From NCBI GenBank assembly GCA_001918745.1, contig MNGN01000045.1:1-42828 (forward strand): a DNA stretch of 42,828 nucleotides, in the 5' to 3' direction. The notes under the pieces were generated by a model. That model was not told where the DNA came from, did not search any database, and saw only the letters and a program-made list of their open reading frames with translations. This DNA is from Crenarchaeota archaeon 13_1_40CM_3_52_17. Its GTDB lineage: Archaea; Thermoproteota; Bathyarchaeia; 40CM-2-53-6. Positions 1 through 42,828 of the stretch are shown piece after piece; within the stretch, counting starts at the first letter, position 1; each line of letters begins with the position of its first letter. Both the position numbers and the translations under genes were made by a program.

Positions 1-1352
1 ACTGTTCCGGTGAAGTTGTTGATGCTGTCGAGTGTGATTATGGGTGGATGGAAGAAGGTGCTGTTGATCGGATTCGGTAGGATGAGTGTGTTCGGATTGG
101 CTGAAATGGAGAAGTCAGGTAGACCGCTCGTAACCGTTATCGGTATCTGCAACGGTATGGAGAGGCCATCGCCGCTCGCGAGAGACCGTACGACGTAGAC
201 ACCATTGGCCGTGAAGCTGTTCGTCTGGACGTATACAAACGTGGAGAAGCTTCCTACTCCGAGGTTGCCTGTACCGTTGAACGCGGTGATAGTTGGGAAG
301 TTTGGTCCTGTTGGCACCGTTGTAGTCACAGCGACGAAGCCAGAGAATCCATTCACAGCATTTGTAATGAGTTGAACGGAGCCGGAATCTCCCGCGAGGA
401 GACTCAAAGAGCTGGGGCTAGCCTCAAAAGTGAATCCCGGGGCTACGGTTGCATTTGGTTGCACGGTGATAGTGCCATGCACCCAAGGGTGTATCGTGTC
501 ATAGTAGAAGTAGGTTCCAACGATATTGAACGCGAAGGTGAAGTTTGCACCAGAAGAAATAGGGCCTGAATCGAATGATGGTAGTGACGCCGAGTTGAGG
601 AAGGGACACGCGACACTCGGAGGGCTGGTGGAAGGAGAGCATGATGTGACGGTATGGATGACCGTGCCTGTGTTGTCCCATTCTACCTTGCTGCCTACGA
701 TGGCTGTCGCTGACGCTGGATTGACCCGACAGGCTGAGGCATTGAAAGAACAAACGGCGTCATCGATTATTGAAATAGGATAGTGCCAGAGATTTGTTCC
801 AGTCACCATGAACGATATAGAGAAGCCGGGCGAACTTTGGAGTATCTGTAACTCGATTCCAGTAGACTTGTCGTAGAAGAGAACTTGGGAGGGACCGCTG
901 AAGGGGGTGCCGGTGATGTTGACAACGTTGATCTGACGAGTGGCGCCGGCATAGGTTGCGGTTATCGTGTTGTTGAACGTCGGGGCCGATGGAGAGTTGA
1001 ACAAGTGATCACCAGGCCCGAGATTAGCTGCGACGAGTGGTGGAAACTGTGTCAGGTTACCTATTCCAGAGTTGAGGTCTCCGCGGAATATTTGCATCTG
1101 AATGTTTCCCCCGGAGACAAATGTCCCTTTCAGCGTTACATTACTACCGGAGACTGCGGTCACTACAAGAATGATTCCGGTGATGTTGATGGCTGGGCCA
1201 ACGAACTTGAAATTGCCATAATTCCACCAGTCTCCCACCTTCACAGCTGGAACGTAAGTGGTAGACGCGGAAACAGCGCCCGCATAACTAGGCACTGCGA
1301 GGGCGATCAAGGACGTTACGAGCAAAATATGGAATAGGACCGAAGGTTTCAT
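1..1352 (-). CDS. Secreted cupredoxin-like surface protein (3' end outside window)
   Basis: This minus-strand frame is open from ATG at 1352 to the left edge without a stop (450 codons seen). The first ~30 residues are a classical signal peptide (MKPSVLFHILLVTSLIALAV then PSYAGAVSAS), followed by an N-glycosylation-rich, Ser/Thr/Gly-rich extracellular part. Residues ~205-297 have the pattern of a plastocyanin/cupredoxin domain: VEWDNTGTVIHTVTS (His233), then FDSGPISSGANFTFAF and GTYFYYDTIHPWVHGTITV. The usual type 1 copper ligands Cys and Met of the C-terminal loop are here Asp285 and Val291, while His233 and His288 remain. Ig/CARDB-like repeats seem to follow from ~300. Membrane-attached cupredoxins are common in Thaumarchaeota as electron carriers, but with the Cys missing this one may bind type 2 copper or nothing. 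The start is supported by a TATA box ~30 nt upstream. Confidence 0.85.
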   Translation of the reverse strand, partial: MKPSVLFHILLVTSLIALAVPSYAGAVSASTTYVPAVKVGDWWNYGNFKFVGPAINITGIILVVTAVSGSNVTLKGTFVSGGNIQMQIFRGDLNSGIGNLTQFPPLVAANLGPGDHLFNSPSAPTFNNTITATYAGATRQINVVNITGTPFSGPSQVLFYDKSTGIELQILQSSPGFSISFMVTGTNLWHYPISIIDDAVCSFNASACRVNPASATAIVGSKVEWDNTGTVIHTVTSCSPSTSPPSVACPFLNSASLPSFDSGPISSGANFTFAFNIVGTYFYYDTIHPWVHGTITVQPNATVAPGFTFEASPSSLSLLAGDSGSVQLITNAVNGFSGFVAVTTTVPTGPNFPTITAFNGTGNLGVGSFSTFVYVQTNSFTANGVYVVRSLASGDGLSIPLQIPITVTSGLPDFSISANPNTLILPNPINSTFFHPPIITLDSINNFTGT

Positions 1353-1382
1353 TGAAGATGTTCGATCAATCGTGAGGTTCGC

Positions 1383-1388
1383 TATATA
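1383..1388 (-). promoter_or_regulatory. TATA box of the cupredoxin-like gene
   Basis: The minus strand reads AGTATATAGC here, about 31-36 nt upstream of the ATG at 1352. This predicts a transcript with a leader of only a few nucleotides, as is typical for archaea. The remaining intergenic stretch to 1633 shows no convincing gene. Confidence 0.6.
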
Positions 1389-1633
1389 CTGTTCGGGATC
1401 TGTGCTGGGCAGTTGGAAAGAAATATCCAGCAATTGGTTACAGGGGCGATCGAAAGATATCCAGGTTAGTCATGCCCGAAGCCGTCAAGGGAGGGCCTGG
1501 GCGGTTTCATGGTGCTCTAGAGGCTATAGACTAGTTTCGCCTGTTTCGGCTCCCATACCAAGTACTTGTTCGCGCGTTTCTAGGTGACGTGTTTCTTAAG
1601 GCTGAGATCCTTTGTGCGAAATGTTGACCGATA

Positions 1634-2191
1634 ATGCGCGAGACGATATTCGACGAGTCTTACAATGTGCGAGAAGTATTGGATGATGTCATCGAGAGAG
1701 TTGCCCTCCGCGAAAAGTTGTTAGGTACGGCGAAACAGTTTGCGGAGAAGAAGAGAGAAGACAAGTTCACCTTAGCCATCAAACAGTTTGAGAATCTCAT
1801 GGTCGACTTTCTACGTCTCTACCAGCCTATCCTCGATAGGTTGCGTAGCTATCGGGAAGGAATGCAGAAGGAGATTACAAGTCTAAGATCGTCACTCGCA
1901 ACAGTCAACGGAATGCTCGAGGTCTCAAAGGGAATCGAAGGACTAGCCCCCAGAATCCAGCAGCTTGAGGTGAATGGACAGGAACTTGACGCTAACATCA
2001 ATGAGAAAATGAAGATCGCGAACAAAATAGATGACCTGTTCAACAGAGTGCGGCCTTTCCAGACGGGAGGCGCAGGACCAATGGGTCGGGATTCGTTGTC
2101 AGATGTCCTAGCAGGAATGCCAAAGGATCTCTTCCCAGAGACACCTGAGCCAGCTAACGAAAAGACTCGAAAGACTGGCACTAGAAACTAA
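1634..2191 (+). CDS. Coiled-coil protein of unknown function (185 aa)
   Basis: A mostly helical, highly charged protein with no signal peptide or membrane segment. Residues ~15-135 look like long amphipathic helices/coiled coil (for example LGTAKQFAEKKREDKF and IEGLAPRIQQLEVNGQEL). The Gly/Pro-rich C-terminal tail (QTGGAGPMGRDSLSD onwards) is probably disordered. I do not recognise a family. It lies 87 nt upstream of the GHKL ATPase gene on the same strand, so the two could be co-transcribed and the protein could be a structural partner of the ATPase. That is inference from position only. ATG at 1634 is the first start in frame. Codon use and composition match the neighbours. Confidence 0.75.
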   Translation: MRETIFDESYNVREVLDDVIERVALREKLLGTAKQFAEKKREDKFTLAIKQFENLMVDFLRLYQPILDRLRSYREGMQKEITSLRSSLATVNGMLEVSKGIEGLAPRIQQLEVNGQELDANINEKMKIANKIDDLFNRVRPFQTGGAGPMGRDSLSDVLAGMPKDLFPETPEPANEKTRKTGTRN

Positions 2192-2278
2192 CGCCCGATC
2201 GCTTTCCCTTTCTTCGGCAATAGCGGTTACAGCACTCCATTATCCGGCCGACTTTCCATACGACAATCGACCATACCT

Positions 2279-3793
2279 TTGGCGACGAGAAGACCAGTGC
2301 ATTCAGCGAGAGCAGTGCATTCTATAGTCGACGAGGATCTGCGGGTCTCTACACACAAGAGCATCATCAAGACCCTAGGACGACAATACTCAGATGCGAC
2401 ACAATTCTTCGTCGAGCTCGTCGTCAACTCGTGGATGTGGGGCGAGGCAACAAGGGTCGAGATCAAGATCTCTGACTCGGGCTCTCATATCGAATACGAG
2501 GAATGGGGTCACGGGATGGACCTCGATGGACTGCGCGAATTCCTTACCAAGGGAAAAACAACCGGCGAGGGATTCTCCCCGAAATACAAGCGCCCGATAC
2601 GAGAATCGTACGGGATGGGCAGTCTCGCTTGGCTGACCCTAGGTCGCGAGCTAGAACTTCAAGTCCACAAAGGACGATTCGATCGCACCATTATGCTGAC
2701 GGAGAGCCTAATCGATCGACACTGGGCCCCCACCGACCAATCCACCTGGAAACCCTTGCGAGTAATACAAGCTCCATTGGATCATGACGGTCTAAGGATC
2801 AGAATTCGTTCCTTGACAAAAAAAACTGACTCGGGAGAGGTCCGCAGAGCTCTACTGGCGAGAGCAAACGTTCTTGCTCTGCGCGGATACGGGCCCTTCG
2901 AAGTCTTTGTAAATGGCGAAGCGGTGAAGCCGGAAGAACTGCGCGGCGCAACCCTCCTTCCTGTTAACATCGCGACGGAATATGGGAAAATTACGGGCGA
3001 AGTATTGATCCTGCCAATCTCTAAGACGCGTGCGGGGATATCCGAGGCAGGAATGAGCGTACAGCAGAAGCACATCACCTGTCTGCAACACCAGTTCTTC
3101 GGCCTTGATCAGTATCGTATTCATGGCCTGAGCCGGATCCAGGGCTGGGTGAACGCTGACTTCCTCCGTCGATTGCCCGGAGGGAATGAATTTGAGCGAG
3201 ACAGCGCGCAGTGGAAAGTGTTCGAGAAAGCCATGCGCGGCTTTGTCCGGAACAAGGTCTTGAAATTTCTCAGACAGACCGCCAGCCGCAGAGAGCTTCG
3301 CAGCATACAATACCTCAACCGGGAGATTGCGGAGAGATTGCGACGTAGTCTCCGAAGAAATATCGAGATACTCTCAAAGGCAATTATCAAGACAAAGACG
3401 TTGTCAAAGCCTAGCCAATCATCGCAACACATGACGAAAAAAGAGAACGGGTCAGGACGTCGGAAGGAACGGAAGTCTAAGACACGTCCCAGAGACGCGA
3501 CCAGAAGTGTCATACATCTAAAGGATCAAGTTCTGGCCTTCGATATCGCCCACGGTGGAGACAGAGGTCAGGCGTACGTGGAGACTGACAAGAATGGTGT
3601 CCGAACCGTCTTTGTCAACATGGATCACCCGATGTGGAACGTAGAGGCGAGCCTGACTCCGACAAAGCTCCGTTACTGTATCCGACAGATCCTTGAGCGA
3701 TCGATTGCTGAAGATATTCTGCCAGCGAATCCTTCGACTCCCGAGGAAGCTTACTCTGTACTGGACGCCCTATACAACGACGCCTTGGCCTAA
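2279..3793 (+). CDS. GHKL-type (Hsp90/MORC/MutL-like) ATPase, 504 aa
   Basis: The N-terminal ~200 residues carry the Bergerat ATP-binding fold. The N box is VELVVNSWMWGEA (Glu46, Asn50), G1 is EEWGHGM (74-80, a variant of DxGxG), and G2 is YGMGSLA (111-117). A glycine-rich lid region (TKGKTTGEGFSP) lies between G1 and G2. A second domain follows (to ~340), then a very basic linker (RRKERKSKTRPRD) and a C-terminal domain containing FVNMDHPMWN. Such soluble GHKL proteins include Hsp90, MutL and MORC ATPases, which dimerise on ATP binding. The substrate here is unknown, though the basic linker would suit nucleic acid binding. The start codon is TTG at 2279; in-frame GTG codons at 2297 and 2315 are alternatives. 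The upstream coiled-coil gene may be its partner. Confidence 0.8.
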   Translation: MATRRPVHSARAVHSIVDEDLRVSTHKSIIKTLGRQYSDATQFFVELVVNSWMWGEATRVEIKISDSGSHIEYEEWGHGMDLDGLREFLTKGKTTGEGFSPKYKRPIRESYGMGSLAWLTLGRELELQVHKGRFDRTIMLTESLIDRHWAPTDQSTWKPLRVIQAPLDHDGLRIRIRSLTKKTDSGEVRRALLARANVLALRGYGPFEVFVNGEAVKPEELRGATLLPVNIATEYGKITGEVLILPISKTRAGISEAGMSVQQKHITCLQHQFFGLDQYRIHGLSRIQGWVNADFLRRLPGGNEFERDSAQWKVFEKAMRGFVRNKVLKFLRQTASRRELRSIQYLNREIAERLRRSLRRNIEILSKAIIKTKTLSKPSQSSQHMTKKENGSGRRKERKSKTRPRDATRSVIHLKDQVLAFDIAHGGDRGQAYVETDKNGVRTVFVNMDHPMWNVEASLTPTKLRYCIRQILERSIAEDILPANPSTPEEAYSVLDALYNDALA

Positions 3794-3837
3794 ATGATCT
3801 CGAGCCGATTAGATAGGTTATACCCCCCTCCATAGAA

Positions 3838-3847
3838 CTTTATACTT
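3838..3847 (+). promoter_or_regulatory. TATA box of the 58-aa gene
   Basis: CTTTATACTT lies about 30-38 nt before the ATG at 3876. This spacing is what an archaeal promoter with a near-leaderless transcript would show, and it supports the small gene downstream being real. Confidence 0.55.
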
Positions 3848-3875
3848 GAGAGATGCGTAGCGAACCTCGGTAATC

Positions 3876-4052
3876 ATGCCTCAGAAGAATGAATCATCTC
3901 CGTCCTCTCTTGCAGAGGTATTCGAGAAAATGGCTGAGAAAGACTATGCATTCAATTTCGATGTGACCATGGAACTCGCGACATCATCTTTGCGAGTCGG
4001 AACTGTAAGGGTCCACGGTAAGGTCGAGTCCGCGGCTCTGAAGAAGAAATAG
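3876..4052 (+). CDS. Small acidic/basic protein of unknown function (58 aa)
   Basis: A complete short frame from ATG 3876 to TAG 4052. It encodes MPQKNESSPSSLAEVFEKMA and continues with a likely beta-rich segment (YAFNFDVTMELATSSLRVGT) ending in ALKKK. There is no signal peptide, membrane segment or cysteine. A good TATA box at 3838-3847 and a sensible amino-acid composition argue that it is translated. I recognise no family. It converges with the small zinc protein gene at 4085-4246. Confidence 0.55.
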   Translation: MPQKNESSPSSLAEVFEKMAEKDYAFNFDVTMELATSSLRVGTVRVHGKVESAALKKK

Positions 4053-4084
4053 TCTCGATAACGAGTTCGGAATCTATCCACCTA

Positions 4085-4246
4085 TCAGGGTGCGCCTTGT
4101 CCGAGCAATGCTTCTTTCTCGCAATCATAGCACCTATAGGTTCGCTCTCTCGTCCATTTGCCGGACGAGTCAAGAATCTGTTTGTCCTGGGTGTTGAGTT
4201 CGCTGGATTCGAACTGACCACCGCACCTGTCGCAAACATGTTCCAC
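4085..4246 (-). CDS. Small double-CxxC zinc-ribbon protein (53 aa)
   Basis: A minus-strand frame from GTG 4246 to TGA 4085. It encodes VEHVCDRCGGQF, a hydrophilic middle, and YRCYDCEKEAL near the C-terminus. The two CxxC pairs (Cys5/Cys8 and Cys39/Cys42) separated by 30 residues are the classic four-cysteine zinc-ribbon or treble-clef arrangement of small archaeal proteins. An in-frame TTG 12 nt upstream is an alternative start. The function is unknown; zinc ribbons of this size often bind RNA, DNA or a protein partner. Longer frames on the opposite and shifted strands here have no such pattern. Confidence 0.7.
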   Translation of the reverse strand: MEHVCDRCGGQFESSELNTQDKQILDSSGKWTRERTYRCYDCEKEALLGQGAP

Positions 4247-4346
4247 TAAGATTACCAACTGATGGGCTAGCTATCGCTACTCATAAACAGTCGCCGCTAG
4301 ACCCCGCAACACATTTACCGGGCGCGGTCTTCCTGAACAATCAGCA

Positions 4347-4754
4347 TTGTCAGCTAGTTCGGACGTAGAGAAGAGAAAACGGATAGAGCAGACGTTTGAT
4401 GAGTTCAACGAGTCTTGGCTTGTCTATTGGAACGCGTACATTGACCTGCAAAACCAGTTGTATGAGAGCTTGAAAAGTGCGCGAGAAGTGACCTGGCTCG
4501 GGGCAACCGACTCGGCGAAAATGAGCGAGATAAACGCAGCCCAACGACAATTGTTCTCCACTATGCCGCGCCGCCTGGACTACGTCCCGCTGGGACAGAT
4601 CAACCGGAGTATGGATTATGCGCTCGGCAAGATCAACGAGCTGTTGGCGGCTCTCTTCACGGAGAAGGAGAAATGCAAGAGATTGGAGGACGCGATAGAC
4701 ATTCTCACTGACAAGGCGACCAAGACTAAGCAAGAGTTGCAAAGCGAGTCTTAA
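4347..4754 (+). CDS. Helical protein of unknown function (135 aa)
   Basis: A soluble, entirely helical-looking protein. The N-terminal part (VEKRKRIEQTFDEFNESWLV) is followed by WNAYIDLQNQLYESLKSARE. The C-terminal ~50 residues are a probable coiled coil (ALFTEKEKCKRLEDAIDILTDKATKTK). There is no signal peptide and no membrane segment. The start is TTG at 4347, since no ATG lies near the N-terminus. It is oriented away from the zinc protein gene. I recognise no family. The antisense frame is also open but has an unnatural leucine- and arginine-rich composition. Confidence 0.7.
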   Translation: MSASSDVEKRKRIEQTFDEFNESWLVYWNAYIDLQNQLYESLKSAREVTWLGATDSAKMSEINAAQRQLFSTMPRRLDYVPLGQINRSMDYALGKINELLAALFTEKEKCKRLEDAIDILTDKATKTKQELQSES

Positions 4755-4830
4755 TTTTCTGAGTCAGGAAAACGATGTATCGCGAGTCCACGCTAACACG
4801 TTCCGTTATGTGAAGTTCGATAACTGGTTG

Positions 4831-5352
4831 CTAGGCGGGAACTTGTATTCCCATTCCTCCATATTTCGGATAGAGATATTTGGCTGCGGGAATTCCTTGA
4901 ATCGTTTCCACTTCTGCCCACCGAAGTCCTTCCCTCCTCAGGTCTGAGAGAGTTTTGTGAAGGAGAAGAGAACCGAACCCTCGCTTTCGATAGCCAGGCG
5001 AGACGACTACTCCAGTAAAGAAGCGACCTTTTCCTGAGTTCCGCTCGGAAATTATCCCATTGATCCCAACAATCTTCTCATTGATCTCAACGACCAGCAT
5101 TTTCGCGCCCAGTCGTTTCTTCGAGTCTAGAAACCACCTTCCTGCGCTAGTCGGTGTCCATTTTTTCAGATAGTTCATCCATGGAGACCCTTCTTCTTGG
5201 CCAAGACCTTCATACCATAATTCTGCCACCGAACCGATTTCGCTCTCTGATGCTAACCTGATGCGTACTTCTGTGGTTTTGCTTGGATCAGGACAGTCAA
5301 ACTTGGAGAGGTCCCATCTGAACACGCAATAGAACGGGCCGAACGGAGACAT
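4831..5352 (-). CDS. GNAT-family N-acetyltransferase (173 aa)
   Basis: The acetyl-CoA-binding motif A is visible as VVVSPGYRKRGFGSLLLHKT (R/Q-x-x-G-x-G/A). It is preceded by the strand pair KMLVVEINEKIVGINGIISE and followed by the C-terminal AAKYLYPKYGGMG element (the usual 'Y-x-k-x-G-F' site). GNAT enzymes transfer acetyl from acetyl-CoA to amines of small molecules or proteins, and the substrate cannot be told here. The ATG start at 5352 lies 3 nt beyond the stop of the HAD phosphatase gene, so the two are almost certainly one operon. The protein ends soon after the last motif, which is short but complete for the fold. Confidence 0.85.
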   Translation of the reverse strand: MSPFGPFYCVFRWDLSKFDCPDPSKTTEVRIRLASESEIGSVAELWYEGLGQEEGSPWMNYLKKWTPTSAGRWFLDSKKRLGAKMLVVEINEKIVGINGIISERNSGKGRFFTGVVVSPGYRKRGFGSLLLHKTLSDLRREGLRWAEVETIQGIPAAKYLYPKYGGMGIQVPA

Positions 5353-5355
5353 TTC

Positions 5356-6033
5356 CTACTCGCTCTCTACTTGCGAAAAATTCCGTTCAGACATCCTACT
5401 TTGAAGGAAAATGATCACTTCTTTGAAATCGATAATCGTAGTCGCCTGAATTTCCTGTTCTCTGCAGAGCTGAGCAAGCTTAGAGTTCCTTATCGCGAAT
5501 CTCAAATCTGCGTTTCTCAGAGCATGCAGATCCCATCGTCCGTCGCCAATATAGGCAACCGTGTCAGCCTTTGTCTTGTAGTATCTAACAGTGTCGTCTT
5601 TGAGGCTGATCGATCGGTTGTCCTTCAGTTTTGGAAAGTCGAATTTGATACCTGTCGGCGTGCATTTCGCTGCTGCCGCGTACAGTTTCACGTTGTTCCA
5701 CCACGTCTTACGTCTTAGAAAATGTTTGATGACGAAATCCAGGCCTGCACTGACGAGTACTAGTGGGTAGTGATTTGTCTTGCAGTAGGCGACTAGATTG
5801 TCGAAGCCTGGCCTGAATCTGGTGACCCCGTCAAGTTCGTCCAAAATTTGGGATTTTGATGCCCTTACCATCGCGCCCTGTCTTCTGAGGCATTCCTCGA
5901 GCGTGATCTCCCCCTTGACGTACTGATCATCCACAGCCCTCCAATCGCCCTGAGCGAATTTTTCGGCAACGTTCTGGAAGGTGTCGTTGAGAGTAACCGT
6001 GCCATCAAAGTCGGTTAGTACTGCAAGCTTCAT
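5356..6033 (-). CDS. HAD-superfamily phosphatase, MtnX/phosphoserine phosphatase-like (225 aa)
   Basis: All four HAD motifs are present: motif I DFDGTVT (Asp8, Asp10), motif II VLVSAG, a Lys in FPKLKDNRS or the following segment for motif III, and motif IV YIGDGRWDLHAL. The arrangement, with a helical cap just after motif I (FQNVAEKFAQGDWRAVDDQY, GEITLEECLRRQ) and RFRPGFDNLVAYC before motif II, is that of the MtnX group. Those enzymes dephosphorylate 2-hydroxy-3-keto-5-methylthiopentenyl-1-phosphate in methionine salvage; related enzymes act on phosphoserine. It leads the HAD-GNAT pair and is divergent from a nucleoside phosphorylase gene, which would fit nucleoside/methylthio salvage. The exact substrate is inference. 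Confidence 0.85.
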   Translation of the reverse strand: MKLAVLTDFDGTVTLNDTFQNVAEKFAQGDWRAVDDQYVKGEITLEECLRRQGAMVRASKSQILDELDGVTRFRPGFDNLVAYCKTNHYPLVLVSAGLDFVIKHFLRRKTWWNNVKLYAAAAKCTPTGIKFDFPKLKDNRSISLKDDTVRYYKTKADTVAYIGDGRWDLHALRNADLRFAIRNSKLAQLCREQEIQATTIIDFKEVIIFLQSRMSERNFSQVESE

Positions 6034-6216
6034 TTCAAACGGGCTTCTTCGATTTCTGCGTCTTGTGGACGTTGAAAAACTATGGTCTCTCGAAAGATGA
6101 GAGTAAGCTTGTCGATATAACGCGCTACTACGATGTTTCTCAGGATATCATAACCATATTTTGGGCTGAAAAATGGCTCTCGCAAAGCCTATCATGGACG
6201 GCAGGTAATCAAATCC

Positions 6217-6978
6217 ATGAGCGAACGTTTCACCGCAGAGATGGCCGTAGCGTTCCAAGCTTCTCGGCACGGAGTCTCTGTCGAACAGGTGGGTATAGCT
6301 CCGTTAGTGGTTGGCTCTTGGGACCTTGAGACCGTCAAGTCTCTGGCTAAGACTGTGGGCGCTAATTCGTCGCCGTCTTGGTGGTGGGGGCCGCGGTTTC
6401 CATTGTACAATGGCCAGGTTGGCGACAGAAGGGTCTCTGTTGTTAGTCTCCCCTTGGGTGCACCCGCCACTATACTGGTTATGGAAGAGCTGATTGCTTG
6501 CGGCGTGCGGGCTTTCTTGGGGCTGGGGTTTGCCGGGAGTATTCAACCCGAAGCCCCAGTGGGAACCTGTTTCATTCCGACATCCTGCATCAGGGATGAG
6601 GGAACATCCCCGCATTATCTGGCGAGTGATGATGGGCTTCGTCCAGCGCAACGACTAGTCCGGGCACTAGAGAAGGCGCGCGTCAAGAAGGGCGTGGTGG
6701 CATATACAGGTCCTATCTGGACGACGGACGCGCCCTACAGAGAGATGGTGACGACGATCGAGAACTATCGATTGCGTGACGTGTTGGGAGTTGATATGGA
6801 GACTTCAGCGATGTATGCGTTGGGCACATATCGGAATGTCGAAGTCTGCAACTTCCTAGTCGTAAGCGATGAACTGTGGAGAGATTGGAGGCCAGCGTTC
6901 GGCCTACCCGAACTGAGAGAGGCTTTGAAACGAGCCGAAGAAGTTATCCTAGAAGCGATCACAACACTACGAAAATGA
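6217..6978 (+). CDS. Nucleoside phosphorylase (PNP/UDP family, 253 aa)
   Basis: The protein matches the hexameric PNP_UDP_1 family, which splits nucleosides with phosphate into base and ribose-1-phosphate. Key segments are FLGLGFAGSIQ (phosphate/ribose region), the trailing strand VSLPLGAPATILVMEEL, and the purine/ribose-binding GVDMETSAMYALG with the conserved Met-Glu-Thr. VVSDELWRDWRP near the end provides the Ser-Asp pair found in many of these enzymes. The length is normal. ATG 6217 is chosen because it directly precedes the conserved N-terminal region. The gene is divergent from the MtnX-like phosphatase, so a shared role in nucleoside or methylthioadenosine salvage is plausible. The specificity (uridine, inosine or MTA) cannot be read from the sequence. 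Confidence 0.88.
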   Translation: MSERFTAEMAVAFQASRHGVSVEQVGIAPLVVGSWDLETVKSLAKTVGANSSPSWWWGPRFPLYNGQVGDRRVSVVSLPLGAPATILVMEELIACGVRAFLGLGFAGSIQPEAPVGTCFIPTSCIRDEGTSPHYLASDDGLRPAQRLVRALEKARVKKGVVAYTGPIWTTDAPYREMVTTIENYRLRDVLGVDMETSAMYALGTYRNVEVCNFLVVSDELWRDWRPAFGLPELREALKRAEEVILEAITTLRK

Positions 6979-7030
6979 GTTGCTCTCGTTAGTCTTCTTG
7001 AGTTGGAAATCCCTTAGACGCTTTACAGAT

Positions 7031-8620
7031 TCATGCGTTGACGACTTGATTTTTCGGGCCCTTCGATGCTTCAGCAGGAAGGCCACAGCTAGGGCAAATC
7101 ATGCTCCCGATGCCTAATTCCGTGCCACAGCTCTGACAAAATCTCATGCCGAGAATCCGGCCGTTGGCCGATCGTTTTCTTAGATGTCTGGTGAACAGTA
7201 CAATGGCAAGCAGTCCTAGTCCGGCGTAGCCCGCGGCGACCGGTATGATGATGGAGCGGAAAATTGTGAGCAAAGAGTTAGGCGATAGCGTCGTCTTGTT
7301 AGTCGACGTGGAGGGACCTTTGCCAGTGCTCGGTGGGCTAGGGCCCGGATTGTTGGTGGGATTAGGGCCTGGACTGGGTGGTGGGGCTGGATTGTTGCTT
7401 ACAACGAGCGTCTCGTTCAGTGTTGTTTGTTGGAGTGCTATCCATTCTTGAGCTTGAGTATCAAGATACTGCCACGACTGGATATCGATTGTTAGATTGT
7501 AGTTTCCGAGCCTAAGATCCGCTGGGAGGTTTATGGTTGCATTGTAATGGGCCGTCGCTGCGCTGAATGAAAACGGCGTCCCTATCGATATGTTGTAACG
7601 CCCGAAACCTGTAAAAATGGTTAGGTTATCGAATCTCACGGTCGCTCCCTGGGGGTCTCCAATGACCATCGTGATGGCCGCTTGATGACCGGGACGTCCT
7701 GTTGCTTGGGGGCCCGCGTCCAAGGTGGGAAAGGTCACGGGCGTCAGGCCCGTCGTCAACTGATGTGCGTTTGCAATCTCGGCAGTACCATTGGAGGCGA
7801 AGTACTGGCTGAGGGAGTTGTCGAGTGAGACTGGGTTGGTCGTGTTGTCCCTGAATACAGATTGCCCCGTATCTGTATTCCACTCGTCCATCCATATCCA
7901 TGCTGATGAGAGAGTTACTCCAGTCTCATTGTATGTGACCGGGAGGCCAGTGCCATAGTATGGCATGCTATGATAATGTTCGGTCATCAGTCCTGTGAAG
8001 AATCCAAGCTCGGAGCTTAGGCTGGACTGAAGGCCAACAAAGGTGCTACCATGCCTAGAGTATGAGCTTGAAGAGACCGCCCCCGTCTGCCAGTCCATGG
8101 CCTGCATTACAACGGACCCCGAGGAGAAACTCAGACTAAGCAATACGCTGTCTCCAGCATTTACGAGTCGGTTGAAGGTCTTCAGTCCTCCTCCGCCGTT
8201 GGCCGGGTCGATGGAAACGCCGGTATTGTCGAAGACTTCGTAGTTCATACTGAAGCCCGGATTAAAGCCGCCGAAGGTATGAGGCCAGTTGTAGGACAGT
8301 CCAACCTGGTACCAGTAGCCTTGATCTGTCAGTCCGTTGACCAGGTACCCGGGTCCCACACCGTTAGGATCTGTAAATGCGACTGCAGTTACGTTGAAGG
8401 CTAGCTTGGAAAAATTCTGGGTGAAAGTGACCCCGACCTGCTCATCGTAAGGATTTGCGGAAGCGAGCGAAGCAAGTGGAAGAGGTTTAGTGGTGGACCT
8501 CGGGAACCCGAGAGGGAAACCAGTAACGGGCTCCTGAGGGTAGTGGTTCAACGATATGATAGGAAGGGCGAGACTGAGGATTAGAGGCAACAGCAGGAGT
8601 CCCCTCAATTTTATGGGCAT
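7031..8620 (-). CDS. Membrane-anchored extracellular protein with cytosolic zinc ribbon (529 aa)
   Basis: ATG 8620 begins a signal peptide (MPIKLRGLLLLPLILSLALP). The frame is open ~100 nt further upstream, but that extra part has no sense as an N-terminus. A ~400-residue extracellular region rich in Asn-glycosylation sites and aromatic residues follows; it includes a concanavalin-like looking stretch (GYWYQVGLSYNW, FSMNYEVFDNTG). Next come a Pro/Ser/Asn linker (PAPPPSPGPNPTNN), one transmembrane helix (~453-476), a basic stop-transfer RHLRKR, and a C-terminal double-CxxC zinc ribbon at Cys495/498/509/512 (FCQSCG, ICPSCG). The topology puts the sensor-like domain outside and the zinc ribbon inside. 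The function is unknown. The zinc ribbon in the cytosol could tether a partner. Confidence 0.8.
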   Translation of the reverse strand: MPIKLRGLLLLPLILSLALPIISLNHYPQEPVTGFPLGFPRSTTKPLPLASLASANPYDEQVGVTFTQNFSKLAFNVTAVAFTDPNGVGPGYLVNGLTDQGYWYQVGLSYNWPHTFGGFNPGFSMNYEVFDNTGVSIDPANGGGGLKTFNRLVNAGDSVLLSLSFSSGSVVMQAMDWQTGAVSSSSYSRHGSTFVGLQSSLSSELGFFTGLMTEHYHSMPYYGTGLPVTYNETGVTLSSAWIWMDEWNTDTGQSVFRDNTTNPVSLDNSLSQYFASNGTAEIANAHQLTTGLTPVTFPTLDAGPQATGRPGHQAAITMVIGDPQGATVRFDNLTIFTGFGRYNISIGTPFSFSAATAHYNATINLPADLRLGNYNLTIDIQSWQYLDTQAQEWIALQQTTLNETLVVSNNPAPPPSPGPNPTNNPGPSPPSTGKGPSTSTNKTTLSPNSLLTIFRSIIIPVAAGYAGLGLLAIVLFTRHLRKRSANGRILGMRFCQSCGTELGIGSMICPSCGLPAEASKGPKNQVVNA

Positions 8621-8809
8621 AGTCTCGTTGATCCAAGCATCATGCTGTTCTCCTGAAACCAGACTGGGCCAAAGGGCTTTGATGGTCGCCTTTCGGAGCA
8701 ATAGACTTTGGGGCAAGGATGCTTCCTTTCCTAATCGTCCAAATGATTGTTCTCCTAGGAATTTGCTTAACTTCCGTCCATCCAGAATCCGACAACGAGC
8801 CTACTGATT

Positions 8810-9364
8810 CTACGAGAGAGTCTCGAGTCCTTTGGATGTCAGCTTGTTTTTTTCCGAGAGATAGCCGTTCGACTTCAGCGCATTCGTCTCCTTTTCAACC
8901 TGTCTCTTGTCCATGGAGAGATGCTTCGCGATGTCCTTTGGCTTTGCGAAACCTTGTTGGTACTTTGTCAAAATCAAGAACTGAGCCCGCGTCATATCAC
9001 CCGGCAGGTTCAAGGGCCCTTGGTTTCCGGTCTGCGTTCCCATGCCCGGCATCATGTTCTGGACCTGACGCATCATCTGCGACGTATCCATGCTCGGACG
9101 CGAGTATGTCGCCGCCTGCGCTGTGCTCAAGACACGCTGTAAGACACTGTAGGTTGCGAACCCGGTTAGCCCAGCTGCTCCCATAGGCAGGGCGGGGCTT
9201 GCCTGTATCCTGAGAAGCGTTCCGAGGGAGCTTTCGTTGCCAAACAAGTTCAGGAGGTTTGGAAGATAGGATCCGAGTGGCGAGTAAGAGCCGGATAGGA
9301 AAAGAAGAGGAAGTGCCCCGCCTACAAGAGAGATAATTACCCGGAAAAACGATCTTATAACCAT
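8810..9364 (-). CDS. Membrane protein with C-terminal winged-helix domain (184 aa)
   Basis: The N-terminus has a hydrophobic helix (VIISLVGGALPLLFLSG) and a second, less marked hydrophobic region around residues 60-80. A Met/Gln-rich linker follows (MMRQVQNMMPGMGTQTG). The last ~65 residues form a MarR-like winged helix: MTRAQFLILTKYQQGFAKPK, then DIAKHLSMDKRQVEKETNAL as the recognition region and LTSKGLETL as the wing end. A DNA-binding domain tied to the membrane suggests a membrane-bound transcription regulator. It lies downstream of, and is divergent from, the 9438 gene, and it is 189 nt upstream of the secreted zinc-ribbon gene on the same strand. A functional link is possible but unproven. 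Confidence 0.75.
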   Translation of the reverse strand: MVIRSFFRVIISLVGGALPLLFLSGSYSPLGSYLPNLLNLFGNESSLGTLLRIQASPALPMGAAGLTGFATYSVLQRVLSTAQAATYSRPSMDTSQMMRQVQNMMPGMGTQTGNQGPLNLPGDMTRAQFLILTKYQQGFAKPKDIAKHLSMDKRQVEKETNALKSNGYLSEKNKLTSKGLETLS

Positions 9365-9400
9365 GATATCCCACGATACAGTCTTCCATTCTATCTCGGG

Positions 9401-9409
9401 GCTTAAAGT
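9401..9409. promoter_or_regulatory. TATA-like element between divergent genes
   Basis: GGCTTAAAG on the plus strand lies ~30-38 nt before the start of the 9438 gene. Read on the minus strand (CTTTAAGCC) it lies ~40 nt before the ATG of the winged-helix gene at 9364. One element may serve both directions. Confidence 0.4.
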
Positions 9410-9437
9410 CTATCTGATTTTAGCGGGGTAGAAACTC

Positions 9438-9941
9438 GTGGTCAAGATGAAACCGTGGCCGATTATCGCTCTGATTCTGGTTGTGGTGGCATCTGTCGGG
9501 GCGGCGGTCCACTATGTGCGTGAAGCGTCAATCATGGGTACGCCCTCTCTCTGCAGAGACCCGAACAACATCAAAAGCCATGTCTACAATCCCGCAAGGC
9601 TACAAACGGTCAAGGACTGCGTCACCGTTTCAGGAATCGTGGACACCGTGATCGCCGAGGACGACGGGGACTACCATGTTTGGTTCCACGTTGATCCGCA
9701 ATATGCGAGTTTGCCCAACAGCGCGAACAACGACTATCGACAAGGCGATTTGCTAGCGGAGATAATCTGCGCGACGACAGTCAATCAGCAGGACGCTGTT
9801 CTAGCATGCGATGGCTATACTAACCAAATTCTTCCAATACCAAAAGCAAACCAGAACATCACTGTGACAGGGCCTTACGTTCTAGACAGCGTCCACGGGT
9901 GGATGGAAGTGCATCCCGTCTACTCCTTGATCGTCTCCTAG
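9438..9941 (+). CDS. Membrane-anchored extracellular protein, OB-fold-like (167 aa)
   Basis: An N-terminal uncleaved anchor or signal peptide (WPIIALILVVVASVGAAVHY) precedes a single ~130-residue extracellular domain. The domain has strands such as CVTVSGIVDTVIAEDDGDYH and GDLLAEIIC, and ends with NITVTGPYVLDSVHGWMEVH PVYSLIV. The pattern 'V.G.V..v..e.DGDyH......' closing with 'HGWmEiHP' is seen in small secreted OB-fold-like proteins of many prokaryotes. There are four cysteines (CRD, DCV, IICA, ACDG), which may form disulfides outside the cell. The start is GTG 9438 or ATG 9447, and I cannot choose firmly between them. The function is unknown. Confidence 0.75.
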   Translation: MVKMKPWPIIALILVVVASVGAAVHYVREASIMGTPSLCRDPNNIKSHVYNPARLQTVKDCVTVSGIVDTVIAEDDGDYHVWFHVDPQYASLPNSANNDYRQGDLLAEIICATTVNQQDAVLACDGYTNQILPIPKANQNITVTGPYVLDSVHGWMEVHPVYSLIVS

Positions 9942-9956
9942 AGACGGACGGGTTTT

Positions 9957-10184
9957 CTAGGAACTCTTGATAGGAGTTCCATGCCGTTCGTCAGGGCAAA
10001 TCCATTCGCCGACACCCATCCGAGAGATTCTTCGATAACACATCCGGCCGTGGGTCACGCATAACATTCTGCCGTTAACGACTTCAGGCAACTCGTGCTC
10101 ATCCCTCTGTGCATCCCCATTCGACCGGCCCAGCCTTTCAGGCCCCCCCAAAGGAGACAAATTCGAAGAGTCTTCTTCAACCAT
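9957..10184 (-). CDS. Small Cys/His-rich protein, possible zinc finger (75 aa)
   Basis: The first ~35 residues are acidic and low in complexity. The C-terminal half (RMLCVTHGRMCYRRISRMGV, then GEWICPDERHGTPI) has three cysteines and two histidines spaced like a small zinc-binding unit. This part looks selected for, whereas the N-terminal part could be non-coding, with the true start at the ATG before LCVTHG. There is no TATA box close upstream and no family that I recognise. The stop lies 16 nt beyond the convergent gene's stop. Confidence 0.5.
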   Translation of the reverse strand: MVEEDSSNLSPLGGPERLGRSNGDAQRDEHELPEVVNGRMLCVTHGRMCYRRISRMGVGEWICPDERHGTPIKSS

Positions 10185-10340
10185 ACCCGAAACGCACGAT
10201 TCTAGAATGCTCGGCTGTCCGTTAAGTATTGCTGCTGGTCAGGAATCTTTCTAGACCAAAAGATAGCTGCTTAGATCATACACAAAGGTTTCCAGCTTCG
10301 GCTTCCAAGAAACCTATCCGAAACTCACCGATATCCCAAT

Positions 10341-10791
10341 ATGGTGCGACGGGGCGAACGGCGAAAACCCTATTCGTTCTAGCCTAGGGGTTCTGGGAAA
10401 AAAATGGACGCTTCTAGTATTGCGCGACGTAGCGTTTCATCGGCTTGTGAAGTTTAGCCAGATCTTGAAGAATAATCAGGGGCTGACCCCTCGAGTTCTA
10501 TCGTTGCGCTTGAAGGATCTGCAAAACGATGGTCTTATCGAAAGGGTCTTGGGTCCCAAGGACCAACGTGTTGTAAATTATCGGCTGACCAAGAAGGGAA
10601 ACGATACCATTCCCATACTCACGGGTTTCATCCAGTATGGAGTTCAGTACCATTCGAACCGCGTCTTCGAAGACGGGGAGCCTCGGGAACTCGCAGATCT
10701 GTATCCTAGGGACCAACCGGAGATGTTGGGACGCCTGCTATCTTATGCTAGAGGGGCGAAATCGACCCCGACCAGTGAACGGCCGAGATAG
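10341..10791 (+). CDS. HxlR-family winged-helix regulator, frameshifted near the N-terminus
   Basis: The main frame reads NPIRSSLGVLGKKWTLLVLR, then DVAFHRLVKFSQILKNN, GLTPRVLSLRLKDLQNDGLI and the wing VVNYRLTKKG. This is a full HxlR winged helix, which typically binds DNA as a dimer. In that frame there is no ATG, GTG or TTG before the first helix; the first is TTG at 10420, which would cut the domain. A different frame starts at ATG 10341 (MVRRGERR) and hits a stop at 10380-10382. Removing one A from the A4 run at 10364-10367 joins them into MVRRGERRNPIRSSLGVLGK, a very natural N-terminus. Either this is a sequencing/assembly error or the gene is broken or recoded. Confidence 0.75.
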
Positions 10792-10966
10792 CCCACCGAC
10801 TGTAGAGGAGTTATCCTACTCTTATCGAACCGCGATCTCAGGCCACATATTGGCTGGGATGCCATCAGTGAAGTCCCCAGCCTTCAGCTTTGTGTCGCCA
10901 AGGAATCCGAATTTCTGCGAAAAATCCCTAGCAAGGTTTTAGTCTACGTCTCCACTAGCCCCGATC

Positions 10967-12021
<1,055 letters not shown>

Positions 12022-12052
12022 ACAGGAAAGGCCTGCTGATCTCGACATCGGG

Positions 12053-12541
12053 CTAGAGTTTCTTCTTCAAGAAATAGCCTCTCGTTTCAAAACCCAACTT
12101 ATCATACAACTCTTTAGCCCCGATCTCGTCGGCTGGCGCCGACAGTGTCACAGTATCAATTCCTCTCTCTCCGAAGACCGCAAATAGGCGATTAAGGAGT
12201 AGCGTAGCGATTCCCCTTCGGCGATACTCTTCCTCGACCGTGAGTATCTCAACGGAACCTACCTTTGTTGCCTTCCATCTTCGCAGAACTTCATCGGGAA
12301 CGTTCCTGGATTCGTGGCCGTAGACGAAACCAACTATTCTCTTGTCGAGCTCTGCTACTAGGAAGAAGTCAGGCTCGGACGAGTGGAGTCCCTGTATATC
12401 TGCTTCTGTCGGGGTGGAGTCCCATGAGGCATATTTTTCAGAGAGCTGAAGAACGGCGACCCCATCATCCTTCTTGTATCGTCTAATGGTTGGTTGCACG
12501 AACGATTCCGAGCATCGTATTCCAGTTGTGTTGAGACTCAC
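12053..12541 (-). CDS. GNAT-family N-acetyltransferase (162 aa)
   Basis: The motif A segment is VEILTVEEEYRRRGIATLLL (R-R-x-G-I-A), with the substrate-side strands FFLVAELDKRIVGFVYGHES before it and the typical ending AKELYDKLGFETRGYFLKKK after it. It resembles RimI-like or other protein/amine acetyltransferases. The frame is open upstream into the DUF3096 gene, but GTG 12541 overlaps that gene's stop as GTGA, which indicates translational coupling. I therefore set the start there. The two genes form a minus-strand operon. Confidence 0.82.
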   Translation of the reverse strand: MSLNTTGIRCSESFVQPTIRRYKKDDGVAVLQLSEKYASWDSTPTEADIQGLHSSEPDFFLVAELDKRIVGFVYGHESRNVPDEVLRRWKATKVGSVEILTVEEEYRRRGIATLLLNRLFAVFGERGIDTVTLSAPADEIGAKELYDKLGFETRGYFLKKKL

Positions 12542-12738
12542 TTGGTCGGGGTAGAACTTTTCGAAGTGTTGCTTGCCTTTACTGCTTCCGCGATTCCCCA
12601 TATGATCAAGCCTATCGCAACTAGGTAGTTCAATAACCAAGGAATCATCAAGAGCAATGCACCTAAGAGTATAGCCAGCAGTGCGGTCCCTAGTCGCGGA
12701 ATCTGCAACGCTTTCTCTATGTCAGAGACTATTCCCAT
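12538..12738 (-). CDS. Small membrane protein, DUF3096-like (66 aa)
   Basis: Residues ~17-50 contain two close hydrophobic helices (LGTALLAILLGALLLMIPWL and LNYLVAIGLIIWGIAEAV). The turn IPWLLNYLVAIGLIIWGI is the signature of the short DUF3096 family. The N-terminus is cytosolic and charged, and the C-terminus is Ser/Thr/Lys-rich. ATG 12738 is well placed. Its stop overlaps the GTG of the GNAT gene by four nucleotides. The function of DUF3096 is unknown. Confidence 0.75.
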   Translation of the reverse strand: MGIVSDIEKALQIPRLGTALLAILLGALLLMIPWLLNYLVAIGLIIWGIAEAVKASNTSKSSTPTK

Positions 12739-13180
12739 TGCTCGTCCTTGCTGCCCTGTGGACGAGGCTCCATAAGAGTTGTGCAGTCTGCTGCCGGAAG
12801 GGCCTTCGCTGTCTCGAGTGGGAAAAAGGAGGACTTGAGGCTTGAATGCTTAAGGGCGGGTAGCGCCAACAACAAAGTCTCCTAGAAGTTGAGATTGTCA
12901 GTGTTAGCGACTTGTGCGTTTCGTAGAGAGCGGCTCCCTGAGGAAAGCTTGGTTAGGATCGAAGCCGCTGGATACTCTGCTACGATCTGTGAAAACTGTC
13001 TTACTCTCTTGATTGTTCACCGTCGATATCATCGTTTGAATCTGGAAAGACTGATCTTGCGGATATCAACAACATAGAGAATCACGGGGGCTGGTCTGCA
13101 AGCCAGGTCTTGGGACTACGATGGAGATCTGGAAAAAAACTTTGAGAAAAGTCGAGGGATGTCGGAGGTGTGATCGTGTG
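12739..13180. other. Intergenic stretch with no supported gene
   Basis: About 440 nt without a convincing coding frame. The only open frame (12889-13077, plus) has a poor start and an implausible composition. A short hairpin, CTGG/CCAG around TCTGCAAG near 13091-13106, does not belong to a tRNA. An A-rich stretch lies at 13132-13150. Confidence 0.5.
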
Positions 13181-13480
13181 TTAGCGTATTCTGCTCATGG
13201 CCGGCTGGAACATTTGTTCTTGGTCTCGCGGTGGAGCTGACGATCTGTATGCTCTGAGCCCATTGTTCCCGTTGTCAAACGCGGGTCTTGCAGCCGTGTT
13301 CACTTTGACCCAGTCAGGAATGATTACGGCTCTGATCAATTCCTGTATCGATATTCCTCGGTCTTCTGCTTCTGTTTGTAGGAGTTCGAAACTTTCATCG
13401 CGAAGGGACAGCATGAATTTTGCCAATTTGACACCTAAAGAGTGGGGAGGTTTGTCTTTGGGCTTCTCGAATATAAACAT
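13181..13480 (-). CDS. Ribbon-helix-helix-like DNA-binding protein (99 aa)
   Basis: The core LAKFMLSLRDESFELLQTEA followed by EDRGISIQELIRAVIIPDWV fits a ribbon-helix-helix fold: a short strand (KFMLSL), a helix A with a Leu pattern, a turn RGIS, and a helix B. RHH proteins dimerise and insert the strand pair into DNA as transcriptional repressors or as archaeal chromatin-like regulators. The C-terminal ~35 residues are Gly/Asn/Arg-rich and probably disordered. ATG 13480 is the only good start. The target genes are unknown; it is divergent from the PAC2 gene. Confidence 0.75.
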   Translation of the reverse strand: MFIFEKPKDKPPHSLGVKLAKFMLSLRDESFELLQTEAEDRGISIQELIRAVIIPDWVKVNTAARPAFDNGNNGLRAYRSSAPPRDQEQMFQPAMSRIR

Positions 13481-13608
13481 TCTACGGAGAGAAAGTAGGG
13501 ATTATTTTCACTCAAATCAGTAAAGAAGCTAGCATGGGAATGTCTATCAGCCCCTATTGGATGCGCCTTCGTCAAGACTGAGCGAGCTTCGAGGGACACG
13601 ACCAGATC

Positions 13609-14352
13609 TTGCGAGAACGAATCGACCTTCATCTCAACGAGACTCCGACTCTGAAGAACCCTGTTCTGATTGCGGGCCTCCCTGACAGCGGAAGAGTTGC
13701 GAAGATCGTTCTCGATCAACTAGTTAAGACACTCAAAGCGACTCCTCTGGGCTATCTCTATTCGGACTATCTCCCGCCTCGGCTGCTCCTAAAGCCCGAC
13801 GGGACATCAGACTTGATGAAGCATGAGATATTCTACTGGATCAACAAAGACTCCGGCCCCGACCTCGTTCTATACACCGGAGACGCGCAACCAATTCTGC
13901 CTGAGGGAGCCTTTCGTCTCTCCGAGGCAGTTGTGAAACTCGCAGAGAAACTCGGAGTCGAAACAGTTGTGACCGTCGGCGCGTTCATCACTGGCAAGAT
14001 CGCTGAACATCCACAAGTCTACGGCGCCGCAAGCGAACTAGTCCTCGTCAAAGAACTCGAAGAGTTAGGCGTGAAAATCATAGACAGCGGTGCGGTCACC
14101 TGGATGAACGGCTTGATCCCTGGGCTCGCAAAAGTCCGGAATCTAAAGGGCCTATTTCTCTCGGGAGAAACATCCGGATTTATGATCGACCCGCGCGCAG
14201 CAATGATCATCCTCCGCGTCCTCGTCAAGAAACTCGGATTGCAAATTGACCTGACGGAACTGGAAGGACAAGCAAAGGAGATTGAAACCGCACTCAAGCA
14301 GGGCGGCGACAAAGAATCCGACCTTTCAGGCAGTTCTGAATATATCGGGTGA
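13609..14352 (+). CDS. PAC2-family protein, proteasome assembly chaperone homologue (247 aa)
   Basis: This is the archaeal PAC2/PbaA-like type. It has PVLIAGLPDSGRVAKIVLDQL, the strand-helix GYLYSDYLPPRLLLKPDGT, DLVLYTGDAQPILPEGAFRL, ETVVTVGAFITGKIAEHPQV, and the C-terminal GLFLSGETSGFMIDPRAAMI. Archaeal homologues of eukaryotic proteasome-assembly chaperones bind proteasome subunits or related ring complexes, although many also occur outside that role. The start is TTG 13609. The last codons overlap the next gene by four nucleotides (GTGA), so PAC2 and the DNA methyltransferase are translationally coupled. Confidence 0.85.
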   Translation: MRERIDLHLNETPTLKNPVLIAGLPDSGRVAKIVLDQLVKTLKATPLGYLYSDYLPPRLLLKPDGTSDLMKHEIFYWINKDSGPDLVLYTGDAQPILPEGAFRLSEAVVKLAEKLGVETVVTVGAFITGKIAEHPQVYGAASELVLVKELEELGVKIIDSGAVTWMNGLIPGLAKVRNLKGLFLSGETSGFMIDPRAAMIILRVLVKKLGLQIDLTELEGQAKEIETALKQGGDKESDLSGSSEYIG

Positions 14353-15227
14353 CCCCAAAGCTGCCTGAGATGACGGTCGATTACCAGGTAATCATGGGTG
14401 ACAGCCGTCGAATGCGAGAATTGGCTGATAATTCTGTTCATCTAGTCGTCACCTCGCCACCCTACCCGATGGTTAGCATCTGGGACGATTTCTTCCGGGA
14501 AGAATCCGCGCAATCCTACAACCAAATGCACGACTACCTTAACAAGACGTGGAACGAGGTGAGAAGAGTCCTAGTTCCCGGCGGAATAGCCTGTATCAAT
14601 ATTGGCGACGCGACACGGACAAGGGACGGAGTATTCCATCTCTATCCAAACCATTCTCGCGTGATAGAGTCTTTCGAGCAACTGGGTCTCATCACTCTCC
14701 CGTACGTTCTATGGAAGAAGCCTACTACGAAGCCCCGTTACAAGGGAAAGGGAGCGTTTCTGGGCTCAGGTTTCCTTCCACCCAACGCGTACGTAACTCT
14801 AGACATGGAGTACATTCTGATCTTTCGAAAGGGAAGTCTGAGGTCTTTCGAGCCCAAGGACCCGAAACGCTACCGCAGCAAATTCACCAAGAAAGAGCGT
14901 GACGAATGGTTCTCACAAGTATGGACCGTCGCAGGGGCAAGACAAACACACGGAGGGTTGGAAAGGCGGGTCGCGGCGTTCCCTGAAGAAATTCCTCGGC
15001 GCCTGATCCGAATGTTCTCCATTGAGGACGATCTAGTTCTTGATCCCTTTCTCGGATCTGGAACTAGTCTCAAGGCAGCGATGGGTCTCAACCGGCGATT
15101 CGTTGGATATGAGAAGCTGGAAGATTTATCGAGTATTATACGAGAGCGGATGGGCCAGGAATCGGAAAGGATTCTCTTTCAGAAACAGTCTGTTGTGGAA
15201 CAAGCTAGTTCCGCATTAACAACTTAG
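14349..15227 (+). CDS. Site-specific DNA methyltransferase, solitary (292 aa)
   Basis: The catalytic motif IV is TSPPYPM (Thr35-Tyr39 region), and the SAM-binding motif I is DPFLGSGTS (232-240). The order IV before I is the beta/N4-cytosine arrangement, and S/T-PP-Y is typical of m4C enzymes, although N6-adenine activity cannot be excluded. The target-recognition region lies between (KPTTKPRYKGKGAFLGSGFL). GTG 14349 overlaps the PAC2 stop; ATG at 14370 is an alternative. No restriction endonuclease lies beside it, so it appears to be an orphan methyltransferase with a regulatory or repair-linked role. Its 3' end overlaps the convergent HAD gene by 23 nt. Confidence 0.88.
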   Translation: MTPKLPEMTVDYQVIMGDSRRMRELADNSVHLVVTSPPYPMVSIWDDFFREESAQSYNQMHDYLNKTWNEVRRVLVPGGIACINIGDATRTRDGVFHLYPNHSRVIESFEQLGLITLPYVLWKKPTTKPRYKGKGAFLGSGFLPPNAYVTLDMEYILIFRKGSLRSFEPKDPKRYRSKFTKKERDEWFSQVWTVAGARQTHGGLERRVAAFPEEIPRRLIRMFSIEDDLVLDPFLGSGTSLKAAMGLNRRFVGYEKLEDLSSIIRERMGQESERILFQKQSVVEQASSALTT

Positions 15228-15921
15228 CAGCATCACTCAACGAGCGTGCGATGTGGTCTGGATGTCCGCCCTGGGGGCCTCTGCGTTTTAAAAGTATCAT
15301 CATCATTCCAACTCCCTTCGCTCCCTCAATGTCGGTGTTTGGATTGTCGCCGATGTAGAGGCAATTTCTCGGCCGTAAGCCTAGTCGTTCTGCAATCAAG
15401 GTGAAGGGTCTCCTGCTCGGTTTCACACTCGGCGTATCCTCCCCTGCGACAACAATCGCTTCTAGAAATTTCAGAAATGGCTGTTGGCGAATTCTTCTCA
15501 TCTTCATTCCCGGAGTACCATCGGAATCGGAGACCATTCCAATCCTAAACCCTGCCTTTCTAAGTCGATGAATCGTCGACATCGTGTCGTTGAAGAGTGG
15601 ACTTGCCGCAGCGTATGTCTTCCAATAGCGGAGAGTTGTCTCGTGGATCCACGGACCTTTCAGCTTAGATAATCTAAGCTGTTTGAGTAGGGTTTCCCAC
15701 CAGACATCCCTGTTGTAGAGGAATTTTCTTCCATGCATTTCCAGATCGATAAGCCGGAGTTTTCGGAACAGATTCGGCTCGGTGTAGAGGATTCCTTCTT
15801 TTCTCAGCCGTTTCTGGAATATGCCAGCGACCACCTGGAGTGCCTGGCGTGCGCCCTTCTTTGACTGGATGAGCGTGTTGTCTAGATCGAATACGACTGC
15901 GAGGATCTTCCTGTCGGCCAG
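15205..15921 (-). CDS. HAD-superfamily hydrolase with apparent CTG start (238 aa)
   Basis: With CTG 15921 as start the protein begins LADRKILAVVFDLDNTLIQS, placing HAD motif I (DLDNT) where it belongs. Motif II is GMVSDSDGTP, motif III lies at TPSVKPSRRPF (Lys), and motif IV is CLYIGDNPNTDIEGAKGVGM. It is therefore a complete class I HAD phosphatase of the phosphoglycolate/pyrophosphatase type. No ATG, GTG or TTG lies in frame between the nitrilase stop (15928-15930) and motif I; the first is GTG 15834, which would delete the nucleophile. The frame is the same as that of the nitrilase, so TGA readthrough is another formal possibility. It is the last gene of the CoaBC operon. Confidence 0.78.
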   Translation of the reverse strand: MADRKILAVVFDLDNTLIQSKKGARQALQVVAGIFQKRLRKEGILYTEPNLFRKLRLIDLEMHGRKFLYNRDVWWETLLKQLRLSKLKGPWIHETTLRYWKTYAAASPLFNDTMSTIHRLRKAGFRIGMVSDSDGTPGMKMRRIRQQPFLKFLEAIVVAGEDTPSVKPSRRPFTLIAERLGLRPRNCLYIGDNPNTDIEGAKGVGMMMILLKRRGPQGGHPDHIARSLSDAAKLLMRN

Positions 15922-15927
15922 TACCTT

Positions 15928-16695
15928 TCAATTCCAAACGTAAGTTTCCGGCCGGCGATCTGCGAACCGTTCTTTACGCAATCGAGCGTGGAGAGCGAGG
16001 TCGATATCCTCAATGATTATTCCCTCTCGCCGTTCGTTGAACACGTTCATCCTTGGGTGGGATATCTTCATCTTCGGGTCTTCCTTGAGACTGACGATCA
16101 TGCTTTGCCCTGTGAACAAGGGCGGCGAGTATACGTTGGGCGCAACAATTGCTATCCGGTTTTCGAGCGATCGAATTGTGACGTATTGGTGCCATGGTTC
16201 AACTCCCGGTCTAACAATCCTCGACGGACACATTAACAAGTCCGCACCCCTAAGCGTTAGGATTCTCGAGGCCTCGGGAAAGTCAACGTCATAACAAACC
16301 AGGACTCCAATTTTGTACCCGTCAACCGGGAAGATCTTGTAATCGTTTCCCGGACGAGCGATCTTCTTCTCGAAATAAAACAGGTGGACTTTCGGTTGCC
16401 GTCCTATGACTTCTCCGTTCCCACCGATTACCGGGCTGTTGAGAAAAATTCGCCCCTTTACTTTTTCATAGAAGGCTCCTCCGACAACCACGACACCATA
16501 TTCTTCAGCGATCGATTGTAGTCCGGGAAGCGGGCTCATCGGTGAAGGAATTGTCTTCTCAGGCAACCAATGCTCTGGCAGGCAGATAATATCCGCTTCC
16601 TTCTTAGCAGCCTGCTTGGCTTGTTTGACAGCCCGGAAAATCGTCTCTTTGACCGAGGTTGCTATGGGTCTCGTCTGCACTGCTGCCGCGCGCAC
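15928..16695 (-). CDS. Carbon-nitrogen hydrolase (nitrilase superfamily, 255 aa)
   Basis: The catalytic triad is clear: Glu41 in IICLPEHWLPE, Lys102 in GRQPKVHLFYFE and Cys134 in GVLVCYDVDFPEASR. These enzymes hydrolyse amides, nitriles or carbamoyl groups via a thioester, and many archaeal members are omega-amidases or of unknown substrate. The length is normal for a stand-alone nitrilase domain. It lies 32 nt downstream of CoaBC and just before the HAD gene. That context suggests a housekeeping repair or salvage function rather than a catabolic one, but this is only inference. A second member of the family is at 23397-24224. Confidence 0.88.
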   Translation of the reverse strand: MRAAAVQTRPIATSVKETIFRAVKQAKQAAKKEADIICLPEHWLPEKTIPSPMSPLPGLQSIAEEYGVVVVGGAFYEKVKGRIFLNSPVIGGNGEVIGRQPKVHLFYFEKKIARPGNDYKIFPVDGYKIGVLVCYDVDFPEASRILTLRGADLLMCPSRIVRPGVEPWHQYVTIRSLENRIAIVAPNVYSPPLFTGQSMIVSLKEDPKMKISHPRMNVFNERREGIIIEDIDLALHARLRKERFADRRPETYVWN

Positions 16696-16727
16696 AATCT
16701 TCCGTGACGTACGACGATCCTCTCGCC

Positions 16728-17990
16728 CTAGATTTTCAGTCTCTTGACCGCGATATCCAAGAGTTGGCGAGCGACTTCTCGCTTGGGCGCCAATGGAATG
16801 TGGATCACTTTTCTTCGCTCGTCGACAACAAACAGCTCGTTGGTATCGGTTTGAAACCCCACGCCCTCTAGCGAAACATCGTTAGCCGCAACGAGGTCAG
16901 CGTCTTTCTCGCTGAGAATCTCGAATGCTTCTGTCACAAGCTGCTCGTTCGAGACTCCGTGCTCCGTCTTGAAGGCCACGAGAAACGAGTTCGGACTCGC
17001 ATGGCGAATTTCCCGTATTATCTTCGGCGTGGCTTCTAGCTCAAGCTCTACGGTCTTCTCTTTCCTGGTGCTTAGCTTATGACCAGCAGGTTTCGAGGGG
17101 CGGTAGTCGCTTGGGGCCGCTGCGGCGAAGACCAGATCGTGTTTCCCCCTGTTCAATTCGCGTAGAGTAGCTTGGAGCATCTCCTCTGTTGTCTCAACCC
17201 TGACGGTCTTCATGCTGGGAGGGGGTGTGACTGAGCCGGGTCCCAGGATCAGTGTTGTCTCAGCACCCCTTGACCAGGCTTCTTCAGCAATGGCCACGCC
17301 CATCTTACCTGAAGATCGATTAGTAATTACTCTGACTGGGTCAATGTGCTCGACTGTTGGACCCGCGGTGACCAGCACTCTATGTCCCTCAAGGTCTCTC
17401 CTCTGAGAAGGGAGCTGTGATGAGAGCCGTGCGATAACCGCTTGGACAATCTTGGCGGTCGATGCGATTTTCGCTTTTCCTTCCACGATCTCCGGTTCGA
17501 CAAATTCGACGCCTATTCTCTTCAGACGTGCGATGTTTTCCTGGGCTATTGGGTGATCATAGAGCGGTTCGTGCATTGCTGGCGCAATGAGCACAGGTAG
17601 CTTCGAGCCTATTGCGGTCGCCGCCACTGTCGTGACCGGCGTATCGTCAATTCCTGATGCAAGTTTCCCGATTGTGTTAGCGGTCGCAGGTGCGATGAGC
17701 ACTAGGTCCACATGCCCGGAACTCTTTCCAGCCAGGGCGATATGCTCCAGTTTGCCGGTCAGCTCTCGGACCACGGGATTTCCTGTGGCCCATTCTAGAA
17801 GATCGGATCCGATCATCTTCTCAGTTGATGGAGAGATGACTGCGTAGACGTCTGCCCCATGCCTCATCAGCTCGCGCGCAATCTCGGGAGCTTTGAACGA
17901 GGCAACACTGCTTGACACTAGGAGTGCGATTTTCTTTCCTGAGAGTTGTGTGCCTGAAGTCGCGGTGATGTCTTTGGAGGGGTGGGTCAT
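16728..17990 (-). CDS. coaBC: Bifunctional phosphopantothenoylcysteine decarboxylase/phosphopantothenate-cysteine ligase
   Basis: The enzyme makes 4'-phosphopantetheine for coenzyme A in two steps. The N-terminal flavin-dependent decarboxylase (CoaC) half shows KKIALLVSSSVASFKAPEIA, the active-site His83 in LEHIALAGKSSG, LVLIAPATANTIGKLA and the PAMHEPLYDHP loop. The C-terminal ligase (CoaB) half from ~204 shows HRVLVTAGPTVEHIDPVRVI, ITNRSSGKMGVAIAEEAWSR, FAAAAPSDYRP and the Lys-rich segment AGHKLSTRKEK. At 420 residues the length is standard. It is preceded at 14 nt by a 97-aa gene and followed by a nitrilase and a HAD phosphatase, all one operon. Confidence 0.95.
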   Translation of the reverse strand: MTHPSKDITATSGTQLSGKKIALLVSSSVASFKAPEIARELMRHGADVYAVISPSTEKMIGSDLLEWATGNPVVRELTGKLEHIALAGKSSGHVDLVLIAPATANTIGKLASGIDDTPVTTVAATAIGSKLPVLIAPAMHEPLYDHPIAQENIARLKRIGVEFVEPEIVEGKAKIASTAKIVQAVIARLSSQLPSQRRDLEGHRVLVTAGPTVEHIDPVRVITNRSSGKMGVAIAEEAWSRGAETTLILGPGSVTPPPSMKTVRVETTEEMLQATLRELNRGKHDLVFAAAAPSDYRPSKPAGHKLSTRKEKTVELELEATPKIIREIRHASPNSFLVAFKTEHGVSNEQLVTEAFEILSEKDADLVAANDVSLEGVGFQTDTNELFVVDERRKVIHIPLAPKREVARQLLDIAVKRLKI

Positions 17991-18004
17991 ATCCTACCTT
18001 TTTC

Positions 18005-18298
18005 CTATTTCTTCAATTGTCCACTCTCATAGGCCCAGTCTAGAAGCTGGATGATCTCGTTGAGAGTGTATTTTCCAGCGCTCGAGGGGATTCGTTTGAG
18101 AATGTCGGGCAGGCTCGGTAGCATGGGTCGTAAGAATCCTGGAATCTTGTCGTACATTGCCTGGACACCTGAGATGATCTGCTTTGCATCTTTCTCTTCG
18201 ATACTGGTTCCCTTGAGAGCTGTCTTCATACTCTTGGCGCTCATTTTCCTTCCAACTTCTCTCGCTCGATCTATCTGCGACATATACAGGTTCTTCAT
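18005..18298 (-). CDS. Conserved-looking helical protein upstream of coaBC (97 aa)
   Basis: A small, soluble, helical protein: MKNLYMSQIDRAREVGRKMS, then TALKGTSIEEKDAKQIISGV, a proline-rich turn IPGFLRPMLPSLPDILKRIP, and a C-terminal helix LNEIIQLLDWAYESGQLKK. There are no cysteines and no membrane segment. ATG 18298 is the start and the stop is 14 nt before coaBC, so it probably leads the CoA-biosynthesis operon. I do not recognise the family. A regulatory or assembly role for CoaBC is only suggested by position. Confidence 0.65.
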   Translation of the reverse strand: MKNLYMSQIDRAREVGRKMSAKSMKTALKGTSIEEKDAKQIISGVQAMYDKIPGFLRPMLPSLPDILKRIPSSAGKYTLNEIIQLLDWAYESGQLKK

Positions 18299-18465
18299 GT
18301 GACCATTGGTACTAGTCTCGGATTGAATTCCCCAGGAAAAGGGTGATCAGTGGCCGGGTTCAATCGTTCCTCGCTTCTGTTAAGAGGTCTTCAAAGACTC
18401 TAGCGAACGGCACTGTCGTGTCTTCAGGCTGTCCCCGTGGCTTTTCGAGTGCCTGCCTAATTCGG

Positions 18466-19497
18466 CTAGGGTATAGAGGGTCCATCGCTGCCAAGTCTTG
18501 GCAGGCTTTGCATTAGTGAGTAATGCTGGGAGAAAGTCCATGCCTTCCATTTTTTCCACATCTTATTGGAGAAGAGAACGACCAACAAGTCGTTCATTAT
18601 GACGAGGGGAAAAGATGCGCTGGCTACGATGCCGAAGATGATTATAGGAGAGATCAGTCCGAAAGCGAACGCGACCTTGTGCGGCTGGTTCAAGCGCGTT
18701 CCCATTGACCTGAAGACGAGCCGAAGAAGCCACAAAGAGGCGACGATGTCGAAAACCATGACGACCGGCGGAAAGAGGTTAGCACCTGCCGCGAAGCCTC
18801 CCGCTAACAACCATATCGGGAAAAATGCTACTCCGAGTAGGAAGAATGCTCGGGGCCGCCACCTCGGCTCTGCTCTAACAGACTTCAGAAAGTCGGCGGG
18901 CAACTTCTTAGCAGCAATGAGAAGCAGCGTTACCACGATGCTCGAGAGAATCAATAGACCCCAGACCTCGGCAGGCCAATAGTTCACTAGATACGAGAGA
19001 AAGATGGAATCAGCAGCTAATACCACGATGCTGATTCGTATGCCGGCATTCGAAACAAGGCTCTTTGACTTCAGTTCCGGAAAAGCCAATCCAAAGATGA
19101 AGATTGGTAGGCCGATGCTGAAGACAGAATGGAAGATCACCAGCCCAACGGTCCAGACCCAGTTCACTCCAAGCCAGTGTCCATAGACACCTAGATTTCC
19201 TACCACGGAGGACGTCGGATTGAACAGAGTTCGCAGCGCCAGCCCCTCTTCTACGATTCCGTAGGCAGCGCCCATCATGAAGACGGATGCCCAGCCCTTG
19301 TTCCAGCGAATCTTGGCCTCACGGGTCAAAATGACGCCTGGTCCATAGAGGGCAAGGTTGGCGGCAAGAAACAGGAGGAATACTGGTGGACTCAGAACCA
19401 GGAGAGCCATGTTGCTTGAGCCGGAGAGGTACTCTGGAATCCCTGGGGTTAGGATAAGAAGGCAGAGTAAGGGATGCGTTTTGAGGTAGTTGATCAT
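18466..19497 (-). CDS. Polytopic membrane protein of unknown function (343 aa)
   Basis: About nine hydrophobic helices span the protein, starting with KTHPLLCLLILTPGIPEYL and ending with AFGLISPIIIFGIVASASFP LVIMNDLLVVLF. A segment GAAYGIVEEGLALRTLFNP followed by WTVGLVIFHSVFSIGLPIFI recalls the Glu-Glu...Arg and His motifs of CPBP/CAAX-type intramembrane proteases, but the spacing (EE-x4-R rather than EE-x3-R) does not fit, so I do not assign it. ATG 19497 (MINYLKTHPLL) is preferred to TTG 19548, which would add a hydrophilic 17-residue N-terminus. The region upstream of it is unusually structured. There are two overlaps with no other gene; it stands alone. Confidence 0.72.
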   Translation of the reverse strand: MINYLKTHPLLCLLILTPGIPEYLSGSSNMALLVLSPPVFLLFLAANLALYGPGVILTREAKIRWNKGWASVFMMGAAYGIVEEGLALRTLFNPTSSVVGNLGVYGHWLGVNWVWTVGLVIFHSVFSIGLPIFIFGLAFPELKSKSLVSNAGIRISIVVLAADSIFLSYLVNYWPAEVWGLLILSSIVVTLLLIAAKKLPADFLKSVRAEPRWRPRAFFLLGVAFFPIWLLAGGFAAGANLFPPVVMVFDIVASLWLLRLVFRSMGTRLNQPHKVAFAFGLISPIIIFGIVASASFPLVIMNDLLVVLFSNKMWKKWKAWTFSQHYSLMQSLPRLGSDGPSIP

Positions 19498-19550
19498 ACG
19501 GGCTACTCGCCCCTTTTTCTCCGTGACTTGTGGGTACCACGTACTCAAGG

Positions 19551-19624
19551 GAGATGTCTCGAGGTTCTACGGAGAGCCGGGTCTACAGTATTAGCCGTCT
19601 AATACCCAAGGTGACATCTCTCCG
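19551..19624 (-). promoter_or_regulatory. Structured leader with alternative helices (candidate riboregulator)
   Basis: In the 98-nt gap before the membrane protein gene there are three perfect inverted pairs (plus-strand notation). GAGATGTC (19551-19558) pairs with GACATCTC (19613-19620), CGGAGAG (19570-19576) with CTCTCCG (19618-19624), and GTATTAG (19588-19594) with CTAATAC (19599-19605) around a CCGT loop. The first two helices are interleaved and share three bases (19618-19620), so they cannot both form fully. A smaller GTGG-GTA-CCAC hairpin lies nearer the start. Such switchable folding is what riboswitches and attenuators show, though no known class is recognised. Confidence 0.4.
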
Positions 19625-19646
19625 TTACTAGAGGAAGCCGGCTTGG

Positions 19647-20075
19647 CTATCGGGTGCGGTCGGATAGGAGCCAGCCGACTATTCTCCCATTCACAACGAG
19701 CTCTCGCCATTTGTCCTGTGGGAGATCGTGCCCTTCGTCGCTTATTGGAACGATTAAGAGATCTGCCCCGACTCCGTTCGCCAGCTTCTCAAGTCCAGGC
19801 ACAATCTCGCCTGGCGGATGGAGACAGTAGACGAGGGAGGCGCCTTGGTACAGTTTGAGGCTTGGAAACATCACGTCATCCGCGATGGCTCTGATTCGAC
19901 CCAATTTTCCTGAGCGCACCCATGACTCGTCCTTATCTGTTACGAGAATTTCGACCTGAGGTAGAGCTTTGGATATTCGCTCGGCCACGTCTATCCTGTG
20001 GCCTACTCCGATTTCTATGATTTTCCTGGCGTCGTTGTAGTTTTGTTTGATCCAGTCTACGAGTTGTTCGAACAA
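19647..20075 (-). CDS. UPF0146 family protein, methyltransferase-like (142 aa)
   Basis: This small Rossmann-like protein has KIIEIGVGHRIDVAERISKA as the glycine-rich SAM-type loop, VEILVTDKDESW with the acidic ribose ligand, and ASLVYCLHPPGEIVPGLEKL, the typical C-terminal part of UPF0146. The family is restricted to archaea and has no proven reaction; it lacks the target-binding half of real methyltransferases. The start is TTG 20075, 22 nt after the stop of the PEP synthase gene, so it is the third gene of the L10e-PpsA operon. Confidence 0.85.
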   Translation of the reverse strand: MFEQLVDWIKQNYNDARKIIEIGVGHRIDVAERISKALPQVEILVTDKDESWVRSGKLGRIRAIADDVMFPSLKLYQGASLVYCLHPPGEIVPGLEKLANGVGADLLIVPISDEGHDLPQDKWRELVVNGRIVGWLLSDRTR

Positions 20076-20097
20076 AATTCTGGATAGATCCCGGGGA

Positions 20098-22485
20098 TTA
20101 CTTTGGCCAGCGGGGCTGCATTGCTCCCTGGTCTCCGTTGGACTGGCGCATTTTTCTCATCCCTTCAAGGATTAGCTTCTGCTCGATAGCGGCCACCAAC
20201 AGTTTTGTCTCGATGACCTTGTCGGGGTTGACACTCATACTTACTGCTCCTTCTCGGACTAGGAACTCGACGACCTCGGGATAGTTTGAGGGTGCTTGAC
20301 CGCAGATCGATGTTGTCACGCCTTTTTCGTTGCAGACTCTGATGACATGGCTCATCGCTCGTAGTACCGCGAGATTGCGTTCGTCGTAAATTTCCTGGAT
20401 CGATGCGTCGTCTCGGTCTATGCCTAGGATCAGCATGGTCAAGTCGTTGGTTCCGAATGATATGCCGTCAATTCCCTCGTCAACAAACTTGTCGATCAAC
20501 AAAACTGTGGCGGGAACTTCTACCATGATCCAGAGCTTGAAGTCGGGACCTCTCTTCAATCCCTCTTCTTCAAGGATCTTTCTCGCGTTTCTGAAATCCT
20601 CGAGCGTCCGGACGAAGGGTAGCATCACGTGGACATTGGTGAGCTTGTATTCTTCTCTGACTTTCTTGATGGCTTGGCATTCCAGTCGGAAAATGTCAGG
20701 CTCTTTCGTGTATCGGAAGCAGCCCCGGTATCCCAATAACGGGTTGGGCCCGACGTGCCCTGCTTCATGTTCATATTTTTCGCCGCCTGGAAGGCCTAGA
20801 AACTCGTCAGGCTTGAAGTCCAGGCATCTGTAGACGACGGGTCTTGGAGCGAATGGAGTTGCAACCTTTCTGACTCCCTCAGCGAAAGCATCGACCATCT
20901 TCTCGCCGCCTCCTTCTTCTATCAGTAATCGGGGATGTTTCCCGACGGAGAGCATCATGTGCTCTGCCCGCAAGAGCCCTACACCGTCCGCGTGTGTCTC
21001 CCGTTCGACTTTTTCTGCGAGCTCTGGAAGTGAGATGTTCACGTAAATCTTGGTCGCCGTTATGGGGATAACAGTAGGAATTTCATGTTGAGGTTGTGTT
21101 GCCTTGAGAACTTCTTCAACGAGCCCATTGTAGACAACTCCTGATTTCGCGTCCACGGTATACTCTTGTCCCATTTGCATGAGCTTAGTCGCGTTTCTTG
21201 CGCCGACGATGCATGGGATACCCATCTCTCGTGAGACGATGGCTGCGTGGCATGTTGTTCCCCCGTCTTCTGTGACGATTGCGCCGGCGATTTTCATGTA
21301 GGGAACCCAGTCAGGGTTTGTCATTCGAGTGACGAGGATGTCCTTGTTTTTCATCAGGCGTCCCGCTTCGGTGGTGGTTGGGACGATCTTGGCTCTGCCT
21401 GCGTGTAATCCCGGGCTCGCGGCTAGCCCGTGGACGACTGCGACTCTGTGAACAATGTGCGAATCTGTTTCTCCAGCTGGACCCTTCATCTTACTCCAGA
21501 AGGTCTCAGGCCTCGTCTGGACGACGTAGAGTGAACTGCCAGTCGACCCGTGCTCGATGGCGAATTCGATGTCCTGTGCAGTATGGTAGTGGTCCTCGAT
21601 GTCCACGGCTGTCTTCGCGATTTCCATAACCTCTTCGTCTGTTAGACTCGAAACATTGCGTCGCTCTGCAGGAACCTCGCTCTGCATCGTCAAACCGGTC
21701 TTCTCATTCGGGAGGTGTTCGACCATTTTTGGGACGATCTCTTTGTGGATCAGCTGCATGGTACCCTTGTCGACGATGAACCGGTCAGGGCGGACGATTC
21801 CGGCGACCAGGGCCTCTCCTAGACCCCATGTTGATTCGATGACGATCTTGGATGGGTCGCCGTTGACCGGGTCCAGGGTGAAGGCTACGCCTGAACATTT
21901 TGACTGTACCATCTTCTGGACTCCGACGCTGATGAGTACTTTCTCGTGTGGGAAGCCTTTCTCTTCCCGGTAGAATATTGCCCGGGGGGTGTAGAGGCTG
22001 CCCCAGCATTTCTGAACATAGTGCACGAGCTGGTCTTCGCCGCGCACGTTGAGGTATGTGTCCTGTTGCCCGGCGAAGGACGCGTCAGGCAAATCCTCGC
22101 TGGTGGCGGAGGATCTGACCGCGACGGTTACGTTCTTGTCTCCTGTTTTCTCGCATAGCTCGCGATAGGCGGTGCGGACCTTGCCGGCGATATCCGGGGG
22201 CATTGGAGCAGATTCTAGAATTTTCCGGATTTCCTCGGATGCTTCCTCGTACTGTTTCGGGTCCCGGGAACCGTTGGAGCTTCCAAGGGTCTTGTGTATG
22301 ATCTCGCCGATTTTTGTTTCTTCAAGGAACTGGCGGAATGCTTCTGCTGTTACTGCGAATCCGGGAGGGACATGTACTCCTTTAGCTGTTAGCTCGCCTA
22401 GGTTTGCGCATTTTCCGCCGACTAGTGGGATGTCGTCTTTTCTTACGTCTTCAAGCCGGACGACTATTGCGTCGGGCTTGGGCAA
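20098..22485 (-). CDS. ppsA: Phosphoenolpyruvate synthase (pyruvate, water dikinase), 795 aa
   Basis: It makes phosphoenolpyruvate from pyruvate and ATP, the entry to gluconeogenesis. Domains in order are: the ATP-grasp domain (IPLVGGKCANLGELTAKG, VAVRSSATSEDLPDASFAGQ, KCSGVAFTLDPVNGDP), the swivelling phosphohistidine domain with His413 in TEDGGTTCHAAIVSREMGIP, and the C-terminal PEP/pyruvate TIM barrel (MLPFVRTLEDF, GTNDLTMLILGIDRD, ending with the catalytic Cys in SICGQAPSNYPEVVEFL). Full length and no defects are seen. ATG 22485 follows the L10e stop by 4 nt, an unusual operon partner that ties PEP synthesis to a ribosomal gene. Confidence 0.95.
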   Translation of the reverse strand: MPKPDAIVVRLEDVRKDDIPLVGGKCANLGELTAKGVHVPPGFAVTAEAFRQFLEETKIGEIIHKTLGSSNGSRDPKQYEEASEEIRKILESAPMPPDIAGKVRTAYRELCEKTGDKNVTVAVRSSATSEDLPDASFAGQQDTYLNVRGEDQLVHYVQKCWGSLYTPRAIFYREEKGFPHEKVLISVGVQKMVQSKCSGVAFTLDPVNGDPSKIVIESTWGLGEALVAGIVRPDRFIVDKGTMQLIHKEIVPKMVEHLPNEKTGLTMQSEVPAERRNVSSLTDEEVMEIAKTAVDIEDHYHTAQDIEFAIEHGSTGSSLYVVQTRPETFWSKMKGPAGETDSHIVHRVAVVHGLAASPGLHAGRAKIVPTTTEAGRLMKNKDILVTRMTNPDWVPYMKIAGAIVTEDGGTTCHAAIVSREMGIPCIVGARNATKLMQMGQEYTVDAKSGVVYNGLVEEVLKATQPQHEIPTVIPITATKIYVNISLPELAEKVERETHADGVGLLRAEHMMLSVGKHPRLLIEEGGGEKMVDAFAEGVRKVATPFAPRPVVYRCLDFKPDEFLGLPGGEKYEHEAGHVGPNPLLGYRGCFRYTKEPDIFRLECQAIKKVREEYKLTNVHVMLPFVRTLEDFRNARKILEEEGLKRGPDFKLWIMVEVPATVLLIDKFVDEGIDGISFGTNDLTMLILGIDRDDASIQEIYDERNLAVLRAMSHVIRVCNEKGVTTSICGQAPSNYPEVVEFLVREGAVSMSVNPDKVIETKLLVAAIEQKLILEGMRKMRQSNGDQGAMQPRWPK

Positions 22486-22489
22486 ACGT

Positions 22490-23011
22490 TTAGGCTCCTG
22501 CTGGTATTTGTGGCGCGACTGGCTCTTCGACGAGGATCCGGGTTTTCATCGGCATCTTTGTTCCGGCGACTTCGAGTGCTTTCTTCGCGGTTTCAACGCC
22601 GTCCTCGGGAACGTAGATGATGAAGAGGTCCTGACCGTTTTCAACCCTAGCTGCTCGGCCGGTAGGTTTGCCGAAAGCCCGCCGCATTCCCTCCTGCAAT
22701 CTGTCCGCTCCCGCCGTGGCGATCATCTTGTTTTCTCGGAGAATAATGTGAGGGTACACGCATAGTTGTAGTCGATATCCTGTTTCACCCCATCTGTCGG
22801 TTAGAACCTTGTTCGCAGATACACGGGCTGACTCTAGGGCGTTATGTCGGATCTGCACGTGTTCTCTAGCCACCAGGTGAACTTTTCGCGGGAATGGGGT
22901 GGAAAGATCTCCCATATTGAACTTGGAAACCTTAGGCGCCGGCGACCCGTGAATGTATTTCATCCGGGTGAAAGCCTGGCCTGATGGGGAACGATAGTTA
23001 CGACCTTTCAT
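22490..23011 (-). CDS. rpl10e: 50S ribosomal protein L10e (uL16), 173 aa
   Basis: An archaeal/eukaryotic L10e, a large-subunit protein near the peptidyl-transferase and tRNA sites. Typical segments are EHVQIRHNALESARVSANKV, LQLCVYPHIILRENKMIATA, GADRLQEGMRRAFGKPTGRA and ENGQDLFIIYVPEDG. I set the start at ATG 23011 (MKGRNYRSPSGQAF); the frame is open for seven more residues to GTG or ATG-like codons, but those have no counterpart in the family. It is the first gene of an operon with ppsA and the UPF0146 gene. Confidence 0.93.
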   Translation of the reverse strand: MKGRNYRSPSGQAFTRMKYIHGSPAPKVSKFNMGDLSTPFPRKVHLVAREHVQIRHNALESARVSANKVLTDRWGETGYRLQLCVYPHIILRENKMIATAGADRLQEGMRRAFGKPTGRAARVENGQDLFIIYVPEDGVETAKKALEVAGTKMPMKTRILVEEPVAPQIPAGA

Positions 23012-23150
23012 GATCAGGTACCACACGGGCATTCGCTGAGGGTGCTAATGAGGATTGTTGCGAGAAGCGGGTGTGAATGATTCCGGAGATTCCCTATTAT
23101 GCCGTTTTGTTCAAGATTATTGTCTAGCGCTGAACCAATACGAAACAGAA

Positions 23151-23376
23151 AAATCGCCCATTTTCAACCCTGATCTCGAATCTGACACATGACCCTATTC
23201 TCGCCCCAAAATCGTTCTGGGACTAATCTAGATTTCCCGTCTTTTTCCCTTTTCATCAAAGCCTGGATCTTGCCCTGAAGCGCAAGACTCGCCGATTATC
23301 AGTGGCAGACAGAAATTTTTCTATAGAAAAAGGGGGAGCGGGGTATTGCACAGAACATCTCGCGACTTAAGAGTGG
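23151..23376 (-). repeat. Dispersed ~220-nt intergenic element, copy 1
   Basis: Read on the minus strand, this stretch aligns end to end with 36473-36693 (plus strand). Shared blocks include CCACTCTT..GTCGCGAG and TCTGTGCAAT at one end, GTCTTGCG and GATGAAAAGGGA in the middle, GGAAATCTAG, and a 34-nt block (23151-23184) with only one difference at the other end. It contains the perfect palindrome TTTTTCTATAGAAAAA (23316-23331). Indels between the copies change the reading frame, so it is not protein-coding. It lies just after the nitrilase 3' end and before the L10e gene on the same strand. It could be a small RNA gene, a MITE-like element or a regulatory region. Confidence 0.8.
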
Positions 23377-23396
23377 CTCTTTTCGTCCAGTTCTTT

Positions 23397-24224
23397 CTAG
23401 GCTTCTCTGCTCTTTGTTCTCAGCTGGTCAAACAGGCCGGGCTCCAGATCCTTTATCGTTGGAATGAACGCCCTGGCCCGCGAGACCTCGCTCAGATCAA
23501 TCTTGCAGATCTGAAACTCCTCCACATCATACTTGCACTGCCCAAGCACCGAACCGTTCGGGGCTATGATCCTGCTTCCACCCCAGAACTGCAAACCCTC
23601 CTCTATACCAACCCTGTTAACATAAGCGAGATAGACGGCGTTCTCCATCGCCCGGCTCAGACAGAACCCCTCGAAAAACCTCCGCCGTAAACCAGGACTT
23701 GCGGAGATACAGACAACTAGCTCCGCACCCTGCAAGGCCTGCAGACGCGTCAGTTCAGGAAAATAGAGATCATAACAGATACTCAAACCGATAATTCCAA
23801 TATTCGTCCTGAACACAGACGCCTCCTGGCCCGGACGATAGTACCTTCGCTCTTCGAAAACAGAGTGCGTTGGAAGATGGATCTTCCTGTACTTCCCAAC
23901 CAACCCCTTCGGGCCAACAAACACAGCGGTATTGTGAATAACACCCTTCACCTCACTTTCCTCAGGCATTCCGAAGATTACGTGAACCCCGTGCTCTCTG
24001 GCCATAGTCTCGACTTTCAGCGTGCTAGGACCCGGAATCGATTCCGCCAGATCGGTCACTTCGTCCTTCATGGTATAGCCCGTCAAGTGAAGCTCAGGAA
24101 AGATCAAGAGGTCAACGTTCTTCCGCCGAGCCTTGGACACCTGTTCCGAGATTTGTTTCAGGTTTCGTTCCTTGTTTCCCAGTTTGGGACCGGTTTGGGC
24201 TAGTAAGAGGCTTACCGGCTTCAT
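23397..24224 (-). CDS. Carbon-nitrogen hydrolase (nitrilase superfamily, 275 aa)
   Basis: A second stand-alone nitrilase with the triad Glu44 (LLIFPELHLTGY), Lys114 (GKYRKIHLPTHSVFEE) and Cys150 (GLSICYDLYFPE). The loop HSVFEERRYYRPGQ and the segment NRVGIEEGLQFWGGSRIIAP are the common substrate-pocket regions of the amidase/beta-ureidopropionase-like branches. It hydrolyses a C-N bond in an amide or carbamoyl compound; the substrate is unknown. The ATG 24224 start gives a normal N-terminus (MKPVSLLLAQTGPKLG). Its 3' end is 21 nt from the repeated element. It is divergent from the large exporter gene. Confidence 0.88.
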   Translation of the reverse strand: MKPVSLLLAQTGPKLGNKERNLKQISEQVSKARRKNVDLLIFPELHLTGYTMKDEVTDLAESIPGPSTLKVETMAREHGVHVIFGMPEESEVKGVIHNTAVFVGPKGLVGKYRKIHLPTHSVFEERRYYRPGQEASVFRTNIGIIGLSICYDLYFPELTRLQALQGAELVVCISASPGLRRRFFEGFCLSRAMENAVYLAYVNRVGIEEGLQFWGGSRIIAPNGSVLGQCKYDVEEFQICKIDLSEVSRARAFIPTIKDLEPGLFDQLRTKSREA

Positions 24225-24379
24225 CCACGCTCAACCAGGCTAGATTCCGGCTCAGTTTCGCCATATAGACATACCCAACGCCCCAGATTAGCCCCGGCCG
24301 AGAGTTCAGGGTTACAGTACGGCTTTATCACGCTCAAACCGTTTCGGGCTCGTTTCACACCCTCAGAGAGGGAAATGGA

Positions 24380-27300
24380 TTGCTCTTCACAAGACTAGCC
24401 CGTACCATCATCAAGCACAACCGGGCGGTAGTGGTAATCTGGCTAGTAGCCCTCGCGCTAAGCGTCCCAGCAATCCTACAAGTCCAGAGCGTCATCGTCT
24501 ACACCGAGACAGCCTACAATCCCAAGAACTCGGAATCCAGCATCGCACAATCCATCGTCAGCAAGGAGTTCAGCATCAGCCAAGGCAGCAGCGTCGTCGT
24601 CGTAATCACGTCAACCGATGTCCGAGGAAACGATGTTCGCGATTTCACTCTAACATTCAACAAGACCCTGCATAACGACCGGACAATCACAAACCTCAGC
24701 AACGTCACAAGCATCTACGACATCTACTACCAGCTCCTCGTCGGTTACACGAGCGTGGTTCACCTCCAGCTCTATCAGGAAAAGAATGTGACCGGCCTTG
24801 CAACCTCTCTCGAATTCGGAATACCCACAATTTATGCGAACCAGTGGACAACCCTGGTCAACTCTGGACCGTTCAATATTACACAGGCACAGATTGCTGC
24901 CTACAACCAGAAAGCAAACCAGTCAACGTGGCTAACCGTCTCCTCTCAAACACCCCAAGTCTACCTTCCCCTAGCTCTTGCCTACCAGAACCTCTTCTAC
25001 CAGTCCTGGAACATGACTTTCACCTCGGCCTCGTATACCCAGACCCAGCTTACGATGGTTGCCCCGCCACTAGCCCGAGCCCAGAACGTGACCAAGGGAA
25101 GCCCTCTGCTCGTAATCCAACCAGCATACTACAACATCACAACCCCATTCTTCGCGTCCAGCATAACCGACACAACAGCCCAAACACTCTTTGTCGGCGC
25201 CGCCCGGTTCTTCAACCTCTACAACTTCTGCCCCAACACGTGTCCAAACAACTACTGGAACGACCCAGCCGCGATACAGACATTCGTCATCAACACGTTC
25301 TCGAAAGCCGTCAACGCAACCCCGACGCAGACATTCATCATCAGCGAGATCTACCTGCTAGGACCCTCAGCCGGATTCACAGATTTTACAACACTCGCGG
25401 GAACCCTTCTTCGAAACTACAACATCAAGAGCTATCCAGTCCAGCCAAGCCGCGACGTCTACACCCAGTTCGTCTCAAGCTCCAACGACACAATGCTCGT
25501 CATACTCGACTTCAAGACCACAGGACCCGACCCCAAGAACAGCATCGCAGACATACGAACCGACGTACAACACGCCAACGTCTTCAGCAACACGAACCTC
25601 CTAGTCTACGTCACAGGCGCCCCAGCCTTCAACTACGACATCGAAACAGAATCAATACGAGACGTAGAACGAATAGACCCCATCACCGTCGTCCTAATCA
25701 TGGTCATCGTCGGCCTATTCTTCGCCTCAATCGCCGCACCCCTAATACCCGTATCAGCCATCGGAATATCCGTAGGCATAGCTTTCGGCCTAGTCTACGT
25801 AATCGGCACCACCTTCACCAGCGTACACTTCCTCATCCTCACCCTCCTCCCCGTCGCCATGTTCGGAGCCGGATCCGACTACTGCATATTCCTCGTCAGC
25901 AGATACGCCGAAGAGAGACGAATGGGACGAGGCAAAAAAGACAGCGTCGAACGAGCAGTCACATGGGCAGGCGAAAGCATCGCCACAAGCGGAGCAACAG
26001 TAGTCATCGCCTTCGGAAGCCTCGCCATCGCCGGCTTCGGAATGCTCCGATCCATCGGAATCGCAGTCATGATGGGAATATCCATTGCACTACTAGTCGC
26101 CCTAACTCTCGTCCCAGCTATTCTGTCGATGTTCGGTGACAAGATGTTCTGGCCAGGCGGACTCGGCCTCTGGAGAAAGAAAAAAGCCAAGGGAACAAGC
26201 TACTACGCTCGAGCCGCAAGATTCACCGCAAAGCACTCGAAACTAATCCTCATAGTCGCCCTCGCAGTCAGCCTGCCCGCCACGAGCACGGTCCTTTCCT
26301 CCCAGACAAGCCACGACCTCATATCTCAGGTTCCAAACTCTCTCGAGAGCAGGGCAGGCTACAACAGCATGGTCCGAGGATTCGGACCAGGCACCATAAC
26401 TCCAACCTACACTATCGTGCAGACACCAGTCCTCCTTGTAACTGATAATTGGATCAACATCACCGCCTTGCGATCCCTCTCCTTCGCTGAGAACTCAACA
26501 TTGTCGATCCCTGGCGTGTCAAAAGTCTACGGGCTTACACATCCCTCAGGCGATCCGATTCCCTACTCATCCTTCGACCAGCTGAACACCGCGCAACAAC
26601 AGGCAATGATCAGGAGCATGAAGCCCTTCCTAGGAAGCGATGGAAGATCCGCAATGGTCTGGGCCAACCTGTCCAACGAACCCTACACAGATCAGGCAAT
26701 CTCCACGCTCACTAAAATCAGGCAGAACATAAACAGCCTCCGAAGCAACGATAGTCTTCTCGCCGCATCTTCCATGCTCGTCGGGGGAGAAACCGCTTCC
26801 GTCGCAGACCTTGCAAACTCGAGCGCAGCTGACTACTTCAACATGACAGCACTAGTCCTCGTGGGCGTCTTCGTAGTTCTCATGATAGCCCTGGGCTCGA
26901 TCTTCACCCCGCTACGGCTCATCCTCACAATACTTCTCAGCATCTCCTGGGCGATGGCCGCAGTCATCTACATCTTCCACACGTACATCGGGATGGAGCT
27001 GATCTGGATACTACCAATCATGCTCCTAGTAATAATGCTGGGGCTAGGACTTGACTACGACATATTCCTGGTGACTAGGATCAGGGAGTACGTGGTCGGG
27101 GGCGCGAAGGATGACGAGGCCATCGACACCGCGGTAGAACGGACTGGAGGCATAATCACAGCCACCGGTCTCGTAACAGCCGGGGCATTCGGAACCATGA
27201 TGCTCTCGCAAATACCGATGCTCCAACAGCTCGGACTCGCATTCTTTGTCGTCGTCATTATAGACGCGACCCTTACGCGAGTCTACCTAGTACCATCGAT

Positions 27301-27844
27301 AATGCGACATATGAAGCGTCTTAACTGGTGGGCTCCAGGACGTATCAGACGAGTGCCGATCACTCCTGAAGAAAAACTGATACCTCCAATCCCGATGAGA
27401 ACAAAGCTTACTGTTACCGTGGAAACTTTTGCGATTCTCGGGCTTGGACTGATACTGTATCTCGACTACATCAATAACCAGTATCTGCAGAGCTTCGTCA
27501 ACCAGGCTGACTCAAGGCTCCTGGCTGGAATCAACATCTGGACTGGTGTGATACTGGGCGCAACATCCTTCCTGACAACTTACATTCTTCTCCGTGGCAA
27601 ACCCAGGTCGGTTAAGACAGAGAAGCCGCACTTCTTTCGCAACGTAGGCCAGCAACTAGGAAGGCTTCGTCCAAGACGAGGGAAAATACCCGTGATCACA
27701 AGTATCTCTAACCTTTCACCCAGCCTGCCCTCACAGGGATCAGTTGCCATCGCGGAAACGCTTCCCCAACCAGCGGTCCAAGATCAAGAACGACCTCCTA
27801 CGAAACCTTCCAATTCAACCAGAGAGAAGGAGCCAGACTCCTAG
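24380..27844 (+). CDS. MMPL/RND-superfamily exporter (1154 aa)
   Basis: A large membrane transporter with the two-fold RND layout. One TM helix (HNRAVVVIWLVALALSVPAI) and a ~350-residue extracellular loop are followed by a five-helix bundle (VLIMVIVGLFFASIAAPLIP, LLPVAMFGAGSDYCIFLVSR). The second half repeats this with LILIVALAVSLPATSTVL, an extracellular loop, and ILPIMLLVIMLGLGLDYDIF LVTR. The GSDYCIFLVSR and GLDYDIFLVTR motifs are the MMPL proton-relay signature. Such pumps export lipids, glycolipids or small hydrophobic compounds, and the cargo here is unknown. An extra C-terminal helix pair and a long disordered tail follow the second bundle. The start is TTG 24380. Its stop overlaps the convergent METTL5-like gene by four bases. 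Confidence 0.9.
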   Translation: MLFTRLARTIIKHNRAVVVIWLVALALSVPAILQVQSVIVYTETAYNPKNSESSIAQSIVSKEFSISQGSSVVVVITSTDVRGNDVRDFTLTFNKTLHNDRTITNLSNVTSIYDIYYQLLVGYTSVVHLQLYQEKNVTGLATSLEFGIPTIYANQWTTLVNSGPFNITQAQIAAYNQKANQSTWLTVSSQTPQVYLPLALAYQNLFYQSWNMTFTSASYTQTQLTMVAPPLARAQNVTKGSPLLVIQPAYYNITTPFFASSITDTTAQTLFVGAARFFNLYNFCPNTCPNNYWNDPAAIQTFVINTFSKAVNATPTQTFIISEIYLLGPSAGFTDFTTLAGTLLRNYNIKSYPVQPSRDVYTQFVSSSNDTMLVILDFKTTGPDPKNSIADIRTDVQHANVFSNTNLLVYVTGAPAFNYDIETESIRDVERIDPITVVLIMVIVGLFFASIAAPLIPVSAIGISVGIAFGLVYVIGTTFTSVHFLILTLLPVAMFGAGSDYCIFLVSRYAEERRMGRGKKDSVERAVTWAGESIATSGATVVIAFGSLAIAGFGMLRSIGIAVMMGISIALLVALTLVPAILSMFGDKMFWPGGLGLWRKKKAKGTSYYARAARFTAKHSKLILIVALAVSLPATSTVLSSQTSHDLISQVPNSLESRAGYNSMVRGFGPGTITPTYTIVQTPVLLVTDNWINITALRSLSFAENSTLSIPGVSKVYGLTHPSGDPIPYSSFDQLNTAQQQAMIRSMKPFLGSDGRSAMVWANLSNEPYTDQAISTLTKIRQNINSLRSNDSLLAASSMLVGGETASVADLANSSAADYFNMTALVLVGVFVVLMIALGSIFTPLRLILTILLSISWAMAAVIYIFHTYIGMELIWILPIMLLVIMLGLGLDYDIFLVTRIREYVVGGAKDDEAIDTAVERTGGIITATGLVTAGAFGTMMLSQIPMLQQLGLAFFVVVIIDATLTRVYLVPSIMRHMKRLNWWAPGRIRRVPITPEEKLIPPIPMRTKLTVTVETFAILGLGLILYLDYINNQYLQSFVNQADSRLLAGINIWTGVILGATSFLTTYILLRGKPRSVKTEKPHFFRNVGQQLGRLRPRRGKIPVITSISNLSPSLPSQGSVAIAETLPQPAVQDQERPPTKPSNSTREKEPDS

Positions 27845-28455
27845 GATATTATTCGATACAAGTCGACATCGACATTCTCCCACTTCTTGTTATGGAAAGG
27901 GAAGAGGTTAGGAATGTCGAGACTCATGCTGCGAACCGCGTCAACCTTCCGATCTTTTCTTTCGACAAACCGTCTGAGAAACTCTCGGGTCGAGCTTTTA
28001 TGAACGGAATACGAAACCGGCGCAAGCTCGAAGGCTCGCTCAAGAAATAGGACGTCAAGATGCGGGGACCGTGTCCCGTATGGAGGATTCATGATCACGG
28101 TGTCGTATCTTCCTGCGACGTTCTTGATGTCGGATACGAGCCATTCGACTTGGACTCCTGCCGCCATCGCGTTCTCTCTTGCTAACGCGATAGATCTCTC
28201 ATCGATGTCTACGCCAAAGACTCTCTTGGATCCCATCATGGCGGCCCCGATGGCTAGACGTCCGGTCCCTGTTCCAAGGTCAATGATTTCACCCGCCAAG
28301 TCGTGATGTTCGAATCCGGCAATATGGAGCAGTTCAGCAGCGACTTTCGCGGAGACAGGATATTGTTCCAGTCGTAGTACAGGGGTCTGAAGAGTCCTCA
28401 GTTTTCCTAGCTGGATTTCCAGCTGGCGTTTAGAAACTGCGCGCTCTTCTACCAA
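27841..28455 (-). CDS. METTL5-like RNA N6-adenine methyltransferase (204 aa)
   Basis: The Rossmann fold starts with IIDLGTGTGRLAIGAAMMGS (SAM loop 59-65). An acidic ribose ligand follows in GVDIDERSIA, and the catalytic motif NPPYGT is at 123-128. Just before the fold is the family signature LRLEQYPVSAKVAAELLHIA. METTL5 methylates adenine-1832 of 18S rRNA in eukaryotes; archaeal homologues probably act on 16S rRNA or tRNA. The TTG start at 28455 follows the Dph2 stop with no gap, so the two are co-translated. Both partners modify the translation machinery (EF2 by Dph2, rRNA by this enzyme). Confidence 0.85.
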   Translation of the reverse strand: MVEERAVSKRQLEIQLGKLRTLQTPVLRLEQYPVSAKVAAELLHIAGFEHHDLAGEIIDLGTGTGRLAIGAAMMGSKRVFGVDIDERSIALARENAMAAGVQVEWLVSDIKNVAGRYDTVIMNPPYGTRSPHLDVLFLERAFELAPVSYSVHKSSTREFLRRFVERKDRKVDAVRSMSLDIPNLFPFHNKKWENVDVDLYRIIS

Positions 28456-29463
28456 TTATAGGCGGACCAGGCCCCGCTCAAGGAGTTGCTCCCAAGTCCA
28501 AGCCCCGACAGCAACCATGATCTCGTCTCTTGTGATGATGGGCTTTGGAAATCTTTCAGGGTCGTCTAGGGCGAGACGTGGACATGCAGTGTCGACGAAG
28601 ACGTCGATATCGGTGAAGTCGAGTAGTTTCTGAGGTACGACCTCATCTGCGTAGAGGATCACAGCTTTCTTGCCGGCATCCTCGACCTGCTTGAGAATCG
28701 AGAGCGCAATCTGCGGGTTACTCTGTCCCGGCTTCGTCGACACAATTATTCCAAAACTATTCGCTCTCCTCGCTTTGTCGACCATAGCGTATCGTTGCCT
28801 GACTATCCGGTCTCTGTCATCGTCTAGGACCTTGACTGTTCCATCGTAGGGGTCTGCCAGAACTGTCGGTTTCTCGACAGAGAGAGCCGCGCCTAGGCCG
28901 TGGAAATAGCTGCCTATTATCAGAAACGAATCGACTTGAGATTGAATCCTTCTAAGTCCGAAGTAGTCGCATCCTAAGACTTGTCCGGTTTCGTGGGCCC
29001 AAGGACCTCGTCCCGGCATGTGAATGTTGTATCCTTTCGTTTCCAAGAGCTTTGTCGCTTCAGGAAGCTTGTGCAGGTGTTGAATCGTAGTGGCGAGGCC
29101 AATGCTCTTGCCTTGTAGAAGAGAAGCCGCGCGTTCCACAACCGGAGTGATCTCATGATTGCTTTTTGCAGGAATATACACCACTGGGATTCCGTTTGAA
29201 GCATCGCGAAGGAATTCGTTATGGCCATAATGCACGAGCAAGTCAGCTTTCAGCCGGGTCGCTGCGTCTAAGGAGAGGTCGCACGCGCCCCAGGCGGGCA
29301 CAGCGGATACGAACACGTCCGCTGCTGTTTTCTCTCGGATCAGCCCCGCAAGCCTTGTGCCCTCGTTCTTCAGACCGTCGGGTAGCTGAATCAGTATCCT
29401 TCGGGCACCTCTCCCCGTTATCTCAGATAGGAGCTTGTCCTCTTCAAGGTCAAACATCGACAT
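28456..29463 (-). CDS. dph2: Dph2, 2-(3-amino-3-carboxypropyl)histidine synthase (335 aa)
   Basis: It performs the first step of diphthamide formation on elongation factor 2, transferring the aminocarboxypropyl group of SAM to a histidine by non-canonical radical chemistry. The three cysteines that bind the [4Fe-4S] cluster are visible: Cys61 (AVPAWGACDLS), Cys165 (GQVLGCDYFG) and Cys294 (FVDTACPRLA). Flanking motifs are ILIQLPDGLK and SFLIIGSYFHGLGAAL. The length is typical of archaeal single Dph2. A TATA box lies ~45 nt before ATG 29463 (ATG 29457 is also possible). It forms an operon with the METTL5-like gene. Confidence 0.93.
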   Translation of the reverse strand: MSMFDLEEDKLLSEITGRGARRILIQLPDGLKNEGTRLAGLIREKTAADVFVSAVPAWGACDLSLDAATRLKADLLVHYGHNEFLRDASNGIPVVYIPAKSNHEITPVVERAASLLQGKSIGLATTIQHLHKLPEATKLLETKGYNIHMPGRGPWAHETGQVLGCDYFGLRRIQSQVDSFLIIGSYFHGLGAALSVEKPTVLADPYDGTVKVLDDDRDRIVRQRYAMVDKARRANSFGIIVSTKPGQSNPQIALSILKQVEDAGKKAVILYADEVVPQKLLDFTDIDVFVDTACPRLALDDPERFPKPIITRDEIMVAVGAWTWEQLLERGLVRL

Positions 29464-29504
29464 GTCAATTTCGCCGAGGAGAAGCTACCAAAAGAGCGGA
29501 GCCC

Positions 29505-29513
29505 AATATAAAC
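29505..29513 (-). promoter_or_regulatory. TATA box of the dph2 operon
   Basis: The minus strand reads GTTTATATT here, 42-50 nt upstream of the dph2 ATG, predicting a leader of about 15-20 nt. This is one of the clearest TATA boxes in the window. Confidence 0.6.
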
Positions 29514-29598
29514 GTCCGAGAAACGTGGACGATTCCCTTCTCGTTAACGTGATAGGTAACACGATTGTTAAGCCCGGTACTGAGGGCAGGCCGAGGCT

Positions 29599-29985
29599 AT
29601 GACAGAGAATCAGAAGCCGCAGTCCAAACTATACCTTGGTCTAGCCGATCAAAGGTTCTTGGCAACAGTGGTTGACGCTTCGTTGAAGCGCGGGTCTGGT
29701 TTGTCGATTGCGCTCTCTGATGCAACTGTAGGGATCAGTCTCGACAAGCTTGGCGACTGGACCATAACGGTTGGCCTATCATCAAGATCAGATCAGTTCC
29801 GCCAATCGATATCTTCTCTCGAAACACTGGGGTTTTTTCAAGCAACAGAGAACGAAGGCAACACGTACATGCTTTGGACATCCCTCCTCTCCGAAGACGG
29901 TGAGGCTCGGATTGTTGCTGAACAGACTCTTTTACAAGCCTTGAAGGCTCTGAAAGAGCACACTATTTCACCTTACATCAGCTAG
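29599..29985 (+). CDS. Soluble protein of unknown function (128 aa)
   Basis: An alpha/beta-looking protein without cysteines or membrane segments. The N-terminus is SKLYLGLADQRFLATVVDAS, followed by SLKRGSGLSIALSDATVGIS and a strand-turn DWTITVGLSSRSDQF. The C-terminal helix (ARIVAEQTLLQALKALKEHT) is leucine-rich. ATG 29599 is preceded by a TTAAG box ~30 nt upstream, compatible with a leaderless transcript. It converges with the Rad50-like gene (stops 18 nt apart). I do not recognise a family. Confidence 0.65.
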   Translation: MTENQKPQSKLYLGLADQRFLATVVDASLKRGSGLSIALSDATVGISLDKLGDWTITVGLSSRSDQFRQSISSLETLGFFQATENEGNTYMLWTSLLSEDGEARIVAEQTLLQALKALKEHTISPYIS

Positions 29986-30003
29986 TCCAACGAGCTCAGA
30001 GTG

Positions 30004-32370
30004 TTATGCGGGAACCACGACTGGCTGTCCCGGTGGAGATTTTTTCCCGACAACTTCACGAATCACACCATTATCCATCTGAATTATAGTGTCCGCTTCT
30101 GCTTCAAGATCTCCGACATGGCTAATGAGAAAGATTTGTTTAAAGTTCTGTGACAGCTCTTGATGGAGCAGGGCGAGAATTCCTTCCCGTCGAACTCGGT
30201 CCGAGCTACCTAGAGGCTCGTCGAGGAAAAGGAATTCAGGATTGTGGCCCTTGGCTTGAGGTATCAATGCGAGGGCAAAGGCTAGTCGCATTGCCAGTAA
30301 AAGCTGGTCTTCAGTGCCTCCTGAGAAAACCTCCTTTGGCTTGAACTCTCCAGCCTCAGGATCAAAGACCCTGACAGTATAGTCCTCATCGAGTTGTACA
30401 GCTTTGTATTTTCCCGAGGTTATCACCGGGAGAATAAGTCCCATGTAGCGTTCGACTTGGGGCTTGACACGGTTCCGCAACGATTCTGACGTTTGCTCGA
30501 GTCCCTTGACAGAAAGCTTGACGACCGTACAATCCTTCTCTAGAAGCATCACCTTCTTCATCTGCGTCTGAACCTGGTCATCAAGACCCATGTTCTCCTC
30601 CAGTAACTGGCGGAGCTCTAGCTGTCGTGAGATCGAGTCTTCGATCTGGGCCTTGTTTCTTGAAACGGATTCCTTTAGCGTATCCCTTGCTTCATCGGTC
30701 TCTTGAAGGAGCGTTTCGGCGAAGGTCATGCCTTCCGGGAGATCGGGAAGCTGGGCCGAGCCGAATTTCTTCTCGACCTGGTTGATCTCGCTTTGTATGT
30801 GGTCGAGCCGTTCTTTGATTTGGGGTTCGTCTCTCAATTGTTGGCCGAGCAATTTGGCCTTCGCTTCCAGAGATTGCAGTGATCGCCTATCGTTGTCGAA
30901 TAGCGTGGAAACAGTCTCGAAGACCATCCTCGGGTCTTTCATCTCTCCGAGCTTTGCAGAGTATCGCGAGATAGAGGCCAGTCTTCCCAGAAGATTTTCG
31001 GATCGTCCGGCAACGTCCTTCTGCATTGCGGTCAGGCTTAGCTGAGTCTCCGCAAGCTCGTTCTCCCATGAACGGATTAACTGCTGGCCGGCCATCTGTT
31101 CTTGCTCAAGTCTCGAGCTGCTAGCTTGTTGCGAGAGAGAGACAATCTGTCGGGACAATAGGAGGAGGGAGGCGATAGCTAAAGATCCGAAGGCAACTGC
31201 AACCTGGGGGAGTCCCAAGAAGAACGAAAGGATAGCTCCAGCGCCGAGGGCCGAGGTGGAGATGAAATATGTCCAGACCATTCTTGGCTTGGACTCGAAC
31301 GTCTTGGGGTTTCCAAGGCCCGGAGCTTCCTTTGTCTTCTCAGCAATTTTGGTCTGTAGAATATCTTTGGACTCCTCCAGCTGAACCCTGCGAATTTCCG
31401 CGGACTGATATTCTTCAAGCAGATTCGAGGCTTGGGTGAGCTGGGATTCTATTTCGGAAAGTCCAGAGAATTGGCTGATCTCTGATTGAGTTTTCTCCAG
31501 TTCTTCTCTCTGGGTAGAAATCCCTGCAAGTTGACGCTGGAGAGTTTCCGCTAGGCGCGACTTGTCCTGAATTTCTTGACGAAGGGATTGTTGAAGCTTC
31601 ACGGCGTCATCGTATTGTTTCAGGGTCTTGTGAAGGGAATCAATGGTAGCGAACTTTTGCTCCAAGTCTGCAAGTTCTTTCCTTAGCCTCTGAATCCGTT
31701 CAGCCATCGTTGAAAGCTGGGTCTCGGCCTCTCGGTATCTCTTCAACTGTTCCTGGAGCGATTGGAGACGCTCACATTCAACTGTGAGTTGGCCCGGATT
31801 TCTCGTCGTACCCTCAATGCGTGCCCGCTCAGCATCGAGCTGGTCCTGTACTCTGTTGAAGCTGTCGAGGTTCAGGAATACGTTGACAACTTTCCTTCGA
31901 TCATCTAGTCTCTGCTTGATTAGTCGCTCAAGATCTTTCTGTGCGACAACGCTACTTGCCACAATTTCATTGTAGGTGATGCCTCCTAGGAGTCGTTCGA
32001 TTTCACTCGTTGTGTCATTCACGGTCGTGGCTAGGGTTTTCTGCCGACCGTCGCCCCCAAGCTCATTGAGCTGTGCCCGGTTCGGTCTGGTCTTGTGAAC
32101 CTCTCTTAAGACTCGGTATCTGAGGTCGCCGATGGCGAACTCGAGTCTTACTTGAGCTTCGCCGGTTCCGTAGCTGAGGATTTCTTCGTTGCTGGGTTTC
32201 TGGCTGGGACGAATCATGCGACCGAAGAGGGCGAAGAGGATCGCGTCGAGGATGGTGGATTTTCCGCTCTCGTTCAATCCTGTGATTAGGGAGATGCCTT
32301 CTGAGAAGGGTAGCGGCTGGGAGAATTTGAGCTTCTTGAAGTTGTGAGCATAGAGGCTAAGAAGTTTCAG
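30004..32370 (-). CDS. Rad50/SbcC-like ATPase with transmembrane hairpin at the coiled-coil apex (788 aa)
   Basis: An SMC-type head ATPase split by two long coiled coils. Walker A is GLNESGKST (31-39), the signature is FSGGTEDQL (~682-690), Walker B is FLFLDEP (~713-719), and the D and H loops are GSSD and LISHVGD. Coiled coil 1 runs ~200-350 and coil 2 ~410-630. There is no CxxC zinc hook in the protein. At the apex (~364-406) sit two hydrophobic helices, TYFISTSALGAGAILSFFLG and VAVAFGSLAIASLLLL. This recalls the bacterial YhaN type rather than canonical Rad50. No ATG/GTG/TTG precedes Walker A. CTG 32370, overlapping the Mre11-like stop as CTGA and preceded by GGAGGAGGG, gives LKLLSLYAHNFKKLKF, a natural N-terminus. 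Confidence 0.88.
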   Translation of the reverse strand: MKLLSLYAHNFKKLKFSQPLPFSEGISLITGLNESGKSTILDAILFALFGRMIRPSQKPSNEEILSYGTGEAQVRLEFAIGDLRYRVLREVHKTRPNRAQLNELGGDGRQKTLATTVNDTTSEIERLLGGITYNEIVASSVVAQKDLERLIKQRLDDRRKVVNVFLNLDSFNRVQDQLDAERARIEGTTRNPGQLTVECERLQSLQEQLKRYREAETQLSTMAERIQRLRKELADLEQKFATIDSLHKTLKQYDDAVKLQQSLRQEIQDKSRLAETLQRQLAGISTQREELEKTQSEISQFSGLSEIESQLTQASNLLEEYQSAEIRRVQLEESKDILQTKIAEKTKEAPGLGNPKTFESKPRMVWTYFISTSALGAGAILSFFLGLPQVAVAFGSLAIASLLLLSRQIVSLSQQASSSRLEQEQMAGQQLIRSWENELAETQLSLTAMQKDVAGRSENLLGRLASISRYSAKLGEMKDPRMVFETVSTLFDNDRRSLQSLEAKAKLLGQQLRDEPQIKERLDHIQSEINQVEKKFGSAQLPDLPEGMTFAETLLQETDEARDTLKESVSRNKAQIEDSISRQLELRQLLEENMGLDDQVQTQMKKVMLLEKDCTVVKLSVKGLEQTSESLRNRVKPQVERYMGLILPVITSGKYKAVQLDEDYTVRVFDPEAGEFKPKEVFSGGTEDQLLLAMRLAFALALIPQAKGHNPEFLFLDEPLGSSDRVRREGILALLHQELSQNFKQIFLISHVGDLEAEADTIIQMDNGVIREVVGKKSPPGQPVVVPA

Positions 32371-33518
32371 TCGACTCCCTCCTCCTGAAGCTTTGCAACC
32401 GTGAGCTTCCAGGCCTCTTGGACCAAAGGCTTCTCCTGGGCTCCTGCTTTTTCTAGTAGGTTCTGGAATGTCCGGTCTAGTTCTTGGAGCGGGGTGGTCT
32501 TTGGAAGCGATTCCAACGGGACCATCGTGAGAACATTCAGTTGTTCTTCGTCGAATTCGATGTGGAAGAACTTGTCCTGTGTATAGGTGTAGAGTGCGGA
32601 TCGCTTGTAGGTTGAGAGCTGATCCAGCGTGACCTTTCCCTCTACCCTTACGCGAAGTATCTTCTCGTCATCGATTCTCTTCTCTAAGGCTTCCTCTATT
32701 TGTCGGGTGAGGCTTCCCTCACCGGCTACGCGGAAGTCAAGGGTTTCCATGGGTCGAGCAGGGGTTGGATGGAACTCTTGCTGGACTATTCCCGTCTTGT
32801 CGAGTTCGAGCCAGAAGAAACCTTTCTTCTCACCCTCTTCGTTGAATGAGACTCGCTCGGTGCTTCCAGGATAGATCACTGGGGTTCCGTTGATCATTTT
32901 TCTTTGATGATTGTGTAGGTGGCCTGATGCAAAGAGTTGGAAGTTCCTCGGGATAGACGATTTCTGTATGTGAACTTCTTGGCCGAAGTAACCGTCGAAG
33001 CCTTCGATCGGATAATGTGTGAGGAATATGTTAACGTCTCCGTCTCGATTGATCTCTTGACCGGCAAGGGGATCTGCATCGGCTGGTAGGGATGGATTGA
33101 GGCTCATCCCTATCACGTTGACAGTTTCGCCTCCGAGGTTGAACTTCTTGCCCGTTGGATGTTGCTCCTGTAGGAAGTAGATATGTCCGGATCTTGCGTG
33201 GACTGCGAGAGGGGAGGCTCCTTGCTCTGCGCTGCGCGGAGTATCGTGGTGGCCGCTTACGAGAATGGTTTTGATGTTCTTCTCATGTAGACGCTTGAAC
33301 TGTTCTGCTACGAACGCTCTGGTGGGATTGCCGGGAAGAATACCATCGTAGAAGTCTCCACCGATTAGAAGGAGATCGGGCTTGTTCTCCAGGGCAAAGT
33401 TGACTAGGGTCTCGAAGCAACGCTGGAAGTCGCGCTTGCGTTCGAACCGTTTGGGTCCATACTGGACTGCTGATGGATCTAGGTGGTTGTCGGCCGTTAG
33501 GAGAATGTGAACTGTCAT
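32367..33518 (-). CDS. Mre11/SbcD-like nuclease (383 aa)
   Basis: A calcineurin-fold metallophosphoesterase of the Mre11/SbcD group, which cuts DNA ends with the help of its ATPase partner. Metal-ligand motifs are TADNHLD (Asp10, His12), GGDFYD (Asp55), SGHHD (~89-92), FLTHYP (His168) and SGHLHNH (His200, His202). In the fourth motif the usual Asn of GNHD/E is His (GHHD). After ~260 comes a capping-like region and a helical C-terminus that would contact the ATPase coiled coil. The ATG 33518 start lies ~50 nt from a TATA box shared with hyuA. Its TGA overlaps the CTG start of the Rad50-like gene. Confidence 0.9.
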   Translation of the reverse strand: MTVHILLTADNHLDPSAVQYGPKRFERKRDFQRCFETLVNFALENKPDLLLIGGDFYDGILPGNPTRAFVAEQFKRLHEKNIKTILVSGHHDTPRSAEQGASPLAVHARSGHIYFLQEQHPTGKKFNLGGETVNVIGMSLNPSLPADADPLAGQEINRDGDVNIFLTHYPIEGFDGYFGQEVHIQKSSIPRNFQLFASGHLHNHQRKMINGTPVIYPGSTERVSFNEEGEKKGFFWLELDKTGIVQQEFHPTPARPMETLDFRVAGEGSLTRQIEEALEKRIDDEKILRVRVEGKVTLDQLSTYKRSALYTYTQDKFFHIEFDEEQLNVLTMVPLESLPKTTPLQELDRTFQNLLEKAGAQEKPLVQEAWKLTVAKLQEEGVD

Positions 33519-33563
33519 AGTCTAGCTACCGACGTCAACCGGAATGCATCCGGGCGAACTGGA

Positions 33564-33572
33564 ACGATATTA
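33564..33572. promoter_or_regulatory. TATA-like element between the Mre11-like gene and hyuA
   Basis: GATATTAAG (plus), or CTTAATATC (minus), lies ~46 nt before the Mre11-like ATG and ~52 nt (first ATG) or ~85 nt (preferred ATG) before hyuA. It may drive both divergent genes. Confidence 0.4.
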
Positions 33573-33656
33573 AGAGTTGGAGATGGCCGAACGTGACCTG
33601 TCGAATCTTGGACACAGCAGGCGATGTGTAAGATCCCTCTGAAGGCGGGCAAGGAA

Positions 33657-35735
33657 ATGGTTGCAAAGAATGAGATCAGAGTGGGAATCGACATCGGTGG
33701 AACCTTTACGGATCTCGTTGCAGCAGACGGGAAGCACAGCCTCTGGAGGATCAAGGTCCTGACCACGCCAACGGATCCATCGATAGGAGCACTGGAGGCC
33801 GTTCGAAGATTGTTGGAGAAAGATGCTGTTGATCCTCGTCTTGTTAGGGTTGTTATTCACGCTACGACCCTCGCCTCAAACGCCCTTCTGACCGGAACTA
33901 TTCCCAAGACCGCTCTCGTCACAACCTCGGGCTTTCGAGACGTGCTGGAGATCGGGCGCCAGAACAGACCTGAACTCTACAATCTCCAGGTTGAGCGTCT
34001 GCCTCCCTTGGTCCCGAGACGATACAGGTTTGAGGTCCAGGAGAGGATCACGTATGATGGGAGGGTCCTGGAACCGCTTGACACGTCGCAGACAGTTCGG
34101 GTTGCAAGAAGGATACGGAGACTCGGGATTGAAACGATTGCGGTCTGCCTTCTCCACTCCTACACGAATCCGAAGCATGAGAAGAGGGTCGGGGAGATTT
34201 TCAGGAGAGAGTATCCAGGTGCGGGATTGTCTTTGTCTTCGGAGCTTCTTCCCGAGTTTCGAGAATATGAGAGAATGAGCACTACAGTCGTTAATGCATG
34301 TCTCCAGCCGTTATTTGCTGTCTACCTGAAAAAAATCGAAGATGGATTGGAGGAGCTCGGTGTTCGTGCGACTTTTTTTGTGATGCAATCGAATAGTGGA
34401 ACGGTGCTCTCTCACCAGGCCTCACTGGAACCCGCGCGGCTCATAGAGTCGGGGCCTGTTGCTGGTGCAGTCGCGTCGAAGTTCTACGCTGGAGGATCTG
34501 AAAGCATTGTCTCTCTTGATGTTGGCGGGACCACGTCGAAGGCTGGAGTGTGGTCTGGCCGCGGGTTCGAGGTGACCAATGAGTACGAGGTTGGCGGCCG
34601 TTTGCATGGAAGCAGACGAGTTGAAGGATCAGGATACCCTGTCAAGTTTCCAGTCGTGGATCTTGTCGAGGTTGGAATTGGTGGAGGTAGTATTGCTTGG
34701 GTCGATGATGCCCTTGTTCTGCATGTTGGGCCTCAGAGTGCTGGAGCGTCTCCGGGTCCCGCGTGCTATGGGAGAGGTGGAAAGTTGCCGACGCTAACGG
34801 ACGCATCTCTCGTACTCGGGCGTTTGAGTCCAAGCTTCCTGCTCGGAGGAGATCTGCCGTTGAAACCAGGGCTTGCGTACGCGGCCGTTGCTGAGCTTGT
34901 TGCAAAGCGGCTTCGAATGCAGGTGCTCGATGGAGCGGTCGGTGTTCTGAGAATCGCTGTGGCGAAGATTGTGGAGGCGTTGCGGGCGGCGACGGTGGAG
35001 AAAGGTCTTGATCCGCGTAAAATGACGCTCGTGGCGTTTGGGGGAGCAGGACCAATGTTCGCCTGCGAGGTTGCTGAACAACTGGAGATAGAGAAGATAG
35101 TTGTGCCTCCGGCCGCGGGATTGCTGTCGAGCCTGGGCCTTCTACTTGCAGAGCCACTTCACGATTCAGTCAGAACGGTTCTGAACGACGCGGAAAATGT
35201 GAATCCAAGAGAATTGGATAGTGCCTTTGGCAGGATGGAGGGGAGAGCTGTAGATCTCTTGCGTAAAGAGGGAGTGAAGCAGAGGAATGTCAAGTATCAG
35301 AGATTTCTGGAGATGCGGTATCAGGGTCAATCTTACGAATTACCGATTCCACTATTGGAGAGAATTGTTACTAGAGGCGCGGTTCGTTCTGCTGTTCGAG
35401 ACTTTCACCGGATACATCAAACGAAGTATGGATATTCTCAGCTGGGCAAGCTTGTTGAGATCGTGAACGTTCGCAGCAACTGTAGAGGAAAGGCAGGAAC
35501 GATTGCCAGAGTAATGGGTACGCTCGCACGAGAGGAAGGCCTGCCGAAAAGCCGGAGAGTCTGGTTCACGGATGGACACGGTATCGAATGTCAAGTCCTT
35601 CAGCGAGACACCTTGCGGCTTGGGATTAAGGGAAAGGGACCATGTGTGATTGAGGATTACGATTCGACCTTGGTCATTCCGCCCAGAGCAAGATACGTGA
35701 TTGATCGGAATCGCTCGACTCTCATTGCGATATGA
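33657..35735 (+). CDS. hyuA: Hydantoinase/oxoprolinase subunit A (692 aa)
   Basis: This is the ATP-binding subunit of the ATP-dependent N-methylhydantoinase/5-oxoprolinase/acetone carboxylase group. The actin-like ATPase motif 1 is VGIDIGGTFTDLVAADG; further signatures are HATTLASNALLTG, SLDVGGTTSKAGVW, and the metal-pocket stretch IGGGSIAWVD with SAGASPGPACYGRGG. LVAFGGAGPMFACEVAEQL closes the adenosine site. ATG 33657 is chosen because it precedes GIDIGGTFTD by 10 residues, as in relatives; ATG 33624 would add 11. The partner HyuB is not next to it but 2.7 kb downstream on the same strand. The substrate cannot be predicted. Confidence 0.9.
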   Translation: MVAKNEIRVGIDIGGTFTDLVAADGKHSLWRIKVLTTPTDPSIGALEAVRRLLEKDAVDPRLVRVVIHATTLASNALLTGTIPKTALVTTSGFRDVLEIGRQNRPELYNLQVERLPPLVPRRYRFEVQERITYDGRVLEPLDTSQTVRVARRIRRLGIETIAVCLLHSYTNPKHEKRVGEIFRREYPGAGLSLSSELLPEFREYERMSTTVVNACLQPLFAVYLKKIEDGLEELGVRATFFVMQSNSGTVLSHQASLEPARLIESGPVAGAVASKFYAGGSESIVSLDVGGTTSKAGVWSGRGFEVTNEYEVGGRLHGSRRVEGSGYPVKFPVVDLVEVGIGGGSIAWVDDALVLHVGPQSAGASPGPACYGRGGKLPTLTDASLVLGRLSPSFLLGGDLPLKPGLAYAAVAELVAKRLRMQVLDGAVGVLRIAVAKIVEALRAATVEKGLDPRKMTLVAFGGAGPMFACEVAEQLEIEKIVVPPAAGLLSSLGLLLAEPLHDSVRTVLNDAENVNPRELDSAFGRMEGRAVDLLRKEGVKQRNVKYQRFLEMRYQGQSYELPIPLLERIVTRGAVRSAVRDFHRIHQTKYGYSQLGKLVEIVNVRSNCRGKAGTIARVMGTLAREEGLPKSRRVWFTDGHGIECQVLQRDTLRLGIKGKGPCVIEDYDSTLVIPPRARYVIDRNRSTLIAI

Positions 35736-35835
35736 GATTCAGATGAAGAAGGCTGTTACCGGAATCTCATGGCTCGGGTTTCAACAGGGCAATATCGGAT
35801 AGTATCGGGTATGTTGCTCTAACAGTGAAGAAAAT

Positions 35836-36327
35836 ATGACCAATACATCAAGCGGCTCGAACAGCACGTGGGGAGCGTTTACTCCTGTCATGCCTGCGTT
35901 CATACGGTTGGTCGCGGGCGTCATTGTACTAGTGATCATCGAGGCGGTTGTGCTCGGCTTTCCAGGGATCGGCCAGCCAATCTCAGGCAGCACCATATCG
36001 ATCGCGAACATTGCTGTATTCATGATCGGGCTTGTCGTGGCTCTGATCGTCTTCAAGTTCGGAACACAGCTCTCGAAGGCGGTCTCGGACGCGTACAAGA
36101 GCTACCAGAACTGGGTTCCATTGCTAGCATACGTCTTCCAGATCATTGCTATCGTCATACTCTACTATGTGAGCAACGGCATCGCCAGCCAGTACTTTAC
36201 CAGTGCACCGTGGGCTTATCCGTTGATATTCCTCTTGATCGCGCTGATCCCAACGTTGCGAGTGGTTGTCAATCTGGTGCACGCGCTCGAGGGCTCACCC
36301 TCCACGAAGCACTCTCAGAACAACTAG
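35836..36327 (+). CDS. Four-helix membrane protein of unknown function (163 aa)
   Basis: Four hydrophobic helices are visible: IRLVAGVIVLVIIEAVVLGF, IANIAVFMIGLVVALIVFKF, LLAYVFQIIAIVILYYVSNG and YPLIFLLIALIPTLRVVVNL. The N-terminus is Ser/Thr/Asn-rich, and a short cytosolic loop between helices 2 and 3 (GTQLSKAVSDAYKSYQNW) is polar. No family is recognised and no catalytic motif is seen. ATG 35836 is a clear start. It stands alone between hyuA and a hairpin/T-run terminator, and it is the last plus-strand gene before the repeated element. Confidence 0.7.
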   Translation: MTNTSSGSNSTWGAFTPVMPAFIRLVAGVIVLVIIEAVVLGFPGIGQPISGSTISIANIAVFMIGLVVALIVFKFGTQLSKAVSDAYKSYQNWVPLLAYVFQIIAIVILYYVSNGIASQYFTSAPWAYPLIFLLIALIPTLRVVVNLVHALEGSPSTKHSQNN

Positions 36328-36355
36328 ACGCTAGACGAGCCGACAACAAACCGCG

Positions 36356-36394
36356 GAGCCTTCTGGGCTCTAGAGACTAATCCCCGCTTTTTTT
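36356..36394 (+). terminator. Hairpin and T7 tract after the membrane protein gene
   Basis: GAGCC (36356-36360) pairs with GGCTC (36366-36370) around TTCTG, and a run of seven T occurs at 36388-36394 within CCCCGCTTTTTTTCGGG. It is positioned to stop transcription from the 35836 gene. Confidence 0.5.
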
Positions 36395-36472
36395 CGGGAC
36401 TCCTAGAATTACCTGTTTTTTGGTTTCTCACGCTAGTAGACGGTAAGAATGAGAGGTTCGCGTTCGGAGAAA

Positions 36473-36693
36473 CCACTCTTGTGTCGCGAGGTGCTCTGTG
36501 CAATGCCCCCCTTTTTTCTAGGGAAAATTTCCTGTCTGGTATGGATTATGGGCTAGTCTTGCGATTTAGGGCATGTTCCGGGCTTGGATGAAAAGGGAGG
36601 AAGACCGGAAATCTAGGCCGGTTCCCGAACGATTCTAGGGCGCGTTATGTCGCTTGTCCCAGATTCGAGATAAGGGTTGAAAATGGGCGATTT
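36473..36693 (+). repeat. Dispersed ~220-nt intergenic element, copy 2
   Basis: The plus strand here matches the minus strand of 23151-23376 over its whole length, with an overall identity that by eye is about three quarters. The best block is 36660-36693 (33 of 34 identical). The T-run/A-run hairpin is kept (TTTTC around TAGG then GAAAA, near 36511-36530), as is a GGAAATCTAG core, which in this copy is flanked by ACCGG/CCGGT arms. It lies between two convergent genes, ending 21 nt from the stop of the alpha/alpha-repeat protein gene. Conserved blocks with diverged linkers fit a structured RNA or an old mobile remnant. Confidence 0.8.
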
Positions 36694-36714
36694 CAATAAT
36701 TTCTGTTTTCTACT

Positions 36715-37866
36715 CTAATAGGTAGAGAGAGTTGCCGTGATTCCGGAAACCGGAGTTGGCCTCGCCACTGGCCTCCTCATCAAGACGTAGAGAGCCACGG
36801 CCACCACAACCGCCACAACCCCTACCAGAATAATGACCCCAACGAAAACGAGTGGAGAGAGAAACGGACTGAACAAGGGACCCGCCTGAACCTGCTGCAA
36901 TGCGACCGTAACCCAGCCCGTATCAAGAGTGCTCAGATGTGAACCCCGAACAGCGTCAAGAAAACTGCCATCCGAGTGTTGCTGGGTCAGGACAAAGGCA
37001 ATTGAAGAGAGTGCTTGAACAGACCGACCGTAGGCATGAAACGCCAACGCTGACAGAGCCGCCCCGTAAACATGGCCCTTGTGATCGTCTGTGCTCGTGA
37101 AGTTCTTGGATATCGTACTGGCTAGAAAGTCCAAGGCTTTCGATACGTGATTGTCGTTTGTCGTATAATTCGCAGCTTTCAGCGCTAAGAGCGCCAGTCC
37201 AGTCACGCTAATCTGCTCAGGTCCGAAGGCATCAGTAGCACTCTGTGAGATTGTGCTCGTTAGATTGAAGCTTCCGTTAGTGTTCTGAAGTGACAAGAGA
37301 TAGTTGAGCGCAAACGTCCTGTTTTCATGTGAGATCGGAGAGCGGGCCTCGGATATGCCCCAGAGCGCCATCGCAGTATCGACGCTCGTAGCGACCTGTG
37401 CATAGCTACCGTCCGGTGACTGGGCATAGTATCCAATGAAACCACTACTCTTTTGCTGGTATGCCCCAAGCTCCGACGAAACAGATGCGAAATTGTGAAG
37501 CAGCCCAACATTGTTCGACGCGTCCAAGACGGAAAGCATCACTCCCGGAGTGTCGGCTTCACTCCACGCATAGCTGGAGGAATCGTCAAGTTGCGAGGCG
37601 ACCCAATTCAAAGATTCTGTGGCTTGGAGTGACTGCGAATTGTTCAACCAAAGTGCAAGCGCCGCGCCAGGAGTTGGAATTTGAGGAAAGTCTTCGAAGG
37701 ACCCGTCCGCTTTCTCGTTAGTAGACAGCCAGCTCAAAGCGGATTTTGCGGCGGAATTCTGAGATGTGGTACTAGCGTAGGCGTAGTGTGCTGACGAGAC
37801 CGAGCTAAGAGTGATCAGAAGGATGATCCAGATTGCGGTTTTGAGCGGGTATTTTGGAGCGGGCAA
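36715..37866 (-). CDS. Membrane-anchored extracellular alpha/alpha-repeat protein, proposed cobalamin-binding (383 aa)
   Basis: TTG 37866 starts a signal peptide (PLKTAIWIILLITLSSVSSA). The body is a series of prenyltransferase/terpene-cyclase-like helical pairs, each with a 'NGSF' type turn: ALSWLSTNEKADGSFEDFPQ, YYAQSPDGSYAQVATSVDTA, YLLSLQNTNGSFNLTS and VLTQQHSDGSFLDAVRGSHL. A single TM helix (FVGVIILVGVVAVVVAVALY) and a short cytosolic tail close it. The same alpha6/alpha6 fold forms the alpha-domain of intrinsic factor and transcobalamin. The cobalamin link here is inferred from the operator shared with the DUF4430-ECF operon. The frame is open 59 codons further upstream, but that part overlaps the HIT gene; the TATA box at 37890-37899 favours TTG 37866. 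Confidence 0.72.
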   Translation of the reverse strand: MPAPKYPLKTAIWIILLITLSSVSSAHYAYASTTSQNSAAKSALSWLSTNEKADGSFEDFPQIPTPGAALALWLNNSQSLQATESLNWVASQLDDSSSYAWSEADTPGVMLSVLDASNNVGLLHNFASVSSELGAYQQKSSGFIGYYAQSPDGSYAQVATSVDTAMALWGISEARSPISHENRTFALNYLLSLQNTNGSFNLTSTISQSATDAFGPEQISVTGLALLALKAANYTTNDNHVSKALDFLASTISKNFTSTDDHKGHVYGAALSALAFHAYGRSVQALSSIAFVLTQQHSDGSFLDAVRGSHLSTLDTGWVTVALQQVQAGPLFSPFLSPLVFVGVIILVGVVAVVVAVALYVLMRRPVARPTPVSGITATLSTY

Positions 37867-37877
37867 AGTTACCCGCT
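37858..37877 (-). promoter_or_regulatory. Proposed operator, copy 1
   Basis: AGCGGGCAAAGTTACCCGC (plus strand, from 37858) is an imperfect palindrome with arms GCGGG/CCCGC and inner AA/TT. The identical 19 nt occur at 41170. Here it spans the predicted transcription start and start codon of the alpha/alpha-repeat gene, about 13-20 nt downstream of its TATA box, a position suited to repression. Confidence 0.65.
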
Positions 37878-37889
37878 CTACGCTCCTGT

Positions 37890-37899
37890 ACCATATAAG
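37890..37899. promoter_or_regulatory. Bidirectional TATA box (HIT gene and alpha/alpha-repeat gene)
   Basis: CCATATAAGC (plus), or GCTTATATGG (minus), is a TATA box in both directions. Plus transcripts would start near 37921, before the ATG at 37937. Minus transcripts would start near 37868, right at TTG 37866. Confidence 0.55.
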
Positions 37900-37936
37900 C
37901 TCGATGCCGCCAAAACAAAAATCAGATTCTCCGCCC

Positions 37937-38373
37937 ATGAAGCCCTGCGTATTCTGCGAAATACTGAACTGCAAAGCTCCGGCGAATGTGGGGACCATGA
38001 GAACATGGCGTTGATGACTATAGCTCCAGTAAACCCGGGTCACGTTCTAGTCATTGCTAAGAAACACCTTCCTTCACTAGCGGGTATCGAGGAGAAAGTG
38101 GGCATGAATCTTTTCAAGATAACCCTGCGTGTAGCAGTCGCCATCCGCAAGTCAGGTTTGAGATCTGAAGGAATCAACCTCTTCCTGGCAGATGGAGAAC
38201 CTCAGCAAAAGATTCTTCATCTCCACATGCACGTAATTCCAAGATTCCAAGAGACAGTTTTCGGATACCAGCCGACCATGGCTCCAAACCCTCCCGCGAG
38301 GAATTTGACAAGACTGCGGAAAAAATACGCCTGGCATATCAACGGCTATGGAAGCCCAAGCGACATGGCGTGA
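37937..38373 (+). CDS. HIT-family nucleotide hydrolase/transferase, apparently frameshifted
   Basis: The N-terminal part in one frame (ATG 37937: MKPCVFCEILNCKAPANVG) carries the FCxI zinc-binding start of HIT proteins. The rest is in another frame (ENMALMTIAPVNPGHVLVIA, then KKHLPSLAGI and the catalytic histidine triad ILHLHMHVIPRF). The frames meet at the G4 run 37990-37993; a net change of one base is needed, and comparison with relatives (NVVYEDEN) suggests that up to seven bases may be missing. HIT proteins hydrolyse Ap4A or AMP-lysine/AMP-NH2-like compounds. A start at ATG 38005 would lose the first strands. It is either a real disruption or an assembly error. Confidence 0.78.
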
Positions 38374-38400
38374 AAGTCTAACTGCAGGTAAAAACCGGAA

Positions 38401-40020
38401 TTGCTTGACCCCGTTTCATTCGAGATTCTCAAGAACTCGCTCATCTCGATCGCAGAAGAGATGGGAGTCGTCCTCCGAAGATCCAGCTTCTCCCCAAACA
38501 TCAAGGAACGAAGAGACTTCTCCTGCGCACTCTTCACCGCGCAGGGACAGCTAGTAGCCCAGGCAGAGCACATACCCGTCCACCTCGGCGCAATGCCCTA
38601 CTCAGTGCAGGCCGTTCTGAAGGAATTCGGAAATGATCTTTCAGAAGGTGACGATGTCATCCTCAACGATCCCTACCGCGGTGGGACCCATCTTCCGGAC
38701 ATTACTATGGTCTCGCCGATCTTCTTCAAGGAACGTTTAGTCGGATTTGCAGCCAACCGCGCCCATCACTCCGATGTCGGAGGAGTTGCGCCCGGGAGCA
38801 TGTCGGCTCTCTCTAGAGATGTTAACCAGGAGGGAATCCGAATCCCGCCTATCAAACTCTGGTCAGCGGGTAAGCAGAACAGGCAACTCCTCGATTTCGT
38901 ATTGACCAATGTCAGAACGCCTGATGAGAGACTGGGAGATCTCAGAGCACAACGAGCCGCGAACCTTGTAGGCGTGAAACGACTGATCGAGCAGCTGAAA
39001 AAATCTAGCGTATCTACTGTTGAGTCCGGAATGAACCAACTGATCGATTATTCTGAGGAGTTGATGGTCAAGAAAATCCGTGAATTGCCTAGAAAGTCAT
39101 CCTCAGCGGTTGACTTTCTCGATGACGATGGCTTTGGCACAAGGGATATTCCTGTAAAAGTCAAAATCACTGTTGGTCGAGAATTCATAGCGTTCGATTT
39201 CTCTGGCTCTGCAAAGCAGGTTCAGGGACCCTTGAACGCCGTGTACAGCGTCACTCTCTCAGCCGTCTACTACGTGGTAAGATGTGTGACAGATCCTTCT
39301 ATTCCAGCAAACGCAGGCTGTTTCAAACCTATTCAGGTTAAAGCGCTATCTGGGACTATCGTCAACGCGGACCCGCCCGCGCCAGTGGCCGGTGGCAATG
39401 TGGAGACCTCGACACGGATTGTTGACGTGACCCTCAAGGCCTTCTCGCGTATTATTCCTGAGAGAGTCTGTGCAGCTTGCCAAGGAACGATGAACAACGT
39501 GACCATAGGGGGGGTCGACCCACGGACTGGAAAATATTTCACCTATTACGAGACCATCGCCGGTGGATTCGGCGCACGATACAACAGAGATGGCGTCGAC
39601 GGGATACACAGCCACATGACGAATACCCTGAACACGCCCGTTGAGGCTTTGGAAGCTGCGTATCCTTTGAGGGTGAGGAGATACGAGCTGATGCGGGGGT
39701 CCGGTGGACGAGGACGGTTTCGTGGAGGTCTGGGAATCAGGAGGGAGACAGAGGTGTTGGCGGAAGGATCAACTATCTCGCTGATGGGAGAGCGACAACG
39801 CCGTGGACCTTGGGGATTGTTCGGAGGAGACCCGGGATCTCCGGGCGAGTATGGAATTGTTCGAGAGAACAGGATCACCAGTTTGTCCTCAAAGACGACA
39901 TTCTCTGCGGATAGTGGTTACGTTCTGACTGTGACAACACCCGGTGGCGGTGGTTATGGACCGGCTAGTCGTAGGGCGAAAGAGAGGATGAGGCAAGATA
40001 GAGCTGACGGTAAAGCCTGA
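38401..40020 (+). CDS. hyuB: Hydantoinase/oxoprolinase subunit B (539 aa)
   Basis: The partner subunit of HyuA, providing the hydrolase part of the ATP-dependent hydantoinase/5-oxoprolinase family. Signature segments are ERRDFSCALFTAQGQLVAQA, EHIPVHLGAMPYSVQAVL, NDPYRGGTHLPDITMVSPIF, NRAHHSDVGGVAPGSMSA (metal-binding HHxD), GPLNAVYSVTLSAVYYVVRC and the end TTPGGGGYGPASRRA. The length is normal. The start is TTG 38401. The gene follows the HIT gene by 27 nt but is separated from hyuA by 2.7 kb, although HyuA and HyuB normally form adjacent genes. Its stop is 3 nt from the convergent DUF4430-like gene. Confidence 0.92.
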   Translation: MLDPVSFEILKNSLISIAEEMGVVLRRSSFSPNIKERRDFSCALFTAQGQLVAQAEHIPVHLGAMPYSVQAVLKEFGNDLSEGDDVILNDPYRGGTHLPDITMVSPIFFKERLVGFAANRAHHSDVGGVAPGSMSALSRDVNQEGIRIPPIKLWSAGKQNRQLLDFVLTNVRTPDERLGDLRAQRAANLVGVKRLIEQLKKSSVSTVESGMNQLIDYSEELMVKKIRELPRKSSSAVDFLDDDGFGTRDIPVKVKITVGREFIAFDFSGSAKQVQGPLNAVYSVTLSAVYYVVRCVTDPSIPANAGCFKPIQVKALSGTIVNADPPAPVAGGNVETSTRIVDVTLKAFSRIIPERVCAACQGTMNNVTIGGVDPRTGKYFTYYETIAGGFGARYNRDGVDGIHSHMTNTLNTPVEALEAAYPLRVRRYELMRGSGGRGRFRGGLGIRRETEVLAEGSTISLMGERQRRGPWGLFGGDPGSPGEYGIVRENRITSLSSKTTFSADSGYVLTVTTPGGGGYGPASRRAKERMRQDRADGKA

Positions 40021-40023
40021 ATC

Positions 40024-40542
40024 CTAACACGCGTTTACTTTCGCGGCTCCCTGTACAGGCGGGTTCCAGGCGGACGAGTCTTGCGAGTTTGTTGCTTGGT
40101 AGTACCAGGCGAGCGTGTGATAGGTGGTAAAGTGAATCGCGTCGACGCCAACGTTTGTCGCAAACCATGCCTTGGATTTTTGGCATACGGCCCACAGGCT
40201 CCAGAAGTTTTGGCCGTTGCTCTGGACTCCATTTATCCCTGTTACCAAGTGCTCAGATGTAGGAGGGCCGTAATACGTGGCCTGAACTTTTGAGATGGAC
40301 GCTGATAATTGATAGAAGTTCCAATCTGAGGGTACATCGGTCCTGTTGATCCATTGGCCTGTTCCGTTTCCATAGTTTATCAGGGTCTCGACAGTGATCG
40401 TTGATCCTTGGCATGGGTCTGGGCAAGCACTAGATTTCTGATAGTAATAGTAGGCGCCGGCCTGGAAGACAACGATTCCTGCACCGACTAGAAACAGGAC
40501 AGCGAAGAGCACCTTGTGTTCACCGACGATGTTGAGTCCCAA
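40024..40542 (-). CDS. Membrane-anchored DUF4430-like (transcobalamin C-domain-like) protein (172 aa)
   Basis: An N-terminal TM anchor (HKVLFAVLFLVGAGIVVFQA) is followed by an extracellular domain with TITVETLINYGNGTGQWINR, DVPSDWNFYQL, and the core HLVTGINGVQSNGQNFWSLW AVCQKSKAWFATNVGVDAIHF. It ends with YHTLAWYYQ. The 'INGV....G..WSLW.......W...vGvd......d.laW.y' pattern is that of the DUF4430 family, whose known member is the C-terminal beta-domain of intrinsic factor/transcobalamin. Four to five cysteines may make disulfides. It is the second gene of the ECF S-component operon (gap 11 nt). The cobalamin role is inferred from context and fold similarity. Confidence 0.72.
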   Translation of the reverse strand: MGLNIVGEHKVLFAVLFLVGAGIVVFQAGAYYYYQKSSACPDPCQGSTITVETLINYGNGTGQWINRTDVPSDWNFYQLSASISKVQATYYGPPTSEHLVTGINGVQSNGQNFWSLWAVCQKSKAWFATNVGVDAIHFTTYHTLAWYYQATNSQDSSAWNPPVQGAAKVNAC

Positions 40543-40553
40543 TCTATCTCACA

Positions 40554-41159
40554 TCATTGCGGAGTTCTGAGTCCCAGTCGTGTGGCCGCAACCACTACAG
40601 CAGGGGCAATTGTAGCAAAGAAAACGATGTTGCTAGCCTCATGCGCAACCGAAAACGGCGCTCCAACAATGTTTCCTACGAGAAGAGCTTGATACAGAGA
40701 ACTTGTCTCGAACAACCAACTCCCAAAGTTTGTGAGAATGTCGAAAGCAAACGTCGCTTGTAGACCCACCAAGGACAACACGATGCTGAACCGCCCATAA
40801 TCGCGACTTCCTCTCGTAAAACTTGAAACTGCGAAAGTGCCTCGTAGTGCAGCCCCCGCAATTGCAAAGAAACATTCTCCAATCATCACAAAGAGGAGTG
40901 TGATGGGGTCAGCAGGACCAAATGGGTTGACTAGCCCAAAGATGAAACGAGTCAGTAGCGCGACTCCAATTCCGGACCGAAAGCCAAAGAGAAACGCCGC
41001 AAGGAAAACCAAAGTGTCCATCACCTTAATGTTTTGAAGACCAGTCATTGCATAATCTGTTGCGAGACACAGAGCTGTGAAGACTGCGACAATCAAAACT
41101 TTGACGGAAGGCCTATCGAGCGCAGATGCCCCAGTGGTGGTCACAGCGGTGATTGTCAT
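40554..41159 (-). CDS. ECF transporter S component-like membrane protein (201 aa)
   Basis: Six hydrophobic segments fit a small-molecule-binding S component of an energy-coupling factor transporter. They begin with VLIVAVFTALCLATDYAM and include the typical conserved stretch NIKVMDTLVFLAAFLFGFRS, GIGVALLTRFIFGLVNPFGP and PITLLFVMIGECFFAIAGAA. S components capture a vitamin or metal and hand it to a shared ATPase/T-component module, which is not in this window. The neighbours (DUF4430-like protein downstream, BtuF-like divergent) point to cobalamin or a related corrinoid. ATG 41159 lies just downstream of the shared operator and TATA box. Confidence 0.78.
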   Translation of the reverse strand: MTITAVTTTGASALDRPSVKVLIVAVFTALCLATDYAMTGLQNIKVMDTLVFLAAFLFGFRSGIGVALLTRFIFGLVNPFGPADPITLLFVMIGECFFAIAGAALRGTFAVSSFTRGSRDYGRFSIVLSLVGLQATFAFDILTNFGSWLFETSSLYQALLVGNIVGAPFSVAHEASNIVFFATIAPAVVVAATRLGLRTPQ

Positions 41160-41169
41160 GATCCGAGAA

Positions 41170-41189
41170 AGCGGGCAAAGTTACCCGCC
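41170..41189 (-). promoter_or_regulatory. Proposed operator, copy 2
   Basis: AGCGGGCAAAGTTACCCGC (plus strand, 41170-41188) is identical to copy 1 at 37858. It lies between the TATA box (41191-41203) and the start codon of the ECF S-component gene, over its predicted transcription start. The divergent BtuF-like gene is on the other side of the same TATA box. Confidence 0.7.
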
Positions 41190-41190
41190 C

Positions 41191-41203
41191 GTTAAATATA
41201 TCC
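41191..41203. promoter_or_regulatory. Bidirectional TATA box (ECF operon and btuF-like gene)
   Basis: GTTAAATATATCC is AT-rich on both strands. Minus transcripts would begin around 41170, inside the operator. Plus transcripts would begin around 41225-41230, a few nucleotides before the btuF-like ATG at 41238. Confidence 0.55.
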
Positions 41204-41237
41204 TTTCGCCATACGGCAAGGAGCTTCAAGACGCAAG

Positions 41238-42161
41238 ATGAGGATCTGTTCTCTACTCCCCAGCGCCACCGAGATTGCATTCGCACTCGGACTCGGGACC
41301 CAAGTTGTCGCAGTGTCCCACGAATGCGATTATCCTCCCGAGGCTTCCAACCGGCCCGTTTTGACGAAGTCAGCGATTCACCGGAAGATCCATAGGAGCC
41401 TTGAGGTTGACCGGGAAGTTGAACAGCGCGGCGGCGACATCTACGAGATTGACGAAAAACTTCTCGAGAAGTTGAAGCCAGATCTCATTCTAACACAAGA
41501 ACTCTGCCATGTTTGCGCCGTTTCGTATACCAAGGTCAAGGAAGCGGCACGGATTTTGGATGCGGATACAAAAATCGTCTCACTCGAGCCCACGAATTTC
41601 GAAGAGATCGTCGACAACATTCTACTAATTGGCAGAATGACGAGCAGGTTGGGAGAAGCTGAGAAACTGGCTGCGCAAATGCTGCAGAGAAGAAACAGGG
41701 TTAGGGAGAAAACTCGGAGCCTGCAAGATAAACCGCAGGTCTTCTTCATGGAATGGCTCCAGCCTCCGTGGGCCGGTGGACACTGGATTCCCCAAATGGT
41801 TGATTACGCTGGAGGGGTCGACGGGCTTGGCCGTCTTGGCAAACCCTCTCACAGAATAGATTGGACCGAAGTTGTCAAGTACCAACCTGAGATTATCGTC
41901 CTCTCTCCCTGCGGATTTGACACAAACGAAGTCATGGAAGAAGCCCATGTACTGGCATCTTACGAAGGGTGGAAGAAGACCCCGGCATTCAAGTCCTCAA
42001 GAATATATGCGGTCAATGCATCCGCATATTTCAGCAGGTCAGGACCGAGAGTGGTGGACGGGCTTGAGATCTTAGCTCACATAATACACCCCGAGCTGTT
42101 CCCCGAGAACCCACATCCAGAAGCGGTAAGAACCGTTCCAAAAGAAATGATTAGAGCCTAA
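41238..42161 (+). CDS. BtuF-like cobalamin-binding protein (307 aa)
   Basis: The protein has the two-lobed periplasmic-binding (helical backbone) fold of the BtuF/FepB group. Key segments are RICSLLPSATEIAFALGLGT and VVAVSHECDYPPEASNRPVL in lobe 1, LKPDLILTQELCHVCAVSYT, and the cobalamin-type FFMEWLQPPWAGGHWIPQMV in lobe 2, then YQPEIIVLSPCGFDT. There is no signal peptide or lipobox, so it may act inside the cell. No BtuC/BtuD ABC partner is nearby. ATG 41238 is divergent from the ECF S component and shares its promoter region. A role in corrinoid handling is likely, with the exact step unknown. Confidence 0.82.
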   Translation: MRICSLLPSATEIAFALGLGTQVVAVSHECDYPPEASNRPVLTKSAIHRKIHRSLEVDREVEQRGGDIYEIDEKLLEKLKPDLILTQELCHVCAVSYTKVKEAARILDADTKIVSLEPTNFEEIVDNILLIGRMTSRLGEAEKLAAQMLQRRNRVREKTRSLQDKPQVFFMEWLQPPWAGGHWIPQMVDYAGGVDGLGRLGKPSHRIDWTEVVKYQPEIIVLSPCGFDTNEVMEEAHVLASYEGWKKTPAFKSSRIYAVNASAYFSRSGPRVVDGLEILAHIIHPELFPENPHPEAVRTVPKEMIRA

Positions 42162-42205
42162 CCAAGATAAGCTTACAAAACTGAAAGCCAGTCGGAATCA
42201 CACCC

Positions 42206-42828
42206 TTGCCCAAATTCACATTGAAGACCCAGAAGCTGAAAGCAGAAGATTTCCGTGAACTTCACCATGGAAAGCGGATACTGATCCTTCCGAACGGATG
42301 GGATGTTCCGAGCGCACGCTTGTTTGAGGATGCAGGATTCCCTGCAATAGCGACATCTAGCGCGGGCATGTTAGTCTCTCTGGGCTACCCTGACGGTGAA
42401 GTGATCGGTAGAGACGAATTTGTCTCGGCTGTCGGAAGAATTGCCAGGGTTCTATCCGTTCCACTCTCCGCTGACATTGTCGCCGGCTTTGGAAAGACGA
42501 CAAAAGAGGTTCTCATGACTGTAAAAGCTATCCTAAAGACCGGAGCTGTCGGAATAAACATCGAAGACTTCGCGCATGCCACTAAGAAACTCTTCCCTAT
42601 TGAGAGACAGATAGAGAATGTCAAGGCAATTAGAAAACTTGGCATGACTTCGGGAGTGCCGATCGTCATCAACGCGCGCACGGACGCGTTTAGATATGCT
42701 GAAGGAGACGACGATGTACGGTTCAAGGAAGCGATTCGTCGGGCGACTGCCTATAGAGATGCGGGAGCCGATTGCGTTTACCCGATGGGTCTTACAGACC
42801 CAGCTTCAATCGCAGCCTTCGTCTTGGC
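42206..42828 (+). CDS. Isocitrate lyase/PEP mutase family enzyme (3' end outside window)
   Basis: The frame is open from TTG 42206 to the right edge (207 codons seen). The (beta/alpha)8-barrel starts with RILILPNGWDVPSARLFEDA, AIATSSAGMLVSLGYPDGEV, the metal region VPLSADIVAGFGKT, GAVGINIEDFAH and the strand PIVINARTDAF. The SADIVAGFG site corresponds to the DADtGyG loop of PEP mutase/oxaloacetate decarboxylase/methylisocitrate lyase enzymes, with ED and NARTD as further ligands. Members cleave or form C-C or C-P bonds next to a carboxylate. It follows btuF by 44 nt; co-transcription is possible. The stop is not in the window. Confidence 0.88.
   Translation, partial: MPKFTLKTQKLKAEDFRELHHGKRILILPNGWDVPSARLFEDAGFPAIATSSAGMLVSLGYPDGEVIGRDEFVSAVGRIARVLSVPLSADIVAGFGKTTKEVLMTVKAILKTGAVGINIEDFAHATKKLFPIERQIENVKAIRKLGMTSGVPIVINARTDAFRYAEGDDDVRFKEAIRRATAYRDAGADCVYPMGLTDPASIAAFVL

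Follow-up and report, generated by a model that had tools for sequence, protein, structure and literature searches.

Related systems

Prokaryotic proteins that join an alpha/alpha toroid to an SLBB (DUF4430) domain, associated with CbiO/CbiQ operons, have been predicted to scavenge vitamin B12, and ArsR-SLBB regulators are also known (Burroughs et al. 2007, PMC1796856). In animals, transcobalamin, intrinsic factor and haptocorrin pair an alpha/alpha toroid with a beta domain in one soluble chain taken up by receptors; the domains of human transcobalamin, made separately, are reported to assemble only with cobalamin (PMC5599065). Descriptions of ECF transporters assign substrate binding to the S component (PMC5997447, PMC7299338).

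The window, a stretch of 42,828 nucleotides, carries a locus related to each of these. With the toroid-SLBB proteins of Burroughs et al. it shares the same two domains, a location at the cell surface, nearby ECF-type transporter genes and predicted B12 scavenging. Unlike them, the archaeal domains are split between two anchored proteins and paired with an S component, the ECF module is unlinked, there is a dedicated 18-bp element, and the organisms are Bathyarchaeia. B12 scavenging by toroid-SLBB proteins was thus already predicted; the split, S-paired, co-regulated archaeal form is new. The beta-domain fold and its pairing with an alpha/alpha toroid are held in common with the animal carriers, from which the archaeal proteins differ in being split and membrane-anchored, in a toroid nearer to terpene cyclases, and in that their cobalamin binding is putative. 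Like ECF-CbrT, the locus encodes an S component for a shared ECF module, and the CbrT complex is its best PDB profile match, but the sequence likeness is near noise and CbrT is described in that account (PMC5997447) without extracellular binding partners. The likeness to BtuCDF lies in a neighbouring gene with a BtuF-type Pfam domain, whose product lacks a signal peptide, in a genome without a FecCD match.

Genes of the locus

All four ORFs of the proposed system were confirmed on the expected strands. The initial annotation had read them as a B12 capture system made of an alpha/alpha-repeat surface protein, a DUF4430-like protein, an ECF S component and a BtuF-like protein. This interpretation is partly supported overall, and its core is largely supported.

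The DUF4430-like protein (40024–40542, minus strand, 172 aa) has a single N-terminal anchor by hydropathy. It has no Pfam or NCBIfam match, the PF14478 profile has no match across its own genome, and a search of its profile against PDB sequences gave nothing useful (best E 0.16), after which the assignment was settled by fold. All 12 PDB matches of its AlphaFold model at E≤0.001 (Foldseek) are transcobalamin or intrinsic factor, and ranks 1–19 are all transcobalamin, intrinsic factor, haptocorrin or 3u7z. The TM scores by target, 0.67 to 5no0 and 0.72 to 3u7z_A, indicate a beta-grasp fold as in the transcobalamin beta domain. DUF4430 identity was confirmed indirectly, by this fold together with PF14478 matches at E≤1 in 7 of 19 homologues (best E 1.4e-4) and a profile-profile match to DUF4430 proteins of other archaea (hhalign probability 98.2, E 4.8e-14). 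The earlier description of a membrane-anchored, DUF4430-like protein is thereby borne out.

The S component (40554–41159, minus strand, 201 aa) matches ECF_trnsprt at E 6e-4, below the cut-off, and all 19 of its homologues match this family at E≤1 (best 1.8e-6), which upholds its reading as an ECF S-component-like protein. Five or six hydrophobic segments are predicted (six listed, two of them overlapping), in agreement with the about six helices and 180–200 aa expected of such a protein. The profile match to the CbrT complex (6fnp_A) is weak, with E 0.057 and a domain E of 2.9. The own assembly contains one copy of an EcfA-EcfA'-EcfT module, at G000:C47.

The toroid protein (36715–37866, minus strand, 383 aa) scores 31.4 bits against TED_complement (cut-off 22), with weaker SQHop/Prenyltrans matches under the cut-off, and all 16 aligned members match TED_complement at E≤1. 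Its AlphaFold model is a helical barrel (pLDDT 80.8), and hydropathy gives a signal-like segment at the N terminus and, at the C terminus, a strong anchor. An anchored alpha/alpha toroid at the cell surface, as had been suggested, therefore stands; a specific likeness to intrinsic factor is not supported, as transcobalamin and intrinsic factor are absent among the best 50 of 56 PDB matches at E≤0.001. The nearest solved folds among the matches listed are terpene cyclases, with alpha2-macroglobulin also close, and a viral structure library gave nothing at E≤0.001. Cobalamin_bind is matched by one of the 16 members (E 0.048), and PKD domains occur in six. The reading frame is open up to 38043, with translation likely to begin at the TTG at 37866.

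The BtuF-like protein (41238–42161, plus strand, divergent) matches Peripla_BP_2 (E 5.8e-23) from residue 5 onward, and hydropathy shows no signal peptide and no hydrophobic segment. Its gene adjoins the S-component gene in 11 genomes, all of one subclade; among more distant loci it lies near an S gene only in L164, L166 and L168. Because it lacks a signal peptide and is specific to a subclade, the protein is set apart from the capture complex: it is probably cytosolic and probably not part of that complex, and a place for it at the surface is not supported.

Conservation and gene order

Within the window's family, the S and DUF4430 genes are adjacent and on the same strand in all 19 genomes that have them, and the toroid gene lies at most 2.1 kb from the pair in 15 of 17. 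Toroid and DUF4430 are separate genes throughout this family. In other Bathyarchaeia (L204, L205 and L207) they are fused in one chain beside an S component, and the L204 locus also carries EcfT and a double ABC ATPase. The interpretation is thus supported in that both kinds of intrinsic-factor domain occur here as separate proteins linked with an ECF S component, in an arrangement that recurs in other archaea and has one promoter element in common.

That the neighbourhood is a chance one of unrelated genes is extremely improbable: in the window's subclade the three are interspersed with genes for HyuA/HyuB, HIT and PEP-mutase, but they are uninterrupted in G002, G008, G009, G011, G016 and G018, and the shared element and synteny contradict it.

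A promoter element shared by two of the genes

The promoters of the S and toroid genes contain identical copies of an 18-bp near-palindromic element, GCGGGTAACTTTGCCCGC, at 41171–41188 and 37859–37876 (both minus strand); the latter includes the TTG start of the toroid gene. Of the 38 genomes of the order, 19 contain the element, at 34 places in all, and it was found nowhere else. All 34 sites are at S genes (17) or toroid genes (17), in the same orientation, and the element is 99–100% conserved, compared with about 50% in its flanks. TATA-like boxes, assigned from sequence and spacing as consensus matches only, precede it at 41195–41200 (TATATT, S gene) and 37893–37898 (TTATAT, toroid gene), both on the minus strand. 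The gap between box and element is about 9–13 bases at S genes and 21–25 at toroid genes. We infer joint control of the three linked genes through this element, which is the proposed operator. Among the titles and abstract openings listed by a literature search, nothing relevant on an archaeal cobalamin regulator appeared.

The element might instead act in the mRNA, as a hairpin across the start codon. As RNA it forms a 7-bp hairpin of -10.8 kcal/mol, better than all 200 shuffled sequences; the single orientation at all 34 sites and the toroid start codon inside the element would also fit. Against this, the spacing from the box differs between the two genes, and with the usual archaeal distance from box to start most of the element should be upstream of the transcript start at S genes. 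An Rfam search of 30000–42828 found no riboswitch or other known RNA at the gathering threshold. The hairpin was rejected as the main reading of the element and is considered decidedly unlikely.

Corrinoid genes in the genomes and near the loci

The own genome encodes a B12-dependent mutase domain. No CbiG was found in 41 genomes, and neither CobS nor a strong FecCD or full-length BtuC-type match in the 21 family genomes, these assemblies being incomplete (own assembly 80%). Partial FecCD matches above the cut-off are present in G002 and G009, and of 13 family genomes searched for B12-binding matches, only 8 gave one at E<1e-17.

Near such loci elsewhere are genes for CobA (L207), CobB (L163 and L168), RACo and MtrH (L221 and L222) and a corrinoid protein (L222). 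Within 5 kb, 5 of the 36 loci (322 kb) have corrinoid genes, eight in total, against a single gene in one of the 20 control stretches (272 kb), a difference that is not significant, in a count whose query proteins were drawn from the test loci and which leaves out five further BtuF-like matches. A ribonucleotide reductase beside the S gene in L164 was not counted as a B12 enzyme because its best-scoring assignment is to the class I alpha subunits. Nothing relevant on Bathyarchaeia with cobalamin and a transporter appeared among the titles and abstract openings listed.

Proposed function

The S, DUF4430 and toroid genes quite probably form one unit for the acquisition of a B12-type corrinoid. 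This is based on the fold of the beta protein, synteny, the shared element, the fused chains, and a mutase domain in the company of no CbiG, CobS or strong FecCD; the corrinoid genes near loci elsewhere and the cobalamin-dependent assembly of the human domains point the same way. Arguing against it are the toroid fold nearest to terpene cyclases, the single Cobalamin_bind match, the weak likeness to CbrT, the non-significant corrinoid neighbours, the limited spread of B12-binding matches, the partial FecCD matches and the incomplete assemblies.

In this unit the toroid and beta protein would face outside the cell, clamp a corrinoid in the manner of the two transcobalamin domains, and hand it on to the S component, which would dock on the EcfA-EcfA'-EcfT module. 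Inside the cell the cofactor would serve methylmalonyl-CoA mutase, and a putative repressor tracking corrinoid status would bind the 18-bp element. A reading of the unit as a split archaeal transcobalamin is given slightly better than even chances; it would be an ECF importer that has extracellular capture proteins of its own and one dedicated, near-invariant operator.

A corrinoid is the likeliest candidate ligand. The same three-part importer could carry some other vitamin, a metal chelate or a tetrapyrrole of another kind, as DUF4430 is broad and 3u7z has a putative metal-binding function in its deposition. Elsewhere the S components that accompany DUF4430 belong to several Pfam families (ECF-ribofla_trS, ECF_trnsprt and DUF6580), and Burroughs et al. 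remarked that B12 synthesis is frequent in archaea with such proteins, which might therefore take up something else (PMC1796856). Such a ligand is unlikely, given that CbiG and CobS were not found in a family with a B12-dependent mutase domain and that the best fold matches of the DUF4430-like protein are cobalamin carriers.

It is similarly doubtful that the importer consists of the S and DUF4430 proteins only, with the co-regulated toroid working otherwise, for example as an enzyme or in binding a surface polymer. Other archaea commonly have the pair with no recognised toroid, both pair and element are present in G020 with no toroid match, and the nearest toroid folds and the PKD domains would suit such a role. 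The element and synteny common to the toroid and S genes, and the fused chains in three related genomes, speak for the toroid as a part of the importer.

Significance

If the split-transcobalamin reading is correct, there would be a dedicated B12 importer in soil archaea whose genomes point to use of the vitamin but not to its synthesis, and ECF transporters could have capture partners at the cell surface. The domain pair of intrinsic factor and transcobalamin would be present in Bathyarchaeia both split and fused, the former as a living split form of the pair. Because S-DUF4430 pairs recur in other archaea, many organisms are open to a test of the idea.

Gene content and gene order

The four genes that the initial annotation combined into a proposed split vitamin B12 capture system are present as it described them: a toroid protein (36715–37866, minus strand), a DUF4430-like protein (40024–40542, minus), an ECF S component (40554–41159, minus) and a BtuF-like protein (41238–42161, plus). 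The toroid frame is open as far as 38043, and its start was placed at 37866 because 15 of the 17 clustered toroid ORFs from the window and its relatives read in frame through a TTG that belongs to a conserved 18-bp element and lies just ahead of a signal-like segment. The two exceptions are loci L078, which has no element, and L071, in which 77 bases near the start are N. Hydropathy analysis gave five or six hydrophobic segments in the S component, a single N-terminal anchor in the DUF4430-like protein and no hydrophobic segment in the BtuF-like protein; the toroid opens with a signal-like segment and has a strong anchor at its C terminus.

The S component, DUF4430-like protein and toroid recur in related archaea. 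Among 41 genomes (the window's own and 40 relatives), they are encoded in 20, 19 and 17, respectively. Within family f1 (21 genomes), to which the window belongs, the S and DUF4430-like genes are found in 19 and adjoin on one strand in all of these, with gaps of at most 171 bases; the toroid is found in 17. In 15 of these 17, no more than 2.1 kb separates it from whichever of the other two genes is closer on their shared contig; G010 and G012 carry it on a separate short contig. All three genes are absent from G003 and G019, and no toroid match was found in G014 and G020, which have the other two. In G014, a second copy of the 18-bp element sits at the contig end, where the toroid gene would begin.

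The order S-DUF4430-toroid, with no intervening gene, occurs in G002, G008, G009, G011 and G016; G018 has the order toroid-S-DUF4430, and HyuB, with or without HIT, intervenes in nine other genomes. The BtuF-like gene adjoins the S gene in 11 genomes. From these differences in order, the BtuF-like, PEP-mutase and Hyu genes look like insertions within one subclade. In the window's subclade, HyuA and HyuB genes of the hydantoinase/oxoprolinase type (33624–35735 and 38401–40020 in the window) flank or interrupt the cluster.

Protein families and predicted folds

The DUF4430-like protein of the window has no match of its own in Pfam or NCBIfam, and a PF14478 search of the genome returned none. Seven of its 19 homologues match PF14478 at E ≤ 1 (best 1.4e-4), and profile alignment to 14 DUF4430 proteins of other archaea gave a probability of 98.2 (E 4.8e-14). 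The AlphaFold model built with 19 sequences has a mean pLDDT of 80.1, with block means of 86–96 over residues 51–130. All 12 of its PDB matches at E ≤ 0.001 are transcobalamin or intrinsic factor, which bears out the fold proposed initially; ranks 13–19 comprise further transcobalamins, haptocorrin and the DUF4430-type protein 3u7z. TM-scores normalized by target are 0.67 against the isolated transcobalamin beta domain and 0.72 against 3u7z_A, and are low (0.20–0.23) against whole carriers because the match covers one domain of two.

For the toroid, the expected helical barrel was recovered (AlphaFold pLDDT 80.8), but not a specific likeness to the B12 carriers: neither transcobalamin nor intrinsic factor is among the best 50 of 56 structure matches (E ≤ 0.001), in which the closest folds are squalene-hopene and other terpene cyclases, alpha2-macroglobulin, AprG and glycosidases. 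At E ≤ 1, TED_complement is matched by 16 of 16 toroid members, Prenyltrans by 15, PKD by 6 and Cobalamin_bind by one (E 0.048).

All 19 S members match ECF_trnsprt at E ≤ 1 (best 1.8e-6). The best PDB profile match of the S component, 6fnp_A (E 0.057, domain E 2.9), comes from the structure of the B12-specific ECF-CbrT (PMC5997447), and may be a pointer to B12, short of proof.

A shared promoter element

The 18-bp element is a near palindrome, GCGGGyAA-nn-TTrCCCGC, with copies in the window at 37859–37876 and 41171–41188 (minus strand); the copy in G020 is more symmetric. All 34 sites keep its non-palindromic centre and one orientation relative to the gene, a constancy beyond what would be expected of a plain palindromic operator.

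A search of the 1.78-Mb genome allowing 3 mismatches gave two matches to GCGGGTAACTTTGCCCGC, both exact, and likewise two to its reversed control; in the window, shuffling gave a mean of 0.03. Across the order, 19 of 38 genomes contain the element at up to one mismatch (reversed control, 0). The sites number 34, of which 17 are at S genes and the other 17 at toroid genes. The mean majority-base fraction is 0.987 inside the element at S sites and 1.000 at toroid sites, against 0.46–0.60 in the flanks. The window's two promoters are otherwise unrelated, with 15 of 60 bases identical upstream and 17 of 60 downstream. G018, in which S-DUF4430 comes 6 bases after the toroid, has one copy before the toroid and none before the S gene.

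TATA-like words begin 9–13 bases ahead of the element at 16 of 17 S sites and 21–25 bases ahead at 16 of 17 toroid sites (L067 has an extra word at −13). By this spacing the element covers the expected transcription start, so the simplest reading is a putative repressor operator.

Related loci in other archaea

A scan of 84,980 genomes found 34 S loci, mostly on MAGs labelled Bathyarchaeota or other archaea. With 18 loci of the window's type (L140–L154, L158–L160) left out, a DUF4430-like gene follows the S gene in 9 of the remaining 16; another 4 have one at some other position within the stretch retrieved, and 3 have none there. One contig labelled Verrucomicrobia (L145, QHOM01000314.1) encodes an S component that shares 59% identity with that of the window and, beside it, DUF4430-like ORFs; it is probably archaeal and placed in the wrong bin. 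Near the S gene, six distant loci (L166, L168, L169, L170, L171, L173) have a DUF4443 protein with a winged-helix-like start, grouped by sequence clustering and a candidate regulator (Pfam-confirmed for L168, L170 and L173), and L162, L163, L166, L168 and L169 share an asparagine-synthase-like protein, likewise grouped by clustering (Pfam for L163 and L166).

Independently of the S scan, a survey of 200 genomes from the phylum found PF14478 in 57, and 20 of these 57 were examined. Four loci (L204–L207) have DUF4430 together with an ECF S component, with toroid and DUF4430 on one chain in L204, L205 and L207. In addition, EcfT accompanies a double ABC ATPase in L204 and an ATPase-ATPase-S fusion in L206; the fusion, a 941-aa chain (L206:2982–5807, minus) of two ABC ATPase domains and an S component, adjoins the EcfT and DUF4430 genes. 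In the 16 others (L208–L223), the DUF4430 neighbour is an S-like gene in 10 (L209, L214, L217, L219, L220, L221, L222 and L223 by Pfam, L223 only at E 0.004; L210 and L218 from BLAST clustering), a membrane protein of the 223-aa class in 5 and neither in 1. L223 pairs an S component of the window's family (profile E 3e-41) with a DUF4430 protein above the Pfam cut-off. The membrane-like protein of ca. 220 aa (L211:6286–6957, plus; relatives in L212, L213, L215 and L216), directly upstream of DUF4430, had no Pfam match in the one member scanned and is perhaps an unrecognised S component.

L207 also encodes a 163-aa protein (6479–6970, minus) that combines an ArsR-type HTH (HTH_5) with a DUF4430 domain exceeding the Pfam cut-off; its gene lies between CobA and the fused toroid-DUF4430/S operon. 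The protein is a possible corrinoid-sensing regulator; ArsR-SLBB regulators have already been described, and are known from Methanosarcina (Burroughs et al. 2007, PMC1796856). Other corrinoid genes at distant loci are CobB (L163, L168), RACo with MtrH (L221, L222) and a corrinoid protein (L222); a comparison of such neighbours with a small control was not decisive.

Ligand and proposed mechanism

The window's genome encodes a methylmalonyl-CoA mutase B12 domain (TIGR00640, E 1.9e-41), and 8 of 13 family genomes searched have PF02310 matches with E < 1e-17. CbiG_C was found in none of the 41 genomes and CobS in 7, none of them among the 21 of f1. FecCD matches at E < 1e-70 occur in 9 of 41 genomes, none within f1, where five genomes show weak and partial hits, those of G002 and G009 exceeding the cut-off. 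Within the limits of incomplete assemblies, the family therefore seems to use B12 without making it by the CbiG/CobS route and without a clear BtuC.

Burroughs et al. 2007 (PMC1796856) already described bacterial proteins in which toroid and SLBB are fused, encoded in CbiO/CbiQ operons and predicted to scavenge B12, with the clade less frequent in euryarchaea. The accessible portions of the open-access literature on DUF4430, SLBB, intrinsic factor, transcobalamin homologues and transcobalamin-like proteins, ECF in archaea, and Bathyarchaeia with cobalamin contained no description of the archaeal split version, which is not proof of absence. The domains of human transcobalamin, made separately, co-elute only with cobalamin (PMC5599065), and a split pair can therefore work. 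Beyond the co-occurrence of the genes and their common element, we infer a mechanism in which the ligand would be captured between the toroid and the DUF4430-like (beta) protein, transferred from this pair to the S component, and then imported by the ECF module (EcfA, EcfA', EcfT) on contig G000:C47 of the same genome, the site of the only CbiQ match in the assembly.
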